Source: Rhodopirellula sp. P2
GTDB taxonomy: Bacteria > Planctomycetota > Planctomycetia > Pirellulales > Pirellulaceae
Length of the DNA: 64,000 bases
Assembly (NCBI RefSeq): GCF_028768465.1
Contig: NZ_CP118225.1
Location: 5,251,001 to 5,315,000 of the forward strand
Direction of reading: 5' to 3'
This document shows positions 1-64,000 of the stretch, one piece after another (positions within the stretch are counted from its first letter, which is position 1; each line of letters starts with the position of its first letter). The notes beneath the pieces were generated by a model. That model saw only the letters and a list, made by a program, of their open reading frames with translations. It was not told the origin of the DNA and did no database searches. A program made the translations under genes and the position numbers.

Positions 1-52
1 AAATCGTGGGTGTTTTCCGGCGCGTCACCGGACGGCTCGCGCCGTTCCGCTA
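1..52. repeat. Right half of stem-loop repeat SL2, cut by window edge
   Basis: The first 52 bases match the loop and right arm of the complete hairpin repeat at 47844-47921. The left arm lies outside the window. The rest of the gap up to the hydrolase gene at 380 holds short fragments of the GC-rich GAGAGG/CCCTC-type repeat (around 160-250) and no convincing gene. Confidence 0.7.
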
Positions 53-379
53 CAAAGTACATGGCATTGGGCACCGCCCCTGGGATCCTTGAGAACCCCG
101 CCCGACGAAGCTGGGAGGGGTCGGAGAGCGAGCGTTCAGCGAGCTTTCCGGGGGAGGGCCATACGCGCCGCTTCCCATGCCCGGCCCTCACCCTCGCGTA
201 CGCCTGAACGGCGTCGCTCGACCTCTCCCCCAACTTCGTTTCGGGAGAGGTGCGCCGAATGAAAACCCGCCAAAACGCAGCACCAGACAACGGCACGACT
301 TCGGCAGAGGAAAGACTCAAACAATGCCTACTCCGCAGCGCCCTGCCCAGGCGAACTGACGGACGAACCGTCCCTGCCT

Positions 380-1765
380 TCACACCCACTGCTTCTCTGT
401 TTCCGCCACGGCGTCGATCAACCACCGTCGCATCGAGTCATCCGGCAGACCTCGCAAACGGTCACGAACCCAGGCGGGCACAAACACACGAACTCGTTTG
501 ACATGGTTGTCAAACTGCCGGTTGGCCAACACCGAGGCCACGGGCGAAACATCACCCAACGTGGCGACCTCTCCCGAACGGAGCATGATGTCGATGTTGA
601 TGTCGACCTCTAATTTGACTGGCGGTGCATCGATCAATACCAACTCGGGTTCGACCACGTCTCCAATCGCATCGCCAATGGACGCTGCCAACGGCCGCGA
701 ACACGATGCGAGCCACCAGTGCGGGCGGCGAGCCAGCATCTGATGCATGTCCTCGCCGGACTCGACGTTGAATTCAGCCGCTCGTTTGAGCAACGTTCGA
801 TTGGCCCCGAACAGACCCTCGACCAGCGTCTGAACAGCGCCGCCGCGTTCGCTGGCCGCATCGACCAACCGGCTGACCCACGCGGCCTCGCCCAAATCCA
901 TCCATTCCGCGAAATGGATCGCCACCCCTGCGGACGGCTGTTGCAATTCATGAACAGCCCGCTGCAGCATCGCGGTGGCGGAACGAACGGTGTGGTGCCA
1001 GTAGACTTCGCTGAACATCACATAACGCCCGAACACCATCATCTCCGCCGCCGTGCGCCCCTTTTCATGAATGGCAAGCTTGGGGCGGTCCGGGTGCCGA
1101 ACCATCGAGGCAATGATTCGCATCGGATCGAAATTGCGTCCGTACGGCACGCCAGCATGCAAACTGTCTCGCTGCAAATAATCCAATTTGTCGACGTCGA
1201 TCGGGCCACTCAAACAGCTCGCGTAAAATGCGATCTGGTCAGACCGGGCCACCTCCGTGAATTGCTCGCTCTTCTTGGGGCACAGAATCGCCATCACGTC
1301 ATCAGCGGTGCATTCCCAATCCGCCGCCAACGTTTCCGCGAGGGGCCCTGACCGCAACATCGCATCGACGCGTTCCTCGTGACGAGGCATTCCGGTTTGG
1401 CCCATGTCCTCGATCGGGTGGCAAAACGGCCAGTGCCCCGCGTCATGCACCAACGAAGCCACGATGAAAGCTTCCGCCGCTCGCAGATCATCGCTCGTTG
1501 GTTCGGCCGCAGTGGACTCGTTGACCTGATTCAACACCCGCAACGTCCACGCGTAAACGCCCAGCGAGTGTTCCAATCGAGTGTGCATGGCGCCGGGGTA
1601 GACCATCGAGACCAACCCCAACTGGCTGATCGAGGCCAGCCTTCTCAGCGGGGCCGTGTCAATCAAACGCTGCACGCGAGGCGTGACCGGGACATCCATT
1701 GCGGGCGGAATCCGCAATCGAGACGGCCCGCGATCCATCAAACGAACTTCAGGCAATGGAATCAC
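380..1765 (-). CDS. HD-domain phosphohydrolase (dNTPase-like)
   Basis: Predicted soluble metal-dependent phosphohydrolase of the HD superfamily, in the subgroup that includes dGTPases and SAMHD1-like enzymes; a (deoxy)nucleotide substrate is inferred from the family. With the GTG start at 1765 the protein is about 461 residues. The motif HTRLEHSLGV followed by VASLVHDAGHWPFCHPIED gives the H...HD metal ligands, and CLSGPIDVDKLDYLQRD supplies the conserved downstream Asp region. The GTG at 1763-1765 overlaps the TGA of the small upstream frame (GTGA), which favours this start. An upstream GTG (1810) and a downstream ATG (1738) are alternatives. It is probably the last gene of a short minus-strand operon with the zinc-ribbon gene. 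Confidence 0.85.
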   Translation of the reverse strand: MIPLPEVRLMDRGPSRLRIPPAMDVPVTPRVQRLIDTAPLRRLASISQLGLVSMVYPGAMHTRLEHSLGVYAWTLRVLNQVNESTAAEPTSDDLRAAEAFIVASLVHDAGHWPFCHPIEDMGQTGMPRHEERVDAMLRSGPLAETLAADWECTADDVMAILCPKKSEQFTEVARSDQIAFYASCLSGPIDVDKLDYLQRDSLHAGVPYGRNFDPMRIIASMVRHPDRPKLAIHEKGRTAAEMMVFGRYVMFSEVYWHHTVRSATAMLQRAVHELQQPSAGVAIHFAEWMDLGEAAWVSRLVDAASERGGAVQTLVEGLFGANRTLLKRAAEFNVESGEDMHQMLARRPHWWLASCSRPLAASIGDAIGDVVEPELVLIDAPPVKLEVDINIDIMLRSGEVATLGDVSPVASVLANRQFDNHVKRVRVFVPAWVRDRLRGLPDDSMRRWLIDAVAETEKQWV

Positions 1766-1974
1766 GCGGAAACCCTCCCCTGGCACACCAACACAACATC
1801 TTCTGCCCACACGGCCTCAACGGATGACGAGAGTGCAGCGAGGTTCGCAAGCATTCCGGTCCACGCAACGATCGCCGTCCCGAACATCAAACGATGGTCA
1901 ATTCGGCACAACCAGCAGGTTCCGCCCAGCCCGCACAAGATGACTCCGGCCAAGCGGCGGACTCGATCGAACAA
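1762..1974 (-). CDS. Possible small two-helix membrane protein overlapping its neighbours
   Basis: A 70-codon frame opening with TTG. It contains two hydrophobic stretches (around AGVILCGLGGTCWLC and LMFGTAIVAWTGMLANLAAL) and ends in a TGA that overlaps the GTG of the HD-domain gene by the classic GTGA arrangement. Its first 88 bases overlap the 3' end of the zinc-ribbon gene in another frame. By eye, third codon positions here are richer in G/C than those of the overlapping zinc-ribbon frame. That suggests either a real small translationally coupled gene, or the true C-terminus of the zinc-ribbon protein displaced by a frameshift. No family is recognised. Confidence 0.35.
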   Translation of the reverse strand: MFDRVRRLAGVILCGLGGTCWLCRIDHRLMFGTAIVAWTGMLANLAALSSSVEAVWAEDVVLVCQGRVSA

Positions 1975-2750
1975 GTCAGAACCGGCACGGCGGAGTGCAC
2001 CTGGCCGAGGGCCTCGTCAAATTCCTCGTCTTCGAAACCGGGAAGCAGTTCCCGCCGGCTACTCGGTTCGCCAGCCAACTTCACGCCGGCGATCAACGCG
2101 AGCAAAATCACCAACACAAAATACATCCCGGAATGAGCCAATCCGTTGACGAATTCCAGTTCAAACGCCGCAACCGAGACAAATGCTCCCAAGACCAACA
2201 TCACTGAAAACACGATCCCGGCGGTCGTCCAAGACATTTCGTTGGCGTGATCGAGTTCCAACACGTAAGCGGGCAGGAACGCGTAAACCAGCCAAATCGC
2301 GGCAAAAACGGCGGAACAAACCAGGACTCGGTTGCGAAGCTCAACGCCCGTGTAAGGCTCCAACTCGGCGTCGTAAACAAAGCTGTATCCCGTTCGCACA
2401 ATCGGCGGTGCCAGCAACAAAATGCCCAGAATCTGAGCCCAAAATGGTGCCCCGCCCATCGCGAAGCGGAACCCGAGAGCCAGAAACAGCATCCCAAACA
2501 TCACACCCGCAGCGATGTAGAGGTGCCGCCGCGTGAAATCGGTGTCCTTGCGAGTGATGGGCTTGAGAACACTCTGCCCTTTGGAATCCTTGGGCCCGTC
2601 GTTTTCGGGCGAGTGGATCGTGACCGCTTCGGATGCGTCAGGGACCCGGATCGTCTTTTTGCACGCCGGACACGGCCCCTGCTTGCCAGCAAATTTGTCG
2701 CTGACCTGGAACCGCTTCAGACAATTGGGACAAGTGACTTGAATCGGCAT
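1887..2750 (-). CDS. Zinc-ribbon multi-pass membrane protein
   Basis: About 287 residues from the ATG at 2750, read as MPIQVTCPNCLKRF; an in-frame ATG at 2762 would add four residues (MPPP). The N-terminus carries a CPNC...CPAC zinc ribbon (residues 7-32) of the type common at the start of planctomycete membrane proteins. It is followed by a polar linker and about five predicted membrane helices (for example LYIAAGVMFGMLFLALGF, QILGILLLAPPIV, VLVCSAVFAAIWLVYAF). The function is unknown. The last ~30 residues (from about VPVLTCSIESAAWPE) look unlike the rest and overlap another open frame, so the C-terminus may be shifted. Confidence 0.7.
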   Translation of the reverse strand: MPIQVTCPNCLKRFQVSDKFAGKQGPCPACKKTIRVPDASEAVTIHSPENDGPKDSKGQSVLKPITRKDTDFTRRHLYIAAGVMFGMLFLALGFRFAMGGAPFWAQILGILLLAPPIVRTGYSFVYDAELEPYTGVELRNRVLVCSAVFAAIWLVYAFLPAYVLELDHANEMSWTTAGIVFSVMLVLGAFVSVAAFELEFVNGLAHSGMYFVLVILLALIAGVKLAGEPSSRRELLPGFEDEEFDEALGQVHSAVPVLTCSIESAAWPESSCAGWAEPAGCAELTIV

Positions 2751-2762
2751 GGGGGGCGGCAA

Positions 2763-3507
2763 ACCAGTCGAATCGGAGCGAAATTATCAGTCGGCAATGC
2801 ACATTGTGATGGCCGAACTCGAGGAGGGTTTGGGTTGTAGCGAGAGCTTAACAGAAAATGAATCCGTTTACGCCAGCACTCAGGCGATCGCGGATCCACA
2901 ATTCAAGGACGAGACTATTCTGCATCGCATCGGCGGGAAATTGCCCCTCGGTCCGCTCTGCGTGCTATGGATTGAATAGCTTCCCACACCGACCCTTCGA
3001 CGCTCCCTCGGGGGCAGTCCCCAAGGTCGGTTCGGGGGCAGCGAAATTGGCTCAGCAAGCTAAAATGGACTTGAGCCAGTTGCCACGGAAGTCGCGCAAT
3101 GCGTGCAGCCCGAACAGGGCACACCAACGATTGCAACTTTGAACCTTTGACGACGATCCAGTTGTGAATGAATCCGGTTAGGGGACGAATTCACATTGGC
3201 TGAACTTTCCGGCCCGCCGGCGGTGACAATGAAACAAGTGTCACCCACGTGGACGAAGTCCGCGCCGACCCAACGAAGTACCCCTGCCTGCTCATCGCAA
3301 CCCGCCGCGTCAGCCAGGCTGTTGACCTTGTCGACTTTCGATTCTTCGCGTGAGCCGTTTGGGCGTTAGCCCCGGTTTCCGCTTTCGATTCTTCATGTGA
3401 GCCGTTTGGGCGTTAGCCCCGGTTTCCGCAGTGGTGAACCCGAACCAAACGCCTCAACGGCTCAGTCAATCAACCCTGCCCGCTCTCTGTGAACCAACGC
3501 CACTGAC
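2763..3507. other. Gene-free gap with one 47-bp tandem duplication
   Basis: No convincing gene is seen on either strand; open frames here are short and match nothing recognisable. The only structure noticed is a 47-bp direct duplication (3336-3382 and 3383-3429). Each copy contains the sequence GTGAGCCGTTTGGGCGTTAG, which recurs at 9710-9740 and inverted near 36306-36345. Confidence 0.6.
3336..3429. repeat. 47-bp tandem duplication containing the GAGCCGTTTGGGCG repeat
   Basis: Two adjacent 47-bp copies differ at two bases in the GATTCTTC[GC/AT]GTGAG segment. The core GAGCCGTTTGGGCGTTAGCC is a window-wide repeat. Elsewhere (about 41110-41170, 41426-41490, 45657-45722, 45975-46037) it is paired with its inverse to give a hairpin. 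Confidence 0.85.
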
Positions 3508-3619
3508 TTCACCCTCCCTCAGGGAGGGTCGGCCCGCTTCGGGCCGGGGAGGGTGAGCATTGAATCCAACGCCGAACCCTCCCCTCGCTTTGCTCGACCC
3601 TCCCAGGGGGAGGGTGAAG
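3508..3619 (+). repeat. ~110-bp composite GGGAGGGT repeat, plus orientation
   Basis: Two GC-rich palindromes (CCCTCCCTCAGGGAGGGT and the CTCGACCCTCCC half with CCCAGGGGGAGGGT) are joined by a variable spacer. The same ~110-bp composite occurs inverted at 4765-4871 and in the same orientation at about 63340-63453. The two nearer copies bracket the GDP-fucose synthase gene. Confidence 0.8.
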
Positions 3620-3675
3620 TCTCAACGCAAATGGCAGTGCCCTGCGTCTCTGCGGCCCTTTCCCACTTTTCGCCA

Positions 3676-4620
3676 ATGTCCCAAAAAATCTTCGTCGCTG
3701 GTCACCGAGGCATGGTCGGATCGGCCATCCTCCGCCGATTCGCCGAGCGAGAAGACCTGCAAGTGATCACGCGGACTCGGTCCGAACTGGACCTCTGCAA
3801 CCAAGCCGCTGTCAACGAGTTCTTCCAGTCCGAACGCCCCGACACCGTGATTTTTGCGGCCGCCAAGGTCGGCGGGATCCACGCCAACGCGACTTATCCG
3901 GCCGATTTCGCCTACGACAACACCATGATGGCGGCCAACGCCATCCACGCCGCCTTCCAAACCAAGGTGTCTCGGTTCCTGTTCCTCGGCAGCACCTGCA
4001 TCTACCCCCGGATGGCTCCCCAGCCCATCCAAGAAGACTCCTTGCTGACCAGCCCCCTGGAGACGACCAACGAAGGCTACGCCTTGGCCAAAATCCTGGG
4101 TTTGAAGCTCTGCCAGTACTACCGTCAACAACATGGGGCACTGTTCCACAGTGCGATGCCGACCAACCTCTACGGCCCCGGCGACAACTACCACCCCGAC
4201 AATTCCCACGTCATTCCTGGCTTGATTCGTCGCTTCGATGCCGCTGCGAACGAACACGCCGAATCGGTCACCGTCTGGGGCAGCGGAAAACCACGACGAG
4301 AATTTCTGCACGTGGATGACTTAGCCGCCGCGATTGAACATTTGATCGGGCTTCCCGATCCACCCGACAGGGTCAACGTCGGCACCGGAGTGGACCTGAC
4401 GATCGCCGAATTGGCTCAAAAGATCGCCCAGGCAACCGGATTCGAAGGCCAAATCGTCCAAGACGCCAGCAAACCCGACGGAACCCCCGTCAAATGCACC
4501 GACATCCGCCGCATCCGCGGCACCGGCTGGGCACCCACCATCAACCTCGACGAAGGCCTCGTGCAAACCGTCGCCGACTACCGACAACGCACCCAAACCG
4601 GCGCCGTCCGCTCCGTCTAG
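3676..4620 (+). CDS. fcl: GDP-L-fucose synthase
   Basis: Cytosolic NADPH-dependent 3,5-epimerase/4-reductase that turns GDP-4-keto-6-deoxy-mannose into GDP-L-fucose. The Rossmann glycine motif AGHRGMVGSAILRRF is at the N-terminus, the catalytic YALAK (Tyr135/Lys139) follows, and MPTNLYGPGDNYHP and EFLHVDDLA are typical of the family. From the ATG at 3676 the protein is 314 residues, the normal family length. The reading frame stays open upstream to 3553, but that stretch translates the GGGAGGGT repeat and is rejected. It acts after gmd at 5279, from which it is separated by repeats. Confidence 0.93.
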   Translation: MSQKIFVAGHRGMVGSAILRRFAEREDLQVITRTRSELDLCNQAAVNEFFQSERPDTVIFAAAKVGGIHANATYPADFAYDNTMMAANAIHAAFQTKVSRFLFLGSTCIYPRMAPQPIQEDSLLTSPLETTNEGYALAKILGLKLCQYYRQQHGALFHSAMPTNLYGPGDNYHPDNSHVIPGLIRRFDAAANEHAESVTVWGSGKPRREFLHVDDLAAAIEHLIGLPDPPDRVNVGTGVDLTIAELAQKIAQATGFEGQIVQDASKPDGTPVKCTDIRRIRGTGWAPTINLDEGLVQTVADYRQRTQTGAVRSV

Positions 4621-5278
4621 TCTGCCCCCGTAGCCGGATTCGCCAAGAATTCGGACCCCGATTCCGCGGAATAGGCTTCCAGCCTGCCATGCCGCAAAAA
4701 ACTGAGTCCCTCTCCCGCTCGGAGATCGTGCCGTTCGTAAGTCTCGTATTGCCAGACGTTTGTCATCACCCTCCCCCTGGGAGGGTCGAGCGAAGCGAGG
4801 GGAGGGCTACACGTTTTAGGTTCGCCCTCCCCGGCCCGAAGCGGGCCGCCCCTCCCTGAGGGAGGGTGAAGTAAGTGCCATTCGGCGTTCGCCCCGGTTG
4901 CGCGTAAAAACCGTGGCTAACGCCAACGGCTCACATACCCGATCACACCTGCGTCCCTGCTTAGCCTGCCCCCGTAGCCGGATTCGCCAAAATTCGGATC
5001 CCAGTTTCCCCGTAGCCGGATTCGCCAGAATTCGGACTCGCCCTCAACCTCTCACACCCCACCGCGTCACGGCGTGTCGATTTTGTTGTAGGTTGGCCAC
5101 TCTTGGCCGACATCCACCACTTGGACGGGCAAGAGTGCCCATCCTCCAGGCGTTCCAACGTCGTTGACGACTGAATCAGCAAGGCATCCCCTCACACTCC
5201 GTAGCCGGATTCGCCAGAATTCGGGAAACCCTGAACCCGCGGCCCTGTGCCGCCGCCACCTTTCCCACTCTCTCTGCC
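4621..5278. repeat. Repeat-filled gap between fcl and gmd
   Basis: No gene. The gap holds copies of the 25-30-bp repeat here called RS1 (GTAGCCGGATTCGCCA...GAATTCGGA) at about 4628-4654, 4975-5002, 5012-5037 and 5201-5223. It also holds the inverted ~110-bp composite repeat (4765-4871) and a GGCTAACGCCAACGGCTCAC fragment near 4915-4935. Confidence 0.85.
4765..4871 (-). repeat. ~110-bp composite GGGAGGGT repeat, inverted copy
   Basis: This is the reverse complement of the composite at 3508-3619. The order is the CTGGGAGGGTCGAGCGAAGC part, a spacer, then GGCCCGAAGCGGGCC and CCTCCCTGAGGGAGGGT. Together with the first copy it makes an inverted pair around fcl. Confidence 0.8.
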
Positions 5279-6289
5279 ATGACCAAGACCGCACTCATCA
5301 CCGGAATCACTGGCCAAGACGGCTCGTACTTGACCGATCTCCTCTTGGAAAAGGGCTACGAGGTTCACGGCATTGTCCGTCGCAGCAGTTCCTTCAACAC
5401 GGATCGCATCGACCACGTCTACCGCGACCCGCACGAGGCCTCCAACCTGCACCTGCACTATGGGGACCTCACCGACGGTCAGAACATCACCAATCTGGTG
5501 CTCGATATCCAACCCGACGAGATCTACAACCTCGGCGCCCAATCGCACGTTCGAGTCTCGTTTGATTCCCCGGTTTACACGGTCCAGACGGTCGCGATTG
5601 GTTCGCTGAATATCCTAGAAGCGGCACGCCAACTCAACAAACAAAAGCCCACTCGCGTCTACCAAGCCAGCAGCAGCGAAATGTTTGGCGACGTGATCGA
5701 AACGCCGCAAACCGAAACGACCCCGTTTCAACCCCAAAGTCCTTATGCCTGTGCCAAGGTGTATGCCTTTCACCAAACGGTGAACTACCGGCACGCTTAC
5801 GACTTGTTCGCCAGCAATGGCATCCTGTTCAACCATGAATCCCCACGTCGGGGCGAAACGTTTGTGACCCGAAAGATCACACGTGCCGCCACCCGCATCA
5901 AATTGGGACTGCAAGAGAAACTGTACCTCGGCAACCTGGATGCCAAACGTGACTGGGGTTACGCCAAAGACTATGTCGAAGGCATGTGGCGAATCCTCCA
6001 GCACGACCAACCCGATGACTTTGTGCTGGCCACCGGCGAAACCCAAACCATTCGTCAATTCCTCGATTACACCTTCGAAGCCCTCGACCTGGACTGGAAC
6101 AAGTACGTCGAGATCGACCCTCGCTACTTCCGCCCCACCGAAGTCGACCTGCTGCTGGGTGATTACTCCAAAGCCAAAACCAAACTGGGCTGGGAACCGA
6201 AAACCAGCTGCAAGCAATTGGCGGAACTGATGGTCCAACAAGACCTCGAACTCGCCCAGACCGAACTGGCACAAAAGTCACTCTCCTAA
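5279..6289 (+). CDS. gmd: GDP-mannose 4,6-dehydratase
   Basis: A 336-residue short-chain dehydrogenase that makes GDP-4-keto-6-deoxy-D-mannose from GDP-mannose in the cytosol, the first step to GDP-fucose. [19 protein letters not shown] is the near-invariant Gmd N-terminus. [21 protein letters not shown], the catalytic YACAK (Tyr156/Lys160) and [16 protein letters not shown] are all present. Length and start (ATG at 5279, directly before the motif) match the family. Its partner fcl lies upstream on the same strand. A diverged paralogue sits at 8692. Confidence 0.95.
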
Positions 6290-6956
6290 GCACGTCCTCA
6301 CCGTAGCCGGATTCGCCAAGAATTCGGCCCCCGACTTCCCCGTAGCCGGATTCGCCAGAATTCGGACTCCAACTTCCCCGTAGCCGGATTCGCCAGAATT
6401 CGGACTGCAATTCCGTCCTCCATCCCGCCGTCCCTAACAACCTGAGCCCCAGAGTCCCCTCTCCCGCTTTTTGAAGTTGCATTTTTTCCTCCAATGGCCA
6501 ACGGCCTCGTTCAACATAGCCAGGGGCATCGCCCCTGGAGCAGAAGAACACGGCCCCCATTTTGGCCAACGGTCAAATTCAATCCAAAACGTTTGGGTTG
6601 ATGTTGGCCGTTGGACAACCAATGCCGGTTCAGTCTCGATGCCTGGGGCGATGCCTGGGCTGATAAAAATGTGCTTCGTCGAGTTTTAGCCCATCCGATG
6701 CTCGACCCTCCCCTCGCTTCGCTCGACCCTCCCTCTGGGAGGGTGATGAGAAACCCTTGGCAACACAGCACTTGAAAACCGCACGACCTCGCACGGGCGA
6801 GGGTGAGGCCTGCACTCGCGAACCTGTGGCCCTTTCCGCACTCGCCATGCCATCCACCAGGCGGCTCGCGCCACTCCGCTAAGAATTTCCGGCCACTCCC
6901 GACAGGCTAGAAGACTATCCCACTTTCTCTCTCCAAAGCCCAAACCCCTTCTCTTC
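6290..6956. repeat. Repeat-filled gap with three tandem RS1 copies
   Basis: No gene. Three RS1 copies spaced about 37-40 bp apart start near 6302, 6340 and 6378. Further on are a GGGAGGGT-type repeat half (about 6706-6748) and a half-site of the SL2 hairpin (GGCGGCTCGCGCCACTCCGC, about 6857-6880). Confidence 0.8.
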
Positions 6957-8282
6957 ATGTCATCTGATTTCACTTCACGGATTCAAGATCGTAGCGCCAC
7001 GGTGGGTGTTGTTGGACTCGGCTATGTCGGCCTGCCGCTGGCACTCGCCTACGCCGCCGGCGGCTTCAAAACCGTTGGCTTCGACATTGATGACAAGAAG
7101 ACGTCGGCGATCAACGGCAGCACCAGCTACATCAAACACATTTCGGCTGACTCCGTGGCCTCGGCGGTCCAATCCGGCAACCTCGCCGCCACGACTGACT
7201 TCAGCCAAATCCGTGAAGTCGACGCCATCATCCTGTGTGTCCCCACGCCGCTGGACGAGCACTTTGAGCCCGACCTTTCCTATGTGGTGAGCACGATCGA
7301 ATCGATCGTGCCGCACCTGCGGGCAGGCCAAACGATCAGCCTCGAAAGCACGACCTACCCAGGCACAACCAACGAAGAACTGGTCACTCGCATCGAAGCC
7401 GCAGGACTGCCTGTGGGCACCGACGTCCATGTCGTCTACTCGCCCGAACGAGAAGATCCCGGCAACCCCGAGTTCGCCGCCACCAACATCCCGAAAGTCG
7501 TCGGCGGCCACACCCCGGCATGCCTCGAGGCCGGCGTCGCACTGTACGGCAGCGTCTTTGATCAAGTCGTCCCGGTCAGCAGCACGCAAGTTGCCGAGCT
7601 GACCAAACTGCTGGAAAACATTTACCGCAGCGTCAACATTGGACTCGTCAACGAGTTGAAACTCGTCGCCGACGAAATGGGCATCGACATCTGGGAAGTC
7701 ATCCAGGCCGCCAGCACCAAACCCTTCGGCTTCAAAGCGTTTTATCCCGGCCCTGGATTGGGTGGTCACTGCATCCCGATCGACCCGTTCTACCTGACCT
7801 GGAAAGCACGCGAATTCGGGGTGCACACACGGTTCATTGAACTGGCCGGCGAGATCAACCGAGCGATGCCCACACACATCGTCCGCCGCTGTGCGGATGC
7901 TTTGAACCAACACAAAAAAGCCCTCAATGGCAGCAAGGTGCTGCTGATCGGGTTGGCCTACAAACCCAACGTCGATGACGCGCGAGAATCACCCTCCTAC
8001 GAACTCCTGGATCGACTGACCGCGCAGGGCGCCGAGGTCGACTACCACGACCCTTATGTCCCCATCGTCCCCCCATCGCGAGAACACTCGCATTGGGCCG
8101 GCAAACCCAGCGTGAGTTGGGATCAAGCAACGATTCAGGAATACGACCTGGTCTTGATTTCAACCTGGCACGATTGCCTCGACATCCACGAACTCGCCCA
8201 GTGGTCGCAATTCATCGTCGACACTCGCAACGCCACGGCGAAACTGCCACCCGAGCTGCAAACCAAAGTCCTCAAGGCCTAG
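6957..8282 (+). CDS. wbpA: UDP-sugar 6-dehydrogenase (UDP-GlcNAc/UDP-glucose dehydrogenase family, WbpA-like)
   Basis: NAD-dependent two-step oxidation of the C6 hydroxyl of a UDP-sugar to a uronic acid. The 441-residue protein shows GVVGLGYVGLPLALAYAAG for NAD binding, ESTTYPGTT, SPEREDPGN, ENIYRSVNIGLVNELK, and the active-site segment GPGLGGHCIPIDPFYL with catalytic Cys272. The SPEREDPGN and GLGGHCIPIDPFYL signatures place it with UDP-N-acetyl-hexosamine dehydrogenases rather than UDP-glucose dehydrogenase. The nearby DegT aminotransferase and oxidoreductase-acetyltransferase fusion complete a WbpA-B-E-D-like set, so UDP-GlcNAc is the preferred substrate by inference. Confidence 0.87.
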   Translation: MSSDFTSRIQDRSATVGVVGLGYVGLPLALAYAAGGFKTVGFDIDDKKTSAINGSTSYIKHISADSVASAVQSGNLAATTDFSQIREVDAIILCVPTPLDEHFEPDLSYVVSTIESIVPHLRAGQTISLESTTYPGTTNEELVTRIEAAGLPVGTDVHVVYSPEREDPGNPEFAATNIPKVVGGHTPACLEAGVALYGSVFDQVVPVSSTQVAELTKLLENIYRSVNIGLVNELKLVADEMGIDIWEVIQAASTKPFGFKAFYPGPGLGGHCIPIDPFYLTWKAREFGVHTRFIELAGEINRAMPTHIVRRCADALNQHKKALNGSKVLLIGLAYKPNVDDARESPSYELLDRLTAQGAEVDYHDPYVPIVPPSREHSHWAGKPSVSWDQATIQEYDLVLISTWHDCLDIHELAQWSQFIVDTRNATAKLPPELQTKVLKA

Positions 8283-8691
8283 TGGTCCGTCTCGCCTCCA
8301 CTTTCAGGTAGCGGAACTCGCCAAGAGTTTCGACGTGCACCATGAATTGCCGAAAGTCTTGGCGACTTCCGCTACGCCCCCACCCGTAGCCGGATTCGTC
8401 AAGAATCCGGTCCCCTCTCCCGCACCGGGAGAGGGCTAGGGTGAGGGCCTTTCCCAGCCCGTAGCCGGATTCGCCAGAATTCGGACCCCACCCGGCCACA
8501 TTCGCCAGAACTCCGCCCCCACCCGTAGCCGGATTCGTCAAGAATCCGGTCCGCCCTCGTAGCCGGATTCGCCAGAATTCGGACCTGAGTTCAACGGAAG
8601 CCCGCAAGCCCTCCGGTCACACACCGGGCGGCTCGCGCCACTCCGCTAAAACGAATACCCTGAGTCCCTGACGCCCCTTTCCCACTTTAAA
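8283..8691. repeat. Gap with stem-loop SL1 and RS1 copies
   Basis: No gene. It contains one SL1 hairpin (8309-8377), RS1 copies starting near 8388, 8460, 8525 and 8557, a GGGAGAGGGCTAGGGTGAGG repeat (about 8412-8450) and an SL2 half-site (about 8624-8648). Confidence 0.8.
8309..8377. repeat. SL1 stem-loop repeat, copy 1
   Basis: Inverted repeat with 25-nt arms. The left arm begins GTAGCGGAACTCGCCAAGAG and the right arm ends TCTTGGCGACTTCCGCTAC. The arms mismatch at two fixed positions (C opposite C, G opposite G) that are the same in all copies. The loop is about 19 nt and not conserved. Confidence 0.85.
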
Positions 8692-9687
8692 ATGCCCACC
8701 GCACTCATCACCGGCATCACCGGCCAAGACGGCTCGTACCTGACCGAGCAACTGCTCGATCGAGGCTACACGGTGCACGGCCTGGTCAGGCGGACCAGCA
8801 ACACGGTTCGATCTCGACTCGACCCGTTGTTCCATAACAAAGACGTCTACAACAAGAGCCTGTTCCTCCACTACGCGGACCTGGACGACACCACAACGAT
8901 CCGACGAATCCTCGTCAAAACACAACCCGACGAGCTGTATCATCTGGCAGGTCAAAGCCACGTTGGGGCCAGTTTTGACATTCCCGAATCGACGTGCCAG
9001 TTCACCGCCATGGGCACGCTCAAGATTCTGGAGATCCTTCGCGACCTCGAGAAACAACCGCGGTTCCTGCACATCAGCAGCAGCGAAATCTTCGGCCGCC
9101 CCGACGAATCTCCTCAGAACGAACACACGCCGATGCGGCCGGTCACGCCCTACGGCGTCGCCAAGACCTTCGCGACCCAGATGGTCCAACTCTACCGGGA
9201 ATCATTTGGTTTATTTGCCTGCAACGCGATTTGCTACAACCACGAATCACCGCGACGAGGCGAATCCTTCGTCACCCGCAAGATCACCAAGGCGGCCGCG
9301 GAAATCTCCCTGGGACTGAGCGATGAGATCGTGCTCGGTTCCCTGGATGGACGCCGTGACTGGGGCAGTGCCCCCGAGTACACCACCGCGATGCACCTGA
9401 TGCTGCAACAAGACACCCCAGATGACTACATCCTGGCGACGGGGAAAACACACAGTGTCGAAGAGTTCCTCGACGCCGCGTTTCAAAGCGTGGGGCTCAA
9501 CTACCAAGACCACCTGAAACAAAACCCCAAGTACATGCGTCCGGCGGAAGTCACTCGCCTGGTTGGCGACCCATCCCACGCCAAACAACGACTTGGCTGG
9601 GCCCCCACCACAACCGCCCTCGGCCTCGCCCAACAAATGACCGCCGCTGACGTTGAATCGCTGAAGCGATTGGCCGCTAGCAGTTAG
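8692..9687 (+). CDS. GDP-mannose 4,6-dehydratase-like NDP-sugar dehydratase (second copy)
   Basis: A 331-residue paralogue of the gmd at 5279: [40 protein letters not shown], the catalytic YGVAK (Tyr154/Lys158) and [16 protein letters not shown]. It lacks the SSSFNTDRI motif of classical Gmd (here RRTSNTVRSRL). This resembles GDP-mannose dehydratase homologues used in GDP-6-deoxysugar pathways such as those for GDP-rhamnose or GDP-perosamine. It probably makes GDP-4-keto-6-deoxymannose or acts on a related NDP-sugar. The product is uncertain; the dehydratase family is secure. Confidence 0.85.
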   Translation: MPTALITGITGQDGSYLTEQLLDRGYTVHGLVRRTSNTVRSRLDPLFHNKDVYNKSLFLHYADLDDTTTIRRILVKTQPDELYHLAGQSHVGASFDIPESTCQFTAMGTLKILEILRDLEKQPRFLHISSSEIFGRPDESPQNEHTPMRPVTPYGVAKTFATQMVQLYRESFGLFACNAICYNHESPRRGESFVTRKITKAAAEISLGLSDEIVLGSLDGRRDWGSAPEYTTAMHLMLQQDTPDDYILATGKTHSVEEFLDAAFQSVGLNYQDHLKQNPKYMRPAEVTRLVGDPSHAKQRLGWAPTTTALGLAQQMTAADVESLKRLAASS

Positions 9688-9749
9688 CCCAGAATGATCG
9701 GGACGAACGATGTGAGCCGTTTGGGCGTTAGCCCCGGTTGCATCACCCC

Positions 9750-9978
9750 CGTAGCCGGATTCGCCAAGAATTCGGACTGCCCCGTAGCCGGATTCGCCAA
9801 GAATTCGGACCGCCCCGTAGCCGGATTCGCCAAGAATTCGGACCGCCCCGTAGCCGGATTCGCCAAGAATTCGGACCGCCCTCGTAGCCGGATTCGCCAA
9901 AAATTCGGACCGCCCCGTAGCCGGATTCGCCAAGAATTCGGACCGCCCCGTAGCCGGATTCGCCAAGAATTCGGACCT
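9750..9978 (+). repeat. Seven tandem RS1 copies, 33-34-bp period
   Basis: Seven copies of RS1 begin at 9750, 9783, 9816, 9849, 9883, 9916 and 9949, each a near-identical GTAGCCGGATTCGCCAAGAA with a GGACCGCCC linker. Because 33 is a multiple of three, several frames stay open through the array and produce artefactual repeat proteins ([11 protein letters not shown]-type). The array fills the gap between the dehydratase gene and rmlB; there is no gene in it. Confidence 0.95.
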
Positions 9979-10054
9979 GCATCCACCGCCCCCAACCTGC
10001 GCCAAACCCTCACTGTGGCCCTATGCCACTGAGCCCCTTTACTCAGCATCTCCC

Positions 10055-11461
10055 ATGAAAATTCTCATCACCGGCGGCGCCGGCTTCATCGGCAGCAACC
10101 TCGTCCGCATGGCTCTTGCCAACGGCCACCAAGTTCTCAACGTGGACGCGCTCACCTACGCCGGCAACCTCGCGTCGCTGTCGGAGATTGAATCCAACCC
10201 CAACTACCAATTCGCACACGTTGACATCACCGACGCCGCCGCGATGGACGCCGCCATCACCGGTTACCAGCCCGATGCGATCATGCACTTGGCCGCCGAG
10301 AGCCACGTCGATCGCAGCATCGATGGTCCTGGCCAATTCATTCAGACCAATGTCATTGGCACCTTCAATCTGCTTCAATCCAGTCTGAAGCACTATCGTT
10401 CGCTCACTCCCGCACAAGCAGCTCGCTTCCGATTCCTGCACGTCTCGACCGACGAAGTTTACGGCAGCCTCGGCGACGAAGGGTTGTTCACCGAAACCAC
10501 ACCTTACGATCCCCATTCACCGTACTCTGCCAGCAAAGCATCCTCGGACCATCTTGCCCGAGCCTGGCAGGACACGTATGGGTTGCCCGTCCTGGTCACC
10601 AACTGCAGCAACAACTACGGCCCGTATCAATTCCCCGAGAAATTGATCCCCGTCGTGATCCTCAAATGCCTGCGAGGCGAACCGATCCCGGTTTACGGCA
10701 AAGGCGAAAACATCCGCGATTGGTTGTATGTCGAAGACCATTGCCGAGCCCTGCTCACCGTCATTGAAAAAGGCACGCCCGGCGAGACCTACAACATCGG
10801 CGGCAACAACGAGCAAAGAAACATCGACCTCGTCCACCTGATCTGCAACCTCATGGACGAGCTTTGCCCCCAAGTCCCCTCTCCACCGCTTACGGGGGAG
10901 AGGGTTAGGGTGAGGGGGCAAAACAACAGCACTCCCCCCTCCACCTCCGAACTTCACCCTCCCTCTGGGAGGGTCGAGCAAAGCGAGGGGAGGGCCGCCC
11001 CTGAAGTCCCCTCGCCCCCGGCAACGGGGGAGAGGGCTAGGGTGAGGGGGAAAAACAACAGCACTCCCCCCTCCACCTCCGAACTTCACCCTCCCTTGGG
11101 GAGGGTCGAGCAAAGCGAGGGGAGGGCTACCCCAAAAGTCCCCTCTCCACCGGCAACGGGGGAGAGGGCTAGGGTGAGGGGGCAAAGCAACAAAACTCCC
11201 CTCTCCACCTCAGGGGGAGAGGGCCAGGGTGAGGGGGAAAAAAGCCACGCCTCCCTCATCACCTTCGTGACCGACCGCCCCGGCCACGACCTCCGCTACG
11301 CGATCGACGCCAGCAAAATCCAACGCGAACTCGGCTGGGAACCGCAAGAAGATTTCGAAAGCGGCTTTCGCAAGACCGTGCAGTGGTACCTCGACAACGA
11401 AACCTGGTGGCAAAACATCCTCACCGGCGACTACCAGTTGGGCCGTCTGGGGACGGCTTAG
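10055..11461 (+). CDS. rmlB: dTDP-glucose 4,6-dehydratase with an in-frame repeat insertion
   Basis: Converts dTDP-glucose to dTDP-4-keto-6-deoxyglucose in the cytosol. The NAD site [21 protein letters not shown], the catalytic YSASK (Tyr157/Lys161) and [14 protein letters not shown] are intact. The C-terminal signature [18 protein letters not shown] is also intact. The protein is 468 residues instead of about 345. Roughly residues 273-395 (nt 10871-11239) are an insertion made of the same GC-rich repeats seen between genes: two full units with a 132-bp period (44 codons) and a third, partial one. The insertion replaces the usual short stretch between LICNLMDEL and [16 protein letters not shown]. 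Frame is kept and no stop occurs. Whether the enzyme stays active is not known. Confidence 0.9.
10871..11239 (+). repeat. Coding repeat array inside rmlB (132-bp period)
   Basis: This array alternates the element GGGGGAGAGGGCTAGGGTGA with the element CCCTCCCTCTGGGAGGGTCG. The landmark AACAACAGCACTCC recurs at 10922 and 11054, exactly 132 bp apart. The encoded unit [15 protein letters not shown]...SEGRATPK is 44 residues. A third unit starts near 11137 and degenerates into GGEGQGEGE. Both elements also occur between genes (for example 8412-8450 and 4765-4810). Confidence 0.92.
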
Positions 11462-11474
11462 CACCTCAACTTTC

Positions 11475-11542
11475 CGGTAGCGAAACTCGTCAAGAGTTTT
11501 GATTTCCACCTTCAATCGCCGAAAGTCTTGACGACTTCCGCT
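11475..11542. repeat. SL1 stem-loop repeat, copy 2
   Basis: Left arm GTAGCGAAACTCGTCAAGAG and right arm ending GTCTTGACGACTTCCGCTAC, with a loop of about 19 nt. It lies between rmlB and the aminotransferase gene. It could act as a transcript-stabilising or attenuating hairpin. Confidence 0.85.
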
Positions 11543-11565
11543 ACTCAGCACTCAGCACTCAGCAC

Positions 11566-12660
11566 ATGCAATTCATCGACCTCAAAACCCAATACGAAAC
11601 TTACCAATCCGAAATCGACGCTCGGATGAAGGCTGTCATGCAACACGGACGGTTCATCATGGGACCGGAGATCGCCGAAAGCGAAACCGCTTTGGCAGAA
11701 TACGCCGGGGCGAAGCATTGCATCACCGTCTCCAGCGGCACACACAGCCTCGAAATCGCTTTGCGTGCACTCGACATCGGCCCCGACGACGAAGTCATCA
11801 CAGCTCCCTTCACCTGGATCAGCAGCAGCGAAGTCATGCTGCTCGTTGGTGCCAAGCCTGTGTTCGTCGACATTGATCCGGTGACCTTCAACATCAACGT
11901 GGATCAACTGGAATCTGCGATCACCCCCCACACGAAAGCGATCCTGCCGATTTGCCTGTTCGGGCAGATGCCCGATTTCGAACGCATCAATGCAATCGCT
12001 GAGAAACACGGCTTGGCGGTGATCGAAGACGCTGCCCAAAGCTTTGGTGCCACCCAAAATGGCAAACGGAGCTGCGGTGTCACCCAAATCGCCAGCACCA
12101 GTTTCTTCCCCGCCAAACCGCTGGGTTGTTATGGGGATGGCGGTGCCCTGTTCACTGACGACGACGAAATCGCGACCAAACTGCGAGCCATCCGAACCCA
12201 CGGCGGTACAAAACGACATCACCACACACTGGTGGGAACCAACGGCCGATTCGACACGCTGCAAGCCGCGGTGATTCTGGCGAAACTCCCGCACTTTCAA
12301 CAGGAAGTCGAACGACGTGGCACCATCGGAGCCCGCTACTCGGACTTGCTGCGAGACGTTTGCCAAGTCCCTGAGGTTGCCGACGGAAACACCCATGTCT
12401 ACGCGCAATACACGATTCGGTTGCCGAACCGCGATTCGGTTAGTGCTAGCCTCAAAGAGGCAGGGATCCCCAACGCGATCTACTACCCCAAATGCTTGCA
12501 CGAACAACCCGTCTTCTCGCATCTGGGTTACGAGTACGGCGACTTCCCTGAATCGGAAGCCGCATCCAAAGATGTCCTCAGCCTTCCCATGCATCCGTTC
12601 CTCACGGAATCCGACCAGGACACGATCGTTGCCGCGGTCAAAGACGCCGTCCGTAGCTGA
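11566..12660 (+). CDS. wbpE: DegT/DnrJ/EryC1/StrS sugar aminotransferase (WbpE-like)
   Basis: PLP-dependent transaminase that adds an amino group to a keto-sugar nucleotide. The 364-residue protein begins MQFIDLKTQYETYQSEID, has the PLP phosphate region SSGTHSLEIALRA, the aspartate segment VIEDAAQSFGA, and the PLP lysine in FFPAKPLGCYGDGGAL (Lys184). These match the WbpE/WlbC subgroup that aminates UDP-3-keto-GlcNAcA. The neighbours fit: a UDP-GlcNAc dehydrogenase-like gene upstream, and immediately downstream a fused C3-oxidase and N-acetyltransferase. The exact substrate is inferred. Confidence 0.88.
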   Translation: MQFIDLKTQYETYQSEIDARMKAVMQHGRFIMGPEIAESETALAEYAGAKHCITVSSGTHSLEIALRALDIGPDDEVITAPFTWISSSEVMLLVGAKPVFVDIDPVTFNINVDQLESAITPHTKAILPICLFGQMPDFERINAIAEKHGLAVIEDAAQSFGATQNGKRSCGVTQIASTSFFPAKPLGCYGDGGALFTDDDEIATKLRAIRTHGGTKRHHHTLVGTNGRFDTLQAAVILAKLPHFQQEVERRGTIGARYSDLLRDVCQVPEVADGNTHVYAQYTIRLPNRDSVSASLKEAGIPNAIYYPKCLHEQPVFSHLGYEYGDFPESEAASKDVLSLPMHPFLTESDQDTIVAAVKDAVRS

Positions 12661-12718
12661 CCCGGCCAGATTCCAGACCAGCACTCACTCAGCATCGACT
12701 CAATCATTGGCGCGACTG

Positions 12719-12786
12719 GTAGCGGAACTCGCCAAGAGTTTCGGCTTCGACGGGAAAATCTCGAAAGTCTTGACGACTTCCGCTAC
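12719..12786. repeat. SL1 stem-loop repeat, copy 3
   Basis: Arms GTAGCGGAACTCGCCAAGAG and GTCTTGACGACTTCCGCTAC with a loop of about 18 nt. It lies between the aminotransferase and the oxidoreductase fusion. It is the last intergenic repeat of any family before the repeat-free block that starts after 14490. Confidence 0.85.
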
Positions 12787-12824
12787 AGGTCGAAACTCGC
12801 TTGCCCCACCTCAGAAACTCATCC

Positions 12825-14489
12825 ATGACTCAACCCAATATCGCTCTCATCGGTGCCGGCTACTGGGGTAAAAACCTTGCCCGCAACTTTCACGCCTTGG
12901 GTGCCCTGCACACACTCTGCGACGCCAGCCCCCAAACCCTGGCCAGTTACGGCGACGACTACGCGGCGGTCGCCAAAGAGACTTCCTTCGCCAAGGTCCT
13001 CGCCAACCCAGACATCACCCGTGTCGCGATCGCCGCACCGGCAACCCTTCATTACCAACTGGCCGATCAGGCCATTCAGGCCGGCAAAGATGTTTACGTC
13101 GAAAAACCGCTCTGCCTCGATATCCAGGAAGGGCAACAACTGATCGAAAAAGCCAGTGCCGCGGGCCGAATCTTGATGGTCGGACACTTGTTGCAATACC
13201 ACGCCTATGTCGAGAAACTCGCTCAGATGGTGAAAGCCGGCGAACTCGGCAAGCTTCACTACATCACATCCAATCGACTCAACCTCGGCAAAATCCGCCA
13301 AGAAGAGAATTCACTGTGGTCGTTTGCCCCCCACGACATCTCGGTCATCCTCTCACTTGCCGGTGAACTACCTACCGATGTCTGCTGCAGCGGCGAAAGT
13401 TACCTCACCTCGGGTGTCGCCGACACAACTCTTACCCAGCTCAAATTTGCCAGCGGTCTTCGGTCCCACATTTACGTCAGTTGGCTCAATCCTTTCAAAG
13501 AACAAAAACTCACGGTGGTGGGTTCGGAAGGGATGGCGGTGTTCGACGACACCAAGCCCTGGGACGAGAAATTGGTCCTGTACCGGAACTACCTCACCTG
13601 GACCGACGGCAATGTTCCAACAGCGAACAAAAGCCTTGGCGAAGCGATTCAGGTCGAGCAAGCCGAACCGCTCAAAAGCGAATGCCAACACTTCCTCGAT
13701 CGCTGCGACGATCGGCAGGCAGCTCGAACCGACGGGCAGGAAGGCCTGCGAGTCCTCAAAGTCTTGCATGCTGCTCAAAGCAGCCTGGAAAACGGCGGCG
13801 TCTCGTCATCGCTCGATACCTGCGAACCATGCGAAAATGTCACGATCCACCCCACCGCGGTCGTTGACAGCAAGGCCAAGCTAGGCAACGGAACCAAGGT
13901 CTGGCACTTCAGCCACGTCAGTGACAACTGCGAACTCGGAGAAGGCTGCAACCTCGGGCAGAATGTCTTCATCGCCCCCGGCGTCCGCATTGGCAGCAAT
14001 GTCAAGATTCAAAACAACGTCTCCGTCTACACCGGCACCGCGATCGAAGACGATGTGTTCCTAGGTCCATCCTGCGTGCTCACCAACGTCAGCAACCCAC
14101 GCAGCGAAGTGGTCCGGCGTGGGATCTACGAGGAAACCACGATCCGCCGAGGCGCGACCATTGGAGCCAACGCCACGATCGTCTGTGGCGTCACCATCGG
14201 GCGTTTCGCTTTTGTGGCGGCGGGCGCAGTTGTCACCAAAGACATCCCCGACTACGGCTACGTCCGCGGCGTCCCCGCCAAACAAATCGGCTGGATGAGC
14301 CGGCATGGGCACCCGCTCACCTTTGACACGGAGGGCAAAGCCTCCTGCCCCGAATCGAAACTAACCTACCAACAATCGACAAACGCTCTGGGGCTACAAA
14401 CCATAGCGTGCCAAGAGCTTCAAGAAGCGGCATCGCTTCCCACAGAGATGAAAACCGGAGACACGAGCTATCGAACTTTTTCGAAGTAA
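12825..14489 (+). CDS. Fused Gfo/Idh/MocA sugar-nucleotide oxidase and left-handed beta-helix N-acetyltransferase (WbpB-WbpD-like)
   Basis: A 554-residue two-domain protein. Residues 1-335 are a Gfo/Idh/MocA oxidoreductase ([44 protein letters not shown]), probably oxidising C3 of UDP-GlcNAcA. Residues 338-492 are a hexapeptide left-handed beta-helix acetyltransferase ([20 protein letters not shown] ... [15 protein letters not shown]) of the WbpD/WlbB type. The two activities bracket the WbpE aminotransferase step encoded just upstream. The ATG at 12825 directly precedes [11 protein letters not shown]; the TTG eight codons earlier is less likely. The last ~60 residues match nothing recognised and coincide with the edge of the repeat-free, AT-richer block. 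Confidence 0.87.
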
Positions 14490-14581
14490 CGAATGACGCA
14501 ACTCTTCGTCCAAACGGAAACGAGACAACTCATTCTTCAATATTTCTCACTGCCCCCTTCCCTCTAACGCTCATCAAGATC

Positions 14582-15469
14582 ATGCCTCAAAAAGGAATCA
14601 TTCTCGCCGGTGGAAGTGGAACGAGACTCCATCCAATCACTCTGGCGATGTCAAAGCAGATGCTTCCTGTTTATGACAAACCCATGATCTACTACCCTCT
14701 GTCAGTACTTCTACTCGCAGATATCCGGGAAGTGCTCATTATCTCAACGCCCCAAGACCTGCCACACTTTGAAAGGCTATTGGGAGACGGCAGTCACTTG
14801 GGATGCAAGTTCTCTTACGCCGAGCAGCCTGTTCCAAATGGTCTCGCCCAAGCTTTTTTAATTGGTGAAGAATTCATTGGTAACGACAGTGTTGCTCTGA
14901 TCTTGGGCGACAACATCTTTTACGGCTCCGGCTTCGGGGATCTCATCCGCAGCCATTCCAACCCAACGGGCGCTGTCGTCTTCGCATCCCACGTCAATGA
15001 CCCAGGGCGATATGGAGTCGTGGAGTTTGACGAGCAGATGAAAGCAATTTCCCTCGAAGAGAAGCCCGAACAACCGAAATCGAATTACGCAGTCCCGGGG
15101 CTCTACTTCTACGACAATTCCGTTGTAGATCTTGCCAAGCAAGTCAAGCCATCCGCACGAGGTGAATATGAGATCACAAGTCTCAACCAGGCTTACCTCG
15201 ATGCAGGGCAGCTCTCGGTTGGGGTTTTCAACCGTGGGATCGCCTGGCTGGATACCGGAACGTTCGCTTCGCTCAACGAAGCCTCGACGTTTGTTCGTGT
15301 CATCGAGGAACGCCAGGGAACAAAAATTGGTTGCATCGAAGAAATCGCATACTACCGAAATATGATCGACCACTCCCAACTATCAAAATTAGCATCTCGG
15401 TACGGAAAAAGCGGATATGGCGACTACCTCGCCACAATCCCACACTCAACGATGAGCAACCACCGATGA
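14582..15469 (+). CDS. rmlA: Glucose-1-phosphate thymidylyltransferase
   Basis: Makes dTDP-glucose from glucose-1-phosphate and dTTP. The 295-residue protein starts [18 protein letters not shown], the nucleotidyltransferase signature, followed by [20 protein letters not shown] and [15 protein letters not shown] with the metal Asp. The ATG at 14582 was chosen because it sits right before this motif; the frame is open further upstream across the end of the preceding gene. It overlaps the next gene by ATGA (15466-15469), implying translational coupling. It supplies rmlB; no rmlC or rmlD is seen, so the product is probably not dTDP-rhamnose. Confidence 0.94.
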
Positions 15470-16623
15470 ACTCAGAAGAACGCAAGAGCCTGTCTGCACC
15501 AATCCCATTCAACAAACCATTTGTTGCAGGGAAGGAGCTCTTCTACATCGCTCAAGCAGTCACAATGGGCAACCTCGGTGGCGACGGTCACTTCACTCAA
15601 GCTTGCAGCCGACTACTGGAGCAAACGTTCGGCATTCAAAAGGTTTTGCTCACACCGTCCTGCACTGCCGCCTTAGAAATGGCCGCCATGTTGTGTCGCC
15701 TCGAACCAGGCGACGAAGTCATCATGCCGTCCTACACATTCGTCACGACCGCCTCTTCGTTCGTCCGCGAGGGCGCAACTCCCGTGTTTGTCGACATCCG
15801 TTCGGACACTCTCAACATTGACGAGACGCTGATCGAAGCGGCCATTTCACCTCGCACCAAAGCGATATGCGTTGTCCATTATGCTGGCGTTGCATGCGAG
15901 ATGGATACCATCATGGCCATCGCCAAGAAACACAACTTGCTTGTCGTCGAGGATGCCGCCCAGGGTGTGAACTCCTCCTACAAAGGCAAGCCACTCGGCT
16001 CCATCGGTGACCTGGGCTGCTACAGTTTCCACGAAACAAAAAACTTCATCTGCGGTGAAGGCGGCGCCCTGTGCATCAACAATCCACGATTCATCGAAAC
16101 CGCTGAGATCATACGAGAGAAGGGCACAAACCGCAGCCGCTTCATCCGAGGACAAGTCGACAAATACACATGGGTCGAAATTGGATCGTCTTATGTCCCC
16201 AGTGAGTTGTCATCTGCCTTCCTCTATGGGCAGTTGGAGCTGATGCAGGAAATTTCAACGCAACGGCAAACGATTTACAACAACTACGATTGCTTGATTC
16301 GCCCCATTGCCGATCGCCTTGGCCTTCAACTACCAAGCATTCCTACGGAATGCACAAGTAACTCACACATGTACTATCTCATCTGCAGTGATGGGCCCCA
16401 GCGAACAAAACTCCTTTCACACATGCGATCGCGCGGAATCCAAGCAGTTTTTCACTACGTGCCACTTCACAGCGCCCCCGCATCTGTCAAGCGGGGCTTC
16501 AATCGAACCTCGCTTCCCAAGACTGACAACCTGAGCGAGAGGCTAATACGACTCCCAATGTACTTTGACATTTCAACGTCGGAACAAGAACAAGTCGTTG
16601 ACACGATGAAGAGCTTCTTGTGA
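15466..16623 (+). CDS. wecE: dTDP-4-amino-4,6-dideoxygalactose transaminase (WecE-like)
   Basis: A 385-residue DegT-family PLP enzyme of the WecE/RffA subgroup. [75 protein letters not shown] and [15 protein letters not shown] (PLP Lys192) are hallmark WecE segments. It converts dTDP-4-keto-6-deoxyglucose to dTDP-4-amino-4,6-dideoxygalactose (dTDP-Fuc4N). It is coupled to rmlA by a 4-bp ATGA overlap and shares a likely pathway with the acyltransferase at 19339 and the GT56-like gene at 20051. Confidence 0.9.
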
Positions 16624-16659
16624 GAGCAAGGCGATTCAGACCCACCCGGTAACTCATCT

Positions 16660-18540
16660 ATGATCTTCTCAAAACTCTTTCGACTTGTTCGTGATTGCTA
16701 CGAAACCGAAGTCTCAGGGATCGGGCTTGCGCTTTTCCGCATCCTGTACTCTGCGGTTTTAATGGGCGAGATCACCACACTGTTTCACTATCGCCACCTG
16801 GTATACGATAAGATCCCGTTCATCGCCCCCAGCGAAATTGATTGGGCTTGGCCACTTGGAATATGGTTACTTTCGGTTGCGTTCATAATGGTAGGTGTCA
16901 GCTACCGCAAAGCGGCGCTGGTCAACTACCTAATGACGGTAACTTGTGTCGCCACCACGTCTAGCTACGAATATCACATGTTCTATGCCTACACAGGCAT
17001 AAATTTTCTGTTGATGTTCACCCCCGCTGCCAATCGACTGTCGGTCGATGCGATTATCCGACGCAACCGCGCTGCGGCGGCATCGCTCCCTTCCAAACCA
17101 GAACAAGTTTCCCTGATCAATTACCGGATCATTGTATTTGTTGGCATAGCACTTGTTTACTTCGACTCTGTCTTTCACAAACTGGGCTCCACCATTTGGA
17201 CAAGTGGGCTAGGGGCTTGGCTGCCTGGCAGCCTGCCAATGGTAACGCAAACCGACACCTCTGCATTGCTGAACCATAAGTGGCTCGCGATTGGATCCGG
17301 CTACGCCGCATTCTGCTTTGAGGCAATTTTCATCTTTCTATTCTGGTTCAAGCGAGCCTGGCTCCCCTTGACGGTGATAGGAATCGGACTCCACTTTGGA
17401 ATCCTGGTAGAATTCCCAATCCCTTTCTTCGCACTAGGTGTTATCTGCATCTACTTGCTAATGATTCCTCCAGAGCTTTTTGAACGCTTTTCATTCCCTC
17501 GAACAACTGATCCATCTTTGACTGTGGCGTTTGACGCCGCATGCCCCTTGTGCCGCATGACAAAGGCGACTGTCGAATCATTTGACTTGCGTTCAAACGT
17601 TCACTTTGCCCCCATCGATGCCCCGGAGAACCTGCCTCCCCAATTGGCCGATATATCGGAAACCGAATTAGCTTCAACCTTGCATTCGGTTTCCAAAAGT
17701 GGGGATATTTTTCGCGGTGTTGAAACGTATGCCCAGATCGGATCGGCAGCATTCCTGCTCTGGCCCATCGGCGTCGCGCTTCAAACCCCTGGGATCCGCG
17801 GACTAGCAGAGCGCACCTATGCATGGGTGGCAAAAAATCGTCGCACAGAACGATGCACCGATACGACCTGCCCCGTTCCGATGGGAGCGACAAGAACAGA
17901 GCCAGCCCCAGTGATTACCGGCCTGAAGCAATCCAATATCGCCAGCTTTGCAATCACCGTCTTCCTGATTGCCGTCGTCTTGGCACAGGGCCTGATGATC
18001 ACCCAATCGGCATTGGCCATCAAATTTTATCACTCGGCGGGGCTGGCCGACACGCCAGCTATCACAGCTATCCGCAAGGCAACTGGCCTAGTCCGTTACA
18101 TAGTCCAACCGCTGTTTGGAATCACTTACCACGGCGTCTTCATGGATTCTCACTTCGACGGATACGAACATCAAATTAGAATCACCGACAAAACGACTGG
18201 TGAAACGCTACCAGTGACGACGAAAGCAGGCGCCCCTGGGAAGTATTTAACCGGTTTCAACTGGGTAAAATGGTCATTTCGCGTCAATGCCCCAAATGTC
18301 GATCAGACAAAACTTGCCAATGGAATCCGTGATTTCTCAGCGTTCTGGATTCACGACCGCGGGCTCGACCTGTACGGCGAACACAATATGCAAGTCGATG
18401 TTCGCCGCATCCGGTTGCCCCTGACCTGGGAACATAACTATTACCGCAGCGTAATGAAAACACCGTGGCAATCAGCGGGAACCGCCAGCTGGAACAACGG
18501 CGTTTTCGGCATTGAAATCGGTGAAATCGAAAGTTATTAG
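16660..18540 (+). CDS. HTTM membrane protein fused to a DCC-family thiol-disulfide domain
   Basis: A 626-residue membrane protein. Residues 1-270 have about seven predicted helices resembling the HTTM (vitamin K-dependent carboxylase-related) domain: GIGLALFRILYSAVLMGEI near the N-terminus, then YFDSVFHKLGS. Residues 285-410 contain FDAACPLCRMTKATVE, the DxxCxxC motif of the DCC (DUF393) family. Another helix at about 428-448 is followed by a ~170-residue extracytoplasmic C-terminus. The role in a polysaccharide cluster is unknown; a redox or carboxylase-like modification of an exported product is a guess. It follows the wecE-like gene by 36 bp, so it is probably cotranscribed. Confidence 0.75.
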   Translation: MIFSKLFRLVRDCYETEVSGIGLALFRILYSAVLMGEITTLFHYRHLVYDKIPFIAPSEIDWAWPLGIWLLSVAFIMVGVSYRKAALVNYLMTVTCVATTSSYEYHMFYAYTGINFLLMFTPAANRLSVDAIIRRNRAAAASLPSKPEQVSLINYRIIVFVGIALVYFDSVFHKLGSTIWTSGLGAWLPGSLPMVTQTDTSALLNHKWLAIGSGYAAFCFEAIFIFLFWFKRAWLPLTVIGIGLHFGILVEFPIPFFALGVICIYLLMIPPELFERFSFPRTTDPSLTVAFDAACPLCRMTKATVESFDLRSNVHFAPIDAPENLPPQLADISETELASTLHSVSKSGDIFRGVETYAQIGSAAFLLWPIGVALQTPGIRGLAERTYAWVAKNRRTERCTDTTCPVPMGATRTEPAPVITGLKQSNIASFAITVFLIAVVLAQGLMITQSALAIKFYHSAGLADTPAITAIRKATGLVRYIVQPLFGITYHGVFMDSHFDGYEHQIRITDKTTGETLPVTTKAGAPGKYLTGFNWVKWSFRVNAPNVDQTKLANGIRDFSAFWIHDRGLDLYGEHNMQVDVRRIRLPLTWEHNYYRSVMKTPWQSAGTASWNNGVFGIEIGEIESY

Positions 18541-18605
18541 CCCGCTGAAATGACTTCGCCTGCCTTACTTCCGCATACAACCTCCTCGTGGCATCAAACA
18601 ATCTA

Positions 18606-19349
18606 ATGTGCAAAACGGTCGCCGTCATTCAGTCAAGCTACCTACCGTGGAAGGGATACTTTGACATCATCCATGATGTCGATCTATTCATATTCTACGA
18701 CGATGTCCAATTCTCAAAGAACAGCTGGCGCAACCGCAACCGAATCATCGGGCCATCGGGCCCCCACTGGATAACGGTCCCCGTTGGCAAAGCAAGTGGC
18801 CGGCTGATCCATGAAGTCGAACTCACTGACCATGCGTGGCAAGACAAACACCTCGCCGCGATCACCAACGCCTACCGAAAGTCGAGGTATTTCAAACTCT
18901 ACATTGACTTTGTGACCGACATCTTCACACAAAAGAAGTGGACCAGTCTCTCTGAGTTGAACCAACAAACGACGCGTGATATCGCAACAAATCTACTTGG
19001 AATCGATACAAAAATGATTGATTCTCGCGTCTTTTCGCCCTCAGGTGCAAAGCAAGAGCGTCTAATCGACCTCCTAAAGCAAGCTGGTGCCACACGTTAC
19101 ATCTCTGGTCCTGCCGCCAAAGACTATATCAGCGAACAAGTTTTTCGAGACAACAATATTGAACTGATCTACAAGGACTACGCTGGATACCCAACGTATG
19201 ACCAGGGCACTAAAGAATTTGCCCACGACGTAACGATCCTAGACACGCTGTTCCACTGCGGCCCATCAACTCCCCAACACGTGTGGGATTGGAGAGACCA
19301 ACAGCAGGTACCGAACAGATTGCAAGGGACCAAGTCAGATGGCAGCTAA
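18606..19349 (+). CDS. WbqC-family protein
   Basis: About 247 residues from the ATG at 18606 (a GTG at 18588 is possible). VAVIQSSYLPWKGYFDIIHD, FYDDVQFSKNSWRNRNRI and HWITVPVGK are the defining WbqC-like signature. The molecular role is not firmly known; members sit in O-antigen and glycan clusters next to aminosugar transaminases. The 3' end overlaps the next gene by 11 bp. Given the neighbours it may assist formation or transfer of the 4-amino sugar, which is inference only. Confidence 0.85.
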   Translation: MCKTVAVIQSSYLPWKGYFDIIHDVDLFIFYDDVQFSKNSWRNRNRIIGPSGPHWITVPVGKASGRLIHEVELTDHAWQDKHLAAITNAYRKSRYFKLYIDFVTDIFTQKKWTSLSELNQQTTRDIATNLLGIDTKMIDSRVFSPSGAKQERLIDLLKQAGATRYISGPAAKDYISEQVFRDNNIELIYKDYAGYPTYDQGTKEFAHDVTILDTLFHCGPSTPQHVWDWRDQQQVPNRLQGTKSDGS

Positions 19350-19992
19350 ACTGGCAATTATTGGGGCAGGCGATCTTGGCAAAACACTCCTGAAACTCTT
19401 AAGCGATATACCGACCTATAATTTCGCTGGCTTTTTGGACGACACCCTCGCCCAGGAGAACGGCAAAGGCAAAAACGTACTTGGTGCTATTGATGATGCA
19501 AAACGGTTACAGAACGAAGGAGCGTTTGATGCTGCAATTCTTGCCATCGGCTATAATCACATGGTCGCGAGACAACAGATCTTCGAGGACATGTCCCGCT
19601 CTGGTATTCGCCTTGCCAAGCTTATCCACCCAACCGCATGCATTGCAAACGACAGCAGAATCGAACATGGTTCTGTAATTTTTCCCGGATGCACAATTGA
19701 TGTCGGCGCTCGAATAGGACGCAACACAGTCATAAACGCGGGTGCAGTCGTCAGCCATGACACATCGATAGGTTCGCACTGCTTCATTGGACCAGGCAGC
19801 GTTTTCGCGGGTTTTGCTCACACCGGCGAACGATGCCGGTTTGGTGTCGGATGCATCATCCATGACAACATTCGAATTAGCGATGACTGCCAAGTGGCTA
19901 GTGCGTCACTAGTTACGCATGACGTGCCACCAGGACAACTTGTAATGGGAACGCCTGCAAAGTTCCGTCGGAAGGTTGAATGGCTCCGCTAG
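19339..19992 (+). CDS. NeuD/PglD-family sugar O/N-acyltransferase
   Basis: 217 residues. The N-terminal PglD-type fold KLAIIGAGDLGKTLLKLL binds the sugar nucleotide. A left-handed beta-helix follows from LIHPTACIANDSRIEHGSVI onward and ends at GQLVMGTPAKFRRKVEW. This is the family that N-acetylates 4-amino-6-deoxy sugar nucleotides (PglD) and O-acetylates sialic acid (NeuD). Sitting between a WecE-like transaminase and a GT56-like transferase, it is the best candidate to acetylate dTDP-Fuc4N, a job done by an unrelated GNAT protein (WecD) in enterobacteria. It overlaps the WbqC gene by 11 bp. Confidence 0.85.
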   Translation: MAAKLAIIGAGDLGKTLLKLLSDIPTYNFAGFLDDTLAQENGKGKNVLGAIDDAKRLQNEGAFDAAILAIGYNHMVARQQIFEDMSRSGIRLAKLIHPTACIANDSRIEHGSVIFPGCTIDVGARIGRNTVINAGAVVSHDTSIGSHCFIGPGSVFAGFAHTGERCRFGVGCIIHDNIRISDDCQVASASLVTHDVPPGQLVMGTPAKFRRKVEWLR

Positions 19993-20050
19993 AAATTTAT
20001 TGCGAACATCTTGCCGCCTGGAAACACTGCACGACTCTCACACACGAGGT

Positions 20051-21205
20051 ATGGCAATGAACAGTGCCCTGCATCTGCTCGCAGATAGCCCCTATGGCAA
20101 CATGATTGCGAAGTTGTTCACCGATGCCCTTCCAGAATGGGAACACACTTTTTTTGTGTGTTCTAAAGGCCCCCTGAGATACCCAATCACATCAACACGC
20201 AAGGTTCATTCTGGTTCACCTAAGCGGCTGACTGAGCTAACCAACGAGTCCCTCCAGGTCATCGTGTCCAATGGGGTGCCCCTGAACTCTGCATACCACC
20301 AATCACTGCCAGACAACCCCGCGAAAGTTTGGGTTCTATGGGGGTTTGAGGTATATGCAAACCGTCGATTCAGGAGCATTAGCGATGGCACTTCCACATT
20401 CACGATGCCAGGCACCAGTGACCTTTACCGCGCCAAACGCGACCAATCGCGACTGCGACGGATGGCTAGTTTCGCAAGACAGTTGCTCGCCAGCACCAGG
20501 CCGTCGCATCTCAAGGATGCGATCGAACAATTTGACCACTGCGTGATGCTGTTCCGCGAAGAGTACGACATGCTTCAAGAGCTGATCGGCTTCTCAAAAT
20601 TGCCTCTTACACAGACCGCTGGCGTCCCCCTGGATTCACTAATCGGAGAGGGTATTCTCACCGCCGAAGACACACCTCAGGGGCGTCCCAACAACATCCT
20701 ACTGGGCAACTCAGCCTCCCCGACTTGCAATCATGTCGAGGCGATTGAGCGAATCCAACGCATAGGACTTCCGGCCGGGGGAAAAGTAATCGTTCCACTC
20801 AGTTACGGCGACAAGCGATATGGCGAAGCGGTGTCGCAATTGCTTGCAAAGCATTTACCCAACCGTCACGTCGCACTGACAGACTTCATGCCAATTGATA
20901 AGTACAATGACGTGCTCGGATCTTGCCCGATCGTATTGATGAATCACCTGCGGCAGCAGGCCGTCGGCAACATTCTGGCATCAATCTACCGGGGCGCCAT
21001 CGTCTACCTAAATCGAACGCCTGTTTATCTAGGACTGAAGCGAATGGGCATTGACGTTCGTTTAGTGGACGACCTTAAGTCACGGGAGCAGATCACTGAA
21101 CGGCTGGAGACGTCTCAGGTGCTGAAACACCGCGAAATCCTGGAAGAGCACGTTGGGCGACAATCAGTCACTGCAGCCTATCGAAAACTGTTCGATTGTA
21201 TTTAG
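20051..21205 (+). CDS. GT56-like transferase (Fuc4NAc transferase, WecF-like)
   Basis: 384 residues from the ATG at 20051 (a second ATG is at 20057). LHLLADSPYGNMIAKLF and KVWVLWGFEVYANRRF resemble the WecF family, which transfers Fuc4NAc from dTDP-Fuc4NAc to a lipid-linked sugar. NILLGNSASPTCNHVEAIERI and VIVPLSYGDKRYGEAVSQLL are also characteristic (NSA/LSYG motifs of GT56). The gene lies downstream of the WecE-like and acyltransferase genes, as expected for its donor. Expected to be a cytosolic, membrane-associated enzyme. The linkage is inferred from the family. Confidence 0.75.
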   Translation: MAMNSALHLLADSPYGNMIAKLFTDALPEWEHTFFVCSKGPLRYPITSTRKVHSGSPKRLTELTNESLQVIVSNGVPLNSAYHQSLPDNPAKVWVLWGFEVYANRRFRSISDGTSTFTMPGTSDLYRAKRDQSRLRRMASFARQLLASTRPSHLKDAIEQFDHCVMLFREEYDMLQELIGFSKLPLTQTAGVPLDSLIGEGILTAEDTPQGRPNNILLGNSASPTCNHVEAIERIQRIGLPAGGKVIVPLSYGDKRYGEAVSQLLAKHLPNRHVALTDFMPIDKYNDVLGSCPIVLMNHLRQQAVGNILASIYRGAIVYLNRTPVYLGLKRMGIDVRLVDDLKSREQITERLETSQVLKHREILEEHVGRQSVTAAYRKLFDCI

Positions 21206-21283
21206 CAGACACTGACGCTGTGCCCCCACCACAACATTGTTCCGAAACGCCCCACACGCTAAACCTCCACTGAACAACACACC

Positions 21284-22639
21284 TTGACCCACCCTTCACG
21301 CGGAAGAAAGTTCTTAGGCAACTTATCTTACAGCATCACTGGCCAGGTAGTCACACTGGCGGCCGGAATTGTCACTTCCATTATTCTTGCACGCTGGCTC
21401 GGACCCGACCTGAGAGGTGAACTGGCTCTTGTGCTGTTGTTACCATCGACGCTGCTTGCCCTACTCACAAGTGGATTCAACGCCCCCATTGTCCATTTTG
21501 TTGCAACCGGCGAATGGCCCAATCAGCGCATTACCGCAAACGTGACAGGGATTGGCACACTGCTAGCGGCCCTGTCAATCGCGGTGGGCTGCGCAGCAAT
21601 CCACTGGCGACACCTGCTCTTCCCCGGAATATCAACACCGCTTCTCATCGCAAGCCTCGGCTTGATACCGATCCAAGTCGCTCAAGGTAGCCTCAATGCG
21701 ATCCTGATTGGGAAACAGGCCTTTCGACGCAGCATGCTGACAAACCTGATTGTCTCCCCCCTGCAACTGGTTATCAACCTCACTGCGGTCGTGTACCTCG
21801 ACCTTGGCATACTCGGGGCATTTGCATCCACCCTTCTATGCGGCTTGGTAGGAACGTCTATATCGGCAACACACGTTTACCGCGAAGTGGGCGTCGGAAA
21901 CTTCTGGACCTGGCCGGAGCTCTCGATCGCACCATTGCGATCGGCGATCACATATGGCATGAAGGCTCACGTCGCGAACCTGGCTGGCTTTCTCAACTAC
22001 CGGGTGGACATGTTTCTTGTAAACCTCTTGCTAGGCACGGCTCAAGCCGGCTTCTACGTCGTGGCCGTTGGCCTCGCTGAAAAACTATGGATCCTAGTCT
22101 CAAGCCTTGCCGGAGTTGTCTTCCCAACAGTTTCCGCCGAGGCTCAAAGTGACCCACTAGCAAGCGCACAGTTCACTTCACGCATTGCGGCGACAATGCT
22201 CTGCCTCCTATCTCTAGCGGCAATCGTCATGTCATTGACCGCTATCCCATTCATAAACTTGATGTACGGAGCGGAATTCGCCAAAGCAGGCTGGGTAATG
22301 ATCAGCTTACTCCCGGGCATCACGCTCCTCGGACACGCGAAACTGCTCTCCAACCACATCGCAGGAATTGGCCACCCTGAAGTCAACGCGATTGGAGCAT
22401 CACTAGGAGTGGTGATTAACATCGCCTCAAACTTTGCATTGATCCCCCGCTACGGCCTGATTGGAGCCGGCATTTCGACTTCCGTCTCGTACTCCATCAT
22501 CTCCTTCTACTGCTATTACAAATTCGTCCAACTCACTGGGGTCTCCTATCGCCTCCCGCTCATTCCAAACGGAAGAGATCTCAAACTAGCTGCCGCGAAG
22601 TCCACGGCACTCGCCAGGCGAGTTCGCCCCTGGCAATAA
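21284..22639 (+). CDS. Wzx-type polysaccharide flippase
   Basis: A 451-residue hydrophobic protein with about 12-14 predicted helices, starting KFLGNLSYSITGQVVTLAAG and continuing IILARWLGPDLRGELALVLL, the typical N-terminus of the MOP/MATE superfamily of lipid-linked oligosaccharide flippases. It would move the undecaprenyl-linked repeat unit across the inner membrane. No ATG is suitably placed; a TTG at 21284 opens the frame, and 79 bp separate it from the GT56-like gene. The C-terminal tail (about 30 residues) is basic. Confidence 0.87.
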   Translation: MTHPSRGRKFLGNLSYSITGQVVTLAAGIVTSIILARWLGPDLRGELALVLLLPSTLLALLTSGFNAPIVHFVATGEWPNQRITANVTGIGTLLAALSIAVGCAAIHWRHLLFPGISTPLLIASLGLIPIQVAQGSLNAILIGKQAFRRSMLTNLIVSPLQLVINLTAVVYLDLGILGAFASTLLCGLVGTSISATHVYREVGVGNFWTWPELSIAPLRSAITYGMKAHVANLAGFLNYRVDMFLVNLLLGTAQAGFYVVAVGLAEKLWILVSSLAGVVFPTVSAEAQSDPLASAQFTSRIAATMLCLLSLAAIVMSLTAIPFINLMYGAEFAKAGWVMISLLPGITLLGHAKLLSNHIAGIGHPEVNAIGASLGVVINIASNFALIPRYGLIGAGISTSVSYSIISFYCYYKFVQLTGVSYRLPLIPNGRDLKLAAAKSTALARRVRPWQ

Positions 22640-23433
22640 CAATCGTGATACCGAACTCGCTAGCGTTAGACGGAACCCAGCTTCACTGGGACAATCTGCT
22701 CGCCACTACCGTGCACAAAGATCGTTACCTGCCCCCCCCCTTTTTGAGGATTTTCAAATCATGTGCGTGAGCCGAAGACGAGACGGTGGGTAGCGTGCCC
22801 CAAAGCAGGCTCACGAAACCGGATTTTGTACAGAGCACCGTTGTGTGCGTCCAAAGCCCAAATGCAAGCATTTCCGCCACTTACCCTGCCCTGAAGTCCC
22901 GGCAATGGACTGAACAACACGGCCCACAGTGCAATGGACGAAATAGAGATATCTGGCGATCAACACAGGCTCGCTTGAATCGATGCAGAATCACATCGAG
23001 AAATGCGTCCTCGCACCATCCATTGACGTTTTCGTACGACTTTTGCCATAAACAAATAGCTCAATATGTTTCGCCATGCGGCACCACCTCGCTTCCCCAA
23101 AAAAAAACCGGCAAGACAGTTTTCTCCGCGCCGAAAAGCTATGCGTCTGACTTCCACCTGGTCCCGCACACGCCCCACCGATCTTCCTTCAAAGACCACA
23201 ATTGTGGCATCGCAGCCACCACTCAACTAGCATCCGCAACCCAGGTGGTTCTAGAACTGGAAAGATGCGTTCCTTTCCAAAAAGAACCTTGATCATGCAC
23301 TCTTGTAAACCTTATTCATTTCATCAGTGAAACCCTTCCAACAGCTTTGCTTAACATTGTTTGTAGCCCCCGAAACTATCGCTGTTAAGGCAGAACTTGC
23401 CTTGCGTTTCGAGCAAATCCAGACGGTGACGGT
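22640..23433. other. ~0.8-kb gap without a recognised gene
   Basis: No RS1, SL1 or GGGAGGGT repeat and no recognisable gene. A frame at 22786-23292 stays open for 168 codons but looks non-coding (erratic composition, no domain). A C9T5 homopolymer tract lies at 22732-22745. The gap separates two probable transcription units within the glycan block, so a promoter may sit here; none could be defined. Confidence 0.5.
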
Positions 23434-24618
23434 TTGAGTAACTCTCAAGTTCCGTCCGATAGGGAAACTCGCCAATTTATTTCAGGAAAACGCACTATAC
23501 TAGTGGTTTCACCACAGCGTTGGGACCACCTTAAACTATCGAAGCATCACTATGCTGAGGAATTGGCAAGACTGGGCAACCAAGTTTACTTTTTGAATCC
23601 CTTCACACGCCTTGGTTGTCCCGGCCGAATAAGGATTCGCAAATCTGGCATTAAAAACTTGCATATCATCGATCAGCAATTCTTGCTTCCACTCCGACTT
23701 TTCGACATCCAGGGTTCTTTTGCACAACTTTTGCTCAAACGCCGCCTTGTAGACCTCGCAAAAGTGGTTGGGGGAAAGTTTGACATAAGTTGGAATTTTG
23801 ACAATTCTTCCGGGGCCTTTATGGATCAGACGATTCTGCCGGCAAAATACCGGATTTTCCAACCAGTCGACCGCATTGATAGAACCGCGGCGGCTTTGTC
23901 TGAACCGGACCTGTTGATCTCCGTGGCCGAAAACATCCTGGACGACTACGACACGCCAAAAGAGAAGAAACTCCTGGTCCCTCATGCGATAGGGATCGAA
24001 TTCCTTAACTTCGCTCGGAATTGCCTGGGTTCAGATGCAGCCAAGCGTGATGGGAAGGGTCGAATCCAAGTTGGATACGTCGGGAATCTTGAGATTCCGG
24101 CATTGGACCGAACTACCTTGCAACGACTGGTTCGGAATTTCCCGGAGATTCAATTTCACTTCATTGGACCATTTGACGAAAACCCCACTTTGGACAAAAG
24201 TTCCTGGCTGAACTTTTGTCGAACTGCACCCAATGCGTTGCTGCATGGATTACGAACTCCCATTGAGATCTTAGAGTACGCCAAACAGATCGACGTTTGG
24301 CTTGTCTGCTATGACCGACAGCGAGACAGGAACTCGGCGTCAAATTGTCACAAGATCACTGAGTACCTTGCAACTGGCAGCGTGGTTGTTTCTAGCCGAA
24401 TTGATGCCTTCGCTGGACGCGGAGACCTATTAACCATGGCCAAAGACGGAACTTCTGATTCGTTCCTTGAAGCATTCGCCGATGCGGTTCAAGACCTATC
24501 CTATCTGAACAGTCAAACGCTACAGGATGCGAGACTGAGATTTGCAATCTCCCGAAGCTGTCGCGAGGTGCTGCAACAGATTCAGCGGAAGATTGAATCA
24601 ATTACCGCAATCGAATAG
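23434..24618 (+). CDS. Glycosyltransferase, GT-B fold (family 4-like)
   Basis: 394 residues from a TTG at 23434 (no nearby ATG). The N-terminus TILVVSPQRWDHLKLSKHHY and the C-terminal SASNCHKITEYLATGSVVVS match GT-B enzymes such as TuaH-like teichuronic acid transferases. IQVGYVGNLEIPALDR and FHFIGPFDENP form the donor-domain start. It probably adds one sugar of the repeat unit at the cytosolic face. The acceptor and donor are unknown. Confidence 0.78.
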   Translation: MSNSQVPSDRETRQFISGKRTILVVSPQRWDHLKLSKHHYAEELARLGNQVYFLNPFTRLGCPGRIRIRKSGIKNLHIIDQQFLLPLRLFDIQGSFAQLLLKRRLVDLAKVVGGKFDISWNFDNSSGAFMDQTILPAKYRIFQPVDRIDRTAAALSEPDLLISVAENILDDYDTPKEKKLLVPHAIGIEFLNFARNCLGSDAAKRDGKGRIQVGYVGNLEIPALDRTTLQRLVRNFPEIQFHFIGPFDENPTLDKSSWLNFCRTAPNALLHGLRTPIEILEYAKQIDVWLVCYDRQRDRNSASNCHKITEYLATGSVVVSSRIDAFAGRGDLLTMAKDGTSDSFLEAFADAVQDLSYLNSQTLQDARLRFAISRSCREVLQQIQRKIESITAIE

Positions 24619-24744
24619 ATCAACTTGGCCGACGCGAGGGAATAGTATCTGCTACGCTATCTCCTCGATGGTTCGAAGGGACTTATCGGTGCTCTCAGGC
24701 ATGTCAAATTGAGATCACCCTTTACTACTCACCGCAAGATTAAA

Positions 24745-25635
24745 ATGAATGCTTTTTCGATCCGAGTACTCCGCAAACTGCGGTTGTCAAATTTTCTTCG
24801 ACTGAATTGGAAGCGGTCGTTGAACGGTGTTGATTTGCACTTTCCAATTCGCGGTGATTTGGGCTGGGGGCATTTAGGCGATGCAGAATCATGGATGACC
24901 GACCTTCTCAGCTCACTAAAAATCTATTTCCAATCCAAGCAGGATCACTGCTTTGTCGATGTCGGAGTCAATATTGGACAGACCTTGGTAAAGCAGCAGA
25001 CCGTGACTCCCGGTGGTGCTTACGTCGGCTTTGAGCCAAACGCCTCTTGCGTTGCCTATGTAGATGAATTAGTGAAATTGAATGGCTGGGAAAACGTAGA
25101 GCTATATCCGGTGGGCGTGTCACAAACGCCTGAATTATGCAATCTGAATTTCTTCAGCCAGTCGGAGATTGATTCCGGTGCGTCGATAATTGAGCAGTTT
25201 CGAACCGAGCAACCTGTTCTGCGACGATCTCATGTTGCCGTCTTCCCATTGAACGCCGCTGGACTTAGTCGCCCAGTCTCGTTCCTTAAAATCGATGTGG
25301 AAGGAGCGGAACTCGAGGTACTGAGAGGCGCCAACTCAGTCATACTGAGAGATCGTCCTTTAGTTTCTATCGAGATCCTGCCTTGCTACGATGTGTCAAA
25401 TAAGTTTCGAATCGAGCGGCAGTATGCTCTAGAGCAGTTGATGGCAAAAGCAAAATACAGGTGCTTTAGAATTCTTAAAGCAACTGCAGAACAGGGGCGG
25501 CTCACAGGCATCGAAAGAGTTGATTCCATAGGCGTCCATGGCGACATAGACCTTGCCGACTATCTGTGGATACCACAAGAGTCCGTTGACGATATCTGTG
25601 GGTTGATCGCTCAACAGTTCGCGGTAGATGGGTGA
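24745..25635 (+). CDS. FkbM-family SAM-dependent methyltransferase
   Basis: 296 residues from the ATG at 24745; an in-frame TTG at 24709 is possible. SAM motif CFVDVGVNIGQTLVK, acidic motif YVGFEPNASC, and SFLKIDVEGAELEVLRGA are diagnostic of FkbM methyltransferases, which usually O-methylate sugars or natural products. In this cluster it probably methylates a sugar hydroxyl. The stop overlaps the next gene's GTG (GTGA at 25632-25635). Confidence 0.88.
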   Translation: MNAFSIRVLRKLRLSNFLRLNWKRSLNGVDLHFPIRGDLGWGHLGDAESWMTDLLSSLKIYFQSKQDHCFVDVGVNIGQTLVKQQTVTPGGAYVGFEPNASCVAYVDELVKLNGWENVELYPVGVSQTPELCNLNFFSQSEIDSGASIIEQFRTEQPVLRRSHVAVFPLNAAGLSRPVSFLKIDVEGAELEVLRGANSVILRDRPLVSIEILPCYDVSNKFRIERQYALEQLMAKAKYRCFRILKATAEQGRLTGIERVDSIGVHGDIDLADYLWIPQESVDDICGLIAQQFAVDG

Positions 25636-26756
25636 ACCAGCACCTGGCCTATCTCACCTTGCGAAGTCACTCTCTCTTTCACAGATCATCTACTGTGCAA
25701 ATAAAAAGCAAGCAATTAAGAAGCGATACCAGAATAGACGCCAATGGAGTTTCGGTCGTCATTCCGACCATCGGACGCGAAGCGGTAGTGCTGGACACGG
25801 TGAGTGACCTGACCCGCCAAGCTGGTGTCGACTTCGAGATAATCATTGTCACGCAATCTACCCAAACGCTCGATGAAGTACAAAGCTTGGCCGTTAGACA
25901 TAACGTCGCAGCACGATGTTATTATCAATCGGAACCAAATGCGAGTTTGGCAAGGAACGTTGGGTTGCGGGAAGCAAAGTTCAACGTCGTACTATTCATT
26001 GATGATGACATGCATTTGCCGAATATTCGGTTCCTCGAAAGCCACCTTGCTCCATTCGAAGAACCCAGCTTGGCCGGAGTTGCCGGGCAAGTCCTGTTGC
26101 CGGGGCAGGAACCAAGGACCCGGGCACTTCATTATTTCGCAAGCAGGAAAAGGGTGGGCTGGCTCTATTTTCCACCTACGTGGACAAAGCCCGATAGTGT
26201 ACGAAACGGAATTTCATGCAACTTGTCCGTTCGAAAAGACCTTGCCCTAGACGTCGGTGGGATGGATGCTAACTTTGTCAAAGGCGCTCACCGTGAGGAG
26301 TCTGATTTTTGCCTAAGACTTACGGACAAGCACGGTTTGCTAGCATTCTCCCCAGCAGCGTCAGCGGTGCATCTTCACGTTCCCTCGGGCGGTTGTCGCT
26401 CTTGGAACGACCGGAAGATTGAAAAGCCCAATTCGCACGCTAACCATCATCTGGCAGGCGAATGGTACTTCTTGTTACGAGGGCTCCAACTTGGGACCAT
26501 TGGATACCTGGACCTTCCAGACTACTTCTTCGCACTCGCGAAACGCCATCTATGGTACCGTCCAAATGGCAAGCGATTCCAGGGCGGATTCAAGGCATTG
26601 TTGAATTCATTGGAGGGTCTGCTCGAAGCACGTCGGTGGTTGAAGTCAAAACCTCGATTGGTCGATTCGGTTTCAAACAGCGAGTACAAATTGGTCTGGG
26701 AAGTAACGCCCAAAGATCAAACAGAATTCGAGAGGGGCCAGCAAGCGAGGCACTGA
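25632..26756 (+). CDS. Family 2 glycosyltransferase
   Basis: 374 residues starting with GTG at 25632, coupled by a 4-bp overlap to the FkbM gene. The GT-A domain starts at about residue 40 with GVSVVIPTIGREAVVLDTVS, has the DxD-like FIDDDMHLP and YQSEPNASLARNVGL, and an acceptor-side GAHREESDFCLRL (EED-type catalytic acid). It probably transfers one sugar of the repeat unit. The first ~38 residues before the domain are unusual, so a later start is possible. Confidence 0.82.
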   Translation: MNQHLAYLTLRSHSLFHRSSTVQIKSKQLRSDTRIDANGVSVVIPTIGREAVVLDTVSDLTRQAGVDFEIIIVTQSTQTLDEVQSLAVRHNVAARCYYQSEPNASLARNVGLREAKFNVVLFIDDDMHLPNIRFLESHLAPFEEPSLAGVAGQVLLPGQEPRTRALHYFASRKRVGWLYFPPTWTKPDSVRNGISCNLSVRKDLALDVGGMDANFVKGAHREESDFCLRLTDKHGLLAFSPAASAVHLHVPSGGCRSWNDRKIEKPNSHANHHLAGEWYFLLRGLQLGTIGYLDLPDYFFALAKRHLWYRPNGKRFQGGFKALLNSLEGLLEARRWLKSKPRLVDSVSNSEYKLVWEVTPKDQTEFERGQQARH

Positions 26757-27018
26757 TACCTCAATGCGAGTAGCACGAATTCGTTGATAATGACCGTTCC
26801 ACCTATAGCACGATGTTTCTACTTGGCCGATTTCGCATCCAGATACAGCGAAGGCATGCGACATCCGGCAAGGAACTATTGCTGGACAGCGGCGCGAAGC
26901 AAGACGGGACACTTGGACTGACCAACAGAAAGAAATCCTGCAGCAACCGTCAAGATGCATTACGTCCTTTGCCGCGTTCTTAGATCTCGGAAATCATACT
27001 CGCCATTATACAGGACAC

Positions 27019-28014
27019 GTGTGTTACAATTTTAGCAAAGTCCCGAAAAGGCTCTTCAGCCGAAAAAGTGGGTGTATAAAACAAGGCACAATACAAGAAA
27101 CAGAATACGTAAAGAAGTCATATGCTGCGTTTTCTCGACGTGTCAGTTCGTTTTGTGAAAATTACCGCATCGGCTGTTACCTCGTGCCTCGGTTTACGTC
27201 GGTGGAACGGTGGGAGGAACTGCAGTTTTTCATTCGAATGCCTGCTAGCTATAATATCATTTTTGATGCAAGGTCAAAGACGCACCTTGGTCGCTTTATC
27301 TGCGGGAACTATGAATGCCGGTTGACATAGAAAATCTGCGTTTATTTCAATGCCGATTGGGTAATTTTGGACATCGGAGTAAATGTTGGGTACTACACAT
27401 TGCCATTTGCGAATAGACTTCAGCTACTTGGCGGCACCGGAGCTGTACACGCCTTCGAGCCTGTCGAGGCAAATTTCCGAGCGTTTGCGTCTGGAGTGGA
27501 CGCAAATCGTCTGAGTGAGCGTGTGCGCCTACATAGGTACGGTCTTGGAGAGCGTTTTGAAGAAGTTCAAATCTCCATGACCGAAGATGGTGAAACGGGA
27601 AACGCGGTTGTTGTGAGTCCTGAGTTGGCAAAAGAACGCGAGATTGCACATTTTGAGAAAATCCAGATTTTGTGTCTTGACAATCTTGTTGAAGAATTGA
27701 ACATCCAACGGTTTGATTTGATTAAAATCGACATTGAGGGCGGAGAAATATCGTTCCTTCGCGGTGCGAGAAATTTCATTACGCGTTTCCTGCCCGTCAT
27801 CTATGGTGAATTTAACTCATACTTCATTGACGTAAACGGGCAGAAGACTCAGGAGGCAATTGACTTTCTAGCCCAGCTGGGATATCGATGCCACAGACAG
27901 CTCAGTCGCTCGCATCATTTTGCACCTATAGGCGTTTACCAAGAAGGAATCGGGGATCTTCTCTTCCTGCCACCTACAATTCCGGCAGCAGATCTATCGT
28001 TTTGGGCCGACTGA
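27019..28014 (+). pseudogene. FkbM-family methyltransferase interrupted by an in-frame TAG
   Basis: A single frame from about 27019 to 28014 encodes a complete FkbM-type protein except for TAG at 27328-27330. Before it lies FDARSKTHLGRFICGNYE; directly after it, in the same frame, ICVYFNADWVILDIGVNVGY gives the SAM motif, then AFEPVEANFRAF and FDLIKIDIEGGEISFLRGA. No shift is needed, so this is a nonsense change, not an indel. The downstream part could start at a TTG at 27367 but would lack the N-terminal third. Likely a recent pseudogene, a sequencing error, or stop readthrough. The true start is unclear (GTG at 27019 opens the frame). Confidence 0.85.
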
Positions 28015-28098
28015 AGGCCGCACGCATTTTACGTCGAATAGCTAAACTTTTCTTCCATTTCGCTTGAAACCGACCAGCGTCTACTAAAGAGATATATT

Positions 28099-29265
28099 TT
28101 GCGTATCGGAGTTTGCATCCAGTCCCTCACTCGAGTTTTAACTACGGCAACGCCCTATCGAGGGATGCTTCGTGAACTATTAAAGCTTCGCCCTCTTGAT
28201 GATTTTGAGTTATATGTCACGTATGATTCAACCGCAGAGCCATTACTCATCGAATATCTCAAATCGCTTAAAACTAAAAACTGGGAACTGGCTCCCCTTC
28301 CGTACCATCGCCGGTCAATGTTACTCAAGTGCCTCGCGGGCTATAGCCGCTATTTTCCGATCAAGCGTGACATCGATATCCTGCTCACATCTGATTTTGA
28401 TTTCCACAGTTTCGATCGTGGTCCTCAATTGGCTAATCTTCACGATTTGTCGTCGATCTTTGCCAGCCAAGAGCACTGCTCACTCTCTTGGCATGGACGT
28501 AGGGTTCGTATCAACCAAGGTAAAATGCTTGCCCGCTCAGACGTTTTCGTCACTGCAATCTCCGAGTTCTCACGCCGGCAGTTAATAGACCTCGATTCGC
28601 GTTTCGAGAACCGAAGTGAGGTGGTTCATAACGGAATCGAAGATGTTTGGAACGCTTCATCGCCATCGTTGGATAACACGCCGCCGATAAAGCACGCCTA
28701 TTGGATCTGGTGGGGGCAAATCACACGAAGAAAAAATATCGACGGCTTGACTCTCGCCTACGCAAAGTTCCTCAGTTCGCTCGACCCTGAAACACGAGAG
28801 AATGCACCCGATATTGTCTTGGTCGGAGCGATTGGCCGCGATTCCGAAACCTTGCCACTGACGATTGAGCAGGTAGGTTTGACACAGCGAATCCACTTTT
28901 TCCCGTTCCAAGGACTGAAGACACTTGTCGACTGGGTTGACCTGAGCGATGGCGTGCTCTTCCCATCGCACTTCGAGGGATTTGGGCTACCCGCCTTAGA
29001 GGGACTGGCACGCGGAAAACCGGTCATGACATCCAACTGCACATCGCTTCCTGAAATCACTGGCGGAAACGCTATTCTTGTAGAACCAAGAAAAGTCAGT
29101 TCGATCGAACGTGGATTGCACAAGTTGATGACTGCGAGCCAGATGAACAGTGCAGGGCAAGTACGTTGTCAATGGGCATCGGCCTTCACCTATCGACGAG
29201 CGGCTCAGCAATACAGTTCGCTGATTGACAATCAGATCGCGTCCTATGAACCAAGGGGCAAGTGA
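28099..29265 (+). CDS. Family 4 glycosyltransferase
   Basis: 388 residues from a TTG at 28099. Clear GT-B retaining transferase: SEVVHNGIEDVW, WWGQITRRKNIDGLTLAY, and SHFEGFGLPALEGLARGKPV with the E-x7-E nucleotide-sugar motif, then SNCTSLPEITGGNAILVEP. The acceptor is unknown. It ends three bases before the Wzy-like gene, so the two are probably cotranscribed. Confidence 0.88.
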   Translation: MRIGVCIQSLTRVLTTATPYRGMLRELLKLRPLDDFELYVTYDSTAEPLLIEYLKSLKTKNWELAPLPYHRRSMLLKCLAGYSRYFPIKRDIDILLTSDFDFHSFDRGPQLANLHDLSSIFASQEHCSLSWHGRRVRINQGKMLARSDVFVTAISEFSRRQLIDLDSRFENRSEVVHNGIEDVWNASSPSLDNTPPIKHAYWIWWGQITRRKNIDGLTLAYAKFLSSLDPETRENAPDIVLVGAIGRDSETLPLTIEQVGLTQRIHFFPFQGLKTLVDWVDLSDGVLFPSHFEGFGLPALEGLARGKPVMTSNCTSLPEITGGNAILVEPRKVSSIERGLHKLMTASQMNSAGQVRCQWASAFTYRRAAQQYSSLIDNQIASYEPRGK

Positions 29266-29268
29266 CCT

Positions 29269-30660
29269 ATGGTGCTGCAAGGTTTCGCAGTCGTCAATCT
29301 GCTTTTTTTCCTGGTCTGTCTATTTGCTTTCATGCAGCGCAAGACAAACTGGCTGGCGATCATGCTTGTTGGAAGCTCCGCACTCACCGGAATTGTGTCG
29401 TTCGCGGGCACCGTGTGGATGCCGCAAAAAATTGTTGCGTTGTTTTGTTTCCTGTACGTCTTCTATGATCCCGGCATCTTGAAGCGGTGCGGAGGTGAAG
29501 TGCTGCAGCGATGCAATCTAGTCGGATTTTGTATCGCAATCTCGCTTGCTTCGGCCTATGTCCTGGCACCGAGCAGCGGTACTGGATCGAGCGGTCTGCA
29601 AAGTTCTTTCCTGAGGCCGATTGTGCAGTGCTACGCCTACGTGAGCGCCATTGGCGTTTTCGCGTTCATTGTCGGGTACGCGACTGATCGCGACCGTGCG
29701 ACGAGTTTGATGGCTGTCTTTTTCTGGACGGTATCCGCTGCAGTAGCCGTGGCTTGGATACACTTTGTGTTTTTAAAGTTGGGACGTCCCTTTCTGCCGA
29801 TTCCTCGATTCGGTGGAGGGGAAAGTGCAATGGCTGCCTTTGGTGAGTCTGGAACAATTGTCAAGCGTGTCTACGGGTTTTCTGGTGAACCCAAGCACTT
29901 GGCAACGTTAATTTTGCCCGGTATCTTTTTGCAGCTTTTCTACTACCTTGTTCCGGGTGATCGGTATATTTCTCGCAACATTGCACTGTACGCGCTACTG
30001 TTTACCTTTCCAGTACTTGTGTTGACCTATTCGACGAGTGCTTTTGCATCTCTGGCCGTTGGCTTGTTCATCATCGGAACATTGAGCGTCTTCGTTCGGC
30101 CCGAAATCACGAGCCGCCTTCTCGCAATTTCATTGGTCGGCGCGGTGGTTCTGATCTTGGCTGTTTTGTTCAGCGAAAGTGCAATGGAGTCGATGGCGAC
30201 ACGTGTCCAAACACGTTCCATCCAAAGAATCACAAATCAGTACGACCAACGGCTCGAATACAAAGCCTTGGAGTACATTGTGCAAGAATGTCCAGAGGGA
30301 TCGCTTTTCGGCTTAGGGCCGGGGATGGCCACGTACCATGGCATTGGTACGGTATCCCGTCGCTCCGGCGTGCAGGCGATGACCTCGACGTGGATCACAA
30401 TGATTGTTGACATTGGGGTGTTTGGGACAATCGCGTTCTTCGCCCTTTTGGTTGATCCGATGAAGAAGGGGCTTTCCATGCTTCGGTCGCCCTACTACTC
30501 GGCCGCCATGGCGGGCGCTTTTGGGGGTTTCATCGGTGCTGGAGTTGCCGGGATTGCGACGGGAAGTCTCTACTTGGTGATGATGTTCGCGGCGATCATC
30601 ACCTGTTTGCACCGCGCCCATTTGTGTTCGACATTGGGGAGACGTCATGCATCGATCTAA
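29269..30660 (+). CDS. O-antigen polymerase/ligase-like membrane protein (Wzy-like)
   Basis: 463 residues with about 10-12 predicted helices and a large periplasmic loop (roughly 310-390), the layout of Wzy polymerases and WaaL ligases. Helices include NLLFFLVCLFAFMQ, GVFAFIVGYATD, VLTYSTSAFASLAVGLF. The segment VKRVYGFSGEPKHLATLILP contains the GEPKHLA motif seen in many O-antigen polymerase-like proteins. Sequence divergence in this family is high, so polymerase versus ligase cannot be told. Three bases follow the upstream glycosyltransferase. Confidence 0.8.
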   Translation: MVLQGFAVVNLLFFLVCLFAFMQRKTNWLAIMLVGSSALTGIVSFAGTVWMPQKIVALFCFLYVFYDPGILKRCGGEVLQRCNLVGFCIAISLASAYVLAPSSGTGSSGLQSSFLRPIVQCYAYVSAIGVFAFIVGYATDRDRATSLMAVFFWTVSAAVAVAWIHFVFLKLGRPFLPIPRFGGGESAMAAFGESGTIVKRVYGFSGEPKHLATLILPGIFLQLFYYLVPGDRYISRNIALYALLFTFPVLVLTYSTSAFASLAVGLFIIGTLSVFVRPEITSRLLAISLVGAVVLILAVLFSESAMESMATRVQTRSIQRITNQYDQRLEYKALEYIVQECPEGSLFGLGPGMATYHGIGTVSRRSGVQAMTSTWITMIVDIGVFGTIAFFALLVDPMKKGLSMLRSPYYSAAMAGAFGGFIGAGVAGIATGSLYLVMMFAAIITCLHRAHLCSTLGRRHASI

Positions 30661-30684
30661 CTGCCTGTTACTGAGAATCTGGTC

Positions 30685-31854
30685 GTGATACGAGTAGTCC
30701 ACACTATCGCTGGGACTCGGCAAACCCACGGTGGGACGTCGCGGAGTGTTCCATCGTTGTGCAATGCCTTGGCAAAAACTAAGGCTGAAGTGCATCTTAT
30801 TTGCGGGGTCCCAGTGGACGCGAATGAGCCATGCAATTTGCCTGATCAGTCTGTGCAACTTCACGCAGTTCCGGAGTCACAGCTTTTTGGACGAAAACTG
30901 CTCGGCTTCGGATTCTCCCGGTGTTTGGATCGAATCCACACTACCAGCAAGACGCACGGCAACGTTGTAATTCATGACCATGGTCTGTGGCTTTCCACCA
31001 ATCATGCGGTCGCGAAACAAGCGTCGGATCAATCGATTGCACGCATCGTGTCACCAAGAGGCATGCTGTCAGAATGGTCTCTGAACCGAAGACGATTTCC
31101 AAAGTCTGTGATGTGGCGTCTGTACCAACACCGCGATCTAAGCTCGGCAACTGGCTTTCATGCAACCTGCGCCGCGGAGGCAAATGCAATTCGTGCCTTG
31201 GGGTTCCAACAACCGATAGCTGTCATTTCAAACGGAGTGACCTTTTCCGAGGATAGGCTAACGCGAAAACCGAAGCCCATAAAGCAGCTTCTCTTCCTTT
31301 CGCGAATCCACCCTGTGAAAGGGTTGGTACCGCTGATCAAAGCGTTTCAACGTGCAACTATTCCTGATGATTGGAGCCTCTTGATCGCGGGTCCGGATGA
31401 GGGCGGTCATCGAGCGGAAGTGACACGTTTGATCGCTAAATTGGATTTGCAAAACCGTGTCACTTTTGAAGGCCCAGTCGACGATCAAAAAAAGTGGCTA
31501 TTGATGCAGAGTTCCGACCTCTTTGTGCTTCCTTCGTTCACGGAGAATTTTGGGATCTGTGTTGCGGAAGCGATGGCAGCGGGCCTCCCGGTCATCACAA
31601 CCACTGGGACCCCATGGCAGTTGTTGGCTGACCAAAGAATGGGTTGGTGGGTCGATCCGGAACCGCAGGCAATTGCAAAAGCACTGGGAGAAGCTTGCAA
31701 TCTGAGTGACTCCGAAAGAAACGCAATGGGTCAGTTTGCTTCCAAGTTCGCCCGTGACCAATTTGGCTGGGAAGCTATCGCCGAGCAGATGGCGACTTTC
31801 TATCGCTGGATACTGGGGGACCGTACGACAACGCCTGACTTCATTTTAAATTGA
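30685..31854 (+). CDS. Family 4 glycosyltransferase
   Basis: 389 residues from a GTG at 30685, 24 bp after the polymerase gene. VVHTIAGTRQTHGGTSRSVP with the THGGTSRSV acceptor loop, VIHDHGLWLSTNHAVAK, IVSPRGMLSEWSL, LLFLSRIHPVKGLVPLIKAF and SFTENFGICVAEAMAAGLPV (E-x7-E) mark a WcaI/WbaZ-like GT4. Part of the repeat-unit assembly set at the cytosolic membrane face. Confidence 0.9.
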   Translation: MIRVVHTIAGTRQTHGGTSRSVPSLCNALAKTKAEVHLICGVPVDANEPCNLPDQSVQLHAVPESQLFGRKLLGFGFSRCLDRIHTTSKTHGNVVIHDHGLWLSTNHAVAKQASDQSIARIVSPRGMLSEWSLNRRRFPKSVMWRLYQHRDLSSATGFHATCAAEANAIRALGFQQPIAVISNGVTFSEDRLTRKPKPIKQLLFLSRIHPVKGLVPLIKAFQRATIPDDWSLLIAGPDEGGHRAEVTRLIAKLDLQNRVTFEGPVDDQKKWLLMQSSDLFVLPSFTENFGICVAEAMAAGLPVITTTGTPWQLLADQRMGWWVDPEPQAIAKALGEACNLSDSERNAMGQFASKFARDQFGWEAIAEQMATFYRWILGDRTTTPDFILN

Positions 31855-32041
31855 GTCCAAGGTATCCTGTCGAAAAAACCATGAACGCGAAGAGCTAGCT
31901 GCAACTGGCTATGAATCCATTCATATCCCACCCCGATTTAAAGTCAGGGAGACCGGTTGTGGTTATACTTTCGCTAGAAGGAAGTTTACATATTGTAGAT
32001 TGCTCCCATGATCCAAAAAAACAAACTGTCGAGACGGAACA

Positions 32042-32678
32042 TTGGGTGAACAGTCAGAATACGGATTCAGTGATTCCAGTGCGAGCCATACTTCCGGGTA
32101 CCTTTGGGAGCCAATCATCACGCGGCTTTCTCATTTCCTCCCGGTCAAGGATTCCACTGCTCGAGTTTTGGACATTGGCTGCGGGAATGGAGCCTTCACG
32201 AAAAGATTAACGCAACTGGGCTACCAAAAGGTCGGCGTTGCCCCCTCGGAATCAGGCATTGCCAAGGCGAAGGAAACCTCGCCCGAAATCGACTTCCATC
32301 TAGCCTCTGCGTATGACGACTTGCAACGCAAATTTGGCTCATCTGACGCAGTGGTTAGCCTCGCAGTGGTTGAGCACGTCTATTCACCGCGCACCTACTT
32401 CCAAGACGGTTTTTGGATCCCTTGCTCCTGGTGGTGTCGCGTTTATCTCAACACCTTTTCACGGCTACTGGAAAAACCTTTTAATCGCTGTAACAGGAAA
32501 ATCCGACCAGCATTTCTTACCTCTCTGGGATCACGGGCACATTAAATTTTGGTCCGTTGCGACACTCACAAGTCTTTTGAGTAAAACTGGCTTTGAGTCG
32601 ATCGATTTCGTTTTTGCCGGTCGCCGATACCCACTTTCCAAAAGCATGATCGCTATCGCCCGGAAGCCTGGTGCTTGA
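32042..32678 (+). pseudogene. Class I SAM methyltransferase broken by a 1-base insertion
   Basis: The first part reads ASHTSGYLWEPIITRL, VLDIGCGNGAFTKRLTQLGY (SAM site), VVSLAVVEHVYSPRTYFQD and then leaves frame. The correct continuation, VFGSLAPGGVAFISTPFHGY ... FLPLWDHGHIKFWSVATLTS, is in the next frame. Removing one base at the GACGGTTTTT run (about 32408-32414) would give QDVFGSLAPGG, the expected methyltransferase text. No ATG starts the first part; a TTG at 32042 or a codon after the TGA at 32009 are the options, so the 5' end may be damaged too. Probable pseudogene or a homopolymer sequencing error. Confidence 0.85.
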
Positions 32679-32696
32679 CCGATTCTTTGAGGAACT

Positions 32697-33458
32697 ATGA
32701 ATCTCGACGACATCACCCCATTGATTCTTACGTATAATGAGCAGGCGAACCTACGTGGCACGCTAGCCGGTCTAGTGTGGGCGAAGGAAATTCGAGTCGT
32801 CGACAGTGGCAGCACGGATGACACCCTCCAAATTGCTAGCGAATTCCCATCGGTTGTTGTGACTCATCGAGATTTCGATCATTTTGCCGACCAGTGCAAT
32901 CACGGGCTTTCTCAAGTCAAGACTCGATGGGTACTCTCACTCGACGCGGACTATCGGTGTGACGAGGCATTCCGGCGTGAGATCGAGACCCTCGACGAAA
33001 CGTTTTCCGGTTTTCAAGCAAGGTTTCGCTACGCAGTCTATGGGTTTCCACTTCGGGCCGCGCTATACCCACCACGAATCGTTTTGTATCAACCCGCATT
33101 GGCTTGCTATGAGCGAGATGGGCACGCCCATCGAGTGCACATCAAAGGTGTAGTTGGAAAAATGGCAACGCCGATCATTCACGATGACCAGAAACCATTG
33201 TCGCATTGGTTCGCATCGCAGATAAAGTATGCAAATTTGGAAGTTCAGAAACTCAACAGCGTCAACCCAAGCAAATTGGGCTGGAAGGATCGTTTGCGAC
33301 AATGGACTGTTTTTGCACCTGTATTGACGCTCTTCTACTGCTTGTTTGCCAAACGATTAATATTGGATGGTTGGCGAGGTGTTTTCTATTCGTTTCAACG
33401 TGCGTTTGCCGAGATGGTTTTGTCGTTAATTTTGATCGACCAAAGGTTGCGGAAATGA
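32697..33458 (+). CDS. Family 2 glycosyltransferase (WaaE/KdtX-like)
   Basis: 253 residues. DDITPLILTYNEQANLRGTL, EIRVVDSGSTDDTLQIASEF, and RWVLSLDADYRCDEAF (DxD) define a GT-A family 2 enzyme of the LPS-core beta-glucosyltransferase type. HDDQKPLSHWFASQIKYANLE and a C-terminal hydrophobic amphipathic segment suggest membrane association. The ATG at 32697 has a good GAGGA 5 bases upstream. Confidence 0.87.
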   Translation: MNLDDITPLILTYNEQANLRGTLAGLVWAKEIRVVDSGSTDDTLQIASEFPSVVVTHRDFDHFADQCNHGLSQVKTRWVLSLDADYRCDEAFRREIETLDETFSGFQARFRYAVYGFPLRAALYPPRIVLYQPALACYERDGHAHRVHIKGVVGKMATPIIHDDQKPLSHWFASQIKYANLEVQKLNSVNPSKLGWKDRLRQWTVFAPVLTLFYCLFAKRLILDGWRGVFYSFQRAFAEMVLSLILIDQRLRK

Positions 33459-33697
33459 GATGTTCGCGATTGAAGTTCGGCTTAGTCTTGACGAAGAGGT
33501 TGTCGGATTAGTGAAGTTCCCGCCAACAAGTGAATGACGAGTCGCCATATCGGCAGCGAAACTATTTGGTTGCGACGTAGTGACGCAATACTGCGATCGT
33601 CGCTTGGCGGGTAACTCAGACGACTGGCCTAAGGCCTAGTAGAGAAGAATCGGTGTTCGACGTGACAAATGACCTCCTCCTAAAGTAATAATTTTCT

Positions 33698-35470
33698 ATG
33701 AACATCATCGGTATCAACGCTTACCATGGCGACGCTTCGGCGTCGCTTGTTATTGATGGGCAACTTGTCGCGGCGGTGGAAGAAGAACGATTCAATCGCA
33801 TCAAACATTGGGCGGGGTTTCCGTCACAATCAATTCAGTATTGCTTGGATGTTGCCGGACTGCAGATCAAGGACGTTGATCATGTGGCGGTCTCGTTCAA
33901 TCCGCGGGCCAATTTAGGCCAACGACTGAGATTTGTTGCGTCACATCGGCCCAGTGCTCGTGCGATCCTGGATCGATTGAAGCGTCAGGGCAAGACACTT
34001 GGATTGGAAGACCAATTGGCTCAGGGATTGGGAGTAAAACGAGATTCAATCCGAGCGAGGTTCCACCGCATTGAACACCACCAAGCGCACGTCGCTGCCG
34101 GATTCTTGCTGTCGCCATATGAAGAAGCCGCCATCTTGTCTGTGGATGGTATGGGCGACTTCACCAGCACAATGACCGCTTATGCCCAGGGCACGACATG
34201 GGATGAGTTTGACCGTGTCTATTTCCCGAGCTCGATTGGATTCCTGTACAGCACGATCACGATGTACTTGGGGTTTCCGTATTACGGTGATGAATACAAG
34301 GTCATGGGATTGGCACCCTATGGTACACCCGAATTCGTCGATGAGATCCGTGAGATGATCCATCCCAAGGGGGATACCTTTGAGCTGAATCTAGATTACT
34401 TCGTTCATCATAAAACGGGAGTGAAAATGAAATGGAACGATGGCGCACCGATCGTCGAGCCGTTCCACAGTCCCAAGCTGATCGAACTGCTTGGCCCGAT
34501 GAGGGCCAAGGAAGAGGAGATGACGCCCAGGCATGACAACATCGCCAAGAGCCTGCAGGTCGTGACCGAAGAAATCATCTTGCACATGCTCAATCGGCTT
34601 CACGACAAGACAAAGTCGGACAATCTCTGCATGACCGGTGGTGTCGCGATGAATTCCGTCGCCAATGGAAAGATCACACGCGAGACACCGTTCAAGAACG
34701 TTTACATTCCGGCTGGTGCCGCCGATAATGGAACCTCCTTCGGCGCGGCGTTCTATGTGTGGAACAACGTGCTCGGCAAATCACGCAGCTTCGTTCAGGA
34801 CCACGCATATTGGGGATGCGAGAGTAGTGACGACGAGTGCGCCGCTGCGATACGAGAAGCTGGACTGCCGTTCGAGCAATTTGAAACCGATCCCTTGGTC
34901 GATGCCACAACTGACTTGATGCTCGATGGCAAGGTCGTAGGCTGGTTCCAAGGACGCATGGAGTTTGGTGCTCGAGCTCTAGGAAATCGGTCCTTGATCG
35001 CAGACCCGCGCCGAACGGATATGCGCGACATCATCAATTTGCGAATCAAGTTTCGCGAGAAGTTCCGTCCATTCGCCCCTAGCATCCTGGAGGAGCATGT
35101 GGGCGAGTGGTTTGAGATTGCTGAATCGACCCCGTATATGGAGAAGGTTTTCCCGATCCGCAAAGAGAAGCACGACCTGATCCCTGCAGTGACTCACGTG
35201 GATGGAAGCGGTCGCCTGCAATCGGTCTCGAAGGCGACCAACCCGCTGTATCACGCTCTGATTACACGATTCTTCGAGAAGACTGGCGTGCCGATCGTGC
35301 TGAACACTTCTCTGAACGAGAACGAACCAGTTGTGAGAACTCCCGCCGAAGCCATTTCGTGCTTCCTGCGGACGGACATGGACGCGCTCGTCCTCGGGAA
35401 TTGCGTGATCGATCGACACAGAAAAGACTTTCCTGAAGAATTTCAAAAGCGTCGCGAGACAGCGAAGTGA
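33698..35470 (+). CDS. Carbamoyltransferase (NodU/CmcH family)
   Basis: 590 residues, full family length. The N-terminal YrdC/Kae1-like part starts NIIGINAYHGDASASLVIDG and has AVEEERFNRIKHWAGFP, HHQAHVAAGFLLSP, VDGMGD and GGVAMNSVANGKITR. The C-terminal carbamoyltransferase domain has QGRMEFGARALGNRSLIADP, FRPFAPSILEEH and TSLNENEPVVRTPAEAI. It transfers a carbamoyl group from carbamoyl phosphate via an adenylate to a hydroxyl, here probably a glycan sugar. It overlaps the next gene by GTGA (35467-35470). Composition looks nearer the host's than that of the genes before it. Confidence 0.93.
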   Translation: MNIIGINAYHGDASASLVIDGQLVAAVEEERFNRIKHWAGFPSQSIQYCLDVAGLQIKDVDHVAVSFNPRANLGQRLRFVASHRPSARAILDRLKRQGKTLGLEDQLAQGLGVKRDSIRARFHRIEHHQAHVAAGFLLSPYEEAAILSVDGMGDFTSTMTAYAQGTTWDEFDRVYFPSSIGFLYSTITMYLGFPYYGDEYKVMGLAPYGTPEFVDEIREMIHPKGDTFELNLDYFVHHKTGVKMKWNDGAPIVEPFHSPKLIELLGPMRAKEEEMTPRHDNIAKSLQVVTEEIILHMLNRLHDKTKSDNLCMTGGVAMNSVANGKITRETPFKNVYIPAGAADNGTSFGAAFYVWNNVLGKSRSFVQDHAYWGCESSDDECAAAIREAGLPFEQFETDPLVDATTDLMLDGKVVGWFQGRMEFGARALGNRSLIADPRRTDMRDIINLRIKFREKFRPFAPSILEEHVGEWFEIAESTPYMEKVFPIRKEKHDLIPAVTHVDGSGRLQSVSKATNPLYHALITRFFEKTGVPIVLNTSLNENEPVVRTPAEAISCFLRTDMDALVLGNCVIDRHRKDFPEEFQKRRETAK

Positions 35471-36216
35471 AAATCTCAGTCATCACCGCGGTTTACAACC
35501 GCTGCGAGACGATTGGCGATGCACTCGAGTCGGTTGCTTCCCAACGGAACGTGGACCTGGAAACCATCGTCGTCGACGGGGACTCAAGCGATGGCACCTC
35601 CGCCGTCATTTCGCAGCTTGGCGAGCAAGTGTCGAAGTCGATTCGGGAACCCGACACCGGGATCTACAACGCCTTGAACAAGGGCCTGCGTGCCGCCACC
35701 GGGGATGTCATTGGATTTCTGCACGCGGATGACTGGTTCGCTGACGAAAATGTCCTGGCCGATGTCGCTTCGGTGCTGGCTGATTCCAAGTTCGATGGCG
35801 TTTATGCCGATTTGGACTACGTCGATGCGAACGATCGCGACCGTGTCCATCGCCGTTGGGTTTCAGGTGTCTACGACGTCCGGAAATTTCGCCGGGGATG
35901 GATGCCTCCGCATCCGACCGTGTACTTCCGCCGTGAGCTCTACGATCGTTTTGGTTTGTTCAATGAAGAACTTCGCACGGCGGCGGACTATGAACTGCTG
36001 GTCCGGATGATGGTTCGTCACGGCGCGAACATGGCGTATTTGCCGCGTGTGACCGTGAAAATGAGAGTCGGTGGTGCCAGCAATGCCAGCCTGACCAATC
36101 GCCTGAACGCCAATCGGGACGATCGCCAAGCCTGGCTGATCAATGACTTGAAACCGCCGATTGGATTGCGGTTCACGAAGCCGCTTCGGAAGCTGCCTCA
36201 GTTCTTGCGGCGGTGA
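35467..36216 (+). CDS. Family 2 glycosyltransferase (WcaA/WcaE-like)
   Basis: 249 residues starting with GTG, translationally coupled to the carbamoyltransferase. KISVITAVYNRCETIGDALE, LETIVVDGDSSDGTSAVI, REPDTGIYNALNKGLRAATG and GFLHADDWFADENVL (the DD metal site) match colanic-acid-type GT2 enzymes. WMPPHPTVYFRRELYDRFG, then RTAADYELLVRMM, is the acceptor side. This is the last gene of the glycan block. Confidence 0.9.
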   Translation: MKISVITAVYNRCETIGDALESVASQRNVDLETIVVDGDSSDGTSAVISQLGEQVSKSIREPDTGIYNALNKGLRAATGDVIGFLHADDWFADENVLADVASVLADSKFDGVYADLDYVDANDRDRVHRRWVSGVYDVRKFRRGWMPPHPTVYFRRELYDRFGLFNEELRTAADYELLVRMMVRHGANMAYLPRVTVKMRVGGASNASLTNRLNANRDDRQAWLINDLKPPIGLRFTKPLRKLPQFLRR

Positions 36217-36397
36217 GCAGTGTCTTGCTTGGCCCTCACCCTAAGCAGTTCGGCAGGAGTCTTTCAGCATTTTGAATGTTTTGGGTAGCGTCGTTGCTCC
36301 CACGTACAACCGGGGCTAACGCCCAAACGGCTCACATGGTTTTGCCCGATCATTCCTGCCGACCTGCTTAGCGGTGCGTCAAAGCTTCAATTTCGGG

Positions 36398-36465
36398 TAG
36401 CGAAACTCGCCAAGAGTTTCGGCAGGCCCTGGGAATCACCGAAAGTCTTGGCGACTTCCGCTACG
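36398..36465. repeat. SL1 stem-loop repeat, copy 4
   Basis: Arms GTAGCGAAACTCGCCAAGAG and GTCTTGGCGACTTCCGCTAC. It is the first repeat-family member after the repeat-free block and marks its right edge. Confidence 0.85.
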
Positions 36466-36704
36466 GCATCTGATCCCCATTCTTGATCGCGACGCACCAC
36501 TAGCGGCTTGTTGATTGAATGAGCCGCACTGGGTTAACGTACGCTTCATCTCCGGTAACCGTAGGCTAGCGTTGGGCTGATCGTTCGATCTGCGAAACGT
36601 TTTGAATCAACGCGCTGCTAGCCCTCTTTCATCAGGGCAACGATTGAATGACTGGTGTGACTCGGTAATTGCAGTGGCCTCGTGTTTCGGGACACTGGAC
36701 TGAG

Positions 36705-37060
36705 ATGTTGGGCAACCACCGCGGAGCGGCGACAGATCGTTCTGAACTCGTTGTCAACTGTCGTCACTCCGCGACTTGGGTGTGCGTTGGTCACGGCCGG
36801 ACCTTGGGTTGAAACCCAAGGCTGACCCAATGCCGTCGCTCCGCGACTGTTCGGACAGGATGTTGGCCAACCAACGCGGAGCGGTGACAGAGTGTTCCGA
36901 ACTCGTTGTCAACTGTCGTCGCTCCGCGACTTGGGTGTGCGTTGGTCACGGCCGGACCTTGGGTTGAAACCCAAGGCTGGACCAATGTCGTCGCTCCGCG
37001 ACTGTTCGGACAGGCTGTTGGGCAACCACCGCGGAGCGGCGACAGAGGGGTTCCAAATCG
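36705..37060. repeat. 155-bp tandem repeat with perfect internal hairpin
   Basis: The word TTGTCAACTGTCGTC recurs at 36751 and 36906 (155-bp spacing), and a GGCAACCACCGCGGAGCGGC-type start occurs at about 36710, 36863 and 37020. Each full unit contains the perfect hairpin CCTTGGGTTGAAACCCAAGG and the CGTCGCTCCGCGAC / GCGGAGCG inverted words. Confidence 0.85.
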
Positions 37061-37466
37061 TGGCCAACTGCGATCGCTGGGGGACACCTGTTCTCCGAAC
37101 CGAGCCAATTGGATTGTTTCGACTGTTTCTTCCAGGCCGTTTGGGCAGGCAACTCGTTGGCACGTTGGGCTGGCGATTCGACGGGCCACGCGGAACAGTT
37201 GGGGACAACTGTTCTACTCTGCTGGAAGCCGATGCCACTTTTTCTTGACGGTTGCTCGGGCTGAATCGGAAACACCGCTTTTGACGGTTCCGGGGGGCAT
37301 TCCGGAAGTGCCGGATGCCCGTTGCCAAGCCTCTGGAATTGCATTTCCCGATTCGGATTTCCTAGCCCAACGGCGGCTGGCTCCGTACACTTGACTGCAT
37401 CTTCAGCAGATTCTCTCCGCTTTGCCGTACCATCCCCGCTCCTCTGCTTTTCATCACGGACTTCGG

Positions 37467-40040
37467 ATGACCCCGAACTCGAATTCAACTGACCCATCGG
37501 CCGGAAAACGCGGCCCGAATTCCTTCGCGTCGTATCCCTCGCAAAACGCGGGAACGATGGGATTGGCGGCAACCGGATCCTACCCCGCCATGAATGAAGG
37601 CTGGGGCAGCGGCGGAGCTGCCGAACCCGCCGACGCCGGTGATTTGATAGGTGCGATCTGGCGTTATCGCTGGGCCGCCTTGGTCCCGACCATCCTGGGT
37701 GCGGTGATTGGTTTCTTGGTGTTCGTCAAAACACCGGAAACGTTCCAATCGGGCACACTGCTGATGTTTGAATCAGATCGGCCTGCCGTCATCGACACGA
37801 TGACCGGCGATGTGATCGGCGGTGTTCCTTCGATCGATATCCTGCGATCGCAGTTGTTCAGTGACAAAGTCACCGAATACGCATTCCTGGATGAAAACAT
37901 GGGTGTCTTTCGGGAGTCGCTAGGAGGAAATCCATCGAATTTGGCGGGCCTAGCGTTCGACTCACTTAAGTTCGAAACGGACATCGAAGACGCTCGCTCC
38001 GCATCTGCACTGGTGGCTTCGCTGACCTTCGACCACAACAACCCCGAACTGTGTGAGGCTGCTGTCAAATCGTACAGCGCTGCATTGCAGCAACTGTTCG
38101 CGGAAAAGCACAAAAGTTCACGCGGCGAACTGATCCGTTTGATCGAGTTTGCCACAGGCCAATTGCAACCCAAACTCGCGGAAATGGAAAATCGTTACCG
38201 TGAATTCCGAACGAGGGTGCCGCTCGTCTGGAATGAAAATGGCGAGGCCATCAACCCTCACCGCGAACGCCAACTCTATTTGACCGGACGACGCAGTGAG
38301 CTCTTTGAAACGCTAAGGTCGGAATCAATCGAACTGTCAGCGGTCGAAAGCATTGCGGAAGAAGCCAAGGACCCGTTGGTCCGACTTTCGATCATCGGGC
38401 AACTGCTCGGCAAAACATTTGAATTGCCCAATCAAAACCAAGTCAGCCAAAACATGCGAGATGGCGATGCACAACTCGCGCAAATTGAATTGGACCAGCA
38501 ACTCGTTCCTTTGATGATTGAACGCAACAAATTTGCAGCGGAGTTTGGTGAACAGCACCCCACGGTCAAAGCGCTCGACGCGGAACTGACCATGATGAAG
38601 AGTGAACTGAAGCGTTTGGTCAAGGAACAATCCAATCGCATCGTGGAACTGATGGAGCAGAACAAAGTCGAAGGGGTCGACCCAGCGAAACGTGCGGAGG
38701 AGGCCGTCAATGTGATTTTGATTGCCACCAAAGCCGAGGTCGAACTCCTGAAACAACAGATCGCGGAGATCGAGTCGCAAATCGAGGGCGAACGTGTCGA
38801 GGCGACCAAGCTGGCTCAGTACGAACAAGAGAACACGGCGATGTTGCGTGAGATTGATCGCAATCGCGAATTGATCAACCAACTCGAGGAACAAATGGCT
38901 CGGGTTGAGTTGACCGAAGAGGAAGGTGGGATCCGAGTGTCTGAGCTACGTGCCCCCAGCAACGCGTTCCGGATCGGGCCCAATCTTCTCAAAACATTGG
39001 GCATCGGCACCTTTCTCGGTTTGGCCCTCGGGTGTGGACTGGCGTTGCTGCTGGAGAAAAATGCCAACACCTTCCGCGATCCGGAAGAAATTGTCGCCGC
39101 GGTCGGGGCTCCAATCTTGACTCACGTTCCGTTCTTTAAAGGGCGGGTGCGGCGTAGCAAAGGAGAGGCGAGCAATCCGTTTGAACAACTGGATGCTCAC
39201 CTGGCGGTGGTGCATGCTCCATCCTCGGTGGCGTCCGAATCCATTCGGTCCTGCCGGACCTCGGTGCTGTTTGAAATGGCTGGCATCCAAGGCGGCAAAA
39301 TCATCCAGGTCACCAGCCCACTTCCCGGTGACGGGAAGTCCACCATTGCCGGCAACTTGGCCTGCAGCATTGCTCAGTCGGGCAAACGAACGTTGATCAT
39401 CGACTGCGACCTTCGCCGGCCGCAAGTCACGGACAACTTCGTGATGGCGGATCAACTTGGGCTGGTCGATGTGCTCAACGGAAAATGTGAACACGTGGAC
39501 GCGGCTCATGACACGCCCCTGAGCACCTTGAAAATGATGCCCTCGGGCCCGATTCCAGCGAACCCAGCGGAAGCGTTGACGTTGCCTGAGATGAGTGAGT
39601 TGTTGGACGTCCTTCGGGAAGAGTACGACTACATCATTCTGGACACGCCGCCGCTGCTGGTGGTGACGGACCCCAGCATCACGGCCAGCATGACCGACGG
39701 CGTCGTGATGGCACTCAAGGTGCGGCGGAAGAGCAAGCCCAACGCGAGAGAAGCCGCTTCGATCCTGGCCAACGTGGGTGCCAAGTTGCTGGGCGTGGTG
39801 ATCAACGCGTCCGATGAAGCGAGCAATAACGATGGCTACAAGGGCTACGGTTATTACCGCTACGGCCGACACACCAGCCGGTACTACCGCAAGACCGCCG
39901 ACAACGGTGCCAAGGCCGGTACCCGGCGGACCCCCGTGGTGGTTTCCGGTCGAGGGACCGCGCCGCGAAGTGCGCGTCCGATCGCCGTGCCACCGACGGC
40001 CAATCCGCCGATCGAGCAAGAACGCTCCTCCGACGTGTAG
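37467..40040 (+). CDS. Polysaccharide co-polymerase and tyrosine autokinase (Wzc-like BY-kinase)
   Basis: 857 residues in one chain. A Wzz-type chain-length domain (GDLIGAIWRYRWAALVPTIL, first helix at about residue 70-90) is followed by long coiled-coil periplasmic helices (about 200-490) and a second helix near 510. The cytosolic bacterial tyrosine kinase has Walker A PLPGDGKST (Lys624), Walker A' LIIDCDLRRP (Asp646/648) and Walker B IILDTPP (Asp726). Seven tyrosines cluster at about 788-808 (GYKGYGYYRYGRHTSRYYRK), the usual autophosphorylation tail. The ATG at 37467 was chosen; an extension to 37422 adds 15 residues of no family character. It probably controls length and export of the glycan. 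Confidence 0.92.
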   Translation: MTPNSNSTDPSAGKRGPNSFASYPSQNAGTMGLAATGSYPAMNEGWGSGGAAEPADAGDLIGAIWRYRWAALVPTILGAVIGFLVFVKTPETFQSGTLLMFESDRPAVIDTMTGDVIGGVPSIDILRSQLFSDKVTEYAFLDENMGVFRESLGGNPSNLAGLAFDSLKFETDIEDARSASALVASLTFDHNNPELCEAAVKSYSAALQQLFAEKHKSSRGELIRLIEFATGQLQPKLAEMENRYREFRTRVPLVWNENGEAINPHRERQLYLTGRRSELFETLRSESIELSAVESIAEEAKDPLVRLSIIGQLLGKTFELPNQNQVSQNMRDGDAQLAQIELDQQLVPLMIERNKFAAEFGEQHPTVKALDAELTMMKSELKRLVKEQSNRIVELMEQNKVEGVDPAKRAEEAVNVILIATKAEVELLKQQIAEIESQIEGERVEATKLAQYEQENTAMLREIDRNRELINQLEEQMARVELTEEEGGIRVSELRAPSNAFRIGPNLLKTLGIGTFLGLALGCGLALLLEKNANTFRDPEEIVAAVGAPILTHVPFFKGRVRRSKGEASNPFEQLDAHLAVVHAPSSVASESIRSCRTSVLFEMAGIQGGKIIQVTSPLPGDGKSTIAGNLACSIAQSGKRTLIIDCDLRRPQVTDNFVMADQLGLVDVLNGKCEHVDAAHDTPLSTLKMMPSGPIPANPAEALTLPEMSELLDVLREEYDYIILDTPPLLVVTDPSITASMTDGVVMALKVRRKSKPNAREAASILANVGAKLLGVVINASDEASNNDGYKGYGYYRYGRHTSRYYRKTADNGAKAGTRRTPVVVSGRGTAPRSARPIAVPPTANPPIEQERSSDV

Positions 40041-41930
40041 CCGGATTCGCCAAGAATTCGGACACGTGGGCGGATCATCACAACCCGAATGCGTCAGCGA
40101 GGGACTCCCAGAACAACGTGTCGGACTCCCTCACGTTCCCGGATTCGCCAAGAATTCGGACGCATCCCTGTAGCCGGATTCGCCCAGAATTCGGACACGA
40201 CAAGGAATTCAGCCACAGAGGTCACCGAGGGCACAGAGGTCTGATGCTCAGGACCTTACGTAGCACGGCCCCGCTCTCTGACTGAAATCTGCTCGATCCA
40301 ATGGTTGGCCAAAGGCTTTCTCCAACGCAGCCCAGGGCAACGCCCTAGGAACACGGTGGACAATGGATTGCTTTGGGCGACGACCGAATTCAACTCTTCC
40401 TGTTGGGTTGAACTGGGCAGTTGAATTGAACCGGGCGGTTAGCCATCCAAACGGTCAACATCAAACTCCACCCTGCTCTCTGTGAACTCGGTGTCCTCGG
40501 TGGCAGTCAAACGCCCACTGAACCAAGCCAAGTTCCCCGTCACCGGATTCGCCAAGAATTCGGACGCGACATGAAGGTCAGCCACAGAGGTCACCGAGGG
40601 CACAGAGGTCTGATGCTCAGGACCTTACGTAGCACGGCCCCGCTCTCTGACTGAAATCTGCTCGATCCAATGGTTGGCCAAAGGCTTTCTCCAACGCAGC
40701 CCAGGGCAACGCCCTAGGAACACGGTGGACAATGGATTGCTTTGGGCGACGACCGAATTCAACTCTTCCTGTTGGGTTGAACTGGGCAGTTGAATTGAAC
40801 CGGGCGGTTGGCCATCCAAACGGTCAACGTCAAGCCCCACCCTGCTCTCTGTGAACTCGGTGCCCTCGGTGGCAGTCAAACGCCCACTGAACCAAGCCAA
40901 GTTCCCCGTCGCCGGATTCGCCGAGAATTCGGACGCGTGGGCGGATCATCACAACCCGAATGCGTCAGCGAGGGACTCCCATCACAACGCGTCGGACTCC
41001 CTCACGTCCCCGGATTCGCCGAGGATTCGGACGTGGACCGGCTGGACCTCTGAATTCTGGCGAATCCAGCTACGGTCTAGATTCTGGCGAATCCAGCTAC
41101 GATCGGGAGTGGAGCCGTTTGGGCATTCAATCCGGTTGCGCGTGGGAACCGTGGCTAACGCCAAACGGCTCACATACTGATGACGCTTGCATGCCGGCCC
41201 ACGAAGCCAGACAAGGTTCCCCGTCGCCGAATTCGCCAAGGGTTCGGACGCGTGGGCGAATTATCACAACCCGAATGCGTCAGCGAGGGACTCCCAGAAC
41301 AACGCATCGGACTCCCTCACGTCGCCGGATTCGCCGAGGGTTCGGGCGTGGAGCAGCGGACCTCTGAATTCTGGCGAATCCAGCTACGGTCTTGAATCTG
41401 GCGAATCCAGCTACGATCGGGAGTGGAGCCGAATGGGCATTCAAACCGGTTGCGCGTGGGAACCGTGGCTAACGCCATACGGCTCACATACCGATGACGC
41501 TTGCTTCGCCTGACGATGAAGCCAGATGAGGTACCCCGTCGCCCGATTCGCGAAGGGTTCGGACGCGTGGGCGAATCATCACAACCCGGTGTGTAGCCCT
41601 CCCCTCGCTTCGCTCGACCCTCCCAGGGGGAGGGTGAATTTGTAATATGGGAACCGTGGCTAACGCCATACGGCTCACATACTGAAGACGCTTGCTTCGC
41701 CTGCCTACGAAGCCAGACGAGGTTCCCCGTCGCCGGATTCGCCGAGGGTTCGGACGTGGAGCAGGGGGAACTCTGAATTCTGGCGAATCCAGCTACGGTC
41801 TGAAATCGGGCGAATCCGGCGATTGCTTGGTCCCTCGCTGACGCGTTCGGGTTGGGATTCGATACTCAGCCGTCGCGTTCGTCTGAATTCTGGCGAATCC
41901 AGCTACGGACCTGTTGCAATTTCTAGCGTT
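40041..41930. repeat. Composite repeat block between BY-kinase and exosortase genes
   Basis: About 1.9 kb without a gene. It contains RS1 copies in both orientations, several 97-bp-type units (ACCCGAATGCGTCAGCGAGG), the 369-bp tandem duplication (40212-40936), GAGCCG[TTT/AAT]GGGC hairpins and one GGGAGGGT half-repeat (about 41594-41637). Plus-oriented RS1 copies are repeatedly followed by inverted ones, giving potential long hairpins. Confidence 0.85.
40212..40936. repeat. 369-bp tandem duplication
   Basis: The segment beginning GCCACAGAGGTCACCGAGGG at 40212 recurs at 40581, with a 369-bp period, and the match runs to 40567 and 40936. Only a few substitutions are seen (for example GTTAGCC/GTTGGCC and GTCACCGG/GTCGCCGG), indicating a recent duplication. 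The unit ends in an RS1 copy. Confidence 0.9.
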
Positions 41931-41950
41931 CTGCCAGGAGGCACCTTATC

Positions 41951-43810
41951 ATGGGGCCCCACCCCCCCGACCACCAAAACGTTGCCATGACTGAAGACTC
42001 TCCCACCATCGCTCCCATGCGGACGAAGGCGACTCCTTCGCCGAGCCCGGTTCGAACCCCCGTCCTGCAATCCGTCTGGACCTGGTTCTGGGTGGCCTTG
42101 CTGGCCGCTGGCCTTCCCATGCTGGCGGTCTATTTCTCACGAATGTGGCGTCTGGATCACTACCAGTACTTTCCATTTGCGATTGGCGCGGTGGCGTGGC
42201 TCGCTTGGACTCGTAGCGACCGCTACTTCTACGCTCCCGCTCGGTTGACCTCGCTGGTCTTGGTTTTCATTGGCGTCGTGGCAATGCTCGGCAGTTGGAG
42301 CGTTCGCTCACCCTGGATGATGTCGATCGCGTTCGTTTGTTTTTCGGCCGCGTGCCTGGCGGTCATGCGGGGCCCGAAAGACAAGAGTTTGCTCGTGCTG
42401 GCTTTGCCGTTGTTTCTGTTGATCCGATTGCCATTAGGATTTGATCAACTACTCGTGATTGAGCTGCAGCGTCTCACGACGATGATGTCGAGCTTGCTGC
42501 TGGATGTTCTGTCGATCCCCCACGCAGTGACTCACAATGTGATCGAACTGCCCAATCGAGAACTCTTTGTCGCCGAGGCCTGCAGTGGGATCCAATCCGT
42601 GTTCACGATGGCATTTTTGAGCACCCTGATTGTCGCGATCAATCGCCGCAAGTTGTGGCTGGCCCCTTTTTATATGGTGATCGCTCTGATCTTGGCCGCC
42701 GGAGGAAATGTCCTGCGAGTGTCCATGGTCGCGGTGGCGGACCAGTGGATGTCACTCGATCTGGCATCGGGGTGGGCGCACGACATTCTCGGCTACACGA
42801 CCCTGGCGATCTCAGCGTTCTTTCTGTGGTCGTTCGATGGCTTGGTCATGACAACCATGCATGTGACTGGAACGACATCCGACGAACATCCTGACAACCC
42901 GGTTTTGCACCTTTGGAATTGGTTTGTGGATGATGGACAGAATGTGGATGCCGTGGGTGAGTATTACCGGAGCAACCAACCTATCAAAAATCCCAAGGAG
43001 CTTGGACTTCAACTGCAACTAGCCCGATGGATGGGAAAACTGCAAGCCAAACCCATCGCCATCGCAATGGCGGTATTGGGGGTTGTATTGGTTGCGGTGA
43101 GTTCGTCTTCCGCGATGAGAGTCAGTACCGTTGGCGTCGAAGAGGGAGCCCAAGGCATGTTCGTCGAGGGACTCATTTTTGAGCCACCAATCGAATTCAT
43201 TTCGTCGGGCAACAACGGCTTCGAGCTGAGCCAACATCAACAAGCTCGCAATGGTGACAATCCGATTCTGGGACCCAATGCCGATGCGTGGCAGTTTGCA
43301 TCTGACATCAACGGCGTGCAAATTCGTGGTCAGTTCGTACTCAGCCAAACTTACAGCGAATGGCATGAGCTTTGTCTCTGCTACCAAATTCAAAACTGGA
43401 AGTTGCTTAATCGAGTGGTGCAAGAAACTAATAGCTTTTCGCTTGCGAAAAAGAACAACGAGCCCCCACCCCTCGCCTACGCACTTTTTGGCAATGATTC
43501 TGATCAACGTGGCCACTTGTGGTATTCGGCAATTAAACCGTCAGGAGCAATTACTCACCCCCCCGAACTACCTGGTCGCCTAAGTGGAAGACTCTCTCTT
43601 GCTACTGAAGGATTGGATGAGGTGATCGAGCCCATGATGATGCTGCAGCTTTGGGTGGTCGCACCTGAGAAGCTTGACGCATCAACGATCAACCGGATTG
43701 ATGAGATGTTTGATGGTCTGCGTCAGAAGATCGCGATGGCGGTCCGGGCTGCCAACCGCGGGAATGCAGAAACAGTGACTGAAACTGTCGCCACGGAGGT
43801 GTCCCCATGA
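41951..43810 (+). CDS. Exosortase (XrtU-type) fused to an EpsI-like domain
   Basis: 619 residues. Residues 40-305 are a multi-helix exosortase with the catalytic triad in FVAEACSGIQSVFTMAF (Cys211), GGNVLRVSMVAV (Arg256) and GWAHDILGYTTLAISAFF (His277). After a helix at about 355-375, the C-terminal region has SQTYSEWHELCLCYQIQNWK, resembling the WHDL..CY motif of EpsI proteins. Exosortases cleave C-terminal sorting signals of exported proteins at the inner membrane. The ATG at 41951 is preceded by AGGAGG with 9-nt spacing, which supports this start over ATG 41987. It overlaps the TPR gene by 4 bp. The XrtU label is from memory of planctomycete exosortases. Confidence 0.88.
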   Translation: MGPHPPDHQNVAMTEDSPTIAPMRTKATPSPSPVRTPVLQSVWTWFWVALLAAGLPMLAVYFSRMWRLDHYQYFPFAIGAVAWLAWTRSDRYFYAPARLTSLVLVFIGVVAMLGSWSVRSPWMMSIAFVCFSAACLAVMRGPKDKSLLVLALPLFLLIRLPLGFDQLLVIELQRLTTMMSSLLLDVLSIPHAVTHNVIELPNRELFVAEACSGIQSVFTMAFLSTLIVAINRRKLWLAPFYMVIALILAAGGNVLRVSMVAVADQWMSLDLASGWAHDILGYTTLAISAFFLWSFDGLVMTTMHVTGTTSDEHPDNPVLHLWNWFVDDGQNVDAVGEYYRSNQPIKNPKELGLQLQLARWMGKLQAKPIAIAMAVLGVVLVAVSSSSAMRVSTVGVEEGAQGMFVEGLIFEPPIEFISSGNNGFELSQHQQARNGDNPILGPNADAWQFASDINGVQIRGQFVLSQTYSEWHELCLCYQIQNWKLLNRVVQETNSFSLAKKNNEPPPLAYALFGNDSDQRGHLWYSAIKPSGAITHPPELPGRLSGRLSLATEGLDEVIEPMMMLQLWVVAPEKLDASTINRIDEMFDGLRQKIAMAVRAANRGNAETVTETVATEVSP

Positions 43811-45285
43811 TCCGTTACTTCAATCCGCTGCAGTGGTTCAAATGGTTTGGGCAATGGCTGGTCGCTTGGTTCTTGTCGATTCCGTGGAAGCGAGCATCCA
43901 CCGCGCTTCCGGCTTTGATTCTGACGGTTGCTTTGGCAATCCTGTTGTTTGTTTCCACCGGAGAAAGCGTTTCCTGGCGGAACCAATTGATTCGGGATCA
44001 GTTGGCAACGGCCTTCGAAACGGACGACTACACCACCGCTGAGTTGTTGATTCGGCGGCAGATCGAAGAGGGTGACCAATCCGCCGAAACACTGTTTCGC
44101 TTGGCCGTCGCGCGGCATCAACAGGACGAGACGGACGAGGCTTACGCACTGATGCGAGGGCTGGTGGGGCAACAGCGTGATCCGCGGGCGGCACGGTGGT
44201 TGTTGCAAGAACTCTATGACCAGAAAAAGTGGACGGATCTGGAGGATGCTGAACAACGCGAGTTCGGACAATTGCTTCGGTTCCTCAGCGAAGAAACCCC
44301 CGATGACCTGGGCATCAAACAAGCCTACGCGGACTACTTGGTTCGCACCAATCGACAGAACCAAGCGATCCCCTACCTGGTCCAGCTGGCGTCGGTGCAA
44401 CCCATGCGTGGTTTGCAAGCGGCCATGATTTCTCGCCAGGCCGGCGAAGACGATGCCGCGACCCGCTACGCGGAAACCACGCTCGAAAAGGTGCAACAAC
44501 TCTTTGCCGAGGAACCCGCCAGCCCGCAATTGGCAATGGCGAATGTCCAAGCGTTGCTGTTCCTGGAAAAGCACGCCGATGCCGTTCGGCTGCTCAATGA
44601 ATCCATCGGACGGATGAAGACCAAGGAGCACCAGGCGGGGCTGCAACAAGCCATGGGGGAGACCATTGTGGTCTGGATCAACAAGATCGAAGCCGAACCC
44701 AACGAAACGGTCGCCGAACGGTTGCGAGTCCTGAAGATGCTGCAGGTGGCACTGCAGTACGCTCCCAACAACCCACGTGTGTTGAGTTTGGTCGCCGACC
44801 AAGTGCTCAAGACGCTGGAGTCCGACGACAAAGAACTTTCCAAAGTGCGTTCCGCCCTGGTCAAGGGATCCTCGCCTGGGATCGCGAACTTCATTCGAGG
44901 CACGGCGGCACTTCTCAAGGGCGATCCGGATCGGGCCACGCTGCATCTGAAACTGGCGGCTGAGCATCTGCCTCACAGTTCAGCGATCTTGAATAACTTG
45001 GCCGTTGCGATGGCCCAGAAAGAAGAGGGTGATTTGGAACTGGCTCTGCAGATCAGCGAGAAGGCGATTGAAAGTGTCTCCCAACCGAATCCCTTCTTCT
45101 ACGAGACTCGCGGGCAGATCCTGACGAAGCTTGGCAAGCACTTGGAAGCCATCCCTGACCTGGAACGGGCGCTCGCGGAAGAGTCCCTGGCCAACGCGGC
45201 TCACGAGTCTCTCGCGGTTTGCTTTGAGGCCTTGGGCGAAGAGGAGTTGGCGGAAGAACACCGAGCCGCGATCACGGACGAGTGA
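43807..45285 (+). CDS. Membrane-anchored TPR protein of the exosortase locus
   Basis: 492 residues with one N-terminal helix (ALPALILTVALAILLFVS, about 33-50) followed by a periplasmic or cytosolic TPR solenoid: units such as AETLFRLAVARHQQDETDEA, HSSAILNNLAVAMAQKEEGD and YETRGQILTKLGKHLEAI. It starts with ATG inside the exosortase stop (ATGA) and has GGAGG 7 bases upstream. TPR partners (PrsT-like) are common beside exosortase systems. The partner here is probably the exosortase or its substrate; this is inferred from position. Confidence 0.85.
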   Translation: MIRYFNPLQWFKWFGQWLVAWFLSIPWKRASTALPALILTVALAILLFVSTGESVSWRNQLIRDQLATAFETDDYTTAELLIRRQIEEGDQSAETLFRLAVARHQQDETDEAYALMRGLVGQQRDPRAARWLLQELYDQKKWTDLEDAEQREFGQLLRFLSEETPDDLGIKQAYADYLVRTNRQNQAIPYLVQLASVQPMRGLQAAMISRQAGEDDAATRYAETTLEKVQQLFAEEPASPQLAMANVQALLFLEKHADAVRLLNESIGRMKTKEHQAGLQQAMGETIVVWINKIEAEPNETVAERLRVLKMLQVALQYAPNNPRVLSLVADQVLKTLESDDKELSKVRSALVKGSSPGIANFIRGTAALLKGDPDRATLHLKLAAEHLPHSSAILNNLAVAMAQKEEGDLELALQISEKAIESVSQPNPFFYETRGQILTKLGKHLEAIPDLERALAEESLANAAHESLAVCFEALGEEELAEEHRAAITDE

Positions 45286-46786
45286 ACGTCGCCGGATTCG
45301 CCAGAATTCGGACGCTCAGGCCAAACATCACAACCCGAATGCGCCAGCGAGAGACTCCTAGAACAACGCGTCGGTCTCCCTCACGTCGCCGGATTCGCCA
45401 GAATTCGGAAGCTCGGACCAATCATCACAACCCGAACGCGTCAGCGAGGGGCTCCCTGAACGACGCGTCGGTCTCCCTCACGTCCCCGGATTCGCCGAGG
45501 GTTCGGACGCGTGGGCGGATCATCACAACCCGAATGCGTCAGCGAGGGACTCCTAGAACAACGCGTCGGTCTCCCTCACGTCCCCGGATTCGCCGAGGGT
45601 TCGGGCGTGGAGCAGCGGACCTCTGAAATCTGGCGAAGCCAGCTACGATCGGGAGTGGAGCCGAATGGGCATTCAAACCGGTTGCGTGTGGGAACCGTGG
45701 CTAACGCCAAACGGCTCACATACGGAAGACGCTTGCTTCGCCTGCTCACGAAGCCAGACAAGGGTTTCCGTCGCCGGATTCTCCAAGAATTCGGACGCTC
45801 GGGCCAATCATCACAACCCGAATGCGTCAGCGAGGGACTCCCAGAACAACACGTCGGTTTCCCTCACGTAACCGGATTCGCCGAGGGTTCGGACGCGGAG
45901 CAGGGGGACGTCTGAATTCTGGCGAATCCAGCTACGATCTGAAATCGGGCGAATCCAGCTACGATCGGGAGTGGAGCCGAATGGGCATTCAAACCGGTTG
46001 CGCGTGGGAACCGTGGCTAACGCCATACGGCTCACATACTGAAGACGCTTGCTTCGCCTGACGATGAAGCCAGACGAGGTTTGCCGTCGCCGGATTCGCC
46101 AGAATTCGGACGCTCGGGCGAATCATCACAACCCGAACGCGTCAGCGAGGGACTCCTAGAACAACGCGTCGGTCTCCCTCACGTCGCCGGATTCGCCGAG
46201 GGTTCGGACGCGAGGGCGAATCATCACAACCCGAATGCGTCAGCGAGGGACTCTCAGCACAACACGTCGGTCTCCCTCACGTAGCCGGATTCGCCAAGGG
46301 TTCGGACGCGGACTAACTCGAAGATCTGAATTCTGGCGAATCCAGCTACAGCATGGTCCCTCGCTGACGCGTTCGGGTTGTGATTGGATGACCGGCTACC
46401 GTGCGCGTCTGAATTCTTGGCGAATTCAGCTACACGCGACCACGTAGCCGGATTCGCCAGAATTCGGACGCGTGGGCAGGGGGACGTCTGAATTCTGGCG
46501 AATCCAGCTACGATCTGAATTCTGGCGAATCCAGCTACAGCAGGATCCCTCGCTGACGCGTTCGGGTTGTGATTCGACGATCGGCTACCGTGCGCGTCTG
46601 AATTCTTGGCGAATTCAGCTACACGCGACCACGTAGCCGGATTCGCCGAGGGTTCGGACGCGGAGCAGGGGGACGTCTGAATTCTGGCGAATCCAGCTAC
46701 AGCATGGTCCCTCGCTCACGCGTTCGGGTTGGGATTGGATGACCGGCTATCGCGCGCGTCTGAATTCTTGGCGAAATCAGCTACGG
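45286..46786. repeat. 97-bp unit array with facing RS1 copies
   Basis: CCGGATTCGCC recurs at 45292, 45389, 45486 and 45584 (97-98-bp units), each carrying RS1, ATCACAACCCGAATGCG-type DNA and ACGCGTCGGTCTCC. Later copies mix plus and minus RS1 (for example 46446-46470 facing 46487-46514), and GAGCCGAATGGGC/GCCATACGGCTC hairpins occur near 45660-45720 and 45975-46035. No gene is seen. Confidence 0.88.
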
Positions 46787-46836
46787 TTTAGAAAAAAAGG
46801 CGACCGAGAGAATGACTCTCGGTCGCCTTTTTTCGT
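46787..46836. terminator. Bidirectional intrinsic terminator
   Basis: A perfect stem of GGCGACCGAGAG / CTCTCGGTCGCC around the loop AATGA is flanked by an A-run on the left and a T-run on the right. It therefore works as a Rho-independent terminator in both directions. It ends the minus-strand gene at 46866 and any rightward transcript from the exosortase/TPR locus. Confidence 0.9.
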
Positions 46837-46865
46837 TTTCAGTTTGGAACGGGCGATCGCTCAGA

Positions 46866-47450
46866 TCATTGAGTGTTGCCAGTCGTTCCGGCTGCACTGG
46901 TGGTTGGCAACTTCGGAGCGGCCATTTGCTCCAGCCGTTCTCGGTTGATCTTGGTGGCCACAACACCTGGTGAGGTGGCGGGTTCGATCGTGGTCACGAA
47001 GACCTGCGGTTGGGACTGGCCGTCCAACACGTAGCTCGTGACGGCTTCCCGAACCGCTTTCAGGCGGGATTCGGTTTCAGCTTGCGTGCCACCACGCAGG
47101 ACGTGGATCTCGCGGCGACCTTCGGGAGCCTGCGTCGCGATCCAGCGAACGCGATTTTGACCGGCCGCCAACAAGGCTCCGTCACCACCCCGGAACAACT
47201 CGTGCCCGATGGTGTTGTGCATCCGCCAGCCATTGCGTTTCATGGCTTCGAAAGGCATCACGACCTGCAGCGCGTCGACTTCGTTGAACGGGTCGGGCCA
47301 AGCCACGTTGCGGTGATAACCGACGTGCATTTGGTGGACCAGCGAACCCCAGTCCGCGGAAGCCGTTGGAGTGCGAATGCCGCCCAATGCCATCGCGGCG
47401 AGGATTGCGGCGAAGAGCAACGTGCGTTGTGTTGGGAACGTGGTCGCCAT
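46866..47450 (-). CDS. Secreted hypothetical protein
   Basis: 194 residues from the ATG at 47450 with a Sec signal peptide (TLLFAAILAAMALGGI, about 10-26; a cut after TASA is plausible). The mature part has no recognised domain. It contains WGSLVHQMHVGYHRNVAWPD and a region rich in charged residues (EGRREIHVLRGGTQAETESR), and ends in a Thr/Ala/Gly-rich tail. An open extension to 47510 lacks signal character. It is followed by the terminator at 46787-46836. Function unknown. Confidence 0.7.
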   Translation of the reverse strand: MATTFPTQRTLLFAAILAAMALGGIRTPTASADWGSLVHQMHVGYHRNVAWPDPFNEVDALQVVMPFEAMKRNGWRMHNTIGHELFRGGDGALLAAGQNRVRWIATQAPEGRREIHVLRGGTQAETESRLKAVREAVTSYVLDGQSQPQVFVTTIEPATSPGVVATKINRERLEQMAAPKLPTTSAAGTTGNTQ

Positions 47451-48107
47451 GGTCGGGCAAGTCCTTTTGCAGGGCCGAATGTAAATGAGTCGCAGTGCGT
47501 TGGATCCCAAACGCGAAATGCGAAACGGGAGCCTTGATACTTTGTCTCATTCGGCGTTTTCCCGCTCATGCTTTGGACCGACGGGAGGCAGGGCCCCCGG
47601 TTTGCCTGGCCGACAAAGTCGTTGCAAGCGTCAGGGTTGCGAGCAACCTTGTTCGCTGAAGTGGATGTCCGAATTCTGGCGAATTATTCGCTGTAGCTGG
47701 ATTCGCCAGAATTCAGATGTGTCCCTCGCTGACCAGGCTTGTTGATTGAATCAGCCGGAACGCGATCGCGTCCGGTTCGTCTCCGGTAACCGTGGGCTCG
47801 CGCCCGATGCCATCTACTTTCGAACCAACCGAGGAGATTTTGTTAGCGGAACGGCGCAAGCCGTCCGGTAAATCGTGGGTGTTTTCCGGCGCGTCACCGG
47901 ACGGCTCGCGCCGTTCCGCTACAAAGTGGATGGCATTGGGCTCGCGCCCATCGGCTGATCGCTCAATCTGCGGAACGCACTCAATCAACAGCCTGTGACG
48001 CGTGGGGTTGGGATGTTGTTGGGAGTCCGAATTCTGGCGAATCCGGCTACGGGTGGACGAGAGTGCAATCCGAATTTTGGCGAATCCGGCTGCGTCACGC
48101 AGCGTGC
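47451..48107. repeat. Gap with a complete SL2 stem-loop and RS1 copies
   Basis: No gene. It holds RS1 in inverted orientation near 47667-47690, a plus RS1 near 47695-47718, SL2 (47844-47921) and minus RS1 copies near 48026-48051 and 48066-48091. A CGTCTCCGGTAACCGTGGGC word near 47779 resembles one at 36548. Confidence 0.75.
47844..47921. repeat. SL2 stem-loop repeat
   Basis: Inverted repeat with 26-nt arms (TAGCGGAACGGCGC[A/G]AGCCG on both strands) that match except at one position; the loop is about 26 nt. It shares the outer TAGCGGAA...TTCCGCTA ends with SL1. The right half also occurs at 1-52, with diverged half-sites near 6857 and 8624. Confidence 0.85.
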
Positions 48108-49949
48108 TCAGGATTCTTTCGCGGCAGTCTCGACGACCATTTTGTGAATGGCCTCGATGGCTTGCGTGTCACTGCCATGCAGCACCTTCATGGCATCCAC
48201 GCCACCGGTGATCTCAAAGGCTTGCTCAACCTCTTCCGGCGTCAGCCAGCCGCGGTAGCCGTAGTAACGAATCTCGGCGAGCTTTCGCAGCGGCGTCATG
48301 GAACTGTCCCCCAAGACTTGGGCAACACGTTTGCGAGCCACTTCGGGGCTGAGCGTGGGCAGGTCCGACAACGTCAATCGCTCGTCCACCACCGCCCACA
48401 GCGATTTCAGTTGCTCGTCGACGTAAGCGGATGGCGAGCCTCGACCAACACGAGTCATGCGTTCGACTTCGGTGTTGTCCATCGGCCCTGAGCTGACCAG
48501 GGTCTTTCCGGTCCGAGCATCCAGGACTTTCAAGCGACTGATGTTGCTGACCGCACCAACTCGGTTTTCTTTCAAGCCGATGTCGAAATGGAACAGCAGG
48601 TCCAGGCCAAGTTCATGAGCGGTTTTGATCGTTTCACGGGAATTGCCTTCGCCGACGAACAAGACACTGGGAATCCACATCGACTTTGCCGCTTGGTCGA
48701 CCGAGTCCCCGTTGACCGTGTGCCCTTGGGTGGCCGATTCAGGTTCCACATCGGTCAAGGCGTGCCCAAATTTGCCCTCGGTGATTCGCTTGGACAGTCC
48801 CGATTTCACCGTTTCAGCGACCAGGCCCAGGAGCGTCTCCAGACGGGAATCGACTTCTTTGTCCGTCATCTCGGCTTTGGGAACCGCCATTCCGGCGGCA
48901 CGGTTTCGTCCGCCTCTTCCTGGCATGCCCATGCCCGGGCCTCCCATGCCCGGGCCGCCCATGCCAGACATGCCCATGTCACCGTCGTACATTCCCATGT
49001 CGTCCATGGGCATTTCACCACTCATTCCCATCCCGTTGGGTCCTCCCGGGCCGCCCGGGCCCATCATGCCGGGCCCCATCATGCCCGGTTCCATGCCGCT
49101 GCCCATCGCCATTTCCATCATTCCGGAATCCATCCCCATGTCATCAGGGCTCATCCCACCGCGGCCCATGCCGCCGGAGGATCCTGATCCGGTGATCGGC
49201 GAAGGGTTGGCGGTGGAGGAATCGCCGTGAACGGCCAGGCTGGTTCCAATCCGGAGATGCCAAAGCGGTTTCCGGAAGTGCTTGCTGAATTTGATTTGAT
49301 CCATTTGTCGCTCGGCCGCGTCACTGCCTCGGGCGATGAAACCGTGGAACAACTGCAGTGCCAACGGCAGGTTGCCGTAGCGATAAGCCACGTGAGCTTC
49401 ATTCCGGAGCACCGGGCCCAGGGCGACAGGGGTTTTGGGAGCCGTCGCGGAAGCAAAGATCTGCTGCACCCGTTCGGTCAGCGGTGACCAATCAGGGTTG
49501 AATAACTCCAGCATCACCAACGGCGATGGCTGCAAGTTTGCTCCCCGCCCGGAATTGGATTGGCCCCCGTAACCGGAACCTCCGTAGGGATCGTCCATGC
49601 CGTAGCCGGACCCCATTTCCATTTCCATCTCATAACTGTCCATGCCGTCGTAGCCTGGTTCCATTCCTCCCGAAGAAACATCATCTCCTCGGGCCTGGGC
49701 TTCCATCGCCGCCTGCTCAGCCGCCGCCATCGCCGCCTGTTGGCCTTGCGCGAGCGCAACGGACGGAAACATGGTCACGCCAGCGGTCAAACAAAACGCT
49801 GTTAGAAAGAGCGTCCATCCGGCCAAGGGGAAAGAAAAACGCGGCGACAGATCAGCAGACTTCGTCAGCATTGGATGAATCGAGCGGAAGGGGAGCGAGG
49901 CAGACATGCGATCAAGCGTCAAACCGAGAAATTCGGATTCGAGCGTCAT
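48108..49949 (-). CDS. Large secreted protein with a Met/Gly/Pro-rich linker
   Basis: 613 residues from the ATG at 49949; ATGs at 49907 and 49871 are alternatives that place the signal peptide (GWTLFLTAFCLTAGVTMF, cut near ALA-QG) closer to the start. An Ala/Gln/acidic and Gly/Tyr region is followed by a helical segment (PLVMLELFNPDWSPLTERVQ) and a remarkable Met/Gly/Pro/Asp run (about 256-350; repeats of MGPGMMGPGG and MGMSG type). A globular C-terminal half contains WIPSVLFVGEGNSRETIK. No family recognised. It is transcribed divergently from the dockerin protein at 50200 across a 250-bp gap that likely holds both promoters. Confidence 0.72.
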   Translation of the reverse strand: MTLESEFLGLTLDRMSASLPFRSIHPMLTKSADLSPRFSFPLAGWTLFLTAFCLTAGVTMFPSVALAQGQQAAMAAAEQAAMEAQARGDDVSSGGMEPGYDGMDSYEMEMEMGSGYGMDDPYGGSGYGGQSNSGRGANLQPSPLVMLELFNPDWSPLTERVQQIFASATAPKTPVALGPVLRNEAHVAYRYGNLPLALQLFHGFIARGSDAAERQMDQIKFSKHFRKPLWHLRIGTSLAVHGDSSTANPSPITGSGSSGGMGRGGMSPDDMGMDSGMMEMAMGSGMEPGMMGPGMMGPGGPGGPNGMGMSGEMPMDDMGMYDGDMGMSGMGGPGMGGPGMGMPGRGGRNRAAGMAVPKAEMTDKEVDSRLETLLGLVAETVKSGLSKRITEGKFGHALTDVEPESATQGHTVNGDSVDQAAKSMWIPSVLFVGEGNSRETIKTAHELGLDLLFHFDIGLKENRVGAVSNISRLKVLDARTGKTLVSSGPMDNTEVERMTRVGRGSPSAYVDEQLKSLWAVVDERLTLSDLPTLSPEVARKRVAQVLGDSSMTPLRKLAEIRYYGYRGWLTPEEVEQAFEITGGVDAMKVLHGSDTQAIEAIHKMVVETAAKES

Positions 49950-50199
49950 CGGGATCGCGGCGGAATCCGTCAAAAATACTGGGAAAAGGCTACTCGGAGC
50001 CAAACGGTGGTGGTCTATAATAAGCGACGACGACGGAGGTCGGGGAACGGATTTTTGAAAAGCCCTCAAACAGTCGCGTCGAAATTCGTCTGAATTCGAT
50101 GCGAACCGGGCTCTATCAGGGAACTTTCTCCCCACCCACACCGTCCATGTTGAAACGTCGGTCCATTCTTTCCGTCCCGCCTTGTGAGAAATCGTCACG

Positions 50200-53100
50200 A
50201 TGCCGCGTGTTTCCCTGACGAGCCTTCGAAGCCGCTCCAAGAGAGATCGAACGCGCGGAACCCGCCGTCGTTTGGCGATGCAGACACTGGATGATCGCCG
50301 CGTGCTGGCGGCGATCGTTGGTTCCGTCTTTCACGACGCCAACGATTCCATGCAAAAGGAAGCCGAAGAATCAACGCTGGCCAACCGCTTGGTCTTCGTC
50401 GATCAAAATGACAACGGCTCGCTGGACCAGGGCGAACGATACGGTTTGACGGACGAGTCCGGCCAATTCTCGCTGGATGGGCTGGGCGACGGCACGCATG
50501 TGGTTCGCGTCTTCAACGGCACCCAGTCTCAAATACAGACGACCCCCACGACAACCACCGCGAATCCTTTCCTGAGCGAATCGGGAATCACCGCGGTGAC
50601 TCCCGCCTTCGTGCTCGGGGCGGGCACCAACGACGAAGCCATCTTGCCGGCCGTGTTCGCCAAGGGCACGTCACTGCACACGTTGTCGAGCAGCGGCACC
50701 ATCGCATCGACGTTGGATCTGGGGATTGGCATTCAGGCCCTCTGGCGTTCGCCAGCAGGCGAATTGTTTGTGCTGGGCGACAACACGGTCGGGCACAAAG
50801 CCTTCCTCGTGGATGGCTCGCTCTCTGGCGCCACACCTTTCCCTGACAGTGACCTCGCACCGCAATTCATCGGCCATGCGATCGACGATGCCGGCCGCGG
50901 CTTGTTGCTGCAGGCGGCCGACAATGGTTCCGCCCAACTGTGGACCGTGGACACGGCCAGCCTGAGCGCTGATGCGACGGGTGCCCTGGTTCCCGAAGGC
51001 ACGGAACTGATCGGCGACTCCAGCCCGCGTTCGACCGTTGGGCCCACCCGATCGATCCTGGCTCGCGCGACCCAAATTGATGATGGACAAGGCGGCACCA
51101 GCGACGGTCTTGAAATCCAAGTTTGGAGCAACGCCAACCACTCCCTGCTGACCAACGATCCGATCATCGTCGATGGCGGTGTCGAGGTGGTGGGCTTCAG
51201 CGACGAAGCGGGTTTGTTGGTCGTTCGGCAATCGGACGGATTGACGGTCCACGATCTCGAAACAAACGATCTGGCAACGCTGTACAGCCTGCCAACCGAC
51301 GCGCCCGTCGCGATCGATGCGGCTCGCGGGTTGATCGTCTCCCTGACGCCGGACTCGGTCGATCCCGTCGAGGCTGGACTGCGATTGATTGACGCGGACT
51401 CCGGCGATTTGGTCGTCGACCTGGCGATCGATCTCTCCGCTCTGAATCTGCCAGCGATCTCCGGTGCCCAAGGCATCTCGCTGGATCCAGAATTGCGTCG
51501 TGTCGCCCTGGTGGGTGCCGCGGGGATGGCGGAGATGAGCCTTCGCACACCTGCCCCTCATCGTGTGCAAATCACCAACAACGAAGACCCATCGCCGATC
51601 GAATTTGGCATGCGGTTGATCGGCGCCAACACCGCGCCCAACTATGACACCCCGCCGAGCTGGGTGATGGACGAAGACACGGTGCTGACCAACGCGGCTC
51701 CTGCCGTGTATGGCGATTCATCGGATGCGGACGAGGACGAGTTTCTGCTGCTGCCGATCCAAGGCACCACCGCGGGCGTGTCGACGGTGACACTTTCCGG
51801 ATCGCTGTCCTACGTTCCCATTGAAGATTTCGCTGGCGTCGACCAATTCACTGTGTGGCTGCATGACGGCCGTGACTTCACCGAACATGTGCTGAACATC
51901 ACGGTCGAAAACGTCCCGGACGCACCGATCGAAGTCATCCCGCAAATCGCTCCGGTGCCTGAAAACATCCCGCTGAACGGTCAGATCGGCCATATCGAAG
52001 TCATCGATGGCGACGGGCAAGGCAACCACGTCATCGAAATCAACGACGAGCGATTCATCGTCGACGCAAATGGCAATCTGATCTTCGTCGGTCCAGACAA
52101 CCTGAACTGGGAAGACGAGTGGGCGATCCCATTGATCATCACGGTCCACGACCCTGACTTTGAAGAACCACTGGTTCACACCGCGACCCTGCAGATCACG
52201 GATGAAGACGATCCGATCGAGGACGTGTTGCCGGGGAACGCCACCGTGCGTGAAAATTTTGCAGGCGACGTGGTCACCGAAATCACGGTGGTCGATGAAG
52301 ACGATGACCAGTTCTACGACTTCCTGGTCGATGACGACCGCTTCCTGATTGTCAACGGAAGTCTGCGACTGAAACCGGGCATCGCCGTCGATTTCGAAGA
52401 GTCAGAGACCATCGTGATCAATGTCACGGTATCGCACTTGGATGACTCGTTCGAAAAAGCGATCACGCTGCAAGTCATCGACCTGCCAGAATCGCCCACT
52501 GGCTTCGACCTCACACCGGCAACCGTCGAAGAGCAAACGCCCGGGGCGAGCGTGGGTGATCTTCACATCGCTGGAAACCCTGCCGCCAACAATCACACCC
52601 TGTCCGTCAACGATTCACGTTTTGTGTTTGACGGATCGACTCTGAAGTTGGCTGAAGGCGTGTCCGTTTCACTGATCGACCAACAAGAAATCGAAATCGA
52701 CATCACCGCCACGTCGCAATCCGCTGGTGTTGCCCCGGTCACAGAAACCTTCTTGATCCAAGTGATCGAGAATGACACGCCGTACCACAACGACGTCGAA
52801 CCCCACGACGTGAACAGCGATGAAGAAGTCACCGCGTTGGACGCGTTGACAATCATCAACTACCTGAACATCTACGGTCCGGGGCCAGTCGGTTTTGGCG
52901 ATCCCGGATTTGGATACGACGTCAACGGCGATGGCTTTGTCACCGCGCTCGATGCGTTGCTGGTGATCAATTTTCTGAATCAAATCACCAGCCCAACGGG
53001 CACGGTCAACAACGGCGAAGAAGAATCGGACGACTCCGGCGAAGGCGAACCCATCGTCGATGACGAACTCGCTCAGGACGACGACGCTGGTCCCAACGAA

Positions 53101-53349
53101 TCACTGGTGCCCAGCCACCAAAACGAGATTGGCCCGCTGGAACCTCGCGGGTTCGCTCAATCGACTCTGAAACGACAGACTCGTGATGCGGTGCTGTCGG
53201 ACCTCAGCAAGCTGATTGACAGCAGCACCGACGACCCGTTCGCGGTTTCGACCGAGCAATTGGTCGATGTGCTCACTCGTGTCAGCGATCTGGACGACAA
53301 CAGCCACGACTCGGCACTGCGACTGCTGTCCGACGAAGCCGCCGAGTAG
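50200..53349 (+). CDS. Secreted surface protein with SdrD/cadherin-like repeats and dockerin
   Basis: 1049 residues. The N-terminus carries a basic stretch and then LAMQTLDDRRVLAAIVG, the planctomycete extracellular motif that replaces a classical signal peptide. An SdrD-B/prealbumin-like unit (about 40-110; FVDQNDNGSLDQGERYGLTD) is followed by a beta-propeller-like middle and at least three cadherin-like repeats (PENIPLNGQIGHIEVIDGDG; VRENFAGDVVTEITVVDEDD; VEEQTPGASVGDLHIAG). A type I dockerin pair lies at about 866-930 (DVNSDEEVTALDALTIINYL; DVNGDGFVTALDALLVINFL). The tail is acidic. Probably exported and held in a surface complex. No PEP-CTERM-like signal is visible at the C-terminus. Confidence 0.85.
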   Translation: MPRVSLTSLRSRSKRDRTRGTRRRLAMQTLDDRRVLAAIVGSVFHDANDSMQKEAEESTLANRLVFVDQNDNGSLDQGERYGLTDESGQFSLDGLGDGTHVVRVFNGTQSQIQTTPTTTTANPFLSESGITAVTPAFVLGAGTNDEAILPAVFAKGTSLHTLSSSGTIASTLDLGIGIQALWRSPAGELFVLGDNTVGHKAFLVDGSLSGATPFPDSDLAPQFIGHAIDDAGRGLLLQAADNGSAQLWTVDTASLSADATGALVPEGTELIGDSSPRSTVGPTRSILARATQIDDGQGGTSDGLEIQVWSNANHSLLTNDPIIVDGGVEVVGFSDEAGLLVVRQSDGLTVHDLETNDLATLYSLPTDAPVAIDAARGLIVSLTPDSVDPVEAGLRLIDADSGDLVVDLAIDLSALNLPAISGAQGISLDPELRRVALVGAAGMAEMSLRTPAPHRVQITNNEDPSPIEFGMRLIGANTAPNYDTPPSWVMDEDTVLTNAAPAVYGDSSDADEDEFLLLPIQGTTAGVSTVTLSGSLSYVPIEDFAGVDQFTVWLHDGRDFTEHVLNITVENVPDAPIEVIPQIAPVPENIPLNGQIGHIEVIDGDGQGNHVIEINDERFIVDANGNLIFVGPDNLNWEDEWAIPLIITVHDPDFEEPLVHTATLQITDEDDPIEDVLPGNATVRENFAGDVVTEITVVDEDDDQFYDFLVDDDRFLIVNGSLRLKPGIAVDFEESETIVINVTVSHLDDSFEKAITLQVIDLPESPTGFDLTPATVEEQTPGASVGDLHIAGNPAANNHTLSVNDSRFVFDGSTLKLAEGVSVSLIDQQEIEIDITATSQSAGVAPVTETFLIQVIENDTPYHNDVEPHDVNSDEEVTALDALTIINYLNIYGPGPVGFGDPGFGYDVNGDGFVTALDALLVINFLNQITSPTGTVNNGEEESDDSGEGEPIVDDELAQDDDAGPNESLVPSHQNEIGPLEPRGFAQSTLKRQTRDAVLSDLSKLIDSSTDDPFAVSTEQLVDVLTRVSDLDDNSHDSALRLLSDEAAE

Positions 53350-53388
53350 TCGGCTCACCATCGCGTGTTGGCCAACGGCCCAACTCAA

Positions 53389-53800
53389 CGTCGCCGGATT
53401 CGCTAAGAATTCGGACTCCGGGCCCACTGATCACAACCCGAACGCGTCAGCGAGGGACTCCCAGAAAAACGCGTCGGTCTCAACCACGTAGCCGGATTCG
53501 CCAGAATTCGGACACCGGGGCCACTGATCACAACCCGAACGCGTCAGCGAGGGACTCTCAGAAAAACGCGTCGGTCTCCACCACGTAGCCGGATTCGCCA
53601 AGAATTCGGACTCCGGCCACTGATAACAACCCGAACGCGTCAGCGAGGGACTCTCAGAAAAACGCGTCGGTCTCCACCACGTAGCCGGATTCGCCAGAAT
53701 TCGGACTCCGGCCACTGATCACAACCCGAACGCGTCAGCGAGGGACTCTCAGAAAAACGCGTCGGTCTCCGCCAAGTAACCGGATTCGCCAGAATTCGGA
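53389..53800. repeat. Four to five tandem 97-bp repeat units
   Basis: RS1 starts at 53389, 53487, 53584, 53680 and about 53775. Each unit continues with a CACTGAT[C/A]ACAACCCGAACG word, GCGTCAGCGAGGGACTC and an ACGCGTCGGTCTCC word. It is the same 97-bp unit as in the 45286 array, in the same orientation. Confidence 0.93.
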
Positions 53801-53935
53801 CACCCACCAACTCGATGATCTGAGTTCCGGCGATTCCGACGGCTGCCTGGTCCCTCGCTGACGCGTTCGGGTTGTGATCGGACGACCAGCTATCGCGCGC
53901 GTCTGAATGCTGGCGAATCCAGCGACACGCGACCA

Positions 53936-55180
53936 CGTAGCCGGATTCGCCAGAATTCGGACAGCCACCAACTCGATGATCTGCATTCCGGCGATTCCAC
54001 CGACTGCGTGGTCCCTCGCTGACGCGTTCGGGTTGTGATCGGACGACCGGCTATCGCGAGCGTCTGAATGCCGGCGAATCCAGCTACTGCATGGTCCCTC
54101 GCTGACGCGTTCGGGTTGTGATCGGACGACCGGCTATCGCGAGCGTCGGAATGCTGGCGAATCCAGCGACACGCGACCGCGTAGCCGGATTCGCCAGAAT
54201 TCGGACATTCACCAACTCGATGATCTGAGTTCCGGCGATTCCAGCGACTGCATGGTCCCTCGCTCACGCGTTCGGGTTGTGATCGGACGATCGGCTATCG
54301 CGAGCGTCTGAATGCTGGCGAATCCAGTGACACGCGACCACGTAGCCGGATTCGCCAGAATTCGGACACCCACCAACTCGATGATCTGAATTCTGGCGAT
54401 TCCAGCGACCGCGTGGTCCCTCGCTGACGCGTTCGGGTTGTGATCGGACGACCGGCTATCGCGAGCGTCTGAATGCTGGCGAATCCAGCGACACGCGACC
54501 ACGTAGCCGGATTCGCCAGAATTCGGACATTCACCAACTCGATGATCTGAGTTCCGGCGATTCCACCGACTGCGTGGTCCCTCGCTGACGCGTTCGGGTT
54601 GTGATCGGACGACCGGCTATCGCGAGCGTCTGAATGCTGGCGAATCCAGCGACACGCGTCCACGTAGCCGGATTCGCCAAGAATTCGGACACCCACCAAC
54701 TCGATGATCTGAGTTCCGGCGATTCCAGCGACTGCCTGGTCCCTCGCTGACGCGTTCGGGTTGTGATTGGACGATCGGCTATCGTGCGCGTCTGAATGCT
54801 AGCGAATCCAGCGACACGCGACCGCGTAGCCGGATTCGCCAGAATTCGGACAGCCACCAACTCGATGATCTGAGTTCCGGTGATTCCAGCGACTGCGTGG
54901 TCCCTCGCTGACGCGTTCGGGTTGTGATCGGACGACCAGCTATCGCGCGCGTCTGAATGCTGGCGAATCCAGTGACACGCGACCACGTAGCCGGATTCGC
55001 CAGAAGTCGGACACCCACCAACTCGATGATCTGAGTTCCGGCGATTCCGACGGCTGCCTGGTCCCTCGCTGACGCGTTCGGGTTGTGATCGGACGACCGG
55101 CTATTGCACGCGTCTGAACTCTGGCGAATCCAGTGACACGCGACCACGTAGCCGGATTCGCCAGAATTCGGACAGCCACC
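53936..55180. repeat. 161-bp tandem satellite
   Basis: RS1 begins at 53936, 54180, 54341, 54502, 54663, 54825, 54986 and 55147; six of the seven intervals are 161-162 bp, the first is 244 bp and contains an extra partial unit. Each unit runs RS1 in plus orientation, CCAACTCGATGATCTGA, the 97-bp core inverted (TCCCTCGCTGACGCGTTCGG), then an inverted RS1-like GAATGCTGGCGAATCCAGC. It occupies almost the whole gap before the 1255-residue surface protein. Confidence 0.93.
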
Positions 55181-55313
55181 AAATTTCACACTGCGCGGAT
55201 TGTATCGCTTGGGCCAGTAGCTATGCTTGGAAGAGCACCCCTCTGCAGGGCCGCTTTATCAATGGTTCCCAAACGAGAGTTGCTGGTCAACCAATGTGCC
55301 TGGGCTCAATTCA

Positions 55314-58300
55314 ATGACTCGCTTTCAATCCAAACGCAAACCCACCTTCGCGCAAACCCAATGGTCCGTCGAACCACTGGAGCCCCGCCTGATGCTGGCC
55401 GGCGATGCGGGCGCGGAAGTTGCCGCCGCTGCCGCTTCCAGTGCCACTGATCCCGGCGGAGCCTCCACGGACAGCGATTCGACCGAGGCAGGTTCGCATC
55501 CCGAGCAAGCTGCTGATTCGTTCACAGAGATCGCGTTCATCGACTCCGCGGTGGAAGAAACGGAACAACTCACTGGGTGGATCCGCAGCGGCGTGGAGAT
55601 CGTGTTGCTGGACCAGGCCTCGCCCGCGATCGATCAAATGACGTCGGTCTTGGCAAGTCGCACGAACGTGCGGACCATCCACGTCGTTTCGCACGCCGAG
55701 GCGGGCGTCCTGCAATTGAGTGGTCAACGCATCGACGCCGAGATCCTGCAGCGACATTCCGCTCAGCTCGATCAATGGCGACAGGCACTGACCGACAACG
55801 CCGACATTCTGTTGTACGGGTGCGACGCCGCCTCCGAAGCGGTGGGACAAGACCTGATCACGACGCTGGCACGTTTGACGTCCGCCGATGTGGCCGCTTC
55901 AGACGACGTAACCGGACACGCGGCTCTGGGTGGTGACTGGGACCTGGAGTTCCAAACCGGAAACATTGAAAGTGCTCTGTTGGCCAGCGTCGACCGACTG
56001 CAACATGTCGAGATGGTGCTTCCGGTCACCGTTCGTGCCGCTGGCACAACGGGCGATGAACAGATGCAGTTGCAGGTCAACGGCGAAGTCGTCCAGACAT
56101 GGAACAATGTCGGCGGCAATGTTGACACGCGACAATTCCAAACCTTCACTTACAACGGTGCGGTTGACCTGGCGATCGATGAAGTGCGAGTCGCGTTCAC
56201 CAACGATTTGTATCAACCCGAACAAGGCATCGACCGGAACTTGGTCGTCGACTCCATCACGGCTAACGGGGTGACGATCGAATCCGAGAATGCGAACACG
56301 TTTGGAACGGGAACGTGGCAAGAAGAAGATGGCGTTGCCCCAGGGTTCCGCCGCAGCGAGTGGATCCACAGCAACGGCTACTTCCAATACTCGTCCCCCT
56401 CGACCACCAGTTCCATTTCGATCTTCGCGGCCGGAGCCGAGAACACCGAAACGATTGAACTCTGGATCGCTGGCGAACGAGCTCAGACCTGGCAAAACAT
56501 TGGCGGCGACGTCGACACGGGTGAGTTTGTCCAGCTGGACTTTGACGCACAAACCACCGTCGACATCTCTCAAATTCAAATCCGTTTCACCAACGATTTG
56601 TATGAGAACGACGGAGCCATCGACCGCAATGTGCGAATCGACCGAGTCGAACTGGACGGCACGTCGTATCAAACCGAAGCCGAGGATGTTTACTCCACCG
56701 GCACCTGGCAAGAAGATGGCTTGTCGCCCGGGTTCAAGCAATCTGAGTGGCTGCACACCAACGGTCACTTTCAATACGGGACGACCACGACGAACCCCGG
56801 CACCATCTCGCTGGAAACCAGCAATGTCACGATCGACGAAGACGCTGGAACCGCGTCAATTCGTGTGGTCCGAACCGGTGGGGCGGACGGCATCGCGACG
56901 GTCGACTACGACACCTTCGCTGGTTCTGCAACCGAAGGCGTCGACTACACGCGACAAACCGGAACGCTTACCTTTGCCGACGGGGTCACCGAACAAACCA
57001 TCGTGGTGCCGATCCTCGACGACGCGTTGTTGGAAACCAACGAGACCTTCAACATCACGATCGACAACGTCCAAGGCGGAGCCAATCTGCTGGTTCCGCG
57101 AACGGCGACCGTGTCGATCGTGGACAACGAAGTCAGCCTGCCTGACTACGCCAATTTCGCAGATGTCTCGGGACTGACGCTCAACGGGGCCGCACAACAA
57201 ACCGGCAACACGCTGGAACTCACCCCCGCTGAGAAGAATCAGGCGGGCAGTGCGTTCTACTCCACCGCCGTCAATTTGGCCGACGATGGCTCGTTCCGAA
57301 CGGCGTTCGCGTTCGAAGCGATCAACGGTGCGGGCTCCGACGGAGCTGATGGATTGACCTTCACGATCCAAAACGACCTGCGTGGTTCAGCCGCGATCGG
57401 TGGGACGGGCGAACAACTCGGTTATCAAGGCATCACTCATTCCGTCGCCGTGGAGTTTGACACATATCGAAACAGCTTGGATCTCAACGCCAACCATGTG
57501 TCGATCCTCACCGGTTCGGTGTACTCCAACCTTCGCACTGCGGTGCCGGAAATTGATCTGAACAACGGAAGTGAACGCTATGTCTGGATTGAATACAACG
57601 GCACCAGCAACGTTCTGGCCGTGTACCTTGCTGCCGACCCCACCCAACCCACGCATGCGTTGATGAAGACCACCGTTGATCTGCAAACGCAGGTCGGTGA
57701 CACAGGATTCGTGGGCTTCACCGCCGGCACGGGGGGACTGGACAACTCGCATCGCATTTTGAACTGGACGGTCGATCAAACCGCTCCGCCGCTGGATCCG
57801 CCGGTTGTCGGTGGCGACGAAATCCTCAGCACGACGATCGCATCGCAGCTTCACCTGCCGACCGCAATCGACTGGTTGCCCGATGGAACGATGTTGGTGT
57901 CCGAACAAGGCGGCGTGGTCAAGGCAGTGCGAGCTGGAGTGGTCTCCAGCGACCCGTTCGTCGACATCTCGGGAATCGTCAACGGAACTCGCGATCGCGG
58001 GTTGCTGGACATCGCTGTGCATCCCGATTTCGCAAACACCCCGTACGTCTACCTGTTGTTCACCTATGACCCGCCAGAGGTCAACGACCAGGCCGCTGGC
58101 ACGCTGGCAGGTCCCGACGGCAAAGGCAATCGCGCCGGTCGTCTGATCCGAGTCACCGCCGATGCGGCCAACAACTATCAAACCGCTGTGGCGGGCAGCG
58201 AAGTCGTATTGCTGGGCAAAAACAGCACCTGGGAAAACTTCAACGGTTTTGCCAACAGCACCTTCAACTTCACCGAAGCCCCCGCCGGCGAAAATCCCGA

Positions 58301-59081
58301 CGGGACGTACATCAACGACTTCATCAACAGTGACAGCGAATCGCACACGGTCGGCTCACTCGCGTTCGGTCTCGACGGTGAGCTGTTCGTTTCAATCGGC
58401 GACGGTGCCAGCTACAACCGAGTCGACGTCCGTGGCGACCGAGTCCAGGACATCGACAGTTTGTCAGGCAAGGTCTTGCGAATTGATCCGATCACCGGCG
58501 AAGGCCTGGCCGACAACCCGTTCTACAATGGCGATCCGGAGGCGAACCGTTCGAAGGTTTATCAACTGGGACTTCGCAACCCATTCCGAATGACGGTGGA
58601 TCCCGTCACCGGACGCCTGTTCGTGGGCGATGTTGGTTGGACGCAGTGGGAAGAGATCAACTCCGCCGGAGCCGGTGCCAACTTTGGATGGCCGTTCTAC
58701 GAAGGCGGCAGCGGAACCAGCCTCGTCAATTCCCGATACGCGAGCACTCCCGAAGGAATCGCCTTCTTTGCTCAAGACATCACGGTCACCGCATCGCAGT
58801 ACGCGCTCAATCACCAAGCCGATGGGATCAACGCCATTGTGATGGGCGACGTCTATCGAGGCAGCCTGTACGGGGACGCCTACACGGGCGACGTGTTCTT
58901 CAACGATCTGGGCCAGGGCATCGTTCGCCACGGAGACGTCGACGCCAGCGGCGCGATCACCAACGTGCAAACCTTCACCACCGGTGCTGGTGCCGTGGTC
59001 GCGATCAGCCAAGGCCCCGATGGAGCCCTGTACTACGTCGACCTCGACGATGGCCTGGTCGGACGCTGGGAAATCGTCTGA
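55314..59081 (+). CDS. Giant multidomain surface protein: DUF4347, two carbohydrate-binding modules, Calx-beta, lectin-like and PQQ-type sugar dehydrogenase domains
   Basis: 1255 residues. The N-terminus has LEPRLMLAG (20-30), the planctomycete extracellular motif. Then: DUF4347 (about 68-225; HVVSHAEAGVLQLSGQ, LLYGCDAASEAVGQDL); two copies of a calcium-dependent xylan-binding-like module (236-360, 366-490; FTNDLYQPEQGIDRN / FTNDLYENDGAIDRN and SEW[I/L]H[S/T]NG); a Calx-beta domain (496-606); an L-type lectin-like fold (about 610-820; GADGLTFTIQNDLRGS); and a soluble glucose/sorbosone dehydrogenase domain (about 825-1255; HLPTAIDWLPDGTMLVSEQG, GLRNPFRMTVDPVTGRLFVG). The ATG at 55314 precedes the basic N-terminus; the frame is open to 55227. 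Probably cell-surface or secreted, binding and oxidising polysaccharide sugars; substrate unknown. Confidence 0.88.
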   Translation: MTRFQSKRKPTFAQTQWSVEPLEPRLMLAGDAGAEVAAAAASSATDPGGASTDSDSTEAGSHPEQAADSFTEIAFIDSAVEETEQLTGWIRSGVEIVLLDQASPAIDQMTSVLASRTNVRTIHVVSHAEAGVLQLSGQRIDAEILQRHSAQLDQWRQALTDNADILLYGCDAASEAVGQDLITTLARLTSADVAASDDVTGHAALGGDWDLEFQTGNIESALLASVDRLQHVEMVLPVTVRAAGTTGDEQMQLQVNGEVVQTWNNVGGNVDTRQFQTFTYNGAVDLAIDEVRVAFTNDLYQPEQGIDRNLVVDSITANGVTIESENANTFGTGTWQEEDGVAPGFRRSEWIHSNGYFQYSSPSTTSSISIFAAGAENTETIELWIAGERAQTWQNIGGDVDTGEFVQLDFDAQTTVDISQIQIRFTNDLYENDGAIDRNVRIDRVELDGTSYQTEAEDVYSTGTWQEDGLSPGFKQSEWLHTNGHFQYGTTTTNPGTISLETSNVTIDEDAGTASIRVVRTGGADGIATVDYDTFAGSATEGVDYTRQTGTLTFADGVTEQTIVVPILDDALLETNETFNITIDNVQGGANLLVPRTATVSIVDNEVSLPDYANFADVSGLTLNGAAQQTGNTLELTPAEKNQAGSAFYSTAVNLADDGSFRTAFAFEAINGAGSDGADGLTFTIQNDLRGSAAIGGTGEQLGYQGITHSVAVEFDTYRNSLDLNANHVSILTGSVYSNLRTAVPEIDLNNGSERYVWIEYNGTSNVLAVYLAADPTQPTHALMKTTVDLQTQVGDTGFVGFTAGTGGLDNSHRILNWTVDQTAPPLDPPVVGGDEILSTTIASQLHLPTAIDWLPDGTMLVSEQGGVVKAVRAGVVSSDPFVDISGIVNGTRDRGLLDIAVHPDFANTPYVYLLFTYDPPEVNDQAAGTLAGPDGKGNRAGRLIRVTADAANNYQTAVAGSEVVLLGKNSTWENFNGFANSTFNFTEAPAGENPDGTYINDFINSDSESHTVGSLAFGLDGELFVSIGDGASYNRVDVRGDRVQDIDSLSGKVLRIDPITGEGLADNPFYNGDPEANRSKVYQLGLRNPFRMTVDPVTGRLFVGDVGWTQWEEINSAGAGANFGWPFYEGGSGTSLVNSRYASTPEGIAFFAQDITVTASQYALNHQADGINAIVMGDVYRGSLYGDAYTGDVFFNDLGQGIVRHGDVDASGAITNVQTFTTGAGAVVAISQGPDGALYYVDLDDGLVGRWEIV

Positions 59082-59787
59082 ACAACAATCCTGCCAGAGT
59101 AGAACATTTGTCCCAAATGTTTGCGTGGTTGGTGGATGTCGTTGAGCAGCGTGACGCGAATGTTTGGGAGCGGACTTGGTTGCGAGGAGGCTTGGCGGTT
59201 GAGGGCAGCCCGACGGAACAGTTGAGACAACTGTTCTACACTGGTGCTCGCAGCGTTGGGCTGGAAACAGTTGGGATGGTGGGGATTGCGACTGCGCAAC
59301 TTCTTTCCTGGAGGGAATGCAGAGGGTAGCCGGCGGTCGAGCAAAGCGAACACCGCCGGGAAGCCCCCCGATCACACGGTTGACCCTGAAGGGGTCGAAG
59401 ACTTTTACGGCCGAGTTTTCTACGACACCCTTCGGGGCCGACGCCGCGATCTTTTGTCGCTGTCCGGTGGTTTTCGCTTTGCTCGACCACCGGCTACCGT
59501 CTGTGACCACTTCGTGGCCTCACTCGCGAACGCGAGCCCCAGGGAAACCCGAGCAAAATGCGACCACCTTGATTGGACCGCTTACCACCTATTCGTCAGG
59601 CCAGGTGGGACCTGGCCTACAAGGTTGTGGCGGCAGATCGATTGCAACGTACCAATTGATTCGCTCGGTCCTTCACCAATCGTCCAACACGCCGTTCAAT
59701 AATCCTCACCGTTGACATTGGAGGCCCGCTGCGTCACGTTCGGGGACACGAAACCCTCGCAAATCCCCGCCTCAAAGCCCATTTTCC
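59082..59787. repeat. Gap holding a 175-bp element with inverted ends
   Basis: No gene. Near-perfect inverted ends (GTAGCCGGCGGTCGAGCAAA at about 59327 and TTTGCTCGACCACCGGCTAC at about 59479-59498) enclose a GC-rich core with GACCCTGAAGGGGTC. Flanking sequence includes a CAGTTGAGACAACTGTTCTA word similar to one near 37200. Confidence 0.7.
59327..59498. repeat. MITE-like element with terminal inverted repeats
   Basis: The ends are inverted copies of about 27 bp with few mismatches, and the ~115-bp interior has no coding capacity. No target-site duplication could be assigned with confidence. This structure resembles a miniature inverted-repeat element or a large structured intergenic repeat. 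Confidence 0.65.
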
Positions 59788-60993
59788 GTGTCTCTCGATC
59801 CTCAACTGCTCGCTCGCCTCAGCACCGACCCTGCCAAGCGCATTGACGAAATCATCGCCCACTATCGGCGTGAACGCCAACCGGTCGAATTGTTCGAAGC
59901 CCTCAAGATGAAAAGCCGTTTGGCGCACGGCCTGCCGATGATCGCGGATCCCGACGAACCGCTCTTGCAAGGCACGACGGACGCTGAAAAACAGCGAGAA
60001 CGGGCTCTGGAGGAAGACCTCTTGGATGCCTGTCGACAAGCCGGTGCGATGCTGATCCAAGACGGCCGCATCGCGGAAGGCTGGATGTACTTGCGGCCTA
60101 CCGGCGACACCGAACTCGCACGCCGTTTGCTCGAAGACGTCGAAATCAACGACGACAACTACGACGAGATGACTCAAGTGCTGTTGCACGAGAGCGTCGA
60201 CCTTCGCCGCGGTTACAACGCGGTGCTGCAGCACCAAGGCACCTGCAACAGCATCACGCTGTACGACCAAGCCATTGCGACGCGTTCACGAACCGACCGG
60301 CAGATCGCCGCGGAGTGTTTGCTGACCTCCTTCTACAACGAATTGCTGTCGCTCGTCCGCGATGACTTTCGCAACCGCGGCCCTGACAACGGAGTCACGC
60401 CCGAAGCCAACGAAGAAGATTCCGTGAAGCTGAACCTCGGTGAACTGATCGCCAAGTACAAATGGATTCTTGGTGGCGGTGGCTATCACCTCGACACAAC
60501 GCACCTGTCATCCACCGTCCGCTTCGCGACCGTGATTGACGATCGTGAAATGATCGATCGAGCGTTGCAGCTCTGCCAGTACGGCCGTCGCTTGCCCGCC
60601 GATTTCCAGTACCCCGGCGATGAACCGTTTGTTGATTTCTACCCCGCTCACTCCGCGTTCTTCTCGGCACTGCTCGGCCAAAGTGTCGACACGGCGCTGC
60701 GAATGTTCGAACAGAAAGCTCGCACGGTGGACGTCAACGTCGCTGGTGCAGGTGCCATCGAAACCTACATCGACTTGCTCGACCGCGTTGGCCGTCCCGC
60801 CGAAGCACTCCGCGCCGCGATCGAGTTGTTCCCGGAAGACGTGCCTGTCCAGCGAGTTCTTCCGGAATTGCTGGCGATGGCACGACGCGCCAAACAGGCC
60901 GGCGACACCTCCGGGCTGGATGCCCTGGAACAATTCTGCTTTGGGCGAAATGACTTGCTCGCCGTCGCAGCGATCGCGGCCGAAAAAGCCTGA
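59788..60993 (+). CDS. Conserved hypothetical protein, helical repeat-like
   Basis: 401 residues starting with GTG at 59788. It appears soluble and alpha-helical, with no signal peptide or membrane helix. SLDPQLLARLSTDPAKRIDE begins the protein; segments such as GWMYLRPTGDTELARRLLED and ALLGQSVDTALRMFEQKAR look like TPR/SEL1-like helical pairs. No enzymatic motif recognised. It is followed by the exonuclease-phosphatase gene at a 57-bp gap, and may be cotranscribed with it. Confidence 0.75.
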   Translation: MSLDPQLLARLSTDPAKRIDEIIAHYRRERQPVELFEALKMKSRLAHGLPMIADPDEPLLQGTTDAEKQRERALEEDLLDACRQAGAMLIQDGRIAEGWMYLRPTGDTELARRLLEDVEINDDNYDEMTQVLLHESVDLRRGYNAVLQHQGTCNSITLYDQAIATRSRTDRQIAAECLLTSFYNELLSLVRDDFRNRGPDNGVTPEANEEDSVKLNLGELIAKYKWILGGGGYHLDTTHLSSTVRFATVIDDREMIDRALQLCQYGRRLPADFQYPGDEPFVDFYPAHSAFFSALLGQSVDTALRMFEQKARTVDVNVAGAGAIETYIDLLDRVGRPAEALRAAIELFPEDVPVQRVLPELLAMARRAKQAGDTSGLDALEQFCFGRNDLLAVAAIAAEKA

Positions 60994-61050
60994 GCCCCGC
61001 ACCTGATGCTTCACCAAGTCATCCATTCATTCACTCCTGGCCAAGCCCGC

Positions 61051-62097
61051 ATGCGTTTGATCTCCCTGTGCCCCCTGGCCGTGCTCTGTTTCGCTGCGAT
61101 GGGTTTGCCCGTGAACTCAGCGGAACCGACGGAATTCAGCGTCATGACATGGAACCTGGAATGGTTCTTCGACAATCAAACCGCTGACAACCCGAGTGAA
61201 CTGGGCCGCGAAAAAAGTGCCCCCAGCCGCGAACAATGGGATTGGCGTCGCGACCGAGTGGCCGCTGCGATCGCGAAAGTGCAACCGACGATCGTTGCGT
61301 TGCAGGAAGTCGAAAGCCAAAACGTGATGTACTTCCTGACTCGAGCGATCGATCGCAATCACAATTTGAAGTACGACGACTACGTGATCAAAGGCGACGA
61401 CTTTTACACCGAACAAGACGTCGCGCTGCTAGCGACCAAGACCACCGGTGTGCAGTCCATTTCCCGAGGCGTTGTGACTCCGGCGATGAAGTCTCGCGGT
61501 TACGCATCCGTTTCAAAACACCTGTTCGCCGTCGTTGAAATCCCCGTCAACGGGAAGGTCGAACTGCTGGTGATCGCAAACTGTCACCTGCGTGCGATGG
61601 CCGAAAAAGGCGAACTGCGAGCACGCCAAGCACGGACGTTGAGTTTGTGGCTGGAACGCTTGGTCAAAGGCGTGAAGGCATCGCAAGAAGATCCCGGTCA
61701 AGCGGTTCATGTCTTGGTAACAGGGGACTTCAACACCGAGGAATTGGCGGGCCAAATCGCAGCGGACTCGGACCTGGGTGTCCTGATGTCACGCGGCACC
61801 GACGATCCCTCGGACGATTTGATTGATCTGCACAATCATATTCCACCCGGAGAGCGAACGACGCACCTGTTGCCCGGTCGCCAATTCGATCGCATTCTCG
61901 TTTCGCGAGACTTAGTCATCGACACGCCCGGCGTGGTCGACCTCTCCCTTCGCGATGTGACCGTTCGAACCGATTTGAATTTCGGCGGCGACCAAGACCC
62001 CCAAGCAGAACACTGGGACAACTACTGGAACATTCCTGATGACCAGCGTGACATCAGCGACCACAATCCCGTCCTCGCAAGGTTTCAAATTCAATGA
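61051..62097 (+). CDS. Secreted endonuclease/exonuclease/phosphatase-family protein
   Basis: 348 residues from the ATG at 61051, chosen because it begins the signal peptide MRLISLCPLAVLCFAAMGLP; an in-frame ATG at 61006 adds 15 unlikely residues. EEP-fold motifs: FSVMTWNLEWFFD, VALQEVESQNVMYF (catalytic Glu), VTGDFNTEELAGQ (Asp/Asn) and ISDHNPVLARF (Asp-His). It is likely a metal-dependent phosphodiesterase or nuclease acting outside the cytosol. It overlaps the S4-domain gene by ATGA (62094-62097). Confidence 0.87.
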   Translation: MRLISLCPLAVLCFAAMGLPVNSAEPTEFSVMTWNLEWFFDNQTADNPSELGREKSAPSREQWDWRRDRVAAAIAKVQPTIVALQEVESQNVMYFLTRAIDRNHNLKYDDYVIKGDDFYTEQDVALLATKTTGVQSISRGVVTPAMKSRGYASVSKHLFAVVEIPVNGKVELLVIANCHLRAMAEKGELRARQARTLSLWLERLVKGVKASQEDPGQAVHVLVTGDFNTEELAGQIAADSDLGVLMSRGTDDPSDDLIDLHNHIPPGERTTHLLPGRQFDRILVSRDLVIDTPGVVDLSLRDVTVRTDLNFGGDQDPQAEHWDNYWNIPDDQRDISDHNPVLARFQIQ

Positions 62098-62357
62098 GCG
62101 ATCCAACCCCTCAGCCCGACGCACCGGTTCCCGCCAACACACCCATCCCCATGGTCCGACTGGATGACTTTCTCAAACGAGAGGGTTTGGTCGGCACCGG
62201 AGGCGAAGCCAAGGTGCTGATCCAGGCCGGCGAAGTCATCGTCAACGGCGAAGTCGACACGCGTCGTCGTAAACAACTGCATGACGGCGACGTCGTGACT
62301 TTTAACGGAGAAGACTTCCCCGTCGACGTCGCCTCACTCGGCGATCCACCGATGTGA
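62094..62357 (+). CDS. Small S4-domain RNA-binding protein
   Basis: 87 residues. MVRLDDFLKREGLVGTGGEA, LIQAGEVIVNGEVDTRRRKQ and LHDGDVVTFNGEDF form a complete S4 fold like that of YaaA/RlbA proteins. About 19 low-complexity residues (TPQPDAPVPANTPIP) precede it. The family binds structured RNA, often rRNA or stalled ribosome components. It is translationally coupled to the upstream gene by a 4-bp overlap. Confidence 0.87.
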   Translation: MSDPTPQPDAPVPANTPIPMVRLDDFLKREGLVGTGGEAKVLIQAGEVIVNGEVDTRRRKQLHDGDVVTFNGEDFPVDVASLGDPPM

Positions 62358-62430
62358 CTTGAGTGGGCAAGTCGACCAACCAGCCCCAAACGGGCTGCCG
62401 ATGCCGTCGCTTTGATGTCCCCTGCTTCAC

Positions 62431-63204
62431 TCACCCGATGGCGTATTGCCCGAACCGGTTCCAGTACCCGCTGTGGTGGCCCAAAAAATTGAACTGGTTG
62501 GGCAACTCGCGGCACAGATCGTGATTCATCAAGCGGTCGCTTAGCTTTTCACACACGATCGCTCCCGTTCCAACCACGCGATCGATCACTGGTGCAACGT
62601 TCAAAATCCGATCTCGTGGGGAATACAGATTGATCAAGCGCCCGCGAAACGCGTCCGCTTGCAAGTCCCAATTCAGCCGCGACGTCATCCCACCCATCAA
62701 CAGCAGATCGTCGACACGGCAATCTCGTTCGGCCAGTTTCTCAAGCGCCGAGCGAAGCACCACGGTGCCCAACGAATGCCCAATCAAGTGCAACGGTCGT
62801 TTGCCGACACCGGGCAGATTCAGAATTTGATCGGCCAACCGAATGCCGTCCCGTCGGGCGCAGTAGTACCGATGCCGAAAACTCGCCGCACCGATCACCG
62901 CTGCCGTCCCAAAGCCTCCCGCCAAGGATCCGATGCCCACCAAAGCCCGACCGCCATGCAGAGCCGGCAAGGCGACTCGCGCCCCACGAGCCATCACGCC
63001 CACCGACGCACCAGCTTCGGCCCACGATCCCGCTGCCCAACGCACGCGATACGTGGATCCTCTCAAACCGGCCGCACGAATCAGATCGGCGTTGGGACGC
63101 GCACGGTAGCCTGCGACCACGACATGGATCGGCCCCTGACTGGACTCTTCGATCGCATCGATACGTACAGTGACGCGTGATTCTGGGACGCGGGATTCCG
63201 GCAT
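62431..63204 (-). CDS. Alpha/beta-hydrolase-like protein (DUF726-type)
   Basis: About 257 residues from the ATG at 63204 (an ATG at 63246 would add 14). The serine-hydrolase nucleophile sits in LHLIGHSLGTVVLRSAL (GHSLG), followed by LLLMGGMTSRLNWDL, the family-typical stretch after strand 6, and a likely catalytic His near HHSGYWNRFG. The central glycine/alanine-rich segment (RALVGIGSLAGGFGTAAVIG) may associate with membrane. Substrate unknown. Confidence 0.75.
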   Translation of the reverse strand: MPESRVPESRVTVRIDAIEESSQGPIHVVVAGYRARPNADLIRAAGLRGSTYRVRWAAGSWAEAGASVGVMARGARVALPALHGGRALVGIGSLAGGFGTAAVIGAASFRHRYYCARRDGIRLADQILNLPGVGKRPLHLIGHSLGTVVLRSALEKLAERDCRVDDLLLMGGMTSRLNWDLQADAFRGRLINLYSPRDRILNVAPVIDRVVGTGAIVCEKLSDRLMNHDLCRELPNQFNFLGHHSGYWNRFGQYAIG

Positions 63205-63808
63205 GCAGGACTCTTGAAACGAGAAAACGAAATCGCAGAATCGCATTCGCCGCGAACTCAGCCCCTCTAAAATACCCGATCAGGGGCTCTCAACGCAAAG
63301 CGATTCTCCCCCCTCAGTCGAGGTCATGCAGTTCTACCCCCCCCCCCTCCCTTTGGGAGAGTCGGACCGCTTCGGGCCGGGGAGGGTCACGCGCTGGATC
63401 CAATGCGGAGTCCTCCCCTCGCTTCGCTCGATCCTCCCAACGGGAGGGTGATGACAATCGCCTGGCAATCCAAGACTTAAAAACGGCACGACCTCAGTCG
63501 GCGGGCGGATCCGCTTGCCATTCAAACCTGTCAATCAGCTCCGTGATCGATCAGCGGGAAAGGTCTGTGTCCGGGACCTTTTCTGCGATTCCCTCCACGG
63601 CCAGTTCCGGCAAAAGGGACCTGACCTGATCCCCAACCGTTCCTAACTTCATTGATCCCAATCGGTTGCTCTTTCGCGGGCCGCCTTCTCCCGCTAAATC
63701 CGAAGCTTCCAATGGATGCACGTCGAGCGGCAAACTCACTAGACTATCACCGCTTCGAAACGCTTCTGACTGCCGTGCTCACACTCTCTCGAACACCCAC
63801 TTCGATTC
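63205..63808. repeat. Gap with third copy of the ~110-bp composite repeat
   Basis: The composite GGGAGGGT repeat lies at about 63340-63453 in the same orientation as the copy at 3508, preceded by a run of C (about 63337-63347). No gene is seen in the remainder. The promoter of the Hsp70 gene probably lies in 63600-63800. Confidence 0.75.
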
Positions 63809-64000
63809 ATGCCTGAATTCGGATCCGATTCGTCCTTCCCAACCGAAGCACCGGTGTGCATCGGAATCGATTTGGGAACCACGCACTCGCTGGTCAGCGT
63901 GTTTCGAAATGGCAAACCCGAACTGATCGCCAACGCCCACGGTGACATGCTCACGCCGTCCATCATTGGTGTCTTGGAAGACGGCCAGATCGTGGTCGGT
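63809..64000 (+). CDS. Hsp70-family chaperone (HscC/DnaK-like), cut by window end
   Basis: The first 64 residues of a cytosolic ATP-dependent chaperone. APVCIGIDLGTTHSLVSVFR is the phosphate-binding loop of the Hsp70 ATPase domain, and LTPSIIGVLEDGQIVVG is the next conserved segment. The LTPSIIGV continuation resembles HscC more than housekeeping DnaK, but the C-terminal part is missing. The ATG at 63809 gives a 17-residue extension before the ATPase fold. Confidence 0.87.
   Translation, partial: MPEFGSDSSFPTEAPVCIGIDLGTTHSLVSVFRNGKPELIANAHGDMLTPSIIGVLEDGQIVVG

Follow-up and report, generated by a model that had tools for sequence, protein, structure and literature searches.

Palindromic repeats that lie within genes

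The palindromic elements of Rickettsia (RPEs) form in-frame fusions in unrelated genes, and one enzyme that carries such an element is still active; according to the available excerpts of the accounts of this work (Ogata et al., 2000, 2002, through PMC2229807 and PMC10969869), the RPE-bearing guanylate kinase is reported as active with an altered substrate affinity. The GTAG/CGTC-tagged REPs of several bacteria are mostly intergenic palindromes, some of which lie inside ORFs, and the accessible portions of their description (PMC3733652) mention intragenic REP clusters in Thauera and R. conorii that encode 43–82 aa, two Xanthomonas species whose recB genes carry REPs at roughly matching sites, REP arrays beside exopolysaccharide genes in Thauera, and the occurrence of tagged REPs in Planctomycetes.

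The rmlB gene of Rhodopirellula sp. P2 contains an insert built from two repeats of its genome, here called A and B, and the same linker contains a third, palindrome C, in related genomes. As far as the excerpts on RPEs go, the likeness lies in short repeats, palindromic or putatively so, with copies both in intergenic DNA and in frame inside unrelated genes, where they specify a conserved peptide; it is a likeness by description, Rickettsia belonging to another phylum and the B block measuring ∼48 nt against 105–150 bp for RPEs, and at rmlB more than one family has piled up in a single linker, with multiplication in tandem units. With the tagged REPs, as portrayed in the portions available, the repeats share a mostly intergenic position with some copies within ORFs, and recurrence at the same site. 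They differ in the larger size of the rmlB array (∼107–121 aa), and in a recurrence at the same site that involves several repeat families and much of the genus. The tag may be a further difference: GTAG/CGTC is absent by eye from most gene copies of B, but the second B copy of rmlB and a group of intergenic B copies are followed by CTAC, the complement-strand form of GTAG.

RAYT-mobilised REPs and REPINs are likewise short repeats in many copies, of hairpin form (putatively so for B), and a RAYT route is possible for A and B, matches to Y1_Tnp (PF01797) occurring in 13 of 13 genomes of the genus. The genome of strain P2 has 13 such matches, 12 above cut-off; at 6437942–6440280 three Y1 transposase matches of equal score stand in a row, ∼1 kb apart. 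Coding tandem repeats, in the part of PMC6749651 at hand, resemble the array in a unit length that is a multiple of three and in a register kept inside the ORF, the difference being that the rmlB unit is itself assembled from repeats found elsewhere in the genome. Among the matches listed in the open-licence literature, no report of repeat-built inserts of such a kind in this genus was found.

The insert in rmlB

The locus lies in a window of 64,000 nucleotides (the whole stretch of DNA that was analysed) from a genome assembled as one contig of 7,291,416 bases. The product of rmlB belongs to the RmlB family, matching TIGR01181 (dTDP_gluc_dehyt) in two stretches with 477.4 bits (cut-off 365.1), and it aligns with E. 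coli 1bxk from query 2–275 (chain 3–278) and again from query 395–466 (chain 281–352). The linker of the strain P2 protein is 131 residues long, and that of distant RmlB proteins 10–24 aa in 79 measured of 80 loci (L177 was missed; the set consists of loci of other organisms, and near relatives may be left out), therefore roughly 107–121 codons are extra, near the ∼123 that the earlier note had given. Residues T132, D133, E134, Y157 and K161, which we take to be catalytic, are invariant columns of a 48-row alignment, and the motifs are intact. A search of the genome found no second close rmlB. The insert comprises four copies of repeat A and two of repeat B in the order A-B-A-B-A-A4:

10055..11461, + strand: rmlB, dTDP-glucose 4,6-dehydratase, single uninterrupted ORF, 468 aa; next best match in the genome listed at 31% identity
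10867..10998, + strand: 132-bp unit 1 (A1-B1), 44 residues in frame from 10868
10876..10917, + strand: repeat A copy 1, made up of the hairpin CCCTCTCC..GGAGAGGG and a tail; core at 10895; DNA fold z −4.64
10952..10999, + strand: repeat B copy 1, 16 codons, frame f0; core at 10967
10999..11130, + strand: 132-bp unit 2 (A2-B2), 90% identity to unit 1; 13 differences; pS 0.161, pN 0.077
11008..11049, + strand: repeat A copy 2; core at 11027
11084..11131, + strand: repeat B copy 2, frame f0 (16 residues); core at 11099
11131..11262, + strand: partial third unit (A3), merging into A4 and host sequence; 64% in the 132-bp register
11140..11181, + strand: repeat A copy 3; core at 11159
11198..11236, + strand: repeat A copy 4 (A4), different reading frame, 12 residues; core at 11214

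The 132-bp register is exact through all three units, in agreement with the earlier description of 44-codon units, two complete and a partial third, and Tandem Repeats Finder returned 10872–11211 with 2.6 copies and 90% matches. That the array is an assembly artefact or a miscounted tandem in the reference is scarcely credible: the number of tandem units is a typical assembler error, but here the assembly consists of one contig, 13 of 132 positions distinguish the units, the frame is kept, and similar shorter arrays are present in two sister genomes, G121 and G120.

The repeat had also been said to keep frame without a stop, which the uninterrupted ORF bears out. The open frame as evidence was rejected as weak, being unremarkable by itself: when the 369-nt insert is shuffled with its dinucleotides kept, 315 of 2000 shuffles also lack a stop in that frame, and the 132-bp unit is open in two of six frames. 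A4 has CAG where A1–A3 have TAG, and TAG in the frame of A4 would be a stop. When the window was shuffled 100 times, neither the core pattern of A nor that of B turned up. A cmscan of the window, with two matches, placed no known RNA family at rmlB. Two Acido-Lenti-1 RNA matches (RF01687, cut-off 37) lie 155 bp apart at 36802–36848 (41.3 bits) and 36957–37003 (39.6 bits), within a 155-bp tandem repeat at 36704–37078. Seven near-identical 33-bp tandem copies occupy 9747–9977, just 5′ of rmlB, and share the motif CCGGATTCGCCA with further units spread over the window, the largest being those of a seven-copy 161-bp array at 54063–55182.

Compared with the five nearest sisters, the N part of rmlB has dS 0.43–0.76, dN 0.043–0.060 and dN/dS 0.08–0.10; by these rates the N-terminal core of RmlB is under purifying selection. 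For the 147-nt C part and the same five sisters, dN/dS is 0.10–0.39, with the maximum against G124. From DRPGHD to the stop, 11 of the 13 genomes of the genus have 62–66 residues; the end of G124 is divergent and only 57 residues long, and in G121 a TGA stands 18 codons short of the usual end (44 vs 62 residues). These short ends are either errors or a sign that the C-terminus is incompletely guarded, and because of them the downstream part of RmlB is judged, across the 13 genomes, mostly intact but not in every one. A decaying rmlB, in which the insert marks an incipient pseudogene, is highly improbable in view of the low dN/dS of the N part, the regular ends in 11 genomes, and an ORF that is complete, with intact motifs and no other close rmlB found; what speaks for it is the size of the insert, large for a metabolic enzyme, and the early stop of G121. 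The 147-nt C part of strain P2 is closest to that of G121 (93%), with G122 at 90% and G124 at 87%, and the region 5′ of rmlB is instead closest to G124 (93.8% over 1121 bp), a difference in nearest sister that hints at recombination at the repeat.

An AlphaFold2 model from 48 aligned sequences has a mean pLDDT of 77.9, reaching at least 90 in 263 of 468 residues and falling below 50 at residues 86–89, 284–337, 339–390 and 465–468, and the insert is predicted to lack helix and strand throughout. The best match of the model in the PDB is 1keu (TMt 0.91), in line with membership of the RmlB fold. Residues 284–390 are modelled as a low-confidence coil on this fold, much as the earlier note had pictured a loop hanging off a dTDP-sugar enzyme.

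The linker and the repeats across the genus

All 13 genomes of the genus set, this one included, have a match to rmlB, and nine of them carry repeat-like DNA in the linker (assigned by reading the sequences, the C arm of G119 being recognised by eye), in combinations that differ and are partly nested. Palindrome C, a heptamer, or its arms occur in six of the nine. Shorter A..A4 versions occupy the same place in G121 (61 aa) and G120 (43 aa); the linker of G122 (47 aa) has A flanked by two C arms, that of G119 (74 aa) a C arm and two B copies, one in f0 and one in a different frame, and C-type linkers are found in G124 and G125 (38 aa each), G127 (31 aa) and G123 (29 aa). The linkers of G045 (25 aa), G126 (14 aa), G115 (12 aa) and G091 (11 aa) have no recognised repeat. 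Outside the genus, A-like sequence in different frames is present in two genomes, each of another genus: G011, with a linker of 68 aa, and G112, where both rmlB copies have one of 33 aa. They were noticed among the 30 loci retrieved when 119 genomes were searched for the family, which implies no rate. The two rmlB genes of G112 (L010, L198) are ∼3.6 kb apart, and in each the A-like insert occupies this linker. Together, the repeat-bearing linkers of the genus, G011 and G112 span 29–131 aa.

Aligning the relatives thus revealed no unrelated insertion common to them all; where inserts exist they largely belong to the same repeat families. The proposal that a repeat colonised a metabolic gene and grew there survives in that in-frame genome repeats have multiplied as 132-bp units, with the correction that the site is no one-off of the species, nine of 13 genomes having repeat-like DNA in this linker. 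Attempts to order the insertions by phylogeny were abandoned, the rmlB trees being poorly resolved (well-supported inner branches 5 of 18 for protein, 3 of 9 for DNA).

An enlarged linker in nine of 13 genomes would also suit a loop selected for function, a disordered proline-/arginine-rich tether on a polysaccharide enzyme whose unit number tunes interaction, localisation or activity; a palindrome at the left junction that covaries in seven sequences, and a pN lower than pS when unit 1 is compared with unit 2, point the same way. We hold such a role to be unlikely, as neither the sequence nor the length of the loop is conserved, four of the 13 genomes have no recognised repeat insert, and the remaining B-bearing proteins are functionally unrelated; the comparison of the units is based on 13 differing sites (5.5 synonymous and 7.5 non-synonymous), too few to conclude from.

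The B core (27 nt, three mismatches or fewer) occurs at 89 places in the strain P2 genome and its reversed pattern at 0; across the genus B is present in 11 of 13 genomes, at 0 to 89 places, with controls at 0. The A core (three mismatches or fewer) occurs at 10 places, four of them in rmlB, and in 6 of 13 genomes, with one control match, in G045; 2 of 6 places in G120, 2 of 6 in G121 and 1 of 2 in G122 lie inside rmlB. The heptamer pattern of C is found in 10 of 13 genomes, where matches overlap and do not represent copy number (six control matches in G119), and falls within the rmlB linker in G122, G123, G124, G125 and G127; for G127, two of three matches in the genome sit in rmlB, which does not imply dispersal of C there. 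Further cores in the window are the following:

3578..3604, − strand: B core; no ORF with 40 codons on both sides
4779..4805, + strand: B core; no ORF with 40 codons on both sides
6707..6733, − strand: B core; no ORF with 40 codons on both sides
8426..8448, + strand: A core, between ORFs 6957–8282 and 8692–9687
41598..41624, − strand: B core; no ORF with 40 codons on both sides
63412..63438, − strand: B core with 2 mismatches; one ORF crosses, with 78 and 62 codons either side

Both repeats had been taken as normally intergenic. This is right in part for B, which lies also in eight other genes, mostly in one frame, and a poor fit for A, with four of its 10 places in rmlB. The same concentration, here and in G120, G121 and G122, makes rmlB a possible source of A, and the 132-bp array could then be a local expansion of an old linker, the genome copies having left rmlB rather than entered it. 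That course of events is decidedly unlikely: B is found at 89 places here, 44 in G120 and 39 in G121, yet the rmlB linkers of G120 and G121 have no recognised B; the 79 distant loci measured of 80 are without the insert; and the A and B cores adjoin elsewhere too, at 362415–362516, with a spacing of 75 vs 72 in rmlB.

Folded as single-stranded DNA, A beats its shuffles (z −4.64), and B has a z of −0.56 despite an 8-bp stem; for the C-bearing linkers z is −6.37 in G127, −3.65 in G122 (with A), −2.55 in G119, −2.49 in G123 and −1.32 in G124. A 7-bp palindrome at the left linker junction (L081–L086, L016) spans host codons and insert and covaries between species: 93.9% of its cells are paired in seven sequences vs 37–61% when slid, and seven cells are double-changed vs 2.1 in shuffles (0 of 500 reach 7); three pairs show a double change, which 102 of 500 shuffles reach. 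Templated maintenance or an RNA-level constraint is possible. B variants whose core begins with the base A are repeated at 234-bp intervals at 5981824–5982786 (L221) and at 233-bp intervals at 2287097–2287822 (L238).

Repeat B in other genes and the origin of the insert

The 89 places of B gave 85 copies with distinct 40-nt flanks, four not being separated. Ten copies are in frame in nine accepted genes of the strain P2 genome, namely two in rmlB and the others in eight further genes, acceptance being a matter of judgement and some genes weakly supported:

HsdR with a B copy; TIGR00348, 468.7 bits (cut-off 284.55)
WD40 protein with a B copy; kinase match below cut-off
PSCyt2/PSD1 protein with a B copy
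Double ABC ATPase with a B copy, read antisense
ImuA with a B copy; weaker ground, NF033429 below cut-off
ImuB-like protein with a B copy; weaker ground, weak polymerase IV matches
GspK-like protein with a B copy; weaker ground, below cut-off
L232 with a B copy; weaker ground, no family, conserved in sister genomes

The last four of these genes, ImuA, ImuB-like, GspK-like and L232, have no family match above cut-off. Many long ORFs that cross B, for example in L210, L212, L069, L220, L234 and L235, were judged spurious by eye and left uncounted, as were L215, with no family, and L066, which has an NMT1 domain and in which B probably lies 5′ of the true start.

Frame f0, with its 16-residue peptide or a near variant, is used by 9 of the 10 gene copies and in 8 of the 9 genes, the exception being the ABC copy. 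All 85 copies are open in f0 across 48 nt; the counts for the remaining frames are 83, 78, 82, 9 and 68, and five of the six frames are usually open. In HsdR, PSCyt2/PSD1, the double ABC ATPase and a P-type ATPase of G120, B is flanked by family matches on both sides. The 39 B copies of G121 yielded four accepted genes, all in f0 and all common with strain P2. Among 68 copies examined in G124 and G120 (29 of 29 listed places and 39 of 44, respectively), G124 has f0 copies in its WD40 gene and its GspK-like gene, and G120 has them in L232, ImuA, ImuB and the P-type ATPase, where the copy separates the YHS domain from the HMBD domain; the f0 ORFs L371 and L360 of G120, kept apart, have no Pfam match, nor has L344 of G124. 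Across the genus, where rmlB of G119 contributes one f0 event and one in another frame, 10 of 12 accepted gene events are in f0 (binomial tail 4.5e-6 if five frames are equally likely), or 12 of 14 with two unsupported ORFs (2.5e-7), figures that are a guide and not a test, the frame having been picked after looking, ImuA and ImuB being neighbours and maybe linked, and genes being accepted by judgement. Like the Rickettsia elements, B lies in frame in several unrelated genes with a conserved peptide, and the idea of a non-coding repeat that strayed into rmlB falls short in that B, placed in eight other genes, is not purely non-coding.

Orthologues without B exist for several of these genes. 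PSD1 has a clear B in strain P2 and G121, decayed copies in G124 and G122, and none in G120 and G123; ImuA has a clear B in strain P2, G121, G122 and G120, a decayed one in G124 and none in G123; ImuB has a clear B in the same four genomes and none in G124. The kinase-WD40 gene has B in strain P2 and G124 and none in G120, L232 has it in strain P2, G122 and G120, shortened in G124 and absent from G121 and G123, and the GspK-like gene has it in strain P2, G121, G120, G122 and G124. Decayed part-copies precede the clear B copy in ImuA, ImuB, L232 and the GspK-like protein. For HsdR, G121 and G122 have only distant homologues, without B, and the double ABC of G124 has a shorter linker and is of uncertain orthology. 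Loss and a site never filled would look alike at the empty orthologous sites.

The gene copies of B begin with CTTCAC in 10 of 10 cases vs 14 of 75 other copies, have C at column −2 in 0 of 10 vs 41 of 75, and have CGGCCCGAAG downstream within 60 nt in 0 of 10 vs 31 of 75. A C at column −2 would give Pro-Pro-Pro in f0, and one may speculate about selection against that. Because the gene copies share one subtype and mostly one frame, B might include a lineage resident in genes and spreading as an element compatible with the peptide, with selection on the encoded peptide, beyond survival of the host frame, shaping its persistence, and with the rmlB linker as a nested landing pad where a genus-wide loop arose from three repeat families. 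We regard this as possible but doubtful.

The explanation that we favour, and consider likely, is that palindromes of the REP type insert into protein linkers that tolerate them, expand in place, and stay in frame through selection on the host protein, in the manner of RPEs and intragenic REPs. It sets out from direct observations: the anatomy of the array, copy numbers, recurrence at the same site, the frame bias, filled and empty orthologous sites, and purifying selection on the N-terminal core. The linker from helix 256–270 to the downstream 11-residue segment of RmlB would be a tolerant loop and a repeated landing site. Palindrome C may have come first, in much of the genus, A would then have inserted within C or replaced it, and B would have joined A, after which slippage or unequal recombination, to judge from the register, probably doubled the A-B composite of 132 bp (44 codons). 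B is found in the linkers of further proteins as well, mostly in one frame. The survivors would be in frame and disordered because selection on the downstream protein purges most events that break the frame or bring a stop. A and B would be mobile by transposition, possibly through Y1/RAYT-type transposases encoded in these genomes, and RmlB with its loop is presumably made and active. Against this explanation count the early stop of G121, the short end of G124, the higher dN/dS of the C part and the rarity of A, as do the z of −0.56 for B, the antisense ABC copy, the one off-frame B copy of G119, the C arm of G119 assigned by eye, the C matches of G127 that fall mostly in rmlB, the possible linkage of ImuA and ImuB, and the poorly resolved rmlB trees.

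For annotation, such 20-residue stretches are to be read as repeat-derived and not as domains. With these inserts a planctomycete genus joins the few cases in which dispersed palindromes have turned into protein sequence, and its sister genomes present the empty, filled and decayed states. It thereby becomes testable whether the inserts are no more than tolerated, what makes one frame predominate, and whether a protein linker can serve as a landing pad that is filled layer by layer.
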